This document shows positions 1 through 64,000 of a DNA stretch of 64,000 nt, one piece after another. The DNA lies in NCBI GenBank assembly GCA_905221615.1, contig CAJNDT010002779.1, positions 1,684,001-1,748,000 of the forward strand. The letters run 5' to 3'. Each line of letters begins with the position of its first letter. Position 1 is the stretch's first letter. The notes beneath the pieces are model-generated. The model was not told the DNA's origin. It searched no databases and saw only the letters and a program-made list of their open reading frames with translations. The position numbers and the translations under genes were made by a program. Source of the stretch: Symbiodinium sp. CCMP2592 (taxonomy: Eukaryota; Sar; Dinophyceae; Suessiales; Symbiodiniaceae).

Positions 1-369
1 GCCTATGTCCGGAAGCATCATCCTGACAGTTTCCCTAGTGTCAAACACTTCATAGTGGATGCCTTTCACCGCCGCAACCACAAATGCAGCAAGCGGGAAT
101 TGACCGTGTCGCAGAAGCGACGCTGCAACAGGGTCCGGACAAACATGTCCGAAAGCTTCAATGCTTGGATCCGCGCCCTGAATTTTTTCGTCAATTCGCT
201 TCGGCCCCACAGCCATGCATTCTGGATTGAGGAAGCCTGCCTGTTTTATAACACGAATCTTGCTCCTCTGCCCACATTCGTAGCACGACCGCGGGGACGC
301 CGCAATGTCAAGGCTCGCATGATGAAGAAGCCTGCCGCCATTCGCAAGCGGCCAAGCAGCCGTAGGTAG
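1..369 (+). CDS. C-terminal part of a KDZ-like DNA transposase (partial, 5' end outside window)
   Basis: The frame is open from base 1 and ends at TAG 367-369, giving about 122 residues with no start in the window. It reads VKHFIVDAFHRRNHKC, then about 25 residues on NMSESFNAWIRAL, then FYNTN, and ends in a basic Arg/Lys-rich tail. The order 'D-x-FH-x(3)-H-K-C ... N-x-S-E-x-FN-x-W ... FYN' resembles the D...NxxxE..W region of Kyakuja-Dileera-Zisupton (KDZ) transposases, which cut and paste DNA elements. The catalytic N-terminal part is outside the window, so intactness cannot be judged. An unrelated host protein with a similar Cys/His patch is possible. The small ORF at 610-1233 follows on the same strand and may belong to the same element. 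Confidence 0.5.
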   Translation, partial: AYVRKHHPDSFPSVKHFIVDAFHRRNHKCSKRELTVSQKRRCNRVRTNMSESFNAWIRALNFFVNSLRPHSHAFWIEEACLFYNTNLAPLPTFVARPRGRRNVKARMMKKPAAIRKRPSSRR

Positions 370-609
370 GAGCTACCGTGTTTGGAACGCCGGCAAGACT
401 GCCAAATTTTGATGTTCTGGACTGCTGCGAGAACCCCGAGAGAGCTCATGATGCGATCACGCGGAAAACCACGGTGTGTGCGTGCATGCCCTACATGCTA
501 GCATGTGTATCATGAAGTCTGCACGGTTACGTACCTTTGAACATGTACCTTTCCACGTGTGCACTTCTACAGCTCAAGTGTTTCAGTACTGAGTAGTCTG
601 CTTGCTCCT

Positions 610-1233
610 ATGGCCTCGCTCCCGGTCGTTGGACATGTGCGTTCGGCTGGTCGTGGTAAGGTGCTGCTAGAACTGCAGCCAGTGCAGGAGCCTTCCACCA
701 GCTCCTCTACCCAGACGAAGCCACCGAATGCTAAGCAGCTGCTCCGTGATATTCAAAGTAAAGTACAGTTTGTGGATCCCTCCAGAGAGAATCTCACAAC
801 GCGAGCCCTGCAGATGCAGATTAGCAACATACAGCGACAGCTCCGTCTTGAGACTTCCGCTACGGGTGGATGGTCTGCAAAAGCTACGGTGTTGTTAAAC
901 AACTGGTTGGCCAAGCCATGTCGTAGCAGAGCTGCAAGTACACTCGCCATCGCAGACACCAGCGTGAAAGCAGATGAAACCCCAAAGAGTTCGGCTCCGC
1001 GATCGCGTTCCTCATCGTCATCATCATCAACCTCTCCTGAGCCGGTCAAAGTCCAGCACAGGCGTAAGCGTGCACGCACGAGGTCTCCTGTTGCGCTGCT
1101 TGAACATATCGTAGAACTAGAGGCTGTCATAGGCCGAGCTCAGGACGTAGAAGAGCAGAATGCTTTGCTCAGCCATGAAGTAGACCGCCTCAAAGGCATT
1201 CTTGAATCACGAGGTCTAGGGCACCTGGTGTAG
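610..1233 (+). CDS. Hypothetical protein with Ser-rich basic region and C-terminal leucine-zipper-like coiled coil
   Basis: Uninterrupted frame of 207 residues from ATG 610 to TAG 1231-1233. An in-frame GTG at 559 is possible but less likely. The first 130 residues show no domain I recognise. Residues about 130-155 are an acidic/serine tract (SRSSSSSSSTSPEP), followed by a strongly basic patch (HRRKRARTRSP). The last 45 residues have leucines at roughly heptad spacing (LLEHIVELEAVIG...LLSHEVDRLKGIL), typical of a coiled coil. Basic patch plus zipper is the layout of bZIP DNA-binding proteins, but the canonical N-x(7)-R basic motif is not evident, so the function stays open. It lies 240 bp after the transposase-like fragment on the same strand and could be an accessory protein of that element. 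Confidence 0.5.
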   Translation: MASLPVVGHVRSAGRGKVLLELQPVQEPSTSSSTQTKPPNAKQLLRDIQSKVQFVDPSRENLTTRALQMQISNIQRQLRLETSATGGWSAKATVLLNNWLAKPCRSRAASTLAIADTSVKADETPKSSAPRSRSSSSSSSTSPEPVKVQHRRKRARTRSPVALLEHIVELEAVIGRAQDVEEQNALLSHEVDRLKGILESRGLGHLV

Positions 1234-1339
1234 TAGCATGTCAACTTCTCTGCGTTTGTTTCACCAAGGGAGCGAAGGGGAGCGAGTTCCATGTCACTTG
1301 AAACAGCCAAGAGGGGGCCTACCGGGTTTCCCCTTCCCT

Positions 1340-1748
1340 ATATATATATATCATATAATATACTGTAATATAATAGCACTACTAATGATACTAATGATAA
1401 CAATACTAATACTAATAATAATAGTAATACTCATACTAATACTAGTACGAATACTACTGCTAATAAAAATACTAATAATCATAATAACAATAATACTAAT
1501 ACTAATACTAATACTAATAATAATAATAAGAAGAATAAGAATAAGAATAGTAATATTACTAAGAATAATAACAGTAATAATAGTAATAATAATAATATTA
1601 TTGTTATTATTATTATTATTGTTATTATTATAGTTATTATTATCATTATCATTATTATTATTATTCTTATTATTCTTATTATTAATATTATTATTATTAT
1701 TATCATTATTATTATTAACAATGGCAATATATATATATATAGATACAT

Positions 1749-1822
<74 letters not shown>

Positions 1823-1845
1823 ATACACGTATATATGCATTATGC
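1340..1845. repeat. Compound microsatellite: (TAA/TAC)n, (TTA)n, (TA)n
   Basis: About 500 bp of almost pure A/T triplet repeats (variants of TAA, AAT and TAC, switching to TTA near 1600) followed by TA dinucleotides at 1729-1825. Open frames here on either strand (poly-Ile, poly-Asn, poly-Leu) come from the triplet periodicity and are not genes. Confidence 0.95.
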
Positions 1846-1849
1846 ATGG

Positions 1850-3340
1850 AGTTTGTTCTTTGTGTATTTTTTTAATGTATCTGTCTAGTTTTTTATGTAT
1901 AGTCGAACCTGCCCCACAACCCTATTGAACAGTCATTAAGGCCCGTGCTTGAAATCCTATATGCATCCTGTGTAACTTGGGCTCAAACTGCGGTGTTCTG
2001 CTAGCATTCGCATGAAGAGATATATCCCCAGTAACAGACAGATCCGAACCTTAACATAGCGGCTCCTATCATGAGGCTTACTATGGTTGGATACCTAGCT
2101 CTGGCAAAGCGCTCCTGATCTTTGTATTCGTCGTTTCCGGAAGTTGGGCAACAACTACGATGGTCATGATCAGACTACAAAACCGTAGCAAAGGGTCGTG
2201 TAGATTCAAAGTCCACTTTATTTGTTCAGGCGTGGGGCGTCTGCAGGTCTTAGCCTGTGCTCTTTGAACGCTCCGGCTGTTAGAAGCCCTCCATGGAGCA
2301 CACCGGCGTCGTTAAGTCGTTCAGCCCTTTGTCTCTCGGCCAAAAGTCGTGGGGCTGGGCCTATGTTAATTTATGTAGTGGCCTCAATAAATTCAATAGG
2401 GTCTTGGGGGTGCCTTATGGTAATTATAAGTATATAGTATAATATACCCCCCCCCATCCAAACGCTATTCTACTTATTCAGGCCCCGACAGTAGAATTTC
2501 TTAGGGCTTGGGATGCAGCGGGGTTTACGGGTCTAAAGTTGAATTTGAGTTTTTTGTGGTTAAGAGTTCGCGTTTCTTTGTAGTTAACTACCTAATCTGT
2601 TTTGCTGAGCAGTAAACACACATCTCGTGGGTGTGTAGAATCAAGAGACTCTGCGGCCGTTTGCCAAGTATCTCGTTCTGCAGAGGATTCGAGCACTTTT
2701 AGGCAGACCCAACCTACCAACGCTGGATGAAACCCAGCAAAACCCAGAAGAGGCATGCACCGTAATTCCGACACCTAAACTTGAGGTGGTGCCGGACCTG
2801 TCTATCAGCAGTAGTTCCCGGATGTTCCCACATGTCTTGAAAAGTCCCAAATTCGTAACAGGATGACTTCGTTTCGATGTCAGAGGGATAGCTTGTGAGG
2901 TGTAGGAGTGTTGTGCCTCCAGCAGTGGTATGGGGGGTTTCGGGTCTGTAAGTTTGAGGGTCTGGGGATGTTCACTGGCTGCAGACTGTAGAGCTTAGCG
3001 AACTCCAGGAGGGAGAGTGGTGGATCAGAGCTGGAAGGTTCAGCTCTGTGTTGGGGGAGTTTGCATTACATCAGTTGCCGTGCTTTCGCTTCTCAAGAGC
3101 CTTTCGGTTTCCACTTTCTGCCAGAACTGCTACTTTGCGAAGAAATCTCCAAAACGTCATGCTCTCATGAGTCACGCCTTTGCAGAAGCTGGCTCCGGGA
3201 TCTACGAGGAGTTTAGGGCTTAGGCTTTAGGCCTCAAAGTCTTATACAGCTTTCAATGCACTTAACGCGCTCTCTGACCCTTGAAGCCGGGCAGTCTGAA
3301 ACGGGAAGAAGTTTTTCGTCCCAAAGGTTCTGAATGCTAC
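1850..3340. other. Spacer without recognisable gene
   Basis: No convincing exon. A worn family A MITE lies near 2366-2490: a 'GTGGCCTCAATAAATT' arm, then 'GGGTCTTGGGGGTGCC', then an arm ending 'TTATTCAGGCCCC'. Short frames at 2592-2850 and 3017-3223 have no recognisable motif. Confidence 0.5.
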
Positions 3341-3349
3341 GGTGGATGA

Positions 3350-3437
3350 TATAAATCCTGCATTACCTCAAGGACCCATAAACTATGGGAATTATGGTAT
3401 TCCTGAGTATGGGTAATGCAGGATTTATATCATCAAC
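3350..3437. mobile_element. MITE family E (88 bp, terminal inverted repeats)
   Basis: Ends are GATGATATAAATCCTGCAT and ATGCAGGATTTATATCATC, perfect inverted repeats of about 24 bp including TACC/GGTA. The core reads 'AAGGACCCATAAACTATGG'. Other copies lie at 8372-8458 and 16097-16190, with a core fragment at 11640-11697. Confidence 0.9.
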
Positions 3438-3508
3438 AGTAGGGCCGTGGATCCATCGGGGAAGCTGCTATGAGTTTGTAGCGTGTTAGGGAACTAAGTT
3501 TAAGAACC

Positions 3509-3694
3509 ATGGTCAGGCAAGCTGATGCCGTGCTGCATGCCCCCCTTGAAGACATGTATGATCGTTTTTCATTGCGACAAAACAAAGTGAGGCTCCTTGA
3601 AGAACCCCAAAGAGGTGTCATAAACAGCTTGCAATTCCTAGCCCACCCCGCAACCATCACCACTCCATGCCGTGAAGCCCTGGACCACCCTTAA
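3509..3694 (+). CDS. Hypothetical exon or small ORF
   Basis: Open frame from ATG 3509 to TAA, 61 residues, with balanced composition (LEDMYDRFSLRQNKVRLLEEP) unlike the repeat-derived frames nearby. It lies just 3' of a family E MITE. No family recognised. It could be an exon of a gene whose other exons I cannot find, or chance. Confidence 0.25.
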   Translation: MVRQADAVLHAPLEDMYDRFSLRQNKVRLLEEPQRGVINSLQFLAHPATITTPCREALDHP

Positions 3695-4303
3695 CCCAGC
3701 ATAAGTTCTGCATCCCAAACGCAATCAAGACGGAATGTATACGTATTCAACCGTTTTTGGGCTTAGCGTCAGTTCCACAGCCCAAGCAAAGCCTCAAAGC
3801 CTCCGAGGAAGGGTTGGGGCTTCGTCACCAGCGAAGAAGCAGGAGGCGGGAGATCTTCAGAAAGCCGATAAGATTCAGGTTTCAAGGTTTGTCTTCAGGG
3901 GCGTGGAGTTTCGGATTCAGGTCGCTGGTTTTTGTTTTTCTCATTGAGGGGGTCTTGTGTAGCTTAAGCCCCTAAATACCCTGAAGCACGTAGCTCTGAA
4001 GCCTAAACCCTAAAGCCGTACACCCTTGACCGTAAGCAGTATAAGCAATTGTGGAGCTGTCGGATAAAGGAGTATAGGCAGCAAAACTGCCAAACCCCCA
4101 AACCTAAAACCGTCAGCCTCACCCTTCCAGAACCCTAACACGAAACCGTTTAAAGCCCGCTCAGAACCCTTTGCAGGAACATCTTTAGAACCCAACATGG
4201 TGTCTTCGTAGGAGACCTCCTCTTGCTCAAAACCGAGCTGGGCGGCTATTGTGCTCAGAAGGGCGACCAGGCCTTGCGGACAGCCTGACTGTTGTTTACA
4301 CTT

Positions 4304-4412
4304 ACTATAGGGGCCTAAATAAATACCAATGCTATTTTGGGAATTCCTGATTCTAATTATAGTACAAAGGGCCCCCAAACCCTGTTCTAATTATTAAGGC
4401 CCCTACATTAGG
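4304..4412. mobile_element. MITE family A copy
   Basis: Left arm TATAGGGGCCTAAATAAAT, right arm ATTATTAAGGCCCCTACATTA. The interior includes 'CTATTTTGGGAATTCCTGA' and 'AATTATAGTAC', both shared with other copies. Family consensus ends are TATAGGGGCCTAAATAATTA and its inverse, about 105 bp in all. Confidence 0.9.
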
Positions 4413-6267
4413 CTCTTTCTAAGGCTTTTCGGCCCAATGACCATGCTATGTAAGGTTTTTGGGCTGTTTTGAGCCTTAGGGTGGGGTCCAGGGGTTAGGA
4501 TTAATACACCTAAAGCTACCAAAACGCACTTTCTCTTCTAGGGCCCCAACATATTCCAAAGTTTGTAGTGAGAGCTTCAAGAGCCTAGGTTACGGTAGTT
4601 GAAGGTAGGGGGTCGGAATGATTAGTTCTGGTATTGTTTGTAGTCTCTCTGGGATTTCGCTGGAAATACCCTCGTTTTAAGTCACGCAGGTGCCTATATT
4701 AGGGGTTAGGGCGGGTTAGGGTTTCTCCAGGGTTTAGGGTCTAGGCAGCACCCTAAACCTGAACTAAGCTTAAAACCATGAGTCTTAAACTTTAAAGTAA
4801 GGGTTTAAACTTGAACCCCAAAGTAATCGCTAAACCTTGAGCCCTAAACTTAAACTACGCCCTAAACTAAGCTTGACACCATGAACCGCAAACTACTCCC
4901 TAGACCCAGCCCTTCTAAACAAGCCCATCCTAGCCCTTAGAAAATGGAGCCCTGCAGACGCCTCTTTGTATACATGCACCTGCAAAATTGTAGACATTAC
5001 TACTTGTGCATCCGTAGGGATTCCGTAAATATGCCATACCCACCCCTCCAAAAACAGAGTCCTGAATATTGCTGAAAACCTCATAGCACCACTCTCTATG
5101 CTAGATAGAGAGTCGTATTCGGCCCCGAGCCTCCAACTTATTCCCCTTGTTAAACTAAGTAGAATGCGGGATTTCAGGTTTGGGGCTTTTCGGATTTTGG
5201 GATTTAGGGTTTGGGGGTTCTTGGTTTTTTGGGTTTAGGCTTGAGGGTTTTGGGGGTTTAGGGAGTGGGGCCCCAGGATTCTCAGGTGCAGGAGTCAGGG
5301 AGTGAGGCTGTTAAGGTTTAGGGGTTTAGGGTTTAGGGGTTTAGGGTTTAGGGTTTACGGTTTAGGGGAGTTATGAGCCTTGAAAGCTCTGTGGCATGAA
5401 GCCCGATGCCGCATCGCACGCCCGAGTTCAGTCCGACATCCGAAGCGTTTTTAAGGCCCAGCGTTTAAGATTTATACTCTGTGCACGCGAGGATGAAGGT
5501 TTGGGTTTAAGATCCTGGTCATGTACCGCTTTTCGTGTTTAAACCCTAAACATCTGAACTTCCTAGGCCCCTAAACCGCTAAACCCTAAACCCCTGAACT
5601 TCCTAAACCCCTAGACCCCGAAACCCTAAATCCCTGAACTTCCTACACCCCCAGGCCCCAAACCCCTAAATCCCTGAACTTCCTACACCCCCAGGCCCCA
5701 AACCCCTAAACCCCTGAACTTCCTACACCCTCAGGCCCCAAACCCCTAAGCCCTTAACCCCTGAACTTCCTAAACCCCCAGGCCCCAAACCCATAGACCC
5801 CTAAGAAGCCGCATAAACCGCAAACCCAATCCTGGCCAGAGGTTTCATTTACTGTCCGAGAGACACCAAAGGGCCTGCAAGCGGCGGGCGTGAAGGTTAT
5901 CTCAACACAGGCGCGACGGTTTAGGCATCAGGGTTTAGGAGTTTAGGGATTTAGGGGTTTAGGGGCGCGGGATTTTGAAGCTTTTTGGGGAAGTGGGGTG
6001 TTTACGGTTGCGAGCTCAGACGATGTATTGCAGATCGGGAGGAGGCCTGCCCGATTATTGTTGTACGGCGCGATCATCTATCTTTGAGGACCCTCACTTT
6101 CTGGAGCCGGAAGCTATACCCTCAACACTACACCCGAAAATGCCGAAGCCCCACTTACTCCCTCAACCCTATAGTATAAGCCCGCAAGCAAGCGAGGTCC
6201 GTCATCGGGGGCATGTATGTAGGTTTCGGAAGTTTCGGATTGAGGTTTTTGGGTATCTATTAGACTT

Positions 6268-6366
6268 TAGAAGGGGCCCCCACCCTGTAATAGTGTGGTA
6301 TGATAGGAATATAATAGGGCCCTAATATAATCCTTATATTGACTATTACAGGGTGGGGGCCCCTTC
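6268..6366. mobile_element. MITE family B copy
   Basis: Inverted repeat of about 22 bp: GAAGGGGCCCCCACCCTGTA at the left and TACAGGGTGGGGGCCCCTTC at the right, around an AT-rich core with TAATAGGGCCCTAATA. A diverged relative is at 38727-38821. Confidence 0.85.
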
Positions 6367-6440
6367 GTCTTTGTTTGATACTCAACCACATCTCGGTCCC
6401 GGGAGATTCGCGGGTGCTCTTCTATGAGCTTCTGAGTCTA

Positions 6441-6478
6441 TGTAATATAGGGGCCTAAATAATTAACAGTGTATGTAA

Positions 6479-6526
<48 letters not shown>

Positions 6527-6622
6527 TTTTTTTGGGGGGGGGAGGGGCTCCTGATCATAATCATTGAATCATGGTATCATGGGCCCCCAAACCCTATCCT
6601 AATTATGAAGGCCCCGAAAGCC
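6441..6622. mobile_element. MITE family A copy carrying a (TA)n microsatellite
   Basis: The left arm TAATATAGGGGCCTAAATAA starts at 6441 and the right arm ends in AATTATGAAGGCCCC near 6617. The interior contains a (CATA/TA)n tract and a T/G homopolymer run (about 6475-6545), probably expanded after insertion. Confidence 0.8.
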
Positions 6623-6792
6623 CTAACCCGCTTTAACCCTTAGGCTCTTGGATAGCCTGAGTGCCCTAAACCCTAAACCCTGAACCCTCGGCCCTGAACC
6701 TTAGTGCCCTAAACCCTATATAGACCCTTAACCCTAAGCCCTAAACCCTAAACCCTGAACCCTTAACCCTAAATTCCTAAACCCTGAATCGA

Positions 6793-8045
6793 GCCCTGAC
6801 GAGGATGGCACCTACAGCTTCTTCGGTGTCGTGAAGTCCTACAACGAGAACAAGGTACTGGGCCTCGCTTCTAGCAGTTGGGCTCAGGTCTTTGGTGCGA
6901 CATTCGTAGGGGGGGGAGGGTTGGGAGGACTAATTAGAACCGAAAACAGGGGGTTATAGTGTAACGGTATTCGGATCCTTGACAGTTAGAATAGGGTCTT
7001 GGGGGTATGTATTCTACTAAACGTAGAATACAAGGACTAAACCGACTATACGTTGCTAACATCACCAGTCACTTAGTCCCCTACATGTCGGGTCTCTTGC
7101 TTAGCCTCGGCGGTTAGCTCGATGAAGTGGTAGACTTGAGGTCATGATAAACAATGGAGTCAATGCCTCAGGGTTTAGGGCCTAGGATTCAGGGTTGCAA
7201 GCCTAAGTTCATGTCTCAAACCCTCGGCATCCTTGCATTGAAGCCCGAGGCTAGCGCCTTTCGAACATCTTGCCGCTGGGTACGTATGCTTAAGGAAGAT
7301 TCCAAGCGCCCGATGACGGAGGATATTCAATTTAAAGACGTTTAATATAGGAGCCCCAATAATTACCTATACTATTTTGGGGGTTCCTATTGCAATTATA
7401 GTATGGTTGGCCCCAAAACCATCTTCTGTTGTTTAAGGCCCCTCTATTCGGCTTCTGTGGGGAAGACTGCTCTTCTGTTGTTTAAGCCCCTCTATTCGGC
7501 TTCCGTGGGGAACACAACACTTCATTGCAAGGACAATCGAGCGAGTTCGCGCTGCACCAAGTAATCACCCCGCATAGTTACCCAGGTGGAGGTTGAGAAT
7601 GCGGATTCTCAATTCCAATAATACTACTCATACTGCTACTACTAGTAATAATAACAATAGTAATAATCATATACAATAATAATAACAATAATAATATTAA
7701 TAATAGCAATAGTGTAATAAAATAATATCTCCGGGATGCCGATTTCGAGCAACCCTTGCGCACGCCCGTTTCTGCAGCTCGGTAGAGCACAGACAGCCAG
7801 GGATTTGGTTTCCTTGGCTGCGATGCCGCGATGAACATCTTTGGCAAGGACGTCTTCTTTATGAGGCGCGGGTTGCTTTTTGCGAAGTTCGGTTGCTGCT
7901 TGCTGGTTTTTTGTCTCATCAGCTCACAAAGTCGGATTTTGGAGATGCCGTCATGAATAGGCCGAGAGGCCAAGTTCAGCTTGAAATCGGGACCAGGGAG
8001 GCCCTCGTGTCGCAGAGGGACATTGAATTTGTGCAATCGATCTAG
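6793..8045 (+). CDS. Cold-shock-domain protein, split over at least three exons
   Basis: Exon 1 (to 6854) reads DEDGTYSFFGVVKSYNENK and ends at AAG|GTACTG. Exon 2 starts after CCAG at 7801 and continues GFGFLGCDAAMNIFGKDVFF. Joined in phase this gives the classic CSD core 'G-V-V-K-S-Y-N-x-x-K-G-F-G-F ... DVFF', the RNA/DNA-binding beta-barrel of cold-shock/Y-box proteins. A third exon, from about 7923 (after TCATCAG) to TAG 8043-8045, reads KSDFGDAVMNRPRGQVQLE and matches the 'GDAV...V.FE' last strands. The exon 2/3 junction (about 7860-7922) is not resolved: frame changes and a GC donor near 7865 is possible. The 5' limit is also uncertain. CSD proteins are the most abundant putative nucleic-acid-binding family in dinoflagellates. 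A microsatellite and a family A MITE lie in intron 1. Confidence 0.7.
7345..7450. mobile_element. MITE family A copy inside the CSD gene intron
   Basis: Left arm TAATATAGGAGCCCCAATAA, interior CTATACTATTTTGGGGGTTCC and GCAATTATAGTAT, right arm TTTAAGGCCCCTCTATTCGG. The right arm is followed by a partial duplicate (7464-7502), so the 3' end has been copied once more. Confidence 0.8.
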
Positions 8046-8371
8046 GAGGCTACACAAGCGCACCGTCAAAAACCCACCTTGCTCAAAGGCCCAAGACTTC
8101 CAGCACACATCACATCCCTAAATCCTAAACCCCAAACCCTAATTCTCAAACAACCCGAAACCCTAATCCTGCTTGCGAGGAGTCAAGTTCCGCAAGGGCT
8201 TCAGACGGGTGCCCAGGTGATGTTCAAGGCCCGGCCGGTCTCGGTACCAGGCGATCTTCAAACGTCAAGAGGAGTCCTCAGACTTAGAGGAGGGCTTTGG
8301 GCTATGCTTCACTGTGACTTTGTTTAGGAATCCTCAGCGTGATTTTTTCTATTCAGCGAAAGAATTTAGGT

Positions 8372-8458
8372 GTTTTCCTGCATTACCTTAATGACCCTAA
8401 ACCATGGGAATTATGGTACATTCCTTATTATGGGTCATGCAGGATTTATATCATCAAC
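8372..8458. mobile_element. MITE family E copy
   Basis: Left arm CCTGCATTACC (outer TIR worn), right arm ATGCAGGATTTATATCATC, core 'CCCTAAACCATGGGAATTATGG'-like as in the 3350 copy. Confidence 0.8.
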
Positions 8459-8737
8459 CGTTCGGGTCCGGTTGGTTCCAGGATGCCGCGTTAGGAGTCT
8501 CGCAAAAAGGCTTCATGTCCTCGCCGGTTTAGGGTATGAAGGGTTTAGGGTTGAAGGTTTAGGGTTTAGGGTTTTTTCCGCAACTACCGAGAGCCGATTT
8601 CGAGACGTTTGCGCAATGCGTTGAAGCAACTTCCCATGCTGAAGCTTGTTCCCAAATTTTCCGGGCAATGTTGAAACAATGATAGTTTAATAGAGCCCCC
8701 AAAGCCGGTTCCATTATTAAGACCCTTACAGTAAAAG

Positions 8738-8830
8738 CCAGAAAGTTGGAATATGATTATCCTAAACCCTTTATGGTAAATTATAGGGTATCCTACCCTG
8801 AAACCATATTCCAACTTTCTGGAGTTCCCT
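8738..8830. mobile_element. MITE family F copy
   Basis: GCCAGAAAGTTGGAATATGA at the left and CATATTCCAACTTTCTGGAG at the right form an inverted repeat. The interior carries TTTATGGTAAATTATAGGG, also found at 21880 and 33903. Confidence 0.9.
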
Positions 8831-9261
8831 GTACATCATTTGCAAAGTAGTCGCTTCCAGCTGCAAGTGAGGCTCGGAGGAGTTCTTTTGGTAGCTCCGT
8901 GAAGGGTTCCCAAGACCTGTGGCGAAGTTCCCCTGGAGCATTAGTTCTTGCGACCCAAATTGCCGTAGCTCACGCCAAAGTTTGCATCCTCAGTCCCCCA
9001 AACCCTGAATACATGAACCGTATTATAAACCATAAGCCTTCAATGCCTGAGGCCATACACCCCTGGACCAAACCCCGAAACGCTGCAGGTCTCAACAGGG
9101 AGCCTTTCTGTAGAGTTTTGGCTTGCTTCCTTGCGAGCAGCGGCGTAGCTCAGCCCTGGTCTTTTGATCTGTAAGCCAGTAGCCGGTTTAGGGTTTAGGG
9201 TTTAGGGTCACCTTCTCGTACAGGCTCTGTTTGTTTTGTGCTTGCTTACGCTTGACCGGGC

Positions 9262-12200
9262 ATGCTCAACGCCTGCTGCGTCGCAAGGGCGCCAGACCTT
9301 TTAAGGAGCTATGATGCGAGCCTTCACGACTTGGAGGACTTTGCTGAGGAGCACCTCGCTCTGGCTTTAGAGCATTTTGCTATAGTCTCCATTGTGGTTC
9401 CTTTTTTTTAGATCTTTTAGGATCCTATAGTTAAAATTGGCTAAACCGGAAAAAGGAACTACAACGGTGACTTAGATAGGGGCTCTGTTGCAATTCTCTT
9501 GGTCTCCGCAACGCCGGCCATGTCCCCGGAGCTGGACCTTAAACATCAAGCTCTGAACCCTAAACCCTGAACCCTATAAACCCTAAACCTTAAGAGCATC
9601 ACACCCCTGAGGCGATTCCCTATGTATGTGGTGCCCGTGGAGACCGCATTGCTTATGCAGGAGTTGATGCCGCACGAGGCGCTGGAGAAGCAAAGGGTTA
9701 AGGGTTCAGGATTGTTAGGGTTCGCGGAATTGTTTGGGGTTTAGGGTTCCGGAAGACTCTGGTATATAGCAAGAACAAAGTTTCGTCATGATCAACCATC
9801 ATGAGGCAGCATTCTCTGCAGTTCTTGTAGCAGCATCGTCATGGTAGAGGGTGTTCATGGTCCTGGATTGGCTGTTGAGTAAAACATGTAGGACCCTTGC
9901 AGTAACCCTTCAAGGAGCCCTCTGCCAATGGTTGGTTTGGGGGCTCCTTATCATAATTATTGTAGAATATACCCCCCAAACCCTATTCTAACCATGAAGC
10001 CCCTTCCATTATAGATTCCTACTATAGATCCCTTATAGACCCCTTTAAGGTTCCCTATTCATTCTAATTATTAAGGCCCCTACGCTACGGGCGTATCATC
10101 CGGCAAGGCGCTCTTGAAAGATGGGACGCTGCTGGAGTTTGACGACAACCGGGGGAATGCCATGCGTCTTTGTCATAGTTGGGTAGCATTTTACACTTTT
10201 ATGGGTGCCGAAACCCACAACTGAATAGAAGTTTACATCTCCTATAAGCCCTAAACCCTCGACCCCAGACTTTATTCACATCTTGATTACGATCCCAACC
10301 CTGGACTCTAAACCCTAAACCCCTAAACCCCCCCGACCCTTGGACGCAAGGAAACGGGCGTTGCATTAAAAAAAAAGCCCTAAACCCCCAAACCCTTAAC
10401 CCCTAATAGCCTGGACTAGGTTTGTGTCGCATCAGTGGGCTGGTGAGCACCATCCAGACCCCGGGATGGCTCAGTTTAAGGAGCTTGATAGGGCTTTTAG
10501 AGGGTTTTTTATAGGGTTTTTGGAGGGTTCTATAGGTTTTCATAGGCTTTCATAGGGTTTTTATAGGGTTTTTAAAGCGTTTTTAGAGGGTTTTAGAGGG
10601 TTTTGTAGGGCTTTTTATAGGGTTATGTAGGGGGGGCTTATGGGGTGTAGAGGGAGGGTTTATAGGGTTTACAGGGCTGATAGGGTCTACACGGTTTAGG
10701 CTTGCGCGCCTAAAAAAAACCACCGCTCGAAATGTTGACGACGAGGAAGACAACGATGATGATGACAATTACGATGGTCACGATGATATCGATGGCGATG
10801 GCGATGATGATAACGATGATGATAACAATCATGGTAGCAATGATGATGACCTAGCGATCTGGCAAAGGTGACTGTGCAAAGACCTTTTGCCCCATACCTT
10901 TTCCACCCACAAACCTCAACAAACTTGCCGCGACCTTCAAAGTCATCGGCCCCACCAGTGTTTTCGCCTTCTGCCGTAAGACTAGCTTTGCAGCCCAGGT
11001 CCGGAGAATAAATTCAGGCCGGCTTTTCCCAGCACACAAAAAGCTCACTGCTCAACACATTGATGACGATGATGATAACGATGATGATGAGAATGATGAA
11101 GATGATGGTGATATCGATGGTGGCTGTGAGGATGATAGCGATGTTGACATCGATGATGCTAGCGCTGATGGTCGCCTAGGGCGCCCAGAAAACTGGACAC
11201 GAAATCGTGTCCCGTTTTTGCTTCTGCCACAATACCGCTGGTGAAGGTCAAAACGTGCGATTTTGCTGCGCCTGCCACACTTTTGTACACTTCCCTCGGC
11301 CGCTCCTCTGTAGGTTTTGTCTTCACGGTGGTTTTTTTTAGGCGCGCGCCACGGTTTAGGGTGAGTTTGGTTTGCATAGACCCAGGGTGACATGGTTCAA
11401 GGTGCTGGTTTTACGGCTTCAGGTTTGGCTTCGTGTGCGAATGATGATCAATGTTATTCCTCAGGGTTACTGATCATATCTGATCTTCCTAATACGTACG
11501 ATGTGCCACAAAAACCCTACACTAGGCATTGCGGCCCCTGTCGAGGAGCTGCAGGTGTCCTTGAAGAACGTGATGGCTGGTACCGGGATGATCTCAGGCC
11601 CAAAGGGTCCAAGTACTGAATATACTTCTGGGGCCAAAACAAATCCTGCATTGCCTGAAGGAGAATTATGCTATATTCCCTATTATGGGTAATGCATCAC
11701 TATTATGGTACTTGGGTCTCTTTGGGAGGTACTGCCTTCGAGCTCTATGCCGGTCAACAAAGCGTGATTTCCTCGGAGGATCTCTTCGTTCGCCCTCTCT
11801 TCATTTGGTACGACTCTAGGTTCCCAAGTACTAACCCTTTTGCCCTTTGTATCTTGGGGTCTCCTCATTAAAACAGTATATGAAGGGTCTCCTTATGTTT
11901 GAGGGGGTACTGGCTAGTGGCGCACCAAGGACTTCTTCTCTTGTCCACAGTGGTCCGACAGCCATCGGGCACTGGCTATCGGCTCGATCCCTGCTTACGT
12001 CGAACGCTGCCGGTTTTTCGTGGCTCTTTGCCCCCTTATTTGGCATTCCACTTCAGGGAAGCCCCTCACCACAAAGTCATGGACAGATCGAGGTTGGTGC
12101 AGACGCTGGGATCTTGTTATTGAATAAGAACGCAGGTCAAATTGCCCACATAAGTAGATGCTTGGGCAGTGTAGGGTTGAAGACGGCAGCTGAAGCAAGT

Positions 12201-15200
12201 GTAGCATGGAAACATAGTAAGTCATATGCTTTCTCTAATTGTCATGGTAATATCAATTTCGGAGAAACTCCTCATAAAGACTCCTCATAAAGACAAAAGC
12301 CCAGGACTTGAAAGAGCCGCACGACGGCTCAGCAACACAGAAGATACGAGGGTCATCGAAATACGAAGTGCGCATCAGCTGGCTGTCGCCCCTGTTTTCA
12401 ACTGGGTCTTTCACCCCGTTGGAGAAGGTGAGTTCACTCTGGAAGAAGACAGGCGTCACCAGGCTGTTCAGTGGTATATACACTTTTGTACTTTCAGGTT
12501 TCTGGGTTCCTATTACAAAATACGAAGCCTAAAAAAGTATATTTCCCAGTGGGTTACTGAACAGTCTAGGTCAGCTTGCACCGGTGCTTCGAAGCATGGT
12601 AAGAAAGAAGCTTCATTTCCACCTGGTGCGGGGCAACTGGCATGACTACCGCCTCATGCTGAACCTACAGCGGGTGCAGTACCGAAATCTCCCCATCAAT
12701 CCGATCGAAGATACTTATTCGCTGTAAACTCAACTTTTCATTTTTTTGGGGTTCTTGTAGGGTAGTCGATTCTGAAAGTTTCAATGTTTATTCCCTTGGG
12801 TTTTGGGCCAGTGAGGATATGATCCCGGGCTTCGATTCCGATCTTCAGGATCCGGCTGCCTACGCAGCAGCGAGTTTCCTGCACCAAAACGGCTTCCGCT
12901 CCGTAGATCAGCGGAGCCCAGAAGGTGGGCTTGATATGGATCCACACACATGCATATGCATATACATATATATATATATATATATAGCTGTATATATACA
13001 TATACATACATATATATATATATACACATATTTGATGTACATATACATGTATATACGCAGGATTATATCTATATATACATGCATACAAATACATCTACAT
13101 ATATATATATATATATATTCTCATCGTTTTGTGTGCACATAGATGCGTTGATAGGTTGGACTCCTATCTGCTACGCGGCCGTGGATGGTAATCCTCTATT
13201 GCTCTCGGAACTTCTGGAGATGCGAGCGGACGTCAACGATCAGGCGTGTAGAGATGTTGCACCGGCTTCCCTCCAGGAATTGCTTATTGTTGCCAATGTT
13301 TTGGGGTTCCTCATTGTAATTGTAGTATAATGGGCCCCACAACCTATTCTAATTATTGAGGCCCCTATATTACACGTGGCTACAAGCCTACCAGTTTTGC
13401 GTCTTTGCGCGACCCATGTGCCGTTGCTACAGCTGTTGCTGCTACTGCCATGTGTACTGCTACAACTATTACAAACACTATTGCGACAGCACCACCACCA
13501 CCACCTCCAACAACTACAGCCACACCCACACCAACACCAACACCACCAACACCACCACCATCACCACCACCACCAACACCACCACCAACAACAACAACAA
13601 CAGCAGCAACAATACCACCACCACCACCACCACCAACAGCAGCAACAAGAACAACAACAGCAGCAACAACAACAACAACACAAGCAACAGCAACAGTACC
13701 AACAACAGATACCACAGCAACAGCAACCACAGCAACAACTTGTACAACTACCACTGAAATTTCTTCTGCTTGTACCACCACCGCCCATTTTACCTCTACC
13801 ACCTAACCACTATCACTATACTACGACGACCACCACCACCACCACGACGGGACTGCGACTTCAACCACGACTACGACCACTGTTACGACGACGATGACTA
13901 CGACAGCTACTGGGACTACGACCGACTGCGACAACTACGACGACTACGACTACGAAGAAGACGGCTACTACTACGTTTCTTCCGCAGCTACTGCGACTAA
14001 TTCGCGCTACATTATTTGTCAGCGAATGAGGAGTCGGATGAGGAGGAGGCGGTGATGAAACGACGCGGCGAAAACGATTGCTTCTCCTGCTTCTGCTGCT
14101 GCTGCTTCTGCGGGAATACTCAATGTTAAGCCACGATCAATTGCTTTAACGAGTCTTAACACGTAAACCCTAAACCCTCCGATGGATAGGTATGGGAGAC
14201 TGAAGCTCTGCCACTCGGCTGTCGTTGCTTTCGGGATTTTTTCTCGTGATTTGGGCTTTTTTGAGTACTTAGAGGATCATGGGACTTAGTAAGTAGGTTA
14301 TAACTAGGGTTATAAGTCCCCTAAGTGGGGTTATCCTACTTATAACCTACTTCTAACCTTACTTACTAAGTCCCATGATCCTCCAAGTAGGGTATGAGGG
14401 CTCATGAGTCCGGGGTTTGGTTTCTTTTTGCGTAACTCCTACAGCCGGGGCACGGTGGGAAACCCGATTCTTGAAGTCTCGTTCGTCCCGGGAATGTTCA
14501 GACCCCAGAGAGCCCAACACCCCTTAATTAAGCATTATACATTAAATAGTAAGGGGCTTAATATTATGGTTTAAGCTGTATTCCTTAATTGAAGGATATT
14601 GGGCTCTCTGGGACTATCCTGTGCACTATGAGTCTCCGGTCCCAAAATCGGAGGCCTCAAGTTCGAAGCCCGAGACGTGGGACTGTATAATAACCCCGTG
14701 CTGTTAAGTTTAGTCTTGACATAGCCGTGTTCAGTTTTGATGGTTTTCCGTGGAAAAACGATAAGACGAAAATGAAACGATAACGCATTTTTCGTGGTAA
14801 AACGATAACAAGAAGACAAAACGATAACAACGTTCCGGAATAAGGATTTTTATATGGTGTTATTCTACAACCCCACGTGGACAAAAAAACAAACGCATCC
14901 AAATGAACCCGAAACTGGTATCTTGAGTCTCCGGGGTCTTAAGTACTTAGAGGATCCTGGGACTTAGTAAGTATGGTTATAAGTAGGCTATAGTTAGGAT
15001 AACCCCACTTAGGGGACTTATAACCCTAATTATAACCTACTTACTAAGTCCCATGATCCTCTAAGTAGGGAGCAGTTCAGGTTCCACTTCGCACCGAAGA
15101 CACCCCTCCTGCATATCTGTGCGGCGCTGTCGCACCACGAGGCGTCGGGCCTGGCAGTCGGGTTTTGGTTTAGAAAGGGTTCAGGGCATGGGGTTTAGGG

Positions 15201-18200
15201 TTGAGGGAGGGCAGAAGATGGGGCTATTGATTGGTGGTAGTCAAACATCACTGTATATCATCTGTTACTGGTGTTATAGCGACTGCAATCTTGCTGTTGT
15301 CATTTCTTTTGCCATTCTCAAGATAATTTATCCGGAAGCCCAAGCCCTAAATGTAAAACTCTAGCTCAAAGATCCCTTAGCCGGGTGGCAAGTGCTGTCA
15401 GGCTGCATGCCACGAGCGGGTTGATGTAGAACGCCAGAACCCTGAATACCGAAACCTTCAATCATGAACCCCGTGTCTGTTACACCCTACGATGTACCCT
15501 CAACCTTGAAATGGAAGTGTCCGAGTATCATCTCACAGGGTTTCCTATTTTCGATGTAGTATCATCCCCGCTTCTCCCAAATAAGTAGCCATCCGAGTCT
15601 TTCAAGCCCCCGCTACATATGAAGACATATATATATATACATACATATACACATGCACATGTCTTTGATATTCCACGGCCATGAAGCCTCAACACACCAA
15701 AAACCCTACACATCCTAACCTGCCTAGAAAGCTTAAAGCCCTGAGGGGGAAGCTCCGATACTCAGGCCTTGGATGTCTTGATCGCAGCGGGGGCGGAGGT
15801 TGGAGCGGTGGACGGCTATGGCGCGACAGCGCTGATGTGGGCTGCGGCGGTGAACAATCTGCAGGGCATCGAGGTAGGGTTCAGGGTCGGGGGTTTAGGG
15901 TTTGGGGTTCAGGGTTCGGGGTTTAGGGTTTTGGGGTTGGGGTTTAGAGTTTAGAGTTTAATTATAGGGTTTTGGGGTTTGGGTTTAGGGTTTAGGGTTT
16001 GGGGTATGCTTTGCAAGTTTCTCGTGATCATGTCTCGGGATTTTGGCTGAACTTAGAACTGCCACGAGGCAGAAACCAAAGACCCCACCTCTACTGTTGA
16101 TGATACAAATCCTGCATTCCTTAAGGACCCTAAACTATGGGAATTATGGTACATTCCGTATTATGGGTCATGCAGGATTTGTATCATCAACCGTAGCGGC
16201 CTATGTCACGCATTGTGTTCAACAGCTCGATCATCCGGCGGTTGTTGATTTGGAGACACAACGCCCAAAGCCTTAACAAAAAGGGGCCTTAATAGTTATC
16301 TATACTATTATGGCGGTTCCTGACTATGTCTTTGTAAGATATACCCCCAAGCCCTTTTCTAATTACCAAGGCTCCTATGTCAATCCCCAGAAGCCTCCCA
16401 GGTCCTCAGCGATGCCGGTGCTGAGTTGACTGCCGTGAACATGCTGGGATACTCGCCGTTTCTGGCGGCCAGCGCCAGCGGTTATATCCCAGCGATGAAG
16501 ACTTCCGGCTTCCCGAGAACTTGTTTTGGAAAGTGTGGGTTTAGGATTTAGGCTTTAAGGTTGGTCCTCAGGTCACCGGCTGTTTGGGGGCAGTGTTTGG
16601 GTGCTGCTTTCTCAAACTAAAACCCTAGAGGCCTTAAAACCCTAAAATCAAAAACCCTTAAGCCCTAAAAGCCCTAAACCCCTAAACCCCTCCCCGAAAC
16701 GACAGGAAGTTGATGCCCACCACAACGCAGCAAGAGATCGACCTAGCGCTCCATGTACCTTGGGGACCAAATGACCCTTAGGGTTTAGGGTTTAGGGTTT
16801 AGGGGACTGTGAACCCCTATATGGGATATGAGAGCCCTAAAGCCGATAAAGGTTCATCTTGTCCTTGAGGTGGCTATCCTCCATGGTGGCGGATCTTCAG
16901 AAGTCATCCTCGAACTGGCCACTTTGGTGAATTTGGACTCTTGGGGCTCAGGCCCTGCGCCGAAACCTGATATGAAAAAATAGGACTATGCTGAAGAATC
17001 CTTGGGTCCTCGTTGGGGCTCTCTGTCTGGATCCTAGTATTTTGGGGTTACAGGACCAGGCTTTCTTTGTCAGGTTCCTACATTAATAAGACCTAGGCAC
17101 CAGGCATCAAACCCTCAACCCCAAGCCCTAAGCCTTGAACCCTAAGCCCTAAGGCCTGAATCCTAAGCCCTAACCCCACATTAAGACCTAGGCCTAGGGC
17201 TACTAAGATTCGACCCGACCCGAGGCTCGAGGTGCTTACCCTTTGAAGAGCCAGCCAAGGGTTTAGGGTTCAGGGTTTGGGGTTCAGGGCTTAGGGTTTA
17301 GGGTTTGGGGGAGGGTTCGGAGGCGCAGTCCGGCTATGACTTTTCAATTTAGCGCTCGAAGTTTGCAATTATCCCTCATTTCATGGTCGAACGGATTTGG
17401 TGATTCGATATTATTAGGCATTGTTGTCATCCACTGGATTTCAAGCTGTTCTCAGTACCCCACGAGTAGATGTACACGTTGGCGGCATCAGTACTGAGCG
17501 CATTCATCAGGGTATTGGAACTTCTGTTCTTCTAGCACTGAGCCCGAAAGTGTTGGGTGTTGAGCTTGTGCAACAGGGTATGGGGTCGTGACGGAGTTGC
17601 AAGAGTGGTGAGTTCAGAAACGGCGAGATCAGTCATCAGCAGCTAGACAGGAACAAAAGTCGAAGTATCCCCTTTAACCAAATCCCGACCCTGAACTCTA
17701 CAAGTTTAGGGTTTATCTGTGGCCCAAAAGACCTACCTTTTTAAGAAACTATATATAGAAACCATCATAAGGAATCCTAAAAAGCTAAGGTTCAAGTATA
17801 TAGATAGAAGCCATAATAAGGAATCCTAGACCCTAAACCCTAAACCCCCTAAAAAGCTAAGGTTCAAGTATATAGAAACCATAATAAGGAATCCTAAACC
17901 CTAAAGGGAACTCCAGAAAGTTGGAATATGGAATAATGGCAGGATCCCCTATAATTTACCTTAAAGGGATTATGATGATGATATTCCAACTTTCCGGCTT
18001 CTACTGTGAAAAGCTAAGGTTCAAGCCGAAGCCGACATCAATTGTCAGCTTTCAACACCTCTGCTGAGCCCTCTTGGCGTACTCTTCGCCTGCCTCAGCA
18101 TGCGCCACCGATGGAAGCAATCCGCTCTGAGCTACTATGCCTACCACCACTACGGCGCCACACCTCTGATGCGGCTTTGCTGGATAGCTGTTCCTACCGT

Positions 18201-20360
18201 ACTGGAAAAGCTTTGCGGTGAGTAGTTCTGCAGTGACTGGTTTGTCGTTCGGACTTAGTGTGTTGAGTTCAGCTCTATGGCCCGGATGTTTCGATGGACG
18301 AAGGCATTGAATCAGATTTTCGCGGTTAGGGTTCAGGCATTGGCTTGGACCTGCGACTGGATACATCGAATCGAGGAGTTTGTTAGTCTAAAGTCGCCGT
18401 TAAGTCATGTGCAGCCTGTGGCAGCACGTTTCGTATCCAGCAATGAACCCATACAACACCCTAAGCCCTAAATCGCCAGAGCTTTGCGCTTAAAGCATCA
18501 GGTGCAGTGTAATTACTAGCTCTTTCGACGCCGTAGCGGTGCTCCTGGCTGCCGGAGCGCGCGTTGATGTCCAGAACACACGTGGGTGCACCCTGGCTGG
18601 TTGGCTTGAAGGTCGGGGTGTCAGAAATTATGGGACCCCACCTGAGAGACTTCATAGACGGATCCTGATTATATGGGGGCCCCTAGTTATTACGAACCTC
18701 CAAGCTCAACATGCAAAGCAAGGTCGCATGTTCGGGGCTGTCCCGAGGATAAAAAGCAGGCCAGGTTTAGAGTTTAAGAACCGTAGGGTTTTTAGGGTCT
18801 AGAGGTTTTGGCTTTATGGTGTCTAGAGGATTTAGGGCTTTAGGCTCTTTCGTAAGGCTTGATACAGTTAAGGGCTTAGGAGTTTAGACTTTGTCGGGTT
18901 CATAGGGTTCAGGGGTTTAGTTGGGCTTTATCATTAGTTACAGTTTCCACGGTTAAGGGTCCGGTCTCTTCAAGGCTTCTCGGATTCTGGGATATCTCCG
19001 GGTTTCTAGGGTTTGTCTGGTTTGGGGTGAGTCCCAGAAGATTTCGGTGTTCCTCCATGCATCCTGGAAACACCCTCTTCCCTAAATCCTACGAAGCCCA
19101 CCACGCAACCTCACTAGACAGTTCGACCCGATGAAGCCCGAAACCCTAAGCCCTATGAAGCCTTGAACCCTAAACCCTATGAAGCCCTGAGCCCTGAACC
19201 GCAGGAAGCCTTAAACCGTAAACCCTATGTACTATGAAGCCCTGTGCCCTGAACCGCAGGAAGCCCTAAACCCTAAACCCTATGAGGCGCTAAGCCCTGA
19301 ACCCTATGAAGCTCTTCTGAACTCGGATGGGCGACATGCAAGGTACGGCATTGGACCTTGCTCTAGAGACGGGCGTCCCCGACCAGATGCCTGGAAAGGC
19401 TTTATGAGATTTATATGGGTAGTTGTCAAAATTAGGGCCCCATTTCGGGTACCTTAAAACTTAGGTGCCGATTACATTGGGGACCCAAAAAGGAACCATA
19501 TTGTATACAACAGCCCGACAAGGGCTTTCGGAGCTTTGGCTTTGGGGTTCTGGTGAATTAGGGTTGAGAGTGTTTAGGGTGTTAGGGTTTTCGAGCGTAC
19601 GGTGTAGGCGTTGCGGGTTTAAGGTTTTGGGGTGTGCTTCTGGGTGTAGATTTTTTTTCGGGCGGGAAAAGGACGGGGCGAGCGGAAACTTGTTCGATTC
19701 TGGGGGGGTTCGATTGAAAGAACGGAACCTCGTTGCTGGATATTGGAGCCTTTGTGAGTGGGTTGAAGTGCCGAGTACAGGATCACAGGCCTGTTGTCGA
19801 CGTGACTTTCACCACCTTGTTGCGACGGGTGATTACCGTCCTTCTTATGCGTACATTCAATTTCTGATGGTTCTTAGTCTTATAGATGGTTTCACAGTAA
19901 CAGAGCAGCATGACGAGAGTCAGGATTGTGGAGGCGCTGGAAGCGGATGGTCCAAGTCGACAAAATCTGATCCGCAACTTACCCCTGGACATGGGCTTAA
20001 TCTCTGAGAGCCTCTAGCAAGCAGACGTCTTTGCCAGTAGTTCTGCCATTTTCCAGCTTGTACCAAAGTAGATTTAGGATTGAGTTCGGACAGAGGCCTG
20101 CAGGGCTCAAATCAACATCTCAGAGCTTAAACACCGTTTTCTTACAGATATTAAAGTCTGTTCTTACTTACTGACGACCTTCAAACCAGAGTCATATGAT
20201 CAGTATCAATCGAAGATTCCATTTTTACAAGATTCATACAATACTGGTTGGCCCCTTTTGGGTTTCCGAACCCTGGCCGATGCGGCCACGATTGCTGCAC
20301 AGAACACCGATCGCCGGAGCATCCTTCGAACAGGGAAGATCTGCAGGTACGGCTGCAGGT
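9262..20360 (+). CDS. SHQW-type (TIR-like) N-terminal domain plus ankyrin-repeat protein, about 20 small exons
   Basis: Reconstructed from phase-compatible exons. Approximate coordinates: 9262-9378, 9595-9696, 10108-10163, 10420-10480, 11546-11606, 11729-11811, 11930-12101, 12305-12454, 12570-12709, 12816-12924, 13143-13243, 15076-15156, 15766-15873, 16402-16499, 16706-16754, 16870-about 16940, 18026-about 18190, 18520-18599, 19343-19398, about 20271-20345. The start ATG 9262 opens with MLNACC. The N-terminal half has the FVSHQWAGEHHPDP motif, LFIWYD, SIPAYVERCRFFVALCP, RGWCRLERAARRL and GEFTLEEDR, a module I recall from many dinoflagellate predicted proteins and compare to TIR-like domains. 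The C-terminal half is ankyrin repeats (GWTPICYAAVDGN, LIAAGAEVGAVDGYGATALM, LSDAGAELTAVNMLGYSPF, YGATPLM, LLAAGARVDVQNTRG). The likely role is intracellular protein-protein recognition; substrate unknown. From exon 3 to exon 15 all internal phases agree. The boundaries of exon 1 and of exons 16-20 are less certain, and whether more exons follow to 22.7 kb is open. Confidence 0.8.
9380..9467. mobile_element. MITE family G copy at the 3' edge of ankyrin-gene exon 1
   Basis: Starts CTATAGTCTCCATTGTGGTTCC and ends GGAACTACAACGGTGACTTAG, an imperfect inverted repeat of about 22 bp. The element begins one base after the last codons of exon 1 (EHF), so the candidate GC donor is made of the flanking G plus the first C. 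A second copy is at 32681-32785. Confidence 0.7.
10480..10690. repeat. Degenerate tandem repeat of TTTATAGGGTTT type
   Basis: About 20 imperfect copies of (T)TTATAGGG / TTTTAGAGGG, 8-13 bp each. These are variants of the telomere-like heptamer with an inserted TA or AG. Confidence 0.8.
10481..11545 (+). other. Intron 4 of the ankyrin gene, GA-AG, with 4-bp junction duplication GAGC
   Basis: Exon 4 ends TTTAAG at 10480 and the intron begins GAGCTTGATAGGG. The intron ends CCTGTCGAG and exon 5 begins GAGCTGCAG. Removal joins FK to ELQVSLKNVMAG in frame, as this protein family requires. GAGC is present at both junctions. The interior holds short TTTATAGGG-type repeats (10490-10690), two GAT/GATGAC microsatellites and a 21-bp inverted repeat (10693/11349). 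Confidence 0.65.
10693..11349. repeat. 657-bp segment flanked by a 21-bp inverted repeat, with GAT microsatellites inside each end
   Basis: Left end GCGCGCCTAAAAAAAACCAC (10693 on), right end GTGGTTTTTTTTAGGCGCGC (to 11349), perfect inverted copies, each bordered by CACGGTTTAGG-like sequence. (GATGAT/GATAAC)n tracts lie inside at 10737-10850 and 11060-11160. Acid-rich frames in the tracts are microsatellite translations. It may be a non-autonomous DNA element inserted in intron 4. Confidence 0.6.
11607..11728 (+). other. Intron 5 of the ankyrin gene: MITE-like, GT-AG, junction GTCC/GTAC
   Basis: Starts GTCCAAGTACTG and ends GTACTTGGGTCTCTTTGGGAG, so AAGTAC-type arms are inverted at the two ends. 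Splicing at GT 11607 and AG 11728 joins SGPKG to TAFELYAG in phase 1. The interior contains a family E core (AAATCCTGCATTGCC ... GGGTAATGCA), so one element appears nested in or recombined with another. Confidence 0.6.
11812..11929 (+). other. Intron 6 of the ankyrin gene: GA-AG, 4-bp duplication GACT
   Basis: Exon 6 ends TGG TAC, then GACT|CTAGGTTCCCAAGTAC. The intron ends GGCGCACCAAG, then GACT TCTTCTCTTG. GACT lies at both junctions. Precise removal yields WYDFFSCPQW, the expected sequence of this family. No GT or GC donor fits the phase, so a GA donor is required. Confidence 0.7.
12102..12304 (+). other. Intron 7 of the ankyrin gene: GA-AG, junction GACG/GACT, inverted-repeat ends
   Basis: Exon 7 ends at 12101 (TGC A), then GACG|CTGGGATCTTGT. 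The intron ends ACAAAAGCCCAG, then GACTTGAAAG. The ends CTGGGATCTTGT and ACAAAAGCCCAG are imperfect inverted repeats. Splicing gives GWCRLERAARRL in frame. Confidence 0.7.
12455..12569 (+). other. Intron 8 of the ankyrin gene: introner with 14-bp TIR and TSD GTCA
   Basis: Exon 8 ends AGG C at 12454. The intron begins GTCA|CCAGGCTGTTCAGT and ends ACTGAACAGTCTAG|GTCA. Terminal repeats match at 12 of 14 positions. GTCA flanks both ends. Splicing at GT 12455 and AG 12569 gives EEDRRQLAPVLRSM, as in the family. Confidence 0.8.
12710..12815 (+). other. Intron 9 of the ankyrin gene: GA-AG, 4-bp duplication GATA
   Basis: Exon 9 ends ATC GAA at 12709, then GATA|CTTATTCGCTG. The intron ends GGCCAGTGAG, then GATATGATCCCGGG. 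Removal gives NPIEDMIPGF in frame. End arms (CTTATTCGC / CTCACTGGC after inversion) are weakly alike. Confidence 0.7.
12952..13125. repeat. (TA)n/(CATA)n microsatellite in intron 10
   Basis: Alternating TA with CATA and TGTA interruptions fill most of the intron between the ankyrin exons ending at 12924 and starting at 13143. Confidence 0.9.
13291..13374. mobile_element. MITE family A copy, left arm truncated
   Basis: Has 'TTTTGGGGTTCCTCATTGTAA', 'TAGTATAATGGGCCCC' and the full right arm CTAATTATTGAGGCCCCTAT. The left arm is missing. Confidence 0.75.
13440..13990. repeat. Triplet-rich compound microsatellite (CAC/CAA/ACC, then GAC/TAC)
   Basis: About 550 bp of CAA, CCA, ACA and CAC triplets, turning to ACG/ACT after 13820. 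It gives long open frames in several phases on both strands (poly-Thr, Gln, His, Pro), all of which I regard as non-coding. It lies in intron 11 of the ankyrin gene. Confidence 0.9.
14265..14386. mobile_element. MITE family C copy 1
   Basis: CTTAGAGGATCATGGGACTT at the left and AAGTCCCATGATCCTCCAAG at the right, inverted repeats of about 27 bp continuing into AGTAAGTAGGTTATAA. It begins CT and ends AG. Copy 2 is at 14944-15062. Confidence 0.9.
14503..14612. mobile_element. MITE family D copy 1
   Basis: CCCAGAGAGCCCAACACC at the left and GGATATTGGGCTCTCTGGG at the right. The core has TTAATTAAGCATTATAC and 'TAAGGGGCTTAATATTATGG'. Other copies are at 32409-32513 and 37159-37268. Confidence 0.9.
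14944..15062. mobile_element. MITE family C copy 2, core in opposite orientation to copy 1
   Basis: CTTAGAGGATCCTGGGACTT at the left and AAGTCCCATGATCCTCTAAG at the right. The asymmetric core (GGGGACTTATAACC / GGTTATAAGTCCCC) runs the other way from copy 1. It ends 13 bp before the acceptor of the ankyrin exon at 15076. Confidence 0.9.
16097..16190. mobile_element. MITE family E copy
   Basis: TTGATGATACAAATCCTGCA at the left and TGCAGGATTTGTATCATCAA at the right, perfect inverted repeats. The core 'AAGGACCCTAAACTATGGG' is shared with the 3350 copy. Confidence 0.9.
16277..16381. mobile_element. MITE family A copy
   Basis: Left arm AAGGGGCCTTAATAGTTATC, interior TACTATTATGGCGGTTCC, right arm CTAATTACCAAGGCTCCTAT. 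It lies just upstream of the ankyrin exon starting at 16402. Confidence 0.8.
16755..16869 (+). other. Intron 15 of the ankyrin gene: probable older introner
   Basis: Exon 15 ends CTC CAT at 16754. The intron begins GTAC|CTTGGGGACCAAATGACC and ends GGTTCATCTTGTCCTTGAG. The end inverted matches the start at about 15 of 21 positions. The junction 4-mers are GTAC and GTGG (two of four equal). Splicing joins DLALH to VAILHGGGSSEVI in phase 0. A TTTAGGG run sits inside. Confidence 0.6.
17735..18025. repeat. Direct repeats 'AAAAGCTAAGGTTCAAG...ATAATAAGGAATCCTAAA' interrupted by a family F MITE
   Basis: Three to four copies of a 50-60 bp unit around TATATAGAAACCATAATAAGG (17750-17900) precede a family F MITE at 17908-18005. 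The unit's AAGCTAAGGTTCAAG half is found again right before the next ankyrin exon (18026), so the MITE split the array, and the acceptor AG comes from the repeat. Confidence 0.7.
17908..18005. mobile_element. MITE family F copy
   Basis: GGAACTCCAGAAAGTTGGAA at the left and TTCCAACTTTCCGGCTTCTA at the right. The interior has CCTATAATTTACCTTAAAGG. Confidence 0.9.
19130..19320. repeat. Tandem 'CCCTATGAAGCCCTGA...' repeat in an ankyrin-gene intron
   Basis: Six to eight imperfect copies of a 25-35 bp unit (AACCCTATGAAGCCCTGAGCC type) derived from CCCTAAA-like sequence. The open frame at 19227-19457 reads through it and is not a gene. Confidence 0.8.
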
Positions 20361-20559
20361 AAAGAGTGTAGAGTGTACCTGGACCCTACAAAAACCGACT
20401 TTATTGCAGGGCCCCTGTAAATTCAGGGTTTATACTAAGAATCTACAAATATGTAGGGTTTTGTGGGTTAAGGCTGGGTTTAGGGTTTAGGGGGTACGAG
20501 TGCAGGTGTAGAGTGCAGAAACCAGTGACATCTGTAAACCCTACGCCCCCTAAAGTTAC

Positions 20560-21345
20560 TATGTCCTAAACCGAGACCTCTCGACCGTAAACTCAGAAAC
20601 CAGGAATCTGACCCTAAACCCTAAACCCTAAACCCAAAACCTCAGAATCCTGAACCCAGAATCCGGCTCCAGCCCCAAAACCCCTAATCCCCTAAGCCCG
20701 AAACCCTAAACCCTCTAAAACCCTGAACCCTAAACCCCCCGAACCCTAAACCCCCCAAGGCCCTAAACCCTAAACCCCCGAAGCCCCAAATCCTAGACAC
20801 GAAACCCCTCAAAGTCCTAAACCCTAAACTCCCTAAACTCCCTAAACCCCCTAAACCCTAAACTGTAAACCCCCTAAGGCTAACTCCGAACCCCCTAAAC
20901 CCTCAACCCCCTAACTAAATTTAATTAGCCCACTAAACCCTAGACTCTGAACCGTCAAACCAAACTCTGAACCTTCAACCCCCTAAACCCTAAACTCTGA
21001 ACCCTAAACCATCTAAACCCCACGAACCCTAGCCCCAAAACCCCCTAACCCCTAAACTCTGAATCCTAGCCCCTTTAGTTCAGGGCTTCTGGCTCCAGAG
21101 GTCCTCCGGGGATGCCCCGACGATCTGGAAAAAGTCGAGAAACCAATTTTCCAAAAAGATGGGTCCCCTCAGAAAGCTCAGGGTTTAATGTTTAATGGGG
21201 TTTAAGGTTTAATGGCGTCTAATGTTTAATGGGGTTTAGGACAGGTTTAGGGGTTTAGGGTGTAGGGGTTAATGACGTGTAATGTTGAATAGTAATAGGG
21301 TTTTTAGGGTTAAGGGGTTTGGGTTTAGGAGGTTTGCGGTTTAGG
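20560..21345. repeat. Telomere-like repeat block: CCCTAAA-rich, then TTTAATGGGG/TTTAGGG-rich
   Basis: 20590-21070 consists of degenerate (CCCTAAA)n with CCCCTAAACTC variants. 21180-21345 holds the opposite strand form, including a TTTAATGGGGTTTAAGG sub-repeat. A possible 30-codon exon lies between (21085-21178). Confidence 0.85.
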
Positions 21346-22309
21346 CTACTATTCCTCAGGGTTTCTTGGTAGAGTCATAGGAAAGAATCCCCAAACTTCT
21401 GTTCCAGTTGCTGCGGCCCCCGTATTCCTGTTAAAAGCAGAGACTCAAAGCCTTGATCTTTACCATGAAGAGCAGGGGACCCTGACTTTCGAAATCCTAC
21501 TGTACATGTACATGGGAGTTTCCGAAAATTAGGGGTACCTTAATATTTTGGGTCCTTATAATAAGGATCCTAGTATTTAGGGTACTATATTAGGGTCCCC
21601 GGTTTTCGGAAACTACCGCAGAATGATTATTCGTGATCCTCGGCCTCAGCAGATTGGACCTTAGGAGAGTTGCGCTCCCCTGCCGATCTCACCTCAGATA
21701 TATGGGAGTTTCAGAAAATAGGGGACCCTAATATGGTATCCTAAATAGTCGGATCCTTATTATAAGGACCCCAAAATAAGGTACCCCCATTTTCGGAAAC
21801 CCCCATATCCTCACAAAGCACACGCAGAATTTTGAAGGCCTTTAGCCTCGATGCCTTGTGCCCGTCACCACGCCATAAAGGGAACTCCAGAAAGTTGGAA
21901 TATGGTTTCAGGGTAGGATACCCTAGAATTTACCATAAAGGGTTTAGGATAATCATATTCCAACTTTCTGGCTTTTACTATAAGTCAGTAGTATCGCAAA
22001 GCAGAGTTGGGTTCTACCAGCATAAACCAGGCCTTTTGAAGTATTGAGGCAGCAGAGCGTGTTTGAGCAACGAGACCCGCTGAGCATGTGCAATGAGGAG
22101 AGTGAGCAGAAGAGCAAGCTTGTCATGCAACGTGCTAGCATGTATGAGTTTTCACGAAGGTCAGGCGTAGCAGAGCTCAACTCCCACGTCTTCACGGTTT
22201 TCCACTGAGTGCCGATGGAATGATGCAAGCTTGAGAAGAGGAGGTGGCGAAGTTTCAGTCTGGTGGAGCATGCGGGTCTAGACTTGTTATGTTAATGTTA
22301 GTCTAGTTG

Positions 22310-22352
<43 letters not shown>

Positions 22353-22704
22353 TGTTTCTGAATGCTATCGTTGTTAATTGTTATTAGTATTGTGGTGATT
22401 CTCACTATTACTGTGACAATTATTACTATTCTTGTCATTATGGTTAAATCTTGTTATTTCTATGGTTATGGTTTTCGTAAATGTTATGGTCATATACCCC
22501 CAAGTCGTAGGAATCAGGTCAGGCTAAAGAGGTAGACCCGAAGCCCTCATCGCCGTCATCTGCCTGGCAGACTGGTCAATTTGCAGCCGCGGCGTTTCTG
22601 AATTGGGAGTTTAAGAACATGAGGGACCCTGCTTGTACTGGCCTTCGTCTAGTCCACGAGGTAGTTTCTGAACAAAAAGAACCCGGCCACGTGCCTCAGT
22701 TTAA
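21085..22704 (+). CDS. Scattered exon candidates, possibly the 3' part of the ankyrin gene or a separate gene
   Basis: Four stretches have coding-like composition. 21085-21178 reads LLAPEVLRGCPDDLEKVEK. About 21412-21505 reads PVFLLKAETQSLDLYHEEQG. About 22031-22208 reads VFEQRDPLSMCNEESEQKSK and ends in FTVFH plus TGA at 22206-22208. 22523-22704 begins after GGTCAG and reads AKEVDPKPSSPSSAWQTGQF, continuing to GHVPQF. No family is recognised and the phases between them do not all match, so these could be two genes. The last stretch stops inside or just before a 112-bp MITE at 22705; a good donor (CACGAG|GTAGTT) lies 40 bp upstream. Confidence 0.3.
21506..21612. mobile_element. MITE family H copy 1
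   Basis: GGGAGTTTCCGAAAATTAGG at the left and CCGGTTTTCGGAAACTACC at the right. The core has GGTCCTTATAATAAGGATCC. Copies 2 and 3 are at 21702-21806 and 48513-48622. Confidence 0.9.
21702..21806. mobile_element. MITE family H copy 2
   Basis: ATGGGAGTTTCAGAAAATAG at the left and CATTTTCGGAAACCCCCAT at the right, with core GGATCCTTATTATAAGGACC. It lies only 90 bp from copy 1. Confidence 0.9.
21880..21983. mobile_element. MITE family F copy
   Basis: GGAACTCCAGAAAGTTGGAA at the left and TTCCAACTTTCTGGCTTTTA at the right. The interior AGAATTTACCATAAAGGGTT is the inverse of the 8738 copy. Confidence 0.9.
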
Positions 22705-22816
22705 CTAGGATGCCCAGTAGTACCCTTATTCCCCTTTTGTAGTCCTAGGTTCCTTGTAAAGTTACCCAATACCAAAAAGAGAGGCCTTTTTATTCTTAGG
22801 TTACTGGGTATCTTAG
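22705..22816 (+). mobile_element. Family I element (112 bp), same family as the lipase introner
   Basis: Starts CTAGGATGCCCAGTAGTACC, ends GGTTACTGGGTATCTTAG, flanked by TTAA on both sides (22701-22704 and 22817-22820). The length is exactly that of the element at 56350-56461, and most of the sequence is shared (GTAGTACCCTTA, TAAAGTTACCCAATACCAAA, CCTTTTTATTC). The ends are inverted repeats and begin CT / end AG. Confidence 0.9.
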
Positions 22817-22917
22817 TTAAGAAAGTTGATTGACCTAGGTGCCTCAGGATTCGAGGCCCTTTGGCTCCTTGGACTGACTACCCTCATTGGCGGCACAAAC
22901 CCTCACACCCCCAAATC

Positions 22918-23375
22918 TTGAACCCCTAAACCCTAAACCCCTAAACCCTAAACCCCTAATCCCTAAAGAACCCCTAAACCCCTAAAGAACCTTTAAACCC
23001 TAAACCCCTAAACCCCTAAACCCCAAACCCCTAAACCCCCAAACCCCTAAACCCCTAAACCCCAAACCCTAAACCCCTAAAGCCCTAAACCCCTAAACCC
23101 TAAACCCCAAACCCCTAAACCCCTAAAGCCCTAAACCCCTAAACCCCTAAACCCTAAACCCCTAAACCCCTAAACCCCTAAACCCCTAAATCGAGATGCA
23201 GGATCCCAGAGATTTTGTGCTTCGATGCCCAGCTTGCGTTGGAGCAGTGCAAGAAAAGGGTTTAGGGTTTAGGGTTTAGGGGCTTAGGGGCTAGGGTTTA
23301 GGGGTTTAGGGGTTTGGGGTTTAGGGTTTAGGGGTTTAGGGGTTTAGGGTTTAAAGGTTCTTTAGGGGTTTAGGG
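22918..23375. repeat. Large inverted arrangement of telomere-like repeats
   Basis: 22918-23190 is CCCCTAAACCC repeats and 23237-23375 is TTTAGGGG repeats. The second arm is not just the same motif inverted: the irregular stretch CCCTAAAGAACCTTTAAACC (near 22973-23000) recurs inverted at about 23345-23366, so the two arms descend from one sequence. The spacer is about 45 bp. Confidence 0.85.
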
Positions 23376-23505
23376 GTTCAGTACGGGGCAATATAACCCT
23401 ACGGGTCCATATTACGAGATATACTTGGGCCCGAAAGTACCTATATGGGGACTACTTGAAGGCCCACGTGTATACTATATAGGTACATGGACCCTTAGGG
23501 TAAGG

Positions 23506-23603
23506 GTCTAAATAGTTACCTGTATTATTATGGGGTTCCTCTTTATAATTATAGTCTAATGGGCCCAACAAACCTATTCTAATTATTAAGGCCCCTATAT
23601 TAG
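23506..23603. mobile_element. MITE family A copy
   Basis: Left arm AGGGTCTAAATAGTTACCTG, interior TATTATTATGGGGTTCCTC and AATTATAGTCTAATGGGCCC, right arm TAATTATTAAGGCCCCTATA. A separate inverted pair, GGGTCCATATTA and ATATAGGTACATGGACCC, lies at 23398-23495. Confidence 0.85.
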
Positions 23604-23939
23604 TGGTTTGGGTGCCACGTCTGTGTTTTCAGGGTTCAGGTTAGGTTACCCTAAACCCAGAACCCTCAACCCTGAACCCTTGCGTTCCCGTATTCGATTT
23701 GGTAAGAAGCCAGAAGCGCGCCGAACCCAACGCCCGGGGTCGCAGCCTAAATTGCTTGACTTGTGTCTCAGATGTTCTGATAGATGCCAAGATATCTGTA
23801 CTGGATGGGGCTGAATATATCGGTGTCTGAAGTATTCGTGCGTCGACGTTCCAGCTGTCCTCCTCGCGGTATCCCTTGGAGCCCCGCGCCCCGCATGGGG
23901 CTCGTACAGAGTATAGGGTCACCAAGCCCATCGCCTGCA

Positions 23940-24448
23940 TTTTCGTGTCCAAGATAGGTGTGCGAGTACGTACATTTACATGTTTGTGTAAGTGTTTACA
24001 TAGAGAGACACAAAGACAGAGATAGAGAGAGAGAGAGACAGAGAGTATACTTGCGTGCGTACATGTGTATGTATATATATATATATATGTGTGTATATAT
24101 ATATATATACATACACATGTACAAATTATACAGATAAGGGAGTCCTGAACAGTAAAGCCCGCAGACCTGTAAACTTTAAACTGCGGCACGCACATACGTA
24201 TATGCACACGCATACATACGTACATACATACATACACACGTACACGTGCATGCGTACACACAATGCACCCAGAATCGATACTGCGACACATCGTACATGC
24301 ATAGATACGGGCATTCATGTGCTCCTGCACATGCACATGCCAACACACATGCTAACATATAGGTGCATGAGCATATGTAGTTGTACATCTACATATCCGT
24401 AACACTATACTCATATAACTGTATGCATATACATATACACACACAGAC

Positions 24449-24488
<40 letters not shown>

Positions 24489-24785
24489 TGCACATATCCA
24501 TGGACATGGGCATATACATTGCTTACATATACTTTGCCTACAAACATCCATGCCTACGGAATCCATATGTATATATATATATATATACATATACATATGT
24601 GTACACACATGCAACCCTGTGCGTATACATACATATATACCTATGCACATACACCTACACATACATTTACATGCTGTCGTTCACCTACAAAATTATATAG
24701 TTATACACATGTACATGCATACAGACGTATCATGCCTGCCTGCATGCACACGTGTAAACATATGCACCTACATACGTACAGCATT
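23940..24785. repeat. Long (TA)n/(CATA)n/(GATA)n microsatellite region next to the LINE 3' end
   Basis: About 800 bp of ACATAC, TATA, GAGA and CACATG repeats. Tyr/Ile/His/Thr-rich frames on both strands come from the dinucleotide period and are not genes. Confidence 0.9.
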
Positions 24786-25009
24786 CATTCATTCATGACG
24801 GCATTCGGACGAACGGTCTCAGTCCCAGCCGAGCAAGGGGGTCATAGCCCCCGGCGTTTACAAGTAGCAGAGCTGGCCAACTACCACAGCACACGTTGGC
24901 ACTGGAGAAACAGGGAAGAAAGGACAGCCTTCCCATACAAAACGTTTCCCAGCCGCATGCCGCATCTGTACGGGAACACGGCCGAACCCCCTACCCCTCC
25001 TCACTGATC

Positions 25010-25633
25010 CTACTTTAAAGCGTCCAAAATCTCCTGCACTTGGCGTTCCAATCCACCCCGTGGAGCCTGACCATACTTGCGATGGGCACCGCAACTGGTG
25101 AGCGCTTTCTCCAAAGAACACATGACATGTGTTAGGTCAGCACAACAAGCCAGATGCAACTTCACGGTGTTCTTGTCCCAAGCCTTTCTGAACCGAGCGA
25201 TGTGGACCCTAGCCGCAATCACATTGGGATCGCTCCCTTGACCAGTGATTTCCAGGAAATGGGCCTTCAACGTGTTGCCATCTTCCTCACTAAGCGGGCA
25301 TTCCGCTGCAGCTTTGACCAAGGCTGCCCACACATGACTATGAACAGGTCCCAGTGCGTCAATTGACTTCTGATCACCCTTGGCATTCTTGAGCTTGTCA
25401 GCGTGATTCTTGGCAGCATCGATAGCCGCAACCACCAGTCCACTGTCCCGGGGTAGCAAAGATGTTCTCAACACTGCCGCCTGCATTTCACGAATCTCTA
25501 AAGCATTCTTGAGGCACAGCTTGGCAACAAGTTCGAGCAACTTGTCCGCATCACTGGCATTGGCATCTCCCGGCTGCGTCCTACTCATCTTGGTCGGTCT
25601 GGCATCCTCTTGGGCTTTTTGAAACCACGACAT
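25010..25633 (-). CDS. Second ORF of the LINE, downstream of the reverse transcriptase
   Basis: 207 residues from ATG 25633 (MSWFQKAQEDARPTKMSRTQ) to TGA at 25010-25012. It starts 37 nt after the stop of the polymerase ORF, in the +1 frame relative to it. Composition is normal for a soluble, largely helical protein (KLLELVAKLCLKNALEIREM), and I recall similar stretches in other dinoflagellate predicted proteins. No catalytic motif is visible. A gag-like or RNA-binding role would be usual for a LINE, but such an ORF normally lies upstream. The same frame remains open without stop back to 29452, so the product could also be made by +1 frameshifting. Confidence 0.6.
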   Translation of the reverse strand: MSWFQKAQEDARPTKMSRTQPGDANASDADKLLELVAKLCLKNALEIREMQAAVLRTSLLPRDSGLVVAAIDAAKNHADKLKNAKGDQKSIDALGPVHSHVWAALVKAAAECPLSEEDGNTLKAHFLEITGQGSDPNVIAARVHIARFRKAWDKNTVKLHLACCADLTHVMCSLEKALTSCGAHRKYGQAPRGGLERQVQEILDALK

Positions 25634-25670
25634 GCTTGGCAACTGCGGAACGAGGACGAAGGCAAAGGCA

Positions 25671-28600
25671 CTAGTTGGAAATCTCGGGCAAATGTTGGGC
25701 AATGCAGGCGTGAACCGCTTCCAACGTATCATGTTCAGCATTGCAAAATGGGCATACCAGCAAGCAAGGCAACGTGACCGAATGATGAGTTGCACTACCC
25801 ATGCCCGTACAACGTTGTAACCGCAAGCTGGTTCGTATGTGATTCTGTGTAACACGCACACTTGCGAAGACATGTTTGCAAAATGGACACTGGTTGCAAA
25901 TAGCCGCCCGCACATGAGGATGCACATGACCGTGAGAACCACCCACAGTACACCGAATGTGCATGGCAAGAGCCTGTGGTGACCTAAACGTTGCTGTACA
26001 CTGCTGGCCATTTGCATCCGTACAATCACAAGTATACATAGAGCCTTGTTCATCAACCTCCTGTGGAGCCTGTGGGATACCAAAAGCGTGATCCGTTGTA
26101 CCCGGCGGCGGGATGCGAACACCAAGATACTCAGCCCGCATCTCACCACAGTCCACGTGCAGAAAATCCTGCCTAAATGTGGTAAAGACCAATGAAAATC
26201 TTTGCCCAATGCCGAATAGCCTCTCAGATGCAGTGTCCATGCGGAGCAAAGCAGTAACGTCTTCTTTGAATTGCAAGGCCCAGGGATTGGCATACTCTGA
26301 AACGGATCCGTCAGCACAAAGTGTATCATGAGCATCATAAGACAACCTCCCAAATACAGCCGCAAGCAATGCAGTATGAAGCGTCGGATTTCTGGCCACC
26401 GATTGCCAATACTGTAATCGCCGAATCCTGAGCTCAATCTTTGAGGGTACCATACGCAATAGTTTGAAGACATCTTCATCCGGCATCGCCTTATACACCA
26501 TCCCGTCATCTGTAGGAGTCTTTTTGCATGCCGCACCCCGCAATATCTTCCTTGCATAGCGCAACACAGTCGAGTCCAGCCTCGCGTATTCAGTCTCAGA
26601 TAGAACCAGAGCTTCAAGACCTGACAACGCCGCACCTCGCACCATCGCCTGAAAGACAACATTTGCAGGCCTTCGCAGCGTAACGCTAGACCAAAACTTC
26701 CCGAGCGCATAATAGCCTTGCTTTGCCGCTGCTTGGCGTGCTTCAATTTCTCTAGTGTTCGTCCCTTTGAAATGTCTGAAGGAACCAAGGTACTTCGCCG
26801 ATGTTTTCGTACTCCCAGGCAGTATAGCATCTTTGTAAACATCCAAATAGTTTTCGCGTGCTCCAGCTCCCGCAAAAAAGGACACATGCTCTTGCTTGTC
26901 AATGTTCTGGCCCATATCAACACCCCGCAATTCACGGTCAAGTACATCATTCGAATTTGTGAGCTGCATATGAAGCTCCTCACTGTTCGCAGCCACTGTA
27001 CACCGTGCAACATCATCGGCATAGCCAGTGAGGGAAACATCATTGCGCTCCCCAGTGATCGGATCGCAAACCATAAGCTCGTCTTGCTTAGTTTCACTCC
27101 ACCACTTATCCAATACTGGATGGTAGACCTGAAGAAAATGAGAACAAGCAAAAGAATCGCCCTGCAACCCGCCAGAGCCAGGACAAACACACAAGTTCCC
27201 ATCACGAGCATTGACTGACATATATGCACGACCATGCCGCTGCTGAAGCAGATTACGGTCAGATTCACTGGCAACCTCATCCACTGCCCTTGACAGACTT
27301 TCGCGTGCTGGAGAGGGAAAAGCATTGGCAATATCATACAATGAAAGTGTATGCGAAATCTTGTGTTGTCGAAGCCGATGTTGTAACACAGCTTGTTGCA
27401 TAATCGGATCGATACGAGATTTGCCAGATATGTAACCAGAAGCATACGGCCTGTGCGCATGGTTGTGGCCCCGCTTCCAAAGTGCGGAGAAAAACCATTT
27501 ACCAAACACTTCCAGATTATTGATAAGCCTGATGCCGAAAGGTCCTGGTTTGTTGTTCTTCTTGTCGATCTCAATGGCTTCACTCTTTTGCCACAGTGCT
27601 GGTGCCCTTCCATACACCCGGACTGACAACAACAAGCGAAAAAGCACGAATTGAAAATACACAGAACAGCGAGTACCCACTTCATATCCAAGACCACGCC
27701 TACCCCTGCGCCACTGCCATGCTGGTAACAAGAGTTGCCTCCATACCTCTGCTGGAATCCCCCACGCTGGAACAGATTTTCGTAGCTTGCACTTCCTAGC
27801 ATGTTGTAACAAGTCACGGTGGTCCCTTCTGGCGAGTGGTATGGCTTCCTCAACTGACATACACTTTGCATCATTAGATATGGCTGCTGCTTGGATAGCA
27901 TCCCAATGAACCACTGTAGCGGAACAACCACCATCTGGACCAGATTGCTGCAAGTGACGCACCCACTCGTCCCTACCAGGCCGTACCAAACATGCGGAGT
28001 CATATCTTCGCTTTTTTGGTCCAAGTTTGCGTCCCGACAGAAGCCTAGACAACTTCCACACCTGGTGCATGTCTCTTGTTGACCACGCATACTGAAACTC
28101 ACCAAGTAGCTGTGTCTTTGCATGCAAAGCATCTCGTTTTGTGAGCAGATCCACTGCTTTTCTGTGTTTGAAAAAACATGCCAGCTTGCGCCAACCTTGA
28201 AACACATCTGACAACGCCTGCCGCAAGAAAATAGTGTTAAAACCATCGCTGCATGAACCGCGCTTGCCCAACACATGAGAATGATGATTGACCATGTTGG
28301 ACTTAGCATGCAGCATAGCATCGATTGCATCTGCGGTGTCCGACGGTCTGCTGCGCAACTTTTTGGGGGGTATCTCATACATTTCAGATGTAGAGCGTCG
28401 TATAGCACTAGCAAAAGAGTCCCATAGTGCATCAGGGTTGGGCAACGTGTGTTGCAAGGTATTGGTGACAACACTACTGAGATGGCTATCAACAACCTGC
28501 AGTAACCGTTCTCTCTGCGTCCCATGAATTGCGTCATCAACCATTCGGTCACGATCCCACAATGCGGCTTGTCCCTCATCAACTTGTCCGCGGTACTGCA

Positions 28601-29429
28601 AAGCAACATCAATCTCAATCTGTAAAGGGAAATGATCACGCCGTGCCATGTCACAAATAAGTTGCAAACGATCCCCAGCTCGATACTGAATATGGCACCT
28701 ACGAACACGTGAAAGCGCAGTCCCCGGCACACATATGAAATCAATTCTCGTATTATGTCGTCTAGGAGGTGGTCCATAATAAGTTGCACCAACGTCATAG
28801 AATGTGTTGACCGCTGCCAAAAACTGCGACTGAAGTAGCTCCACGAACAAACTCCCATTGAAATTCTGCAATTCCGGCTTGTACCTGCCAATACCATCAT
28901 GAATCGCTGGCACCACTTCTCCCCCAGGCCCTCGAACAAGACCCACATGTGCATTGCCATCCAGACATAAAATGGGCATACAGCGTGCTGGTAGCTTCTG
29001 AACGAAGGACTCCACATACTTCCAAAGTCTGGTGTTTCGTCTCTGTTGAGCGGCTTTTTGAGGTTCAGTGAACATGTACACACATATGATGCAAATATCA
29101 AGGTCGCCACGCTGCAGCCGTAGCGCCCCAAACCTCCCCTGATATTCCAAAGGAGGAACAAACACTCGTGAAACATTTCGATGTTTGAAGACACGTGTCG
29201 CCAATATGATGCTGACTCCTTCCGCCTTGTGTTGGGCTCCAGATGCTGCACCCCAGTCATACCACACATGCTTAGCAGATGGTGTGACAGTACATAGTTC
29301 TCCAGAATGCCGTTTAGCAGTTCCTTGCAAACATACAACATGTGAACGGCCCAATTCGCCCAAAATTGCTGCTCTGCGAACCTCATTGTTTGCAGACAGT
29401 GGGTTATAGCTGCTGATAAGAAGATGCAT
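25671..29429 (-). CDS. LINE endonuclease/reverse transcriptase polyprotein
   Basis: 1252 residues, ATG at 29429 directly after an in-frame TGA, no internal stops. Residues 1-290 are an APE-like endonuclease (EEP fold): SSYNPLS, VVCLQGT, LDGNAHVG, NTRIDFI and RRDHFPL are the usual motif positions. About 600-900 is the reverse transcriptase: LYDIANAF (motif A, near residue 700), GGLQGDSFACSHF (motif B) and GYADD at 802-806 (motif C, catalytic aspartates). The last 150 residues carry three Cys/His clusters (CDC..C..H, CPFCKHVF...H, CPFCNAEH...H), probably nucleic-acid-binding zinc fingers. The protein nicks the target and copies its own RNA there. The normal Glu of the 'LQE' motif is Gly here (LQGT). 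Intact frame suggests recent activity. Confidence 0.9.
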   Translation of the reverse strand: MHLLISSYNPLSANNEVRRAAILGELGRSHVVCLQGTAKRHSGELCTVTPSAKHVWYDWGAASGAQHKAEGVSIILATRVFKHRNVSRVFVPPLEYQGRFGALRLQRGDLDICIICVYMFTEPQKAAQQRRNTRLWKYVESFVQKLPARCMPILCLDGNAHVGLVRGPGGEVVPAIHDGIGRYKPELQNFNGSLFVELLQSQFLAAVNTFYDVGATYYGPPPRRHNTRIDFICVPGTALSRVRRCHIQYRAGDRLQLICDMARRDHFPLQIEIDVALQYRGQVDEGQAALWDRDRMVDDAIHGTQRERLLQVVDSHLSSVVTNTLQHTLPNPDALWDSFASAIRRSTSEMYEIPPKKLRSRPSDTADAIDAMLHAKSNMVNHHSHVLGKRGSCSDGFNTIFLRQALSDVFQGWRKLACFFKHRKAVDLLTKRDALHAKTQLLGEFQYAWSTRDMHQVWKLSRLLSGRKLGPKKRRYDSACLVRPGRDEWVRHLQQSGPDGGCSATVVHWDAIQAAAISNDAKCMSVEEAIPLARRDHRDLLQHARKCKLRKSVPAWGIPAEVWRQLLLPAWQWRRGRRGLGYEVGTRCSVYFQFVLFRLLLSVRVYGRAPALWQKSEAIEIDKKNNKPGPFGIRLINNLEVFGKWFFSALWKRGHNHAHRPYASGYISGKSRIDPIMQQAVLQHRLRQHKISHTLSLYDIANAFPSPARESLSRAVDEVASESDRNLLQQRHGRAYMSVNARDGNLCVCPGSGGLQGDSFACSHFLQVYHPVLDKWWSETKQDELMVCDPITGERNDVSLTGYADDVARCTVAANSEELHMQLTNSNDVLDRELRGVDMGQNIDKQEHVSFFAGAGARENYLDVYKDAILPGSTKTSAKYLGSFRHFKGTNTREIEARQAAAKQGYYALGKFWSSVTLRRPANVVFQAMVRGAALSGLEALVLSETEYARLDSTVLRYARKILRGAACKKTPTDDGMVYKAMPDEDVFKLLRMVPSKIELRIRRLQYWQSVARNPTLHTALLAAVFGRLSYDAHDTLCADGSVSEYANPWALQFKEDVTALLRMDTASERLFGIGQRFSLVFTTFRQDFLHVDCGEMRAEYLGVRIPPPGTTDHAFGIPQAPQEVDEQGSMYTCDCTDANGQQCTATFRSPQALAMHIRCTVGGSHGHVHPHVRAAICNQCPFCKHVFASVRVTQNHIRTSLRLQRCTGMGSATHHSVTLPCLLVCPFCNAEHDTLEAVHACIAQHLPEISN

Positions 29430-29470
29430 TTCGGATCAGTCTCTGCGACCATGCTTTGCGCCCCCTTGCT

Positions 29471-30310
29471 AACTCTTTTCGAGACATCTACAGCCCATGA
29501 CTAGTCCAGCTTGCGCAAAAGGGGCTATACGTACAGCATACGTACATGCATGCCTTTGCACATGTGCCTTGAAGCCACTTGCAGGCCGAACAGAAAGAGC
29601 GGGGTCCGCAAGCTGTCGGGGAGGTCCAGGCACGTCGTCCAGGTAATCGACTTTTCGGTTTCGGGTAACAGGGGGGGTGAGTTCTGGATGAACGAGGGAA
29701 TTTCTGCGATCTTACAAGAAAGCTGTAGCAAGAACACTGCATTAGCACAAGGCCTCTGTGAAGTGGAACAATGACTTTTCCCCTTTCCAATACAATTTCT
29801 GACTAAAGGTGTATAGGCCATGCTTTTCATTACCGTGTCAGTGGATGCTGAAGTGGATGCATGGGTGACGATGTGCTTCTGTGGACCTTGCGAGCATTGA
29901 AAAGCCGCAATGACGGATGCATCGGGTTTAGCCATCTAGCTTCTGCGGACCCAATCGCCCTTAGTTTGAGGGGTCCTGCATCTGGTGGTAAGTCGATTTG
30001 GCAGGTCTTGAAAGCTTAGCAGTAGAGCTTTAGCAGCAGAAGCAGATGCTCATTCGCGCACCAAAGTGACACCCTAAACCCTGAATGTTTATATCGCAAG
30101 TAGCCCCGCGCTGTAAACCACAAAGTTGGAAACCCTGAATCCAGAGACCCTCGACTCTAAGGTAGTATGGGGATTGAAGACTTCAAGACTATCAACATCC
30201 CCCTTACAGTCCCTATATATAAGTGTTGCATGATTGACCCAACCTTCAACATCCTATGTGGCTTCATAAGGCCTCTATGTTACCCAGGCTTGTTGTTATT
30301 GTGTCGGCGC
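29471..30310. other. Spacer between LINE and Gly/Met-rich gene
   Basis: No convincing exon. Frames of 100 and 136 codons on the - strand (29488-29935) could be LINE 5' sequence but show no recognisable motif. Confidence 0.4.
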
Positions 30311-30312
30311 AG

Positions 30313-33300
30313 GCTATGGGTCCCATGGGTGCTCCGCAGCCCATGCAAGGTGCAACGCATGGAAACCCTAAACCCCAGAGCCCTGCACCTGAAGCCAAGA
30401 AGTGGTTGAGGGGTTCATCATTCGAAGTTCAGGCCGCATGGGTTCGAACGGGATATGATTATTAGCCCATATCATATGAGTTAATAATTACTGGTTTCGG
30501 GATATGCATTAATAACTAATGGTTTGGGAGTTATGTGTTTCTTTTGAGTTGTTGTGTTCATGGGTTTCGGGAAGTCGGTGGGCCGAGCCATGGGGCTTCA
30601 GCTACGCTTAGGACAACTAAAGTCTTTCAGCTCATTTCCATGTGCTCTAGGGTTTAGGGTTTAGGGTATGCATGCTTGCCCGGTGAGCTAGACGTGTTAT
30701 TTGGGGTTCACGATTCTAATTCTAGCCCCCAAACAGTCGTTAAGGCTATTATGGCATATCAGAGCCGTAAGAATCCTTGCAGCTACCTTTTTCTCTTTGT
30801 TCTAATGACTCAGGCCCCTTGTATTACCTGCGCACCCTACGAAATCGAGCCTGGAAGAAACCAAACTTGAACTCCATTGCGCCAATATTTTGCTTTAGGG
30901 CTTTAGAGTTTGCGGATTAAAGGTTTGAGGGTTCAAGCTCAAGGGTTCAGGGCTTTAGATTGGATTTTGGATTTCAGTCAGGTCTGTCCGACTGCACCTT
31001 AAGTTGTGATGAGTTCGATGCGGGCAGGCTTAGGAAAGAAGGCAGCTCTTCGGCTCTATGATGCTAAGTTCAGGGTCGAGGGTGTATGTGCTTGCCAGAT
31101 CTTGTCATCGGTTGACAATTTTTCCGCGAGGTTCGTGATGTTGGTAGTTTCAGGATTGGGTTTCAGGATTTTAGCTCTTCTTCTTCTTCCGTGAGGGTTC
31201 CGCAGACGACCCCCCCCGGAAACGTGAAAGTCAAAGACATCATTCCTTCCCTTTCAGTGGCTCCTGCTTTTCGGAATCAGCTTGCCGTATACTTACGTCT
31301 TAAAAGGTATAGGATCTACAGTGGTTCAGGCCTGCACGACTTTTGCTCACTGCCCTTACCCCTGCAACCCCTATAACCTTCTGCCCTGGAGAGGTTACGC
31401 GCAGATGGGTGCTGGCGGTGGCTACATGGGCGGCGCTGGTGGTGGCTACATGGGCGGCGCTGGTGGTGGCTACATGGGCGGCGGTGGAGGCGGCTACATG
31501 GGTGGCGGCGGTGGCGGCTACATGGGCGGCGCTGGTGGCGGCTACATGTCACAGTCCCAGCCTCAGCTTTATGTCCATTCCAAGGCTTCCTGTCCTTAAG
31601 TTACAGCTTAAGTGTTGAAACCCCAAGTGCTGAAACAGGAAAGGTGCGAAGAACCGTAAACGGACCCCACCCTAAAAAGCCGGAACACGCCCAAATCCCT
31701 TGCAGTCGTAGTCTATCATATTTATGTTGAGGCTGCAGCTGTCGGGCTATCAAGGCTTCAGCAGGCCAACTGCTTGAACTAAGATCCAAGGGTGATCATG
31801 CAGCTGTGCAGAACCTCGCTTTAGCCCTGAGACAGATTTATAAGACCCCTTCTGTTCTGTTCTCCCTGGAATCCTCTGTCTCTTGTTCCTTGCCATGTAC
31901 CAAAGGGGCCTGAATAATTACGTGTACTATTTTACATTATGGTATAATGGGCCCCGAAACCCTATTCTAATTATTCAGGCACCGAATTGTAGAACCCTAC
32001 TATAAAGCCCGTATAGAACCTCTATAAAGGAGCCCTTTTAAATGGAAGCCTATTCTAATTATTAAGGCCCCTATAGTCCATGGAGTCGAAACTCTAAGCC
32101 GCTTCTCCGATCAACTTGCCCAGGCTCGGTGCTCCCATGGTCCCCGTCGCAGGCCGGGCACATTACGAGTTACAGTCTCGGTTTCTGTGCGAAAATCCAA
32201 GACAAAGCCGGCAAACAGACATGATAAGTGCAGGGGGGGGGGGGGTTCGAACCCTAAACCATCCTAAACCCCAAACCCTAAACCTTAAACCCTAAATTAG
32301 CCCTTGGTTTGATAATGAAGAAGTGGAGAGCATAGCCTGAAGGCCCAACCCCCAAGTCCCAGAACCCAAAACGTCAACCCGGAACACCAAGACCTAAGCC
32401 GTACCTACCCAGAGAGCCCAATAGACTTCAATTAAGCAGTATACCTTGAGTTATAAGGGGCTTCATAATATGATTTAAGCTATACTCCTTAATTAAGGGG
32501 TATTGTGCTCTCGGGGTAGACCTCAAGTCCTGAACCCTAAGCCTTGCCTTGCAACTCGCCCTTACTAACACGTCGCAGGCATGGGTGGAATGGGCATGTC
32601 ACATCCCGGAATGGGTGCTCCCCCATTGCCGAGTCCGAACCAGGTGAGACGGGATACAAACTACGATAAACTACCTGTCCTATAGTCTCCATTGTAGTTC
32701 CCTTTTTTGGTTTAGCAGCCAAGTATGTAGTCAGGATCCTTTAAAGGAACCTAGGAGAGGCACTACAATGGATATTATAGGTAGGGTTTGCAGCGAGTAC
32801 TCAGTAAGCTTGCGATTCGGAGTGGCAGGTTCAGAACGATCATAAGGAAGAAGATACTCCACACCCTAAGCCTACTCCTGCACTACACCTGCAACTAGGT
32901 CGGATACGTTTGCCAGTCTTGATTTATTGCAAATATATGTTCGACGCCAGGCCTTACGACCCTATAACTGAACCCTCAACATTACCGTAAACCCTACGCT
33001 CTAATCCTTAAACCCTGTAATTATAAGGCTTCAAACCGTAAACTCTGAAATTTAAACCCGCAGCCCTAAAGCCCCTGAGCCTTAAACCCAATTCTTTGAG
33101 GTTCAGGATCAGGCCTAGCATCCATTGCCTCGACTCATCTGGGGATTTAGGAGGGCTTGGCAGGGTTTGGGGTTATTGGTGAAGGGTTGGGGCTGGGTGC
33201 AGGTTAGATGCTAGGGGTGCAGGCGCAAGCCCCATTGCCTTCGACTCCTACACCCGTGTCAGAAACGCACCGGGATGCCCGAGGAGTTGAAAAACTAAAG

Positions 33301-34558
33301 GTGCACGAAACGGCTCCGCACCAAATGTCCTCGAAACCTTAAACCCTCAACCCCAAACCCTGAATACTGAACCCTAAACACTGAATCCGGACCCGAAATC
33401 CTAAACACTGAAGCTTAAACCCTGCAGAACGAGGAGTCTTGTGAGTTGCAGCAGCGCCCACGTCGAAGTTGAACAGTGTGAGCCTGGAGATCTGTGTTTT
33501 TTAAATCGCTGTGAATAACATCATATGTGTGGTTCTGCAAACTGGGGTCCCTGTTCAGGGCCTCACAGTAGTACGGCACCCTGTTGAAAAGAGCCCTTCA
33601 GGGGACCCTGATATAAGACAACTGCCCATGATAACTTCAATGGGCGTGCGTCCACAACGCTATATGAGAGAGTCATGGCTTTCATAGTTCAAAGTATTTC
33701 GAGAGGTTGGTCGTTGCAAAGCCAGAAACCGCAGACCGGCGACCCCGAACAAGAATAACCGAAGCCACCTTGTCTAGCAGCCGCCGTGTCCCCCCCTTTG
33801 TACCCAATCTTGGAATCAGATGCTTTATGGCACGATCAAGCAGATCAACCAGGACTTGGTGTAGGCTTTTGTGCTTGGAAGATCGGAAGTTCCTGTAAGG
33901 TAAAAGCCAGAAATGGTAAATTATAAGGTATCCTACCCTGAAACCATATTCCAACTTTCTGGAGTTCCCTGTAGCCCTTGAAACTTCAGCCTGAGTTTTG
34001 AGGATCGGAGACCTGAGACTCTCCGAGGTGGAGTAGGAAGGAACGAGGATGAAAGGGTCATAGTTCCGAAGGCATGGCGACGGCAGTTTGTAACAGAACC
34101 ACTGGTGTACCGGACATCTCTTCGACCATAGTCTGAACCCTGTATCATGTACAACCCACGGATGAAGCTCGAAACATGGTCGCGTTGCCTTCGCTTCTCT
34201 CATCTCGTGTCAGCCCCACACCCACTCACCCCAAAGCCCAAACCCAACGAGCTCGCAATTGGTTTTGCACACTTCCGCACACAACGTGCGTTGACATGAC
34301 TTTTTCCTGAGTGCATGAGCTTCTGGGTAATGACACGATATGACATGGCATGAGGGTATGAGACGATCTGACATGATGTGGTATGGTATTGTAGGATCTG
34401 GTCTGGTATGGCATGGTATGGTATGGTCTGCTGATGTGACCTGATATGATGCGATGCGGTGTTTTATGAAACCATATGGTATGATATGCTATGTTACGAC
34501 ACCACACCAACGCATGGCATAGAATACCATACATGCACACGTATTCTCCGTATGTATG

Positions 34559-34603
<45 letters not shown>

Positions 34604-35668
34604 ATATATATATACATACATACATTTATTTAGCATGCACACAGGTTTGTAAGTAAGTTTGCGTAAGCATGTATGTCAATAATATGCATAGCCTATCTAA
34701 AGTTGCGTGTTACACCCTAGAACTTTGCACCATGCACACCATAACAACCTAAGCCCCGGACCCTGAAGCGCTGAACCTAAGCCCTCCATCCCTGAACTCC
34801 AGAACCCTAGAGCCGAAGACCCTAAAACCTCCACTACTTGTTTGGCGCAAGACCATAACACTCTAAAGCCATGAAGCCATAAATGCCCCGCAGAAGTTTC
34901 ATCTTAGCTCCTTGGAAGGAGAAGGGCTGGGGCCACATCACCTGCAAAGCCCTTGAAAAGTTTCTGGGCAAGGCTGTGTTGTTCTGAACAAAGGGTTGAG
35001 GGTGCTAAGTTTCAGGACCGTCTTTGAGGTTCCGGATTGGCTTTAGACATCAAAGATGGCAGTGTTGGTATTTTCTTGTGATTATTTCGTTCTGACTGCA
35101 AGGTTCTTCAAGGTACTGGCGTGGATTGATAGTGATCGAAGTCGCTACACTCACCCATACATTGCATACGGGGCCTTGTCGCCCTGGCAGGGCTGTCTAT
35201 CGAATTCAGTGGCCGTACTTACCAGGTTCAGGCTTGAAGCTCTTAGGGTGAAGCGTGTAGTCTAGGACGAAGAGCTCAGCCAGACAGAGTGTCAGGTTTA
35301 AGGCTTCAGTCAATCTAAAACCGTAGGACCCCAGAAGCCCAAAACCTCAGCTTATCTCAGCCCTACTTGGAGGGTCGGTGAACTTGGGGTTATTACCTAT
35401 ACGTATTATTCAAAAAAAGTCTATAAACGGAACTCCATAGTAAATCCCCCCCCCAAATAAACCCTTAAGACCCGGCAAACTCCAAAGCCCCAGACCGGGA
35501 GGCCGACATTTTCGTCCTCCCCACGTGCTTTGGCTCGCACATAGATAGACAGATGGTGAGATGGATAAAGCGAAGATAGATAGATAGATGGATATGTATG
35601 CATGTGCATAGGCGGTGTGTATGTATGTATGTACGTATGTAGATGTGAGCATGTATATATACATATAT

Positions 35669-35717
<49 letters not shown>

Positions 35718-36325
35718 CACACATGATTGCAGTAGCAGTACGGGCACCATATTGGAAGGCTGGGACTTTAAGCGGTTTCTGAGAAGCTCTAGTTGATAGG
35801 ATCGAATCCACGTCTCAACCCCGTGGAACCCTCAGAAGAGCCTGGAAGGATGAGCTCAGCCGAAATGTACCTAGAGCCTGAAGCACCACCCCCAAACAAG
35901 ATTTAGCCCCAAACCGTAACCCCTAAACTTAAAATCTTAAGCCCAAAGCCCTTCTTGCTTTGAAGGAACCGAGAGATTTCCTGAGGAGCATGGCGGAAGT
36001 ACCAGGAGCCACTGCCGGCGCGGAGGCGGCGCACAGGGACGATTTATTGTTCGTATTTTCGTGGGGCTCTTGAGGGTGCGGGCTGCAGAGCTTTATGGGC
36101 TCACATGAACATGCTTCAGTGTTCCTGGACTTGTTAGGGTTTAGGGATATCGGCGTTTGTGGTGCAGGAACTAGGATCTAAGGTTGAGGGTTCTAGTAGG
36201 GGTTTAGGTTGTCGGGTTTTTGGGTCTTCACATTGCCGCGGCTTGGTGATCCCAGCTACACCACATGTCAGGTCTCCTTCAATGTCTCAGCAGGAAACAA
36301 GGGGCAGGGAGCCTGGCATTCGTAT
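30313..36325 (+). CDS. Gly/Met-rich protein with a split cold-shock domain
   Basis: Phase-compatible exons: 30313-30349 (AMGPMGAPQPMQ), 31394 to about 31530 (YAQMGAGGGYMGGAGGGYMG, six GGGYMGG repeats), 32579-32643 (GMGGMGMSHPGMGAPPLPSP, donor CAG|GTGAGA), 33820-33852 (MLYGTIKQINQ), 34919 to about 34973 (EKGWGHITCKALEKFLGKAV), about 35973-36028 (DFLRSMAEVPGATAGAEAAH) and about 36255-36320 (YTTCQVSFNVSAGNKGQGAW). Joined, the last four give the CSD order 'G-T-I-K-x-x-N-x-E-K-G-W-G-H-I ... G-K-A-V-x-F-L ... V-S-F-x-V'. The exon at 33820 ends CAG|GACTTG, which needs a GA donor. The glycine/methionine linker is typical of RNA-binding low-complexity regions. The CSD at 38.6-41.3 kb may be a second domain of the same protein. 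First exon and some donors are not resolved. Confidence 0.6.
31905..32075. mobile_element. MITE family A copy with duplicated right end
   Basis: Left arm AAGGGGCCTGAATAATTACG, interior TATGGTATAATGGGCCCC, right arm CTAATTATTCAGGCACCG. After 60 bp of ATAGAACCTCTATAAAGG-type sequence a second right arm follows (CTAATTATTAAGGCCCCTAT, to 32073). Confidence 0.8.
32409..32513. mobile_element. MITE family D copy 2
   Basis: CCCAGAGAGCCCAATAGAC at the left and GGTATTGTGCTCTCGGGG at the right, with core TTATAAGGGGCTTCATAAT. TA flanks both ends. Confidence 0.85.
32681..32785. mobile_element. MITE family G copy
   Basis: CTATAGTCTCCATTGTAGTT at the left and GCACTACAATGGATATTATAG at the right, with interior GTCAGGATCCTTTAAAGG. 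Confidence 0.8.
33903..33972. mobile_element. MITE family F copy with internal deletion
   Basis: Left end GGTAAAAGCCAGAAA is followed at once by TGGTAAATTATAAGGTATCC, then the right arm CATATTCCAACTTTCTGGAG. About 30 bp of the left arm is missing compared with 8738-8830. Confidence 0.85.
34300..34640. repeat. Low-complexity TATGG/CATGG region and (TA)n microsatellite
   Basis: 34330-34500 is made of degenerate ATGGTATGGTCTG units. 34555-34625 is (TA)n with TATG borders. Confidence 0.8.
35575..35725. repeat. (GATA)n, (TATG)n and (CA)n microsatellites
   Basis: Short GATA and GTATGTAT runs followed by ACACACAAACACAC over about 65 bp. Cys/Val-rich frames on the - strand are artefacts. Confidence 0.9.
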
Positions 36326-36337
36326 CGAGGGTTGCTA

Positions 36338-36432
36338 CAGGGGCCTAAATTACCAATACTATTTTGGGTGCTCATCATTAGAACTATAGTATAATCGGTC
36401 CCAAGACCCTATTCTAAGTATTAATTTCCCAA
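36338..36432. mobile_element. MITE family A copy
   Basis: CAGGGGCCTAAATTACCAAT at the left, interior CTATTTTGGGTGCTCATCAT and CTATAGTATAATCGG, right arm CTAAGTATTAATTTCCCAAT (worn). Confidence 0.75.
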
Positions 36433-36499
36433 TAGTAGGTTGGCATTCAGGCCCGAAGCGAAGTTAGGAGCTGGGCTCTGATTGGCAAAGAGTAGTCAA

Positions 36500-36920
36500 G
36501 CCTTTTGCATCTCATCGTCCCTAAACCCTAAACCCTGAACCAAAAACCCTTAGCCTTAGACCAGAAAGCATGAACCCTAAACCCTGAATCCTAAACCTTA
36601 AACCAGAAAGCATGAACCCTCAATCCTAAGCCATAAAACATAACTCATGGACCATGAACCCTCAACCCTAAAATTCCCCTAAACCAGAAAGCATAAACTG
36701 GGCCGAAGCGGAACCCTGCGTCCTGCAGCCGAAATGTTGGAGCGAACCCCTCAACCCGCGCCGAGCCCCGATACTCAGGGCCTTAGTAGTCAGGGTGGGA
36801 TTTTAGGGTTTGGGGTTTAGGGTTCAGAGAGTGGGATTGTAGGATTTGGGGTTTAGGGTTCAGAGGGTGGGATTTTAGGGTTTGGGGTTTAGGGTTCAGA
36901 GGGTGGGATTTTAGGGGGTA
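36500..36920. repeat. Tandem 'AAACCAGAAAGCATGAACCC' and 'GGGTTCAGAGGGTGGGATTT' repeats
   Basis: 36540-36700 holds about three copies of the first unit (35-45 bp). 36785-36915 holds about four copies of a 37-bp unit with GGGTTTGGGGTTTAGGGTTC. Both are built on telomere-like heptamers. Confidence 0.8.
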
Positions 36921-37158
36921 TATTCTGCGGCAAGTACGAGAATTCAATAAGGAGCTCAAAGAAACAAACCTACTGATTATTCGCTCAGGCCTCTGAAATT
37001 ACGCCCTCATGAAAGCAACTCCAGCTTGGAAGTGATCCATGTATCCTATAGATCCGAGCTTCAATTGCAAATTGCATCACCCCCCCCCCCCCCCACCCCC
37101 CCCCAACAAGCTAATCCCTAAACCTGTATCCCAAGGCAGACTTGCACCAATGCCACCA

Positions 37159-37268
37159 CCCAGAGAGCCCAATATCCTTTGATTAAGGAATATAGCTTAT
37201 ACCGTAAGATGAAGAAGCCCCTTATCATTTCAGGTATATTGTTTAATTAAGGGGTATTGGGCTCTCTG
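37159..37268. mobile_element. MITE family D copy 3, core inverted
   Basis: CCCAGAGAGCCCAATATCC at the left and GGTATTGGGCTCTCTG at the right. The core AGAAGCCCCTTATCATTTC is the reverse of copies 1 and 2. A C-homopolymer (37079-37104) lies just upstream. Confidence 0.85.
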
Positions 37269-38439
37269 TGTCAGAATAAGCATCTCAACCCAAACTCTGA
37301 ACCTTCAACCCTGAACCTGAAGCGAAACACGGAAAGATCTTCTGATGTCCATGGCGGAAGCCCGTCTCTACGTTAAGATGGGTGCTCAGTAGTCGATTGA
37401 GGATGCACTCCAAGAATACCGCAACCCTGAACTCAAAAGCCTGTGCCTGCCTACTATACGCTCTGCCCCATGTCGCAAAGCCTCTGAACCCCAAAACCCC
37501 TAAACCCACACCTGAATGAACTCCTAAACGCTGGCTTCGCCAAAGCCCTAAGCCACAAACCCTAATGCCCGAAGCCCGATTTTCCCAGCGACCAGAACCA
37601 GTGGAACCCGACCCGTCGCAGTCCCAAGCCCCCAGATTCTACTCGTGAATCATGGCCATCTACGACCATCACGATGATCCTTCATCCCCGCCCCAACACA
37701 ACAAATGCATCAAACTCTAGACCCAGATATTTGCGAAACCTGCTTTAACCCTATACATCTTACTCAAAACGTATTGAGGCCCCATGCCATCAACATCAAG
37801 TTTTGCGAGATTAGCGCGGCGGCAGGGCAGACCCTTGGCTTCATCGTGTCGGGCGTTTTGTGTAAAGGGGCTCGGTGCTTCTGGATCTCTTAATCTAGGA
37901 GGGCTCCTTATATGAATCCTACTATTTTAGGGTTATAGGACCCTCCTTGTGCCCTCAGATAGAGGTATATGGTCCCAAATCGTGGACATTTAGGATCGAA
38001 TAGAGGGTAGATGGAGGGTCTAGGAACTTGTTTTTCTGGATTGTGGGATAGGGTTTCCCAGTTTAGGACCTTCAGCCAGGAATCACCGACACACCTGAAC
38101 CACGAGGCCTATGCACCTGAACTCCTCCTGTCCCAGGTCTCCAGTCTCGTAAGTTGGTGAAAAGCTTCCCACTCCCCACCCGGAAATGGTCGACGAGTGT
38201 AGCCGACGGAGTTTCGATCGATCTGTGGGAATCGACGACTCCGTTTGGTTTCATGGGTTCTGGGTTGGGGGCGTTGGGGTGAAAGTGGTCCACGCCGGTC
38301 AGGGATTCACGTTTCCGGTATCTACCCATAGGCTTTGAGGTTTCCGTTTAGCATCCTAGAAGGTAATCCAAAAAAGCAAAAAGGAACTACTATGTCCCAT
38401 GATCCTCTGAGTAGACCGTAAACCCTAAACCCTATAAGT

Positions 38440-38600
38440 AGATCCTTTCAAGCAGCCCTTATGAAATTATAAAACCCTATAGATCCCTTTAAGGAGTCCT
38501 TAGGAAGGGAAGCCTTTAAGGAACCCTACAGATCCCTTTAAGGAGCCCTCTAGATGACTCTAGATCCCTTTAGGGAAGCCCTTTAAGGAACCCTACTTAC
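38440..38600. repeat. Short repeats 'ATCCCTTTAAGGAGCCCT'
   Basis: Five imperfect copies of CCCTTTAAGGAGCCCTTA/AGGAACCCTACAGAT, with two outlying arms resembling family C ends (GTCCCATGATCCTCTGAGTAG at 38396 and CTACTTACTAAGTCCCGTGAG at 38593). This suggests a family C element enlarged by internal repeats. Confidence 0.6.
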
Positions 38601-38628
38601 TAAGTCCCGTGAGGCTGCAAGTAGCCGC

Positions 38629-41290
38629 ATGCACGAGCTCAGGAGCTTTTCGGGCACCGTCTCGTCCTTCAACCCAGGCATCGCGGGATACTTAGGGTTT
38701 AGGGTTTAGGGCCTAGGGTACTGCCCCAGGCAGTAACAGCCTATAATAGGGCTATACTATTAAAGTCCTAATATATCTATGTTATGAATATTATCCAACT
38801 GTTACTGGGTGGGGGCAGTACCCAAGGGATACGGCTTGGAGTCGCGTGGTTTAGACCCTAATGGATCCCTTTAAGGAGCCCTTAAAGGAACCCCCTAAAA
38901 CCGGATCCGCTGATGAAGTCTCAGGTTTGGATGCATGGGGCTTGTATTGCACGAACCCCCAAAACCTGAACCGCGTGTTCAAACCTAAGCTGTGTCGATC
39001 TTGATACGATGAGCACGGATCTTGATACGATGAGCTCGGATCATCTTTCAATCTCCAAAGACCGGGACTTGAGGCTTTGTAGGATTTTCGAAGGTTCCTT
39101 GGTGCAAAACATCCAGGGATGGAAGTTGACGGAAACCTTAAACCTGGCTGCAGGCAAAGGATGGGGCTTCATCGAGAGCCCGCAAGCGAAAGAGTTGTTC
39201 GGCACTGACATCTTCTTTCACCAAAAGGTGCGCAGGAGCATGCTTCGGATAGAAGGGAAACCGCAGAAACTTATATAAGGGTGTCTGGGGGTCTAGGATC
39301 GGGGGGAATTTCGAAAACTGGGTAGCTTGAGAAGTCCGAGACTCAAGCGCTCTTGTGTTTCCGTGGATTGTGGTTGCAATAGTGGGGGAGATGGCTTACC
39401 GAAGCCATGCTATGCAACTGCCAGACACCCGAGGTCAGAAACTCAACGTTGGAGCGCATTCGTCATGATTAGCTAAGCTGCCGACTTGAACGATTGTGAT
39501 AACTAAAGGACCGCTCAGGGAAAGTATCGTGCATAAGCAATGGTGGTGGCAGTGCTGTCGCGGTAAAGACGGTGTTGTCGTTCATCATGAGTTTGATCGA
39601 CGATGTGGAAGGTGATGCTGAGGATCATCATGTCGGCCTCTTTTTATTGTGATGAAAATGACTGTGGTTGATGAGTTATCGCGGTGGTTACGGTTGATGC
39701 ATATGATGATAATCATCATGATGGTGGTGCTGGTGGTGCAGGCAGCGAAAAGGACTAGGGTAATGGCCACCAGTAGCATGATGATCATGGTAACGGTTAT
39801 GAACTATCAGGCTGACAATGTGGATGCTGGATATGTTGGTGATGATGTCGGTGATATTGATAGTGGTAAGGAGGCGTGCGGCCACAATGATCATCGGTGA
39901 GAACATCCAGAGCTGGTGATGATGATGGCGACCATGATGATAATGACGATGATGATGATGGTGATGATGATGATGATGATGATGATGATGTTGGTGACGA
40001 CGACGATGATGATGCTGCTGATGCTGATGATGATGCTGCTGATGATCATGATGATGATCATAGGGATCTTTTCCGGTTGTAGCTGCAACCGTATCCATAG
40101 TGATCCTTGTTGCTGTTGCTGTTTTAGTCGTCATCATCATTGTCGTTGCCATTTGTGTCATCGTCGTCGTCGTCGTCGCGCGCATAGTCACATAGTCATT
40201 GTTTGGTGGTGTCGTCATCATCGTCTTCGTCCTCCCGCCATCGCATAGTCGTGGTCACCCACAGCCGAGCCTATGAAAGGCTTTCAGGCAACGTGGCCCC
40301 AAACTTAAATCTCGATTGCCAAACTTCCTGAAGCTGTCAACTTCCCACTCCGGTGCTTCCGCACAGGCAGTCGTTGGGGATGCCGTCGCGGCAGGCAGGA
40401 GTGTGCAGCCCTAAACCCTGTTGCCCAAACCCTTAACCCTCCTGGCTTGGAGTTTAGGGTGTAGGGCTTAGAGACCCCTGCAGTGACCGTTACTGTGCAC
40501 CAGTGTAGACCCAAACCCAAACCCTGAAATTTAGTTGCGGGATCGTGGGCTGTAGGTTAGTGTTGGGTGCCTGCATCCTGCGTTGAGGCCTGCCCATTGC
40601 TATGTAGCACCACTGTAGCTGGAAATCGGCCGAGTGAAGGGCAAGCGCCGTAAGGAAACGAGAACCGGGCCCAGAACGATACCATTCCCGACAAAAGCCC
40701 ACGTGATGTTGTTATATGACATATGACTCGTGATATAAGAGATATCTATCTCTCTCTATAAACGTATATATGTGTGTGTGTGTATAAACTAGACTCACTA
40801 TACTCTATATACGTTTATATGCATGTGTAGCTAATTTCTTATATTTAGCTCGACATTCATCTGGACATTTTTTTAGTATCTACAAGCATTCCATGAATCC
40901 CGAAATCCAATCCCCAAGCCTGAGTAGAAAGCAGCTTTCGCAAAACAGAATGCCATGAACCAGAAGCGCTGGACCACGAACCCCCTCAGCGGAAGGCCGA
41001 ACCGGTTCGACCCGAAATGAACCCTCGCCTTAGAGAGGGTTCTGGGTATACTATATTATATTATACTATACTGCACTATACTATATTCTTATATATTAAA
41101 TTATGTGCAGTATGTTGTACTCTAGTTAATGTAATCTTGAAGTGAAGCCGCAAAACCTCGGAGCGAAAGGCGACTGGGTGTCCTTCAGCATTGACGTCTC
41201 TGGCGGGCGACCGTCGGGTGCGAATGTTGAGAAAGTCGCCGGAGGAGACGGCGGCGCAGGAGAGAAGGGGGTTGGGCCCGGGGGATTTAG
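38629..41290 (+). CDS. Cold-shock domain over three exons, GC donor in the first intron
   Basis: Exon a ends at 38677: MHELRSFSGTVSSFNP plus one base, donor G|GCATCG (GC). Exon b 39154-39227 starts after GCTGCAG: GKGWGFIESPQAKELFGTDI then FFHQK, donor AAG|GTGCGC. Exon c from 41148 (after GTGAAG): PQNLGAKGDWVSFSIDVSGG then RPSGANVEKV, trailing into a Gly-rich tail that is open to about 41290. Phases agree at both junctions, and the join is a full CSD: 'F-S-G-T-V-x-S-F-N-P-G-K-G-W-G-F-I ... D-I-F-F-H ... G-D-W-V-S-F-x-I'. Intron b-c (1.9 kb) holds GAT microsatellites and TA tracts. The ATG at 38629 may be internal if this is the second CSD of the 30-36 kb gene. The ending is unresolved; a donor GGG|GTTGGG near 41268 would continue the gene, for example to the exon candidate near 42118. 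Confidence 0.7.
38727..38821. mobile_element. MITE family B relative in the CSD intron
   Basis: GTACTGCCCCAGGCAGTAAC at the left and GTTACTGGGTGGGGGCAGTAC at the right. The core ATAGGGCTATACTATTAAAG resembles the 6268 copy. Confidence 0.75.
39590..40220. repeat. (GAT/ATC)n microsatellite region in a CSD intron
   Basis: GATGATG and, after 40120, TCGTCATC triplets. Poly-Asp, poly-His and poly-Met frames are artefacts of the period. Confidence 0.9.
40730..41115. repeat. TA/TG-rich low-complexity tracts
   Basis: 40735-40860 (TATCTCTC, (TG)n, TATA) and 41045-41100 (CTATATTATATTATAC repeats). No coding signal. Confidence 0.7.
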
Positions 41291-42117
41291 GTGATGGTTT
41301 TGGGCTTTCTGCTTTGGGGTTTGAGGGTTTTTGGGTCTCAGGTTCAGGGTTTTTTACGGTTTAGGGTTTAGGTTTAGAGTCTGGGCTTAAGGGTTTGAGT
41401 TTCGGTTTTGGTGACCTAGAGTTTGAGTATGGGAAGAGTTGCATTACGGCTGAAGGGCTGTAGTTTTGTTGGCAACACTTGAAGCGAAGGCAGCAGGTTG
41501 CTAAGTTGCTGATGTGTGGTGGCTGCACCATTTTCAATCATTGCATTTGGAGCATCCGTAGTGCCTAAAAGTTTCGGTATTTGGGCTTTGCGTAGCATAT
41601 CTCGACTCTCGCTCGTTCTAAGGTGCCAATGGTGGGAATAGCGCGCAAAGCCAAGGATGCAGCAGTTTGCAGTCGTAGTTTTTTGTCATTCGCGGTGGTT
41701 CACCGAAGCCGCCTGATGCAACCGTCGCGGACCCTTTGTCGGTGAAGATGTGCTTCAATGCCGCCGTAGTGGGTTTGAGGCTGTCTCTAACAGCCAGTTC
41801 AAAGACATCAACCAGCAAGTTTCTGAATATGTTCCTGTTCCTTAACTGTCTGCAAGGTCCTCATCAGGCCATACAAGCCTACGTATGTCTGTATGTCGTT
41901 CTATCCTATCCCCCATATTACCTGTGTCATTTCATACTAAGAGCTCATACAGCTGCATCTCAATCAAAGATAAAACACAAGAGCAGCACGCCGATACCTC
42001 ATTAAGAATATGAAGGTTGGGGTCCGTGATAGAGTTTAGGGTTTAGGGAACCGTATCCGTAGCCTCTTGCTGCACATTATTCTGCACCGCGGGATTTTGG
42101 GAATGTCTCAGATGTGC

Positions 42118-42200
42118 ACAGCACCAGCCAGGAGCCTATGGTGGCGGCTATGGCAAAGCCGCTATGACGAGCGCGGTTCCTCCATCTTGTTTTTCTTGGG
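42118..42200 (+). CDS. Gly-rich exon candidate
   Basis: After CACCAG the frame reads QPGAYGGGYGKAAMTSAVPP. GAYGGGYG is the kind of RGG/YGG tail that follows cold-shock domains, and it lies 0.9 kb downstream of the CSD exon at 41148 on the same strand. Boundaries and phase are not established. Confidence 0.3.
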
Positions 42201-42299
42201 TGACCCATGTTTCGGATCCTGTAGAGTCATCCCGAAAGGGAACTACTATGGGGCCTGTGGGTTGAGCCTTCCGAGAGATAGTTTTGTTGCTTGGGTGAT

Positions 42300-44550
42300 G
42301 GCGGTTTGGTAGTCTGGAAGGTCTCACGTAGCGGTTCGTGAAGACGGAAAGCCACAGAGTATTCCGAGAAGCAGCACACAAGGATTGCAAAGTTGCAGCT
42401 TCGCTTCTTGGGGGTGTTCTGTGCTAATTACTGCTCAAACAATATGAAGCAGCGGAGCAACAGCAAACAGAAATCATACAGGACTATAGTGCATGTAGTT
42501 CATAGTAGTAACAAGAACACGAGAACAACAGGTCGCCCGGAATGACACACTGGAAAACTCTATTCTAAAGGCTAACGAGGCCGAACAGCTCTCTGTCCTA
42601 CTGAACCCGCAGAGAAATCTGAGACTGAAGCCCACCTCCCGTTCTCGTAGACCTGCTTTCTGCGTTTTCGATTGTCTGCTGAGAAGTTGAGAAATTGAAA
42701 CGTAGACGGCTCATTTTGTGTTTGTGGACTCTCTTCGTTCGGAGGTTTTAACTCAAGTCATCAGGCAATCATTGTGCAAACCAGGACTCTCATACTGAAG
42801 ATCCTATTGTTGTGGGCCAGGAGAATTTAATTCCACCCATTAATATCATAGCAGCTTCTAATATCTGATACTTAACCTTAGTACGGTCCCTCCCAATACC
42901 TGGTATCTTATAGTCCTAGACGGTTTATGAATCAGGGTCTTTGTGTTCCGAATCCCACGGAAGATGCTGCCAGGTGCCGTCCTACAGCCCTTATTGACTG
43001 AAATACCTGCCGCGACAGCTTGCATAGCGTGCTATGGACACTCGAAGCCCGAAACCCGAATTTAGGGTTCGGAATAAGTCATTAGTGATCGCGTCCAGTT
43101 TTCGGCCCGATATAGGCATACCCTGTAGGGCGTATACACACTGAATTCTACAGGAAGGAGACAAGGCATTGGCAATTAGACGGAGGGCTTTCAATACAGT
43201 GCACCCCAGCAACGAGTGTTCATATATTGCAACTTGAAAATTTCGGCTTTGTGTCTTAGAGATGTGTGCCGAGTCATTATAGGGCTCAGGGTATCCTGAG
43301 ACACGTATTTTGATGTTTAAGGCCTTCCGTACGCTTCGATTGGGGGCTGAGGGGTTGTCGTCAGCCATGACCTCTAAAGCACGTTTTGTCATCTTGGGTT
43401 TCGCACGATTCCGGGACAGAGCGGTAAAGTTGGTCATAAGCCCAGCAAGACGCCTGCATTCCTGTTCTGCTTTCCCGGAATGCGAAGCCGCGCCCTTCAA
43501 TCCTAAAACCTTGCAGCCTAAGCCCACAACCTTGCAACCCTGAGGGTGATGAACCCAGTAGTCCTGGAATCTTCGACTCTGTAGCACTGCATGCAGCCGT
43601 TCAACGCTCAGGAGTGGCACCGGGGTGCAAAAACGAAGCGCGCAGTCAGAGGGTATTGGGTTTCGGGTTGCGGCCCTTCAGGAAAAAGGCTGTGAAGCAG
43701 GGCCTAGGGTTTGAGTCCATGTGCGTGGTTCCGAGGCTTGGAGGGTGGTGGAGATATGTATATAGTTGTTGAACGTGCCATAGGAGATCACCCGAAAGAG
43801 CATCCCCACGGTGGAGATATGTTCATAAGGGCATTTTCGCACTTAGTCTTCAGACCTCTTGTCAGAGTCTTGTCAAGTCACTTGCAGCTGACGGGATCAG
43901 CCCTAGGCCCTCTGCACACAAATCTATTGTGGGGTCAGAACAGTTCAATGGCAGTGATGTTTCCTCGTCGGTTCTATATCCACAAGCACTGACCGCTACA
44001 AGCCGTTACCAGCTACAACCATGCACAACCTGGAGTTCCGCCAAAAACCGGTACATCAGCCACAAAGGCAACCCAGTGAAGCTGTGCATCTAGACAAAAA
44101 TATACCCGAAACCCCATTCCATTTGGCAGTCGTCAAGGCACCACTCTGAGGATTTCGGGTTTAGGGCTTCCCCGTCTTTCGGGTGACAGACGAATGCAAT
44201 CAGGAGGAGACCCAGAACCCTGAATCTGAATCCTGAACAACTTACGCCCCTGACGTTCAGGGCTTATCGGGTTTATCCGGCTTACAGGGCTTATGGTTGT
44301 GAGTTCTGGGTTTTTTTCGGGCTTAGTAGCTTGTGGCTTACAGTTATTACAGTTTAGGGTTTCTGCCTGTTTGTTGGGGTTCACCTGCAGGCATGAGACA
44401 TGGACGCTGAAACACCGCAAAACCGAGCCCAAAATCCTCAACGCCAAGCCCTAAGCCCTGAACCATACACCTTCCGCACACCCCCACCCCTAAACTGGCC
44501 CTGAACTTCCCCAAACCCTATAGACCCTCAAGTCAAACCCCCAAACCCCC
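42300..44550. other. No recognised gene; one 209-codon frame on the - strand
   Basis: The - strand frame 42991-43620 has mixed, fairly normal composition (for example ADDNPSAPNRSVRKALNIKI) but no family I can name. It overlaps a + frame at 43310-43543 of similar quality. Otherwise spacer with few heptamer repeats. Confidence 0.3.
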
Positions 44551-44564
44551 AGTGCCCCGAAGCC

Positions 44565-44640
44565 AAATGCCAGCAACGCCAGGGACGAGGCCTCCTCCTG
44601 CGCTTCAGAGCGCGAAATCTGCTGGCGACCTACGGTGTGA
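44565..44640 (+). CDS. Pro-rich exon candidate
   Basis: Frame MPATPGTRPPPALQSAKSAG, continuing into DLRCDAQGKG, stands out from the repeat background. It is possibly a linker exon of the CSD gene family upstream. No phase evidence. Confidence 0.25.
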
Positions 44641-45099
44641 CGCCCAGGGCAAGGGGAGGGCTTCGAATCTGTGGGCTTGTGGCCTGTAGCTTATGGACTT
44701 TAGGGGCCGGACTAGGAAAAAATGTATATGTATAGATATGATAGACGGATAGATCGAGTTATATGTATTTACATATAACTTAGCATCATGTTATTTCCTT
44801 AGGGCTCCTTATACAAGAATATGACCCCCAGCCCCAAGCCTTATCGTAACTAGTCAGGCGCTTAACTGGCTGTAGACCGTACGAAAGGGATCCTACCATT
44901 GAGGCTTTCGAAGAGAGGGGGTTGTTGATCAGGGGTCTTCATTATGCAGTGAAGTCGGAGTTTGTGGTTAAGTGTTGACGGCTCAAAAATTAGGTGTAAG
45001 GTCTCTGTTGTTACAAGGCTTGAGGCATGTGTCCGGATTTGGTAGAGAGCTTCAGGATTTCAGGGCTTGGACGGGACGAGCTCAGAGGTCAGAGTAGGG

Positions 45100-47420
45100 T
45101 TTCGGGTTTAGGGCAGAGGGTCTAGAGATCTTGTGGCTACAAGTGAAGTGTCTTGTTTTAAAGACAACTTTGACTGCACTTAGTGAGCGAAAGGTTCGCT
45201 GTGAGTGAAGGCTTCCGTTGTCGTGAACCCTGTCTCATTATACCACGAACCCATCCTGCCCTTGGTGGAGCATTCCAGCATGCCGATTGAAGTTAACAAC
45301 TGTTTTCCAGCTGTACTTAGGCCCACAGTTCCAGACTTGCTGTACCCTCTTCTCAGCGCCAAAAACCTGAATTCAACACCTCGCAACCTAGAACCGGCAA
45401 AGCTTTGTCCAAAGGCGTCCAGGCGGCCTAGCGACAGGCGACATGGTGAGATTTGAGAGGGTATGCAGGGTTTAGGGTTAGAGCTGATCATGAATGGTAT
45501 AGAGATTTAGAACCCTAGGTTCAGTGCAGAACATCATCAGCCGAGGGTTGAGGACCCCACATGATGACACAAGCGTAGGACAACGATAGTCCCGCACACC
45601 TGAAACCCGAGAAATTCATGGACCTGCTTGTCGCAAGACAGGACGGGGTGTGGGTGAAGTGGCGTGTGCTGTTGGCGGTTCTGTCATTGAAGCGGAAGCC
45701 ATCGATTGCTCGCTTAAGGTAGACTTCCTCACTTGATTTAGGCCCCCCAGCCTTGCAAGCACTACAGTCTAACACCTCAGCCCCTGATTCCCAAATTACA
45801 GCTCTAAACCCTCAAACTCAGAGCTTTTCACCAAACCAAACAAACAGAGCAAACCACTGACCATTAAACCCTAAACCCTAAACCCTAAACATTATCATGA
45901 GGGTTTCACAGACTTTGGGGGTCCCGGGGAGACCCCGGGCTGATAGCTCCCGGAAGCATGCAGGAGCCAGATCTTGGGCGACCGGCAGCTTGCGCTGAAG
46001 GGGCTGCCTAGGATTTCGAGCCCGTGGGTTTCGTATCCCTGGGTTTCATGCAGGAGGTTGATATATGAGTTGTGATTCACGTCCGTGGTACACCTAGGCA
46101 GCGAGTTGAGAGCGTGAGTCAACGAATCAGGATTTATTTTGCGGGACTCCTGGCAGATCCTACCCATACCGCAACGTGTGCCCCTCCAATGACCTGTGAT
46201 TCGTGACAGTTGCCATCAAACTGGAAGAACAAGCGATTTCCGCAACAATATGAGGATGTAATGCACAGATGGGCCACGAGTGGACGTTGGAGATTCGGGT
46301 CCCCCCATTTATCCCTAACCTCTCTAAACCCTCCAAAATTCGAAATCCCAGACCCTGAACTAGTAAGCGTAGGCGTGTAGGGAATCGCTGTATCTCCGGA
46401 TGCTGTTTGCTCTGCGAAGCAGAGTCTCTCGGCTTGGATTCCGCGTGGGGGCTTGACGAGATCCTGAGCCTTAGGCTCCTACACCCGATAAACCTTAAAC
46501 CCCACGCAAATCGCTAACTCCCGAAACCCTAAACCCTAAATTGCACCCTAGGCCCTAAATCTCAAAACCTTAAAAGCCATAGAGTAGTCCATACGAAACC
46601 TATCCCCTAAGCCCTAACCCTTCAAAATCCTAAAACCCCTAATCACCGAACCCTCACCCTAAACGCTGCTTAGACCTGGGATTATGAAAAGTAGGCTTGG
46701 GTGCCAGCTCCCACGACCGGTACATCTGAGATCCACCAGAAAAGGTCGCAAGTTGTTTTCACATTCAAGGTTGGTTTGCAGTGTTGTCTTTTGAGGGACG
46801 GCGTTCGGATTTTGCGATTTCGGGCGCGGCTTAGGTTTGCAGTTTGGCGACTGTCGTTTCTTGTTCTGGCTTAGGTCTGTCGAGCAATTGATGCATCATG
46901 CCGGCTGGATCACTCGAACTATAGGCCTCTGTTGCATGGAATTGATCCTCACAGCTCAGTATTCGGAACCGAGCTGTTGAGCCATGATGGTTGCTGCAAG
47001 TGCACTACTAGGAGTGACTGCTCGACAGCCGCTCCGCTTGAGAATCATTCTCGAGCGGCCCGTCCTTAATCACACTCTGAGCGAGCAGCAATGTAGGAAG
47101 CAATTGAAACCCTGAACCTTCAACCCGCAGCAGCAAGTTGTGCCGCAGAATTAGTCTCGAAGCTTTCCATGATCCCATGTCCGTCCGACGGCGAGCACCG
47201 AGTTCGAAAGACACGGAGCCCTGAAGCCTCAACCCTAAGCCAACCCAAGACCCTAGCCTATACCTTAAAGCCTCCCACGATGGGCCATGCGATTACGACA
47301 TAACACCTCTGTACCCAAAACCGAGAACAACTAAGGCCCCTGCATTAATCTCCTAACCGCTGTATGTTTCGAAACCCTATGAACCCCATAACACCCCATT
47401 CTAACCCTAAACCGAGGACC
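45100..47420. other. Mostly spacer; weak exon signal near 46700-46765
   Basis: At about 46708-46765 the + frame reads EIHQKRSQVVFTFK followed by GTTGGT. The VVFTFK string and the following donor resemble the last part of a CSD. Elsewhere only telomere-like runs (45860-45890, 46515-46545) and unremarkable frames are seen. Confidence 0.3.
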
Positions 47421-47429
47421 CAAGCTTAT

Positions 47430-47810
47430 TTATGGTCAGCTGGAAGATCCGGGACTTCATAGGATGCAGCCGCCAAAGATCCGCGAGCTGGACCTAGAGG
47501 AGGCCATGGTTGCTGCAGGGCTGGTGAGGGCTTTCTACGGACTTATCGTGACTGTGACTTTTTATAGTATTGCATAATATAGGCTAGAAGCCCTCCCCCC
47601 AACGGCACCGACACCGGCCAAAAACAACCCGCCCGTAAAGCCCTAAAAGACATTACACTTTATAGCTCCTTATCAATCCTTAGAATTTAAACGGAGCCTC
47701 CATCGCGACGAAGGGCGTGGATGCCTCTGCCGCCTTCACCTCGGCTCCTGTGGCGGCCCTTCTCCAAGGCCATCCTTTGGGGTGTTTGCAATCTGGACGA
47801 GGGTAATCTT
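47430..47810 (+). CDS. Two exon candidates of an unrecognised gene
   Basis: 47430-47521 reads YGQLEDPGLHRMQPPKIREL then DLEEAMVAAG, with donor CTG|GTGAGG. 47700-47805 reads ATKGVDASAAFTSAPVAALL. Both have coding-like composition. No domain is recognised, and the join between them is not proven. Confidence 0.3.
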
Positions 47811-47869
47811 TAAAGGATTCCTTTACAAAGGGGTCTATAAGGGTTACTATAAGGGTAAGGGTGCTATAA

Positions 47870-47977
47870 TATAGGGGCCTGACTGATTACCAACACTAAT
47901 TTTTTCGGGGGGGTTCCTTATGGCAAGTATAGTATAGTATACCCCAAAACCCTATCCTAATTATCAAGCCCCCTAAA
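47870..47977. mobile_element. MITE family A copy
   Basis: TATAGGGGCCTGACTGATTA at the left, interior GGGGGGTTCCTTATGGCAAG, right arm CTAATTATCAAGCCCCCTAA. Just upstream are GGGTTACTATAAGGG repeats like those at 57370-57450. Confidence 0.85.
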
Positions 47978-48512
47978 ATACCCGGATCTAAGAGCAAATC
48001 TGCTGTAGCTAGCGACAAGATTGATGTCTGAGTACGAGCTGATGCACTTGCATCAGGATCTGAGTGTTGGTCCAAGTATTAGCCAGACCACGCACGAAGA
48101 GCTTTGGCCCCATGCCCAATTCTGGTTTGAAAGAATGGTATACGCAATCCCTTGGCAACCTCATAAAGCCCCTGTATAAGTCTGACTGCAAACATGAATT
48201 CCCTGCTAGGGGCCCATACAAACTCATTACAAACACCCTATACAACAAATTCATAAGCCCTTATTATTGGTTTTTTTTTATCACCTTCTTTTTCATGCCT
48301 TGAGCACCCTACCCTAAACCCTAAACCCTAAACCCTAAATCCCTAAATGAGCACCCCTGGAGGCTTCGAGAACGGCCAGGATGGCACACTGGTCGCTCGG
48401 CCGCGTTTGCTGCGTTCGCAACTAAATGGGGGTTTCCGAAAAATAGGGGATCCTTGAAGGGTTCCTTTAAGGGATCCTTTATGGGTTCTGTAAAGGGTTT
48501 AGGGTTTAGGAA

Positions 48513-48622
48513 TCTGGGAGTTTCCGAAAAATTGGGGACCCCAATATAGTACCCTAAATAATCGGATCCCTATTATAAGGACCCACAACTAAGATACCCC
48601 CCCCAATTTTCGGAAACTCCCA
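48513..48622. mobile_element. MITE family H copy 3, preceded by a solo left arm
   Basis: CTGGGAGTTTCCGAAAAATT at the left and AATTTTCGGAAACTCCCAAA at the right, with core CGGATCCCTATTATAAGGAC. A lone arm GGGGGTTTCCGAAAAATAGG lies at 48428-48450, so a second copy was probably lost. Confidence 0.9.
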
Positions 48623-48649
48623 AATATCCTTGTGAGATGGTGCAGTTTT

Positions 48650-50270
48650 AGGGGCTTAGGGGTTTAGAGTCGAGGGATTAGTAGGGTTTAGGGTTTAGGA
48701 GTTTAGGGTTTCGGGTACGGTTTAGGGTATAATTAGGGATTTAAGGTGTGCGGTTGGCATATTGTGAAAGGTGGTAGAACTGTAGCAGAGGACCCGAAGC
48801 TAGTTGCTGTAAATGTACCACCCTCAGGATGCGATGACTCGATATCCACATTGACATGCTTTCAGCGATGTGTGACTGCCAGGTAGTCTGTGGTCCCGAG
48901 CGAGCACCTGGGTGAAGAAGGGGTGTGTTTCATAAAGCAGACGGGTAAGTTCATTCAATTCGGTGTTGAGGGTTTGGGGCTTGGGGCTTTCCAGGGTTTG
49001 GTGTCCAGAGTTTGGGGTTCAGGGCTTGGCGTTCAGAGTTGCTTTGTATAAACCAGGACACCCAAATAGCACTGGACCTTCCATACACAAAAATGCCGGA
49101 TGAGCAGCACACCGGAAAGAGTTAAAGCCAACAAACCGTTAAACGCCCTAAACCCTACACCCTAAACCAGGTGGAAAAGAGGGTCAAAAAACACCCTAAG
49201 CCTTAAACCCTAGAAGCCCTGGAGCTTCGAAGCTAACCCTGAGGCCCGAAGTAGCCCTAAACCCCTAGGCCCGAACGTCTTTAAAGCCCGGAGGTCTTCG
49301 TCAAAAACCTAGAGAAGCCGTGGTAAAATGCCGTAATTCCCCGCAATAAGCCATGGTACCGCACTGATACTCTATAATTCAATCCTAACCTCCGACACCC
49401 TTTGAACAATCCCCCTAAAGCCCTAAACCCTAAACCACCCTTTGAACAACCCCCCTAAACCCTAAACCCTACCTTCAAGCCTTCTGCTCCGGACTCCTCC
49501 AACCCACCATCTGATCCTGAAGGGCCAGGCCCTCAATTCCGCCCCCGTTTGGGTTAGAGTTCCGAGTTTAGGGTGAAGGGTTCACGGTTTAGGGCTTTAG
49601 AGTTTCCTTGTTTGGCCTCGGGATTCGGGTTTTAGGGTTTAGGGTTTAGGGAGGCTTATAAGGGCAGTTTAGGGAAGCAGTCGCTGCTGCTTTCCCAGGT
49701 GAGATCTCTCCTGGGTTCCACGGGATCTCCCGGCGTGCGGTCACCCAGAGCTTCGATCAAGACTGGGCCCTGGGTTTATATGGGGGCCTTAATGAATAGA
49801 AAAGGGTTTTGGGGATCATTATACTATACTTATAATAACCCCCAAAACAGTACTGGTAACTACTTAGAGGTCAGGCGCTTCAGCATGAATAGCAGGTTTT
49901 CTGCCAACAGCTCCGGCAGCGGAAAATCCTTAAACTCAAGCTTTTTCGCGCAGCCCTTTTCCTGTGAGGTGCTGTCACTGGCAGTGGCTTCATGTGCTAA
50001 TGCCCTTTCCGGCCAAAGTGCTGGACTCCTTGCCTTATCAGCGCGTCTTGGCCTGGCGAATGTGGGGTTATACAGGGGGTTCAGGGTTTGAGTCGGTCTG
50101 AGGGTGTGGTCTTTGTTTTTTCGTCGTGTTCAGAGTGTTGGCGCACTGCTAGCTGCACCGTGTTTACTCTTCTGCTTGTCCTTTTCGGGTTGCCACCACG
50201 CGCATTTGTGCCTGGAAGCTAGAAGGAAGTCCCAAGCTGAGTATGTGTACTTGAGCCTGTTTGAAACCTG
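48650..50270. other. Spacer with telomere-like repeats; possible short exon at 49700-49770
   Basis: TTTAGGG runs at 48690-48730 and 49560-49660, CCCTAAA runs at 49140-49470. After TTTCCCAG (49698) the + frame VRSLLGSTGSPGVRSPRASI is coding-like but unassigned. A diverged family A relative may lie at 49778-49865 (GGGGGCCTTAATGAATAG ... CCCCCAAAACAG). Confidence 0.35.
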
Positions 50271-50829
50271 AGCCTCATGATTGTAGCTCCCAAAGAACAT
50301 CTCGTCAAGCCTTACTTAGCTCAGCTAAACGACAAGCCACAGCTGATTTGCACGAAGAGTCCTTCAGAACAGTCAGCTCATCAAAGCCACCGGCCTGATC
50401 ACATGACCTCTCTCCACAGGTCTTATCATCAAATCACGGATGTCGCCCCCGACCTGGTGGCATAGTCGACATGATATCCGCACCTTACGAAAGAGCCTTT
50501 TCGATCGATAAGTCCTGGGCTAACAAGGCGCCACTCAAACGCAAGCGCGGAATAACAGCAACAGTCCTTGGCCCGAAAGAATCCATCCCAGGTTCTTCGC
50601 TCTTCCAGAGGTGGGGTGGTCGGGGCAATCCATCTGCTGAAACTTTGATTAGCCAGATTTTGTCCCTTTTTTGTTTGCTGTCTCAGGGTTTAGGTTAGGT
50701 GTCCTGCCCAGGGTGGAACGGCTCGTGGTTGGTTCCAACCTTGCTCTTTGCACCTGGTTTTGCTTCGACACTGGCTGAGCCAGCTTTGCCTGATTTAGGC
50801 TACATCTACACTCGGGTCTACAGCGCGGA

Positions 50830-52480
50830 GCTCTGAACATAGCCTCGACAAGCCCGTGATATTGAGAAGGATCTCATCCGTAGCCCGGAGCTTGAAACGC
50901 TCTTGACGAAGGTGGGTCGTGCACCCGCCGGGCGGCTTCCAGCCATCGATCTGCAACTCTTTCTTCCACAGCAGTTTGTTTTGTTTGTTGTGTGCTACGG
51001 TGTTGTTGGTTTCGAGGTCTGTGAACCCTTGCAATACATGTTTCAGAGCTGACGAAAGGCGTGTGGTTGAAAGGTTCGTTTTTTGACTATTCGAAGCTGT
51101 TGGGGATGGGCGAAGTCGTGTGGATCCGGATGTCAAGAAATTCTGCTAAGCCCGCAGCACTCTCGAGAAGAGGACTAGCAACTTATGCCTTTGAACCCTC
51201 AGAACACTCGCAATTCTGATGATTTGGTTCTGCGGGTTTGCACTGGCTGTGGCTGTATAACCCGCGGATCCTATCATGATACCGATCCTCGAAATAATTG
51301 TCTGAGAGCGTGCCAAGGCTGGGCGGTGGCGCCTCGCGCGGGAGCTGGGAGCAATGTACCATTGAGACTTTTACGGCGTCTCGGAAGCAAGAGGCAGGCA
51401 AGTCGGCCGGACGGTTCTAGCTTCAGTGAATTCCCTGGGCCTTGTGATCATTAAGTCCTCTTTTTGGATTCTTACAGTGAGGATCCGTTTACATCGGATT
51501 TGCACCAGTGTCTCCTATGCTGAAACTCCGAAACAAACGCTAAAGATCGATCCGAATCGAAGAGCCCTCGATCCGAAATCCGCAAAAAGCTGAAGTGCCA
51601 AGGATCCACACAAGGCATTGTCGACGTTGGTCCGATGCATCTCACAGCTGCAACTTGCCCGACAAGTCTTCAGCAGCCTTCAGTGCTTATGGCGTTGAGG
51701 TTTAGGGTCTAGGCCCTATAAGCCCAGAGCCCGGAGACCCAATCCCCAAACCGAAACCCTCAACCCTTTGGGGGTTTTAGTCCGAGGGCGCAGGGTCGGA
51801 CAGCTGCTATGATGGCTAGGTGGCTAAGGAGAGTGTGCAGGTCATGGGTTCATGTGGTCGAAGTGCAACGTGGGAGTCTCAAGGAATTAGAGGTATACTG
51901 GGGTCCTTGTAATCAGTAGGATCGTATCCTTTAGGGTTCGGCGAGCGGGTCCTTCATTATGTGCTGAAATTTTCCTCTTGGGCCTGGTCTGACAAAGCCA
52001 TTGCAGCTTGCAGTCAGCTATTCATGCCGTTTGTCGACAAGACCGAGTATGCCGATTCAGCAGTGGTTTGTCGAAGGAAGTTGTTGCTGTTGTCGTACCA
52101 TTTTTCAGGCAGCACCTTCACTGCAGCAGCTGAGCCTGCACAGAGCCGTATCGTACGATAATTTCGTGCAGAAAGCTCAGCATAATCTACTGCCTCGAGT
52201 TCCTTTGAATGATGTAGAAGCCTTCACCGTCCCTGAGGCTGAATAGCACCGGTGGCCGTCAGGAGGCCTCCTGTGCGGGTCATCTTCAGCAGCAAGGGCC
52301 TGGGTCGAAGCCGCAAAAGCTTGGGAAAGCAATGAAATCCTTCAACGTCACGTAGCCCTTGCTGAGAAGTGCCTGCGGCCCCAGCGCCAGAAACCGCAAA
52401 TACATCCAAGACGACTAAATCGAATGGCCATGGATTCTTGGGCACCTCCCCAAAACCCAGGACCTTGAAGCCTAAACCCC
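50830..52480 (+). CDS. Exon candidates of an unrecognised gene
   Basis: 50849-50960: after CATAG, ARDIEKDLIRSPELETLLTK then VGRAPAGRLPAIDLQ. 52110-52246: after TTTCAG, QLSLHRAVSYDNFVQKAQHN, ending TVPEAE plus TAG. 52297-52479: after CTTCAG, ARAWVEAAKAWESNEILQRH, running to a TGA. The last two are acid/base balanced and helical. The stop at 52246 suggests a terminal exon, so the third stretch may belong to another transcript. No domain recognised. Confidence 0.3.
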
Positions 52481-53074
52481 CACACCCCTAAACTAAACCC
52501 CCCAAAGCCCGAAAGCCTGAAGGCCCCAAAGCAGCTTTGCTCGCAGGAGTTCTTGGGCCGGCTGCCTCTCATCTTCCGCCTCCTTGTTCTGACGCTTCGG
52601 AGAGACAGCTGTTCTAAATTCTATAGGAGCCCATGAGCGTGGTAGGATGTAGAGTTTGCGGTTTTTTGATGTTTCGGTTGTGAGGGCTCATGGCATGATC
52701 ACTTCCTGCAATCATGATTGTAATTAGCCCCTGAGGCTGTGGGCACAATCTATGAGCCTCGCAGTCTATCCCTGATACCTTCTGCAACTGTATGCATATC
52801 ATCCGAAGTACGCAGCCCCCGTCTATCATTCAAGCTTATGCTATCACGGCTAGAAGTGCCTGGGGCCGGTTGATAGCTCTCGACTCTAAGGGTAAAAAAG
52901 AAGACATAAGCAAACACTGGGATACGGATAAGTATCCCCCACATAATGAAGCGCAGCCAGGTAGGGATATGACTGTAACATGCTTATGCTCATGTCCTTC
53001 GGGGGCCCTATAGTAAAACCAACCGGAACAAGGATCCTGACTGAGACCCCCCAAAACGCAGAGCTCAGAACGCA

Positions 53075-53350
53075 AATCCCTAAACCCTAAACCCTCAGAC
53101 CCCTAAACCCCTAAACCCTCAGACCCCTAAACCCCTAAACCCTAAACCCTCAAACCCCTAAACCCTTAACACATGCGAACCGGAACTTTGATGGATCCGA
53201 GTTGAACTACGTCCTAGGACAAGCTGCGAAGCTGCCCCAGGCACGGCAAAGACTGCAAACAGTGAGGGCTTGAGGGTTTAGGGTTTGAGGGGTCGGGGTT
53301 CAGGGTTTAGGGTTTGAGGGTTTTCAGGTTAAGGGTTTTGGGTTGTGGAC
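53075..53350. repeat. Telomere-like repeats, CCCTAAA then TTTAGGG
   Basis: 53078-53168 is CCCTAAACCCCTAAACCCTC repeats and 53270-53350 is the opposite strand form, separated by about 100 bp of unique sequence. Confidence 0.85.
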
Positions 53351-53862
53351 ATTTCGGGTTTAAAATCTTTGGGCTAGTGCATTATATGGCTACTTGTCCT
53401 GCCGTTGTGGAAGGATGGTTGACTGTTCGATTTCTTTTTGGTGCTTTCTTGGGCTCCCAGTAAGAGCTTCCCAGCAAAGGTTTCCCAGTCCAGATAGAGC
53501 CTACCTGAAGCCCGAAGCTCGGGACATCCAAACAACCTTAACTTTTACAATGTGCCGAAATCCTGAAGCATCCCCAAAACCCTTAGCCCAAAAGCTGTGA
53601 AATCTTCAACCCTGAGGCTCACGGTCCCAAGCGTCGACCTCAACAACCCAAACCCGTCAACCAAGCCTCAAACCTGAAAGCACCTCAACCCAAAACCTGA
53701 AAACCTTAGCCTGATTTTCGTTCATGCATGCTCGTCAGCCCTGAACCCTGCAATTCAAAAACCAGAAAAAAACGCCTTGAGGCATCCGCAGCAGATCCTT
53801 GTACTTTGTTGAAGCACCTCCCCCTGGCTCGGGTGCGCCGAGGGGGGCGGAGTGTGTGGTGT

Positions 53863-53978
53863 TTAATATAGGGGCCTAAATAATTACCTATACTATTCTG
53901 AAAGTTCGTTATTGTAGTTATAGTTATAGTATGATGGGCACCAAAACCTTATTCTAATTATTAAGGCCCCTACATGAG
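53863..53978. mobile_element. MITE family A copy, close to consensus
   Basis: TAATATAGGGGCCTAAATAA at the left and CTAATTATTAAGGCCCCTAC at the right. The interior has a tandem TTATAGTTATAG. Arms are perfect over about 20 bp, so this is one of the youngest copies. Confidence 0.9.
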
Positions 53979-54052
53979 GGTTCGGTAAGTTCCTCCGTTG
54001 GTTCTGCAGGTTCCAGGGTATCAGTCATTGCCTTTTTTCGATTCAAGCTTAC

Positions 54053-54155
54053 CCCAAGGGTCCAAGTACCCAATAATCATATACTCTCCAAAATCCTAAC
54101 CTACATAGCTACTATCCTAAAGCCGAGTACCTAATTATTGGGTCCTTTGGACCCT
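54053..54155. mobile_element. MITE family J
   Basis: AAGGGTCCAAGTACCCAATAA at the left and TTATTGGGTCCTTTGGACCCTT at the right are inverted repeats. The arm GGGTCCAAGTAC is the same as the start of ankyrin intron 5 (11606), and a worn arm occurs near 63762. Confidence 0.8.
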
Positions 54156-54666
54156 TAGGCTTAGAGTTTGGATTTTTTTGGAATGGTCAATTTTGTTTGT
54201 TTGAGGTGTTGGACTGCAAGTTGGGGGGTTGAAAGGTTGGGGAAGGGACACATTTCCGCAACTCCCCTGAGCCTAAACTCAAGCCGTCTGACTGATCTTG
54301 TTTACCTATCAGACTTGAGACTTAGGCCCATAAACCTTTGGACCATATAAACCCTATAATCCTAAGTCCTAGACCGTAATGCTCGAAGCTGCTTCCAAGT
54401 GTCAATCCTTCAATCCAAATGTCAAGAGGGGGATTGAAGGCCTTTTCGATGCATGTTCCAGTGTCTTAGCATCCAGAGGCTCGAACACTGCGGGACGCAG
54501 GCTCTAGGTGTGCAGAGCTTGATCCGGACCACCCGCAAGTTCCACACCTCTATCTTCAGGAGGTTCGAAGCTGACTAGGCGTTGAAGTTCTGAGCTGAGA
54601 GAAGGTCCGGCGATCAGGCACTTTTTCAAGCTCCTGAAGTGGAGCTGGGAACCATCAGTGGACGCC

Positions 54667-56999
54667 ATGGGCCAACAACTTCAGCCAGCAGGAAAAGCTT
54701 TAGCCATCGACCTCCCTACAGGCATTGATGCAAGCAAGGGATGGAAATATGATTCCGTCTGCAATGTGAATGGAAAGGCAGTGGCGGTGCCGTGCTATGC
54801 TGAGAAGATTTTGGTTGTGGACCCTGCAACTGGCCGGGCTTCGGCCATCGACCTCCCTGCAGGCATTGATGCAAGCTGGGGCGGTAAATATGATTCCGTC
54901 TGCAATGTGAATGGAAAGGCAGTGGCGGTGCCGTGCTATGCTGAGAAGATTTTGGTTGTGGACCCTGCAACTGGGCAGGCTTCGGCCATCGACCTCCCTG
55001 CAGGCATCGATGCAAGCAAAGATTGGAAATACCGTTCCGTCTGCAATGTGAATGGCAAGGCAGTGGCCGTTCCGGCACATGCTGAGAAGATTTTGGTTGT
55101 GGACCCTGCAACTGGGCAGGCTTCGGCCATCGACCTCCCTGCAGGCATCGATGCAAGCAAAGATTGGAAATACCGTTCCGTCTGCAATGTGAATGGCAAG
55201 GCAGTGGCCGTTCCGGCACATGCTGAGAAGATTTTGGTTGTGGACCCTGCAACTGGGCAGGCTTCGGCCATCGACCTCCCTGCAGGCATCGATGCAAGCA
55301 AAGATTGGAAATACCGTTCCGTCTGCAATGTGAATGGCAAGGCAGTGGCCGTTCCGGCACATGCTGAGAAGATTTTGGTTGTGGACCCTGCAACTGGGCA
55401 GGCTTCGGCCATCGACCTCCCTGCAGGCATCGATGCAAGCAAAGATTGGAAATACCGTTCCGTCTGCAATGTGAATGGCAAGGCAGTGGCCGTTCCGGCA
55501 CATGCTGAGAAGATTTTGGTTGTGGACCCTGCAACTGGGCAGGCTTCGGCCATCGACCTCCCTGCAGGCATCGATGCAAGCAAAGATTGGAAATACCGTT
55601 CCGTCTGCAATGTGAATGGCAAGGCAGTGGCCGTTCCGGCACATGCTGAGAAGATTTTGGTTGTGGACCCTGCAACTGGGCAGGCTTCGGCCATCGACCT
55701 CCCTGCAGGCATTGATGCAAGCAAAGATTGGAAATATTTTTCCGTCTGCAATGTCAATGGCAAGGCAGTGGCGGTACCGTGTAATAGTGGGAAGATTTTG
55801 ATCGTGGAGCTGTCGCAACCCACAGTGTTCAGCCTCAGGCTACACCACAGCACTGTCCAAAATACACCCGTTTTCGCCGAGCTGGTGGCAGCTTTGCTGA
55901 GCTACTGGATGTACACGGACGAGCCGGAACCCCCACATCTCGAGCATGCTTCCATGCAAGTTCATCGAGTGGTTCAGCCAGGCGAGTTTGGTTCAGCCGT
56001 GAAGATCGCCAGCGTCACTGCTGACTTACTAAGTGGCAAGGTGCTGTACCTCGTCTTCAAGGGTACTTCCTACATCCTGGATTTTCTGAGCTGGAATCTG
56101 GAGCTGAATCACGCCATGACCCAAGATCCCGACTTCTTCGTGCACGGCGGAGCAGCAGGCACGCTTCACGCGGCAAGCTTCTGGCTTGAGGACGGCTTGT
56201 TTCAGCGGCTGAAAGAGGCAAGGGAGAACGGGGTGCGGAGGGTCGTCTTCACAGGCCATTCCTTGGGAGGAATGTATGCAGCATTGACGTTCTACATGCT
56301 TTGGAAGAAGTTGGATGCAGCTTCGCAGGATTTTGTGTCCCTTCTGTCGCTAGGATGCCCAGTAGTACCCTTACTCCCTTTTTGTAGTGCTAGGTTCCTT
56401 ATAAAGTTACCCAATACCAAAAAGGGAACCCTTTTTATTCCTAGGTTGCTGGGCATCCTAGGTCGGGTTTGGACGTGCGGTGCGTCAGCTTTGGCTCTCC
56501 GATGGTTTTCGGCGGTGGCTCCCAACAAGCACAGGGATTCATGGACTTTGCGGCGGAGCGAGCCGTGAACTACATCAATGAGAACGACCCCTGCCCGCGT
56601 GCCTGGGGCGCCATCAATCTCCGGCAGTTTGTGGAAGTGGCGACCAAAAGCGTCCAGAAGGGATTGGTCGACGAGCTGGGCAGCGTCAAGGGGTTTGTTG
56701 CCTCGCAGGTCGTTGCAGCAGCAGCACAACAGGTACTAAACCGATCGGACTTTTACCTGTTGGAGGATTTCGCTAAAAGGTATCAGCACTTTGCAGAGCT
56801 AAAGGTCCTGAGTTCTCAGCGGCAGGTCACTCGCTGGAAGGAGTTCCGGCTCACACCAGATTGTCTGAAAGACCACTCGGTGATGGCTTACGTGACCCGG
56901 CTCTTCGATGCCTATGACGACAGCCGACCCGAGTGCCATGTTCACACCCAGATTGCCCGAGTCGAGCAGTCTCGGACCGTACTCAGGGGCGGAGCCTAG
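54667..56999 (+). CDS. Repeat-propeller protein fused to class 3 lipase, interrupted by one introner
   Basis: Exon 1 is 54667-56345 and exon 2 is 56462-56999; spliced 2217 nt, 738 residues. Residues about 12-380 are eight copies of a 47-residue unit (AIDLPAGIDAS...VCNVNGKAVAVP...KILVVDPATG), probably blades of a beta-propeller. Residues about 385-738 are a lipase_3-type alpha/beta hydrolase: GHSLGG with nucleophile Ser532, then SFGSPMVFGG, NENDPCP (Asp602) and DHSVMAYV (His698) as the likely triad. The reaction would be hydrolysis of acylglycerol or phospholipid esters. No signal peptide or membrane segment is seen. The start is the first ATG; upstream codons are open back to a stop at 54583 but contain no ATG. 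Without removal of the 116-nt intron the frame would run on to 56568 with a wrong sequence and lose the Asp and His. The end is TAG 56997-56999. Confidence 0.85.
54700..55812 (+). repeat. Eight tandem 141-bp repeats coding the propeller blades
   Basis: The string TCGGCCATCGACCTCCCTGC recurs at 54841, 54982, 55123, 55264, 55405, 55546 and 55687, exactly 141 bp apart; a first, diverged unit starts at 54700. Units from 54982 to 55686 are practically identical at the DNA level, including third codon positions. Long antisense frames here are shadows. Confidence 0.95.
56346..56461 (+). other. Introner: family I element forming the only intron of the lipase gene
   Basis: Element 56350-56461 (112 bp) starts CTAGGATGCCCAG and ends CTGGGCATCCTAG, perfect 13-bp inverted repeats. 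GTCG occurs before (56346-56349) and after (56462-56465). Intron 56346-56461 is GT-AG: the GT is the first half of the left GTCG and the AG is the end of the element. Splicing restores LLSGLDVRCVSFGSP, the expected lipase sequence, with no extra or missing residue. Confidence 0.9.
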
Positions 57000-57364
57000 G
57001 TCAGCCTTGGCAATCCCTTCCTGGGAGCCAAACATCCGACAAGGATCGGGTCAGCATATATAGAGTTTTGGCCGGTAGCCAGCCAGAAGAAGCTGGCAGA
57101 GGCGAGTGCAGACATAAACATGTGTGCCATTGCATGACAAACACCTTCACCGGAGGCGAGCTTTTGCTGTAGAGCAGCTTCATTCACACCTTCCGTGTGG
57201 AATGAACCAAAACCAACTGAACCCGCAAGATGGTGCAGGTGGACCTATCCCGGGGAACTTCCGTGCGGCGACAGCGCGGCTGCAGCTGACGAAATGTGGC
57301 CTGGCTTCGGCAGATTTAGCGTCGTCAAGGGGTGTTGGGCTCTGGGGCTTCAGGGTTCATAAAA

Positions 57365-57450
57365 AATTTGGCTTGAAGGTTCCTTTAAAGGGTTACTATA
57401 AGGGTACTATAAGGGTTTCTTTAAAAAGGGGTACTATAAGGGTTCAATCA
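57365..57450. repeat. Short tandem 'AAGGGTTACTATAAGGGTACT' repeat
   Basis: Four imperfect copies of GGGTACTATAAGGG downstream of the lipase. The same unit lies at 47820-47870 beside a family A MITE. Confidence 0.7.
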
Positions 57451-57554
57451 GCAACAGGGTAGTTTCGGGGGGGGCCTTCAAGGGGTTTGAGGCTTCAGGG
57501 TTGAGACCTGGGTGAGATCAAAGCTGAGGGAGCAGATATTCCAACCCAGTGCCG

Positions 57555-57640
57555 GGTATGTTGTTATTATAATATTACAATATTATAATATTACAATATT
57601 ATATTTAATATTGTGATATTATTATATTACTGTATTATAG
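57555..57640. repeat. AATATTATAATATTAC tandem repeat
   Basis: Five to six copies of a 15-17 bp AT-only unit, each self-complementary, so the whole tract can fold back. Confidence 0.85.
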
Positions 57641-57899
57641 CCATGGAGTCAACGATGTTCAACTGACTGCCGTGTCGACTTTACCAGCATTGCACCCGCC
57701 TGACTTGCCGCAGTCAGAATGACCATCATGTGACCACAACAGTTTTGCATTCGTGGAATAAACATGGCTAAACTACTTGTAGCGTAAATTGCGACAACAA
57801 CGATAGGAAGGGCATCAGCACAAATCGCCGCCGCCAGCAGTGGCACCATCAGCAGCATAGCGAGCATCATGGCCCCACCAGGCCACGACAATACCGGTA

Positions 57900-58300
57900 G
57901 CCTGGCATCATCATCAGCATCATCGCCACATTCGATCATGATCGTGGTCTTCGTCTCCATCATCGCCACCACAATCACAATCACCATCATCATCATCATG
58001 ATGATCATCATCATCACTCAGAACATCGCCGCCTGTAGCATGACTGTATCCAAAGACACCACTACCACCACCACCACCACCACCACCACCACCACCACCA
58101 CCACCACCACCACCACCACCACCACCACCACAACCACCACCAGCATCACCGTGAGTATCATTAAGGCTGCCTACCACCACCACCACCATCATCGTCAGCA
58201 TCCCCATCATCACCATCACCATCATCACCATCATCATCATGATGATGATGATGATCATCATCATCACCGTCATCATGGGCGTTATCACCATTATTGTCGT
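57900..58300. repeat. (CAC)n and (ATC/CAT)n microsatellites
   Basis: ATC triplets at 57900-58020, about 27 CAC/ACC units at 58055-58140, then CATCATCAC and GATGATG to 58290. Poly-Thr, poly-His and poly-Gly frames are not genes. Confidence 0.9.
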
Positions 58301-59890
58301 CATCGTAATCTCCGCGCGAATCATCTTCATCGCTTGCAGCGTAACATGTGACACTCCTGCTGTGTGTTCTCTGCGGTCATTTCAACATTCGTGCTCATCT
58401 TTCAGTTCAACTTTAAGGCGGATCTTTAGCGATGCTGGTACCTGTCTTCCCTATCCAGTGGGCAGCGTTCGAGCCCGTCCTGGAACAGCGGTGCATGTGA
58501 CTAGTAAGCATGGGCGGCCCAATGCCGTCTGCAAGTGTGATATCCGGGGTCTCTATCGGAGCAGGAATGCTTGAAACACGTAAGCATTCCAGCCTAAAGC
58601 CTTCAAGCTTAAAGCCCTGAAGACCTAAAACACAGGGCCTTACACTCACACATACAAATACATACACATACATACACATGCATGCATACATACATACATA
58701 CGGTTGTGTGCACAACACGCAGACATGTCTCTTCTGTGTTCAAGGTGTTGTGCTGCACGCCGCGCCGGGTGCGGCGCCAAACTCGGCCCTTCTGCGATCA
58801 GCGCTGGGGGCTCTTCAAAGGAGCTCACTTGGATTGAAGCCAGGTTTAGTTGGAGTTTCGCGGGTCTGATTCTGATGCCTCAGGATGCTGGGTTTTGTCG
58901 GCCTGGCGGGTTCCCACACCCTGAAGTTTGAGCTAACTTCTATTGCCCAAGCCGAAAGGTTCGGTAAACACTTTGCAGCAACAGCCGTCACAAGAAAAGA
59001 GCAGTGTAGTGCTACTGAGGGTCTAGGTCACTTCTTCGCTCTTCCGTGGCCTATTCTCTCTGGATTGATTCAACCATCTAAACCCTAAACCCTAAACCGC
59101 ACGGCAGGCTGGCTGAGGAGCCTAAGACGAAATCTGGAAAGGCGTGGGGAGCGGATGGGGCGAGGATGTGGGGGGTTTGCTAGGACAACCGGGATCTGTT
59201 CTCTGGGCATGAATGCTCTCAAGTCTATGCCCTGAGCCCTGCATCCGAAAGCCCTCTGAACCCTAATAACCTTAAGACTTAACAATATTATAAAAGAAGT
59301 TCAGAAGGACCTACTAAACCGTAGCCGCAAGCCTTGTCTCTCACGGCTAGAGTGGGCCCAAAGCCCTCTAGGAGTTTCAGAGGATAGCTTCTTTGGTTGG
59401 AGCTCAGGGTTAGTAACAGCTATCAGCTATCAGGCTTTCGTCGTTTGTTGTTTGAGCCTTACCATCTATAGGTATGCCTCCCATGCTTTGAATCAGCAGG
59501 GCTAGTATCCCATTTCCTTACCTCCAACACCCGAACGCAGAGCCGGCTGTCCGTACCCTGAACTCTCTTTTTGTAGGAGGCTCATTATCCCTGAATCCCA
59601 ACCCTCAGTGCCGAAACCCTGAGCCCTGCGAAACCTTTGAATCCTGAATCCCCAAACCCGGAACCCTGAATCCAGAAAAAAACCCAAACCCTAAACCCTT
59701 ACTTACGGTAAAGACGAAATCAACACAAACTAGACTAGACCCGACCTGAACCCCACAAACAGCCTACCATTCACAAGAGTGGTATAAGGACGTCAGTGAA
59801 CCCGAAGCAGCAAACCCTAAACCCCTAATCCCTTAAACCCTAACCCCTACTAACCCTCAACCCTCAACCCCCCTGTGTGGCGCGAGCTTC
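58300..59890. other. Spacer; no gene recognised
   Basis: Weak coding-like stretches at 58430-58560 and 58740-58860 (RCCAARRAGCGAKLG) lack a recognisable family or splice context. ACATACAT repeats lie at 58645-58700. Confidence 0.4.
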
Positions 59891-59904
59891 CAGCCTCCAG
59901 GCTC

Positions 59905-62290
59905 CCATCGACAACCGGAGCTTTTGCAGATCCCTGCCGGCCCAAGCAGAGCGTGCAGCGGAGGAGTACCTTTAGGGGTTGAAGTGTTTGAGGGTTATAA
60001 AGATGGTAAAATGAGGGCTTCAAAGGATTATATAAAGACTAGATGGCCTGCAAGAGTTTGTTTTGGGTATCGGGGGTTCAGGGTTTAGGGTCTCAGTTTT
60101 TGGAGCTTCATTGGGTGTAGTTATACTGAAATGCTGCATACCCCGTCCTCTGCAAACGAAGCAACTTTAAAGTTGTTTTATTAGCCACCCACAAAAGTTT
60201 GTTTGCTGCTTCCAACTTCGAAACTTTGACTTGGTCTCTTGCCTGGTTGATAGAGCATTCAGGACTTTAGGGCTGAGGATTGAAGGGCTCCCTTCCGAGG
60301 ACCTTTGGCAGCTCTCCTCCATGTACGAGCGGGCTGCGCAGGAGCTTGGCGGGGGGGGGGGGGGGTTCATACATTCTGAATGCGGCTTCCTGGGATGATG
60401 AGAGTACTGCACTGCTATGCTCGATTGAAGCATCTGATGGAAATTACGAGCCCCAACAGAAGCCGCATACGATAGCTTCAGCAACGTACGTACACGTGCA
60501 TCCAAAATCCGCCGAAGGAGTCGACAACCAGTCTTGGATCTGCAGCTCTGGATGCATTGTGGCTTTTGGGTATGGTTTCTGGCCTCAGGATTGGCTCTCG
60601 GGCTTGTATGGAGCAGCGCTTACAGGGTCTAGAGGACGCGTGCCCGGCAAACCGTTGAGACCTAAAGGCGGCTAGTCCTCACACCTTCGCAGCACCCTCT
60701 CCCTAATCCTGAACAGAGTGGCCCAGCACCATCTTGATGTTGGACGTGGGAGCCCAGTTTAAACCCTATAAGTACCTGATAGCACCCACAAGAAAGCAAC
60801 TCACTATGTTCTCCGCATGCAACCGTAAAGCACCTTATAACGACCTTGCACCAGAAGAGTGCAGTTTCAGGGCTTAAGGGTTTTAAGGGGCCTTGAAGCT
60901 CTGGGCTTTGGTTAGCGTTTCAGGGTTCGGTTTGGGGTGTATGTAGGAGTTTAAGGATGTTTTGGGCCACTAGCTAGATCCATCGATGGTTTAAGGTGTT
61001 CTAGACTAGTTGAAAGCCTCAACCGTGATCCGGAGCCACCTATGTCGCAAGCTAGGAAGTCCCCATGCGGAGGAAGCTGCAACGACAGCCACAGAAAAGC
61101 CCACAGCCGGCAAAGTTGTACATCACGGGCTCGGACAGTCCCTGGATTACAAGCACAAAAGACCAAAGAAGCGCTATTGCGAGTATGAGTCTAAGCCCTG
61201 AAGCCTAAACCCTAAAGAACCCTGGCTGACGGAAAATGGAGCTCAAAACATGCCACTGCAGCCTAGAGCCTAGGCCTTAAACTTTGCCCTACACCCTGTA
61301 GACCCTAACTCCTAAACCCTAACTCCTCAACCCTACACCCTAGACTAAAGGTCGGCGTCCCGTGTTGCCACCCCGCGAAGCTTTGGAAGTCGGGCTTCGG
61401 AGGAGCCTCGGCAGTGGATTTTGGATTGAGTGGGTTTTAGGGTTCAGGGTTTTAGTTTAGAGTGTAGGGTCTTGGGTATTTTGGGTTTACGGTTTAGGGT
61501 TTTGGGTCTGGGTTTGCATAGGCGTGCAGTTCGGGGTTTGTTTGTTGGGGTTCCGGGTTCTGGGTTCATAGGACCTGAACAAGTGTAGGTGATATCGAAG
61601 TTTAGTGGTTTAGTGTTTGCACGTGGTTGAAGACTGACGGCTTTGCTTCATGGGTTTTGGGTTAGGGCTCCGAGGAGGTGAGAAATGCGCTGCAGTCTAA
61701 GGTGAAACAGTGTAACCTGCAAGGTTGTTGCGTGTTTAGGCTGTACGGTGCGGTGCCCATGCGCACCCTCATCATTCGGAGCCCTTCTTTGGAATGCTTA
61801 TGGACCTTATTACTTATTAGTTACCCGTAATTACAGTACCCTGGCGGGTTTCTAGGTTTGGTATAGATAGAACCTGGTAGGGTTTGAGGTTTGGAGATTA
61901 GACAGCTGGGCGCAGGCATCCGCCAGATCACAGCTGCCGAAGCCAGACGACAGCAGCTCTTATGGATTGGATTTAGGGTTTGGGGTTTTGGGGTTTAGGG
62001 GCATCATCCTAAACTGTAATGCCCCTCCACACGGCAACAGGGTGCCGGGTTCAGCATAAAGTTTTGTGATCACTGTCTTTACCTCAGGGACACCGTCTTC
62101 AAGGAGCACATAGCAATTGTGGAGGATGTTTCTGCCAGTGTGTTTCTTCTTCCTTCAAACCCTGCATTTGTTGTTACTGTTCTTGTTGTCCAAACAGGCT
62201 GTGTTTCAAGATCAGCACCTACATACAGATGAGCCAGCTCTTCAGGGTGTTTTCGATGTTCCGCTGCATGGGACGACTGTAGAAATTTGA
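59905..62290 (+). CDS. Unrecognised multi-exon gene, 3' end at 62290
   Basis: Best-supported part: exon 62088-62127 (DTVFKEHIAIVED) and terminal exon 62198-62290 (AVFQDQHLHTDEPALQGVFD then VPLHGTTVEI plus TGA), both phase 0 at the join, separated by a 70-nt GT-AG intron. Upstream candidates are 59911-59973 (SFCRSLPAQAERAAEEYL), 60261-60345 (LGLRIEGLPSEDLWQLSSMY then ERAAQEL), about 61040-61198 (DYKHKRPKKRYCEYESKP), 61668-61723 (SEEVRNALQSKVKQCNLQ) and 61911-61965 (LGAGIRQITAAEARRQQLLW). Several are Ala/Glu/Gln-rich and look helical. Two of them reach stop codons, so more than one gene may be mixed here. No domain recognised. Confidence 0.35.
60349..60366. repeat. G homopolymer right after an exon candidate
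   Basis: About 18 G directly after GAGCTTGGC; similar runs occur at 32231 (G) and 37079 (C). Length is likely to vary between individuals or be misread. Confidence 0.8.
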
Positions 62291-62469
62291 ATCCAAAGCC
62301 CGAACAGTCTACGACGACACCAAGAATCACTACTCGTCTGTGCCGAGGTACCCACTTGCATTGACAAGAGCAGCAAAGCTCCGTGACGTGTCGGCAATCC
62401 AGAGTTCAGAAATCCTCATGCTTTCCTGGCTTGAAATCCAAAGCTCTCAGACCCTGACCTTAAACCTTA

Positions 62470-63140
62470 AGCCCCCTACACCCAAAGCCCCTAAAGCCTT
62501 AAACCATGGAACCCTACAGTCCCTAAAGCCTTACAGTCGTAAACCATTAAGGCCCTACAGTCCCTAAAAACTTACACCATTAAAACCCTTAAACCCTACA
62601 GTTCCTAAAGCCTTAAACCATGAATACCCTTAAACCCTACAGTCTAAAGCCTTAAACCATTAAAACCCTTAAACCCTACAGTTCCTAAAGCCTTAAACCA
62701 TGAATACCCTTAAACCCTACAGTCTAAAGCCTTAAACCATTAAAACCCTTAAACCCTACAGGTCCTAAAGCCTTAAACCATGAATACCCTTAAACCCTGC
62801 AGTCTAAAGCCTTACACCATTAAAACCCTTAAACCCTACAGTTCCTAAAGCCTTAAACCATGAATACCCTTAAACCCTACAGTCTAAAGCCTTAAACCAT
62901 TAAAACCCTTAAACCCTACAGGTCCTAAAGCCTTAAACCATGAATACCCTTAAACCCTACAGTCTAAAGCCTTAAACCATGAATACCCTTAAACCCTACA
63001 GTTCCTAAAGCCTTAAACCATGAATACCCTTAAACCCTACAGTCTAAAGCCTTAAACCATTAAAACCCTTAAACCCTACAGGTCCTAAAGCCTTAAACCA
63101 TGAATACCCTTAAACCCTACAGTTCCTAAAGCCTAAGCCA
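62470..63140. repeat. 80-bp higher-order tandem array of telomere-derived repeats
   Basis: CCTAAAGCCTTAAACCATGA recurs at 62604, 62684, 62764, 62844, 62924, 63004 and 63084, exactly 80 bp apart. Each 80-mer is two related 40-mers (one with CCATGAATA, one with CCATTAAAA) built on CCCTTAAACCCTACAG. Confidence 0.95.
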
Positions 63141-64000
63141 TGAATCCAACCCTGAAGCTGCCCAGGTGCTCTGCTGCTGTCCATTCGGACTTGGAGCGAT
63201 GGAGACCTTGAGGCTGGTGTTTAGGAATTTAGGGCTTCTGGGTTTTAGGGGTTTAGGGGGCTTTTGGGGCTTTCGGTGGTTTTAGGGGTTTAGGATGTGG
63301 GGGTGCAGGAGCTTGGGGTTCAGGAGTTTGGGGTGTGAGGGTTTGGGGTTTCAGGGGTTTGGGGATGAAGAGTTGAGGGTTTCGGCTTGAAAGGGTTCAG
63401 GGTCTATGATCTGGGCTTATCGGAGATCGTAGACTGCAGGCATGCAGGGGTTGCATGGTTTACAATTGCAGAAAGATATAGAAATCATTCTCCGTCGGCA
63501 ATATGGTACAGGGTGACGTTGTTCTCCAGTGCTTTACGATCCAGGATATTTTGCTCGAGACCCTACTAAATTTTAATCCCGAAACCCGAAATCCTGCGCG
63601 CAAACCCCCTGCACCTTGCACCCGTCCACCCTAGATATTTCCACCCTAAATCCCTAAGCTCTAACTTTCTGCCTAAGCTGCGTGTTCCGGCAGGTGGGAC
63701 CTGTTGAAGAAGTGCCGCGGCTGTCAAATCGGCAGAAACTCCCAAACCCCGAGCCTAGCTGTCCAAAGGACCTAATGATTAGGTACGTGGGGTTAGGAGT
63801 TTAGGATGGCAATTTGTACATGTTTGTACTTTAGGCTGTGGGAGTATATGACTACTACGTACTTGCACCCTCGCGCTTTTAGCAGCCCACAGTCATAAAT
63901 TCAGAAATTGTCATAGCCGAAGGCTAAAGTGTCTGCGTAGGACGTTGGGGGTTGCCTTCAGTCAGTGGCTCGCAGCATGCCAAGTCCGGGATTTCGGCTG
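63140..64000. other. Spacer; no gene recognised
   Basis: TTTAGGG/GGTTTGGGG runs to 63400, then unique sequence. A worn family J arm (GTCCAAAGGACCTAATGATTAGG) lies near 63762. Confidence 0.5.

Follow-up and report, generated by a model that had tools for sequence, protein, structure and literature searches.

Introns with 4-bp junction repeats in a Symbiodinium ankyrin gene and two families of short mobile elements that may give rise to introns

The SHQW/ankyrin gene and its junction repeats

In this study we analyzed a window of 64,000 nucleotides from Symbiodinium sp. CCMP2592, an alga of the coral-symbiont type (contig CAJNDT010002779.1, positions 1,684,001 to 1,748,000), in which an SHQW/ankyrin gene (7866-13154) bears 11 introns, each backed by protein homology, and a repeat/Lipase_3 gene bears a further intron (Table 1). 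The SHQW junctions were placed by protein homology plus the AG followed by G alone. The main homologue, P0002, is a predicted protein of S. necroappetens (87% identity over 48% of the query), and its tblastn exons reveal four introns (A-D) upstream of the six listed by the first-pass annotation; intron 7 was placed from ankyrin homologues. When all 11 introns are removed, the spliced-frame test yields one open protein. The donors are GC in five introns, GA in four and GT in two, while the first-pass annotation had spoken of GT or GA. All 11 introns have the form G(T/A/C)...AG followed by G, with G as the first base of every donor and of every downstream exon.

Table 1. Positions of the introns, the mobile elements and their 4-bp duplications in the window
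Feature	Position	Strand	Splice sites	Donor 4-mer/next exon	Match	Remarks
Intron A	7866..9305	+	GC-AG	GCGC/GAGC	3/4	P0002 tblastn exons, spliced frame, TIR test
Intron B	9351..9611	+	GC-AG	GCAC/GCGA	2/4	P0002 tblastn exons, spliced frame
Intron C	9679..10107	+	GC-AG	GCGC/GCGC	4/4	TIR not significant
Intron D	10164..10419	+	GC-AG	GCGT/GTTT	2/4	P0002 tblastn exons, spliced frame
Intron 1	10481..11545	+	GA-AG	GAGC/GAGC	4/4	TIR not significant
Intron 2 (corrected)	11598..11728	+	GC-AG	GCCC/GTAC	2/4	Strong inverted repeat CCCAAAGGGTCCAAGTAC; P0002 junction
Intron 3	11812..11929	+	GA-AG	GACT/GACT	4/4	CTAGG right after the duplication; TIR not significant
Intron 4	12102..12304	+	GA-AG	GACG/GACT	3/4	Borderline TIR, CTGGG tips
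Intron 5	12455..12569	+	GT-AG	GTCA/GTCA	4/4	Mobile element
Left 4-bp target duplication GTCA	12455..12458	+				Acts as GT donor of intron 5
Mobile element (111 bp) making up intron 5	12459..12569	+				Tips CCAGGCTGTTCAGT...ACTGAACAGTCTAG; gives the AG acceptor
Right copy of GTCA duplication	12570..12573	+				Opening bases of the next exon
Intron 6	12710..12815	+	GA-AG	GATA/GATA	4/4	TIR not significant
Intron 7	12925..13154	+	GT-AG	GTGG/GTTG	3/4	Mostly simple repeat; ankyrin exon homology
Second copy of the 112-bp lipase-intron element	22701..22820	+				Element 22705-22816, flanks TTAA/TTAA
Intron of the repeat/Lipase_3 gene	56346..56461	+				TSD GTCG 56346-56349 plus 112-bp element 56350-56461; next exon opens GTCG

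The first-pass annotation had described a run of six introns whose opening 4-mer recurs at the start of the following exon. On re-reading, four of these repeats were found exactly as described (GAGC at 10481/11546, GACT at 11812/11930, GTCA at 12455/12570 and GATA at 12710/12816), and GACG/GACT at 12102/12305 agrees in 3 of 4 bases. Intron 2 had been misread, with a donor GTCC at 11607. Because P0002 reads GTKMISGTAFELY across this junction, the intron starts at 11598 with the donor GCCC and keeps its acceptor at 11728/11729, and the 4-mers share 2 of 4 bases. An alternative intron 11580-11728, with a perfect GTAC repeat and a shorter protein, was ruled out, since P0002 retains GTKMIS.

Over the whole gene, 5 of 11 introns (C, 1, 3, 5 and 6) open with the same 4-mer as the following exon, and six have no perfect 4-bp repeat. 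This junction identity exceeds chance: positions 2-4 agree at 24/33 sites against 9.8 ± 2.7 when donors and exons are re-paired, a value reached by 1 of 200,000 permutations (0 of 200,000 in an earlier run). The six originally listed introns, with intron 2 corrected, give 15/18 against 7.0 ± 2.1 (554 of 200,000 permutations). Leaving out intron 5 gives 21/30 (12 of 200,000), and leaving out introns 2 and 5 gives 20/27 (10 of 200,000). A chance of 1 in 256 for each match, as had been assumed, is the wrong null and too strict, since both sites always start with G.

Inverted ends, which had been ascribed to several introns, are clear in 2 of the 11, namely intron 2 (z 4.9) and intron 5 (z 3.3, with the 12 of 14 inverted match that had been reported). 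They are borderline in intron 4 (z 2.2), and the TIR test was not significant for introns A, B, C, D, 1, 3, 6 and 7. Intron 2 has a strong TIR yet no 4-bp duplication; introns C, 1, 3 and 6 have a perfect duplication and no significant TIR.

Two families of short elements with 4-bp duplications

Intron 5 has at least 41 matches in the 1.1-Gb genome, itself included (40 scored of 588 candidates). The 40 non-self matches are 86-89% identical to it; 39 of them start at query position 2-8, 15 exactly at position 5 where the element starts, and 38 end at the final base of the intron. Among 21 copies (intron 5 and the best 20 of its 40 other matches) a perfect 4-bp TSD is found in 17, compared with 0.5% of mispaired flanks. 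Exactly four flank positions show elevated identity, 0.86-0.95, and beyond them it falls to background; 19/21 copies have CCTAG at the right end. As read from the sequence, it is well supported that intron 5 represents the gain of an intron by an element with a 4-bp target duplication.

The intron of the lipase gene, which the first-pass annotation had not listed, has a TIR with z 5.7 and at least 40 matches in the genome (40 scored of 631 candidates). A perfect 4-bp duplication is present in 17 of 40 non-redundant copies, including the two in the window, and 23 have no perfect flank match. Per-position identity is 0.65-0.75 at exactly four positions and at background level outside; this position-wise test covers 40 copies instead of 41, as L040 shares its flanks with L039 and was left out. 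CCTAG forms the right end in 36/41 copies. The second copy in the window is 90% identical to the first, the similarity halts exactly at the element ends, and its TTAA flank provides no G-type donor. When the lipase intron is removed, the Lipase_3 score rises from 40.8 to 52.5 bits, and a comparison covering 30 of 33 homologues shows a gap-free junction in P0013, P0017 and P0020. This intron is, on good support, a second case of element-driven gain with a 4-bp duplication. The notion of mass gain by related elements was thus borne out in so far as families exist for intron 5 and the lipase intron; among the 11 SHQW introns related elements are shown for intron 5, and the 'mass' is what we infer.

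The element tips of the two families read CTAGGATGCCCAGTA and CCAGGCTGTTCAGT. Each family has 17 perfect duplications, which represent 17 different 4-mers in one and 16 in the other; TTAA accounts for 3 of these 34 duplications (the 22705 copy, L068 and L072). The piggyBac DNA transposon is known for TTAA as its sole target, and an identity with piggyBac was ruled out, the duplications of both families not being confined to TTAA. The duplication starts with G in 11/41 copies of the lipase-intron family and in 3/21 copies of the intron 5 family. With a non-G left flank in the remaining 30/41 and 18/21, most copies read therefore do not qualify as introns of this type. Protein homology and reading frame support intron 5 and the lipase-intron copy as introns. 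When the flanks were joined, the frame over ~400 bp was open in the lipase copy only, of 40, and exons may be shorter than that; at ~200 bp several of 21 copies were open, which by our estimate is about chance in six frames and a weak test. The first base of the duplication was therefore used as the intron criterion instead.

A scan of 284 kb for autonomous elements (11/15 tip bases, perfect 4-bp flanks, tips at most 12 kb apart) gave 5 pairs, the longest of 112 bp. A tip-constrained scan of 264 kb (2600 = N) gave 20 pairs; four have perfect flanks, all with CTAGG/CCAGG tips and lengths of 111-112 bp, and the next four bases outward match in 0 of the 20. With free tips, 38 of 4838 TIR+TSD pairs had a full 4-bp match compared with, on average, 3.2 of ~712 across five Markov sequences, a result that we do not count as evidence alone because the pairs are mostly of low complexity. 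A comparison with 264 kb of the same contig gave self-matches only for introns 4 and 6, and likewise for intron 5, despite its genome-wide family. No Rfam family reached its gathering score in the window.

Origin of the introns

We consider it highly probable that the introns with a 4-bp junction repeat are, at least partly, insertions of short non-autonomous TIR DNA transposons (introners). A transposase, which was not found here, would insert an element of ~112 bp between staggered cuts, whose repair would duplicate 4 bp of the target. The element terminates in CTAG and would so carry its own AG acceptor, and the left duplication would become the opening four bases of the intron, acting as a donor if it starts with GT, GA or GC. 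Splicing would then take out one duplication together with the element and bring the original reading frame back exactly. Two families with exact element ends and 4-bp duplications are observed, as are restored frames at two genes; that a transposase drove the insertions and that splicing itself proceeds in this way appears plausible, and an origin by insertion might extend to introns C, 1, 3 and 6, where a clear TIR is lacking.

Could the run be mostly a matter of junction choice, with splice sites slid until the 4-mers agreed? The 11607 donor would fit this, as homology does not back it and it sat where 3 of 4 bases match, and so would the unlisted introns B and D with 2/4 matches. Nevertheless 5 of 11 introns remain perfect with homology-fixed sites, and we regard this explanation as very improbable. 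Only slightly better are the chances that the repeats are a by-product of the splice-site consensus, with G at the intron start and G after it, and of similar exon bases near both sites. The invariant G at all 11 donors and next exons speaks in its favor, as do the 3/110 mispaired donor and acceptor pairs that are identical. Against it, re-pairing retains the consensus and loses the identity at positions 2-4, the duplications of the two families vary in sequence and only a minority begin with G, and for intron 5 and the lipase intron the idea is already contradicted.

It might be possible, although we would give it well below even chances, that the repeats in introns C, 1, 3 and 6 stem from another route of intron gain that leaves short direct repeats, or from a TIR-less class of introners. 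Repair of staggered double-strand breaks with filler DNA is one possible other route. These four introns have identical 4-mers though their TIRs are not significant, and the permutation signal persists without introns 2 and 5. Families with a TSD and no TIR have been published, and the figures printed in Gozashti et al. (2022, PMC9860276) put TSDs in 48.7% (printed 19/40) of TIR-less non-ascomycete families. However, the repeats in these introns are 4 bp long, as in both demonstrated families. Intron 3, with its CTAGG after the duplication, is weakly similar (E 0.002) to a 112-bp CTAGG element with TSD ATTC on the same contig, and the TIR identity of old elements would be expected to decay by mutation. 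A wider proposal, which we hold to be rather unlikely, is that most SHQW introns were gained by insertion, a good part of them (C, 1, 3 and 6) through a second element class or a second mechanism, which would likewise duplicate 4 bp but have no inverted ends. In parallel, the TIR classes would make up families of equal length (112 bp) that retain the CTAG end and an AGT motif, with joint changes at both ends in the bases lying between these; one genome would thus go on producing new families, each with ends of its own.

Relation to known introners

The origin of new introns is an old question, and the gene illustrates a proposed answer in which the TSD becomes the donor and the element end the acceptor. 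Intron creation by such elements has already been published for the genus Symbiodinium, and the published picture is unchanged; our analysis contributes two families whose ends are exactly placed and whose 4-bp duplications are measured, and which can serve as models for counting introner-born introns genome-wide. Intron 5 and the lipase intron behave as introners in being multi-copy at unrelated sites with a fixed 4-bp TSD. The introners of Symbiodinium microadriaticum presented in Fig. 2B of Gozashti et al. (2022, PNAS, PMC9860276) also have a 4-bp TSD, TIRs, a 3' splice site in the element and a 5' site from the TSD, and the example intron 86725-86839 is 115 bp long, the same length as intron 5. 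In the features given there we found no architectural difference from the present families, which are likened to them by architecture alone. TIRs as in that figure are present in intron 5 and the lipase intron and not in introns A, B, C, D, 1, 3, 6 and 7, and the splice sites agree as well, the donors GTCA and GTCG being the duplications and the element giving the 3' site.

Among other dinoflagellates, Roy et al. (2023, Curr Biol, as cited in PMC11453091) likewise describe introns from recent insertions of many introner families, with 12,253 introns from introners and 15 families of at least 100 each in P. glacialis. The introner elements described for Amoebophrya (Farhat et al. 2021, PMC7789003) are similar: they have inverted repeats of 8-20 nt, their boundaries bear direct repeats of 3-5 nt, and there is no internal transposase. 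However, the account given there is of non-canonical introns without a clear splice motif and of a variable position of the direct repeat relative to the inverted repeat, whereas here all 11 SHQW introns have G(T/A/C)...AG followed by G and the position is constant in both families. In Aureococcus, as reported in PMC9860276 (Fig. 2F) and PMC7789003, introns likewise arise from short elements that carry TIRs and direct repeats; in the example of Fig. 2F the TSD is 8 bp long and the transcript gains 12 bp, whereas the duplications found here are of 4 bp and the restoration is exact.

Gene model and junction repeats of the SHQW/ankyrin gene

The window covers positions 1,684,001-1,748,000 of its contig, and the SHQW/ankyrin gene in it was modelled by homology to predicted proteins and not from RNA. 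Among the closest database proteins are P0001 (97% identity over 51% of the query), P0002 from S. necroappetens (87% over 48%) and P0003 (87% over 51%); a further homologue, P0005, comes from S. natans. The upstream exons were located by tblastn matches of P0002. With the mRNA fixed by homology and the cut placed at AG|G, we obtained 11 introns; after their removal a single frame stays open between MNIFGKDVFF and the first ankyrin repeat. The donors comprise 5 GC, 4 GA and 2 GT, and all 11 introns end in AG followed by G. The first-pass annotation had placed the intron 2 donor at 11607; P0002 has GTKMISGTAFELY at this point, and that donor would insert three extra residues. The P0001 gene model itself apparently begins within the orthologue of intron 4, because its N-terminal residues match the translated end of this intron (12226-12304).

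Introns of the SHQW/ankyrin gene and CTAGG/CTAGA-tipped elements in genomic stretches (L numbers)
Feature	Position	Placed by, or target duplication
Intron A	7866-9305	P0002 homology
Intron B	9351-9611	P0002 homology
Intron C	9679-10107	P0002 homology
Intron D	10164-10419	P0002 homology
Intron 1	10481-11545	P0002 homology
Intron 2	11598-11728	P0002 homology
Intron 3	11812-11929	P0002 homology
Intron 4	12102-12304	wider family (RGWCRLERAA in P0004-P0008)
Intron 5	12455-12569	P0001 and P0003 homology
Intron 6	12710-12815	P0001 and P0003 homology
Intron 7	12925-13154	ankyrin homologues
CTAGG/CTAGA-tipped element	L011:665-739	AAAC, on the other strand
CTAGG/CTAGA-tipped element	L016:3797-3907	TCTT, perfect
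CTAGG/CTAGA-tipped element	L020:6453-6564	ATTC, perfect

The junction-repeat signal in this gene is real. The first four intron bases equal the first four bases of the next exon in introns C, 1, 3, 5 and 6 (5/11), three of the four are shared in introns A, 4 and 7, and two in B, D and 2. At positions 2-4 this gives 24/33 matches, compared with 9.8 +/- 2.7 when donors and acceptors are re-paired, a count reached in 1 of 200,000 permutations (0 of 200,000 in a separate run); five perfect pairs arise in 17 of 200,000 (25 in a separate run). Without intron 5 the count is 21/30 (12 of 200,000 permutations). The first-pass annotation had reported duplications at six adjacent introns, 1 to 6. With intron 2 corrected these retain 15/18 matches (554 of 200,000), so that repeats above the re-paired expectation stand but the intron 2 junction lacks support, and introns A-D and 7 lay outside its list. 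Its chance level of 1 in 256 per junction overstates the signal, since G is fixed at both the donor and the start of the next exon.

Inverted ends were assessed by local alignment of the first 30 intron bases to the last 30 in reverse complement, with 200 dinucleotide shuffles each. The z score is 4.9 for intron 2 and 3.3 (P 0.01) for intron 5, both significant; for intron 4 it is 2.2 (P 0.05), a borderline value, and the other eight introns show no significance by this measure. Thus intron 5 is the only intron of this gene that combines clear inverted ends with a perfect duplication. A short palindromic element (AAATCCTGCATTACC...) lies at 3353-3426; part of it is nested in intron 2 (about 11639-11696), and partial matches occur at several sites within 264 kb.

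Two families of mobile elements

Searching intron 5 against its whole genome (assembly of 1.098 Gb, 5383 contigs) gave at least 41 matches including itself (588 initial candidates, of which 40 were scored). The other 40 listed are 86-89% identical to intron 5; matches start at query position 2-8 in 39 and end at 115 in 38 of them, and one is a partial copy. For the best 20 of these 40 together with intron 5, the 4-bp flanks are identical in 17/21 copies (16/20 without intron 5 itself). Of the remaining copies, two match in three bases and two in one, and among mispaired flanks 0.5% agree fully. Position by position, four sites and no more stand out, with an identity of 0.86-0.95; beyond them it stays close to expectation. 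The 17 perfect duplications comprise 16 different sequences. The tips read CCAGG on the left in 18/21 and CCTAG on the right in 19/21. As the best 20 others are on average 96% alike, intron 5 appears to be an older member of a family that has been active more recently. Its element should form an intron in one orientation only, because the reversed element ends in CCTGG and offers no AG.

A second element (56350-56461, flanked by GTCG) was found by a scan for inverted ends and target duplications, within a tandem-repeat/Lipase_3 gene. A tandem array of eight units, each exactly 47 codons long (SVCNVNGKAVAVP...), lies at 54586-55900, upstream of and in frame with the Lipase_3 domain. With 56346-56461 excised, the Lipase_3 match grows from profile positions 2-105 at 40.8 bits to 2-135 at 52.5 bits, and the joined gene reads SLLSGLDVRCVSFGSPMVFGG. 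Of 33 homologues found, 30 were compared at this junction: the stretch is closely kept and ungapped in P0013, P0017 and P0020, kept in part in more distant homologues and absent from P0014 and P0032, while several cover one side only. Another window copy, at 22705-22816 (flanks TTAA), is 90% identical, with similarity ending at the element ends.

Against its own genome this element gave at least 40 matches including itself (631 candidates, 40 scored). The flanks of all 39 other listed matches and the two window copies are perfect 4-bp duplications in 17/41 (17/40 without a redundant locus, 15/39 without the window copies), each of a different sequence; ten have three matches, four two, eight one and two none. 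Full agreement occurs in 0.5% of mispaired flanks. Identity by position reaches 0.65-0.75 at four sites exactly and is at background outside them. The element does not seek G at its target, as the left flank begins with A in 15, C in 2, G in 11 and T in 13 copies. The initial G required of a donor like those described here is lacking from the left flank in 30/41 copies of this family and 18/21 of the intron 5 family; most copies of both therefore cannot be introns of this kind.

The two consensus elements are 112 bp each and identical at 62/112 positions, ungapped, with 13 identities in the first 18 bases and 14 in the last 18. Three tip differences (positions 6, 9 and 10, consensus reading) are mirrored at the opposite end, which suggests that the ends change together between families, the pattern anticipated where a single transposase has to bind the two of them. 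The CTAGG/CTAGA-tipped elements (75-112 bp, with differing bases between tip and AGT, and perfect 4-bp duplications) probably represent additional families built in the same way.

Possible origin of the introns

Both families thus comprise mobile copies with exact ends and 4-bp duplications, with restored frames in two genes. In intron 5 and the lipase intron the duplication stands at the donor position and the element end at the acceptor position. A transposase would presumably make staggered cuts at the target, and, judging from sequence, splicing would use the duplication as donor and the element end as acceptor. Introns 1, 3, 6 and C, with a duplication and no significant inverted ends, might have been born by the same route. 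For intron 3 this has some support, because it starts with CTAGG adjoining its duplication and shows weak similarity to the CTAGG element with duplication ATTC, the alignment covering 45 bases at 78% identity (E 0.002 for a search of 264 kb). Introns 4, 5 and 6 had self-matches only within the 264 kb searched. The first-pass reading of the whole run as gained from related elements is well supported for intron 5, and for the lipase intron outside its list; for the rest it is presumptive.

The phenomenon is already known, and the window introns are further instances: their arrangement is the one given for Symbiodinium microadriaticum introners in the Fig. 2B legend of Gozashti 2022 (PMC9860276), whose methods describe a search for mobilising autonomous elements. 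Amoebophrya intron ends are described as carrying direct and inverted repeats (Farhat 2021, PMC7789003), and five dinoflagellate genomes were covered by Roy et al. 2023, as summarised in a 2024 review (PMC11453091). The mechanism has already been published for the same genus.

Other elements in the window

Two long overlapping open frames of 1496 and 1254 codons occupy 25010-29500 on the minus strand. This region is likely a retroelement, because the 1254-codon frame contains a YADD stretch, a motif typical of reverse transcriptases; the region had no Pfam match. A near-perfect palindromic 98-bp element is present in two copies, at 14279-14376 (inverted ends 14/14) and 14957-15054 (13/14). GATC borders each copy and could be a duplication or part of the inverted repeat.
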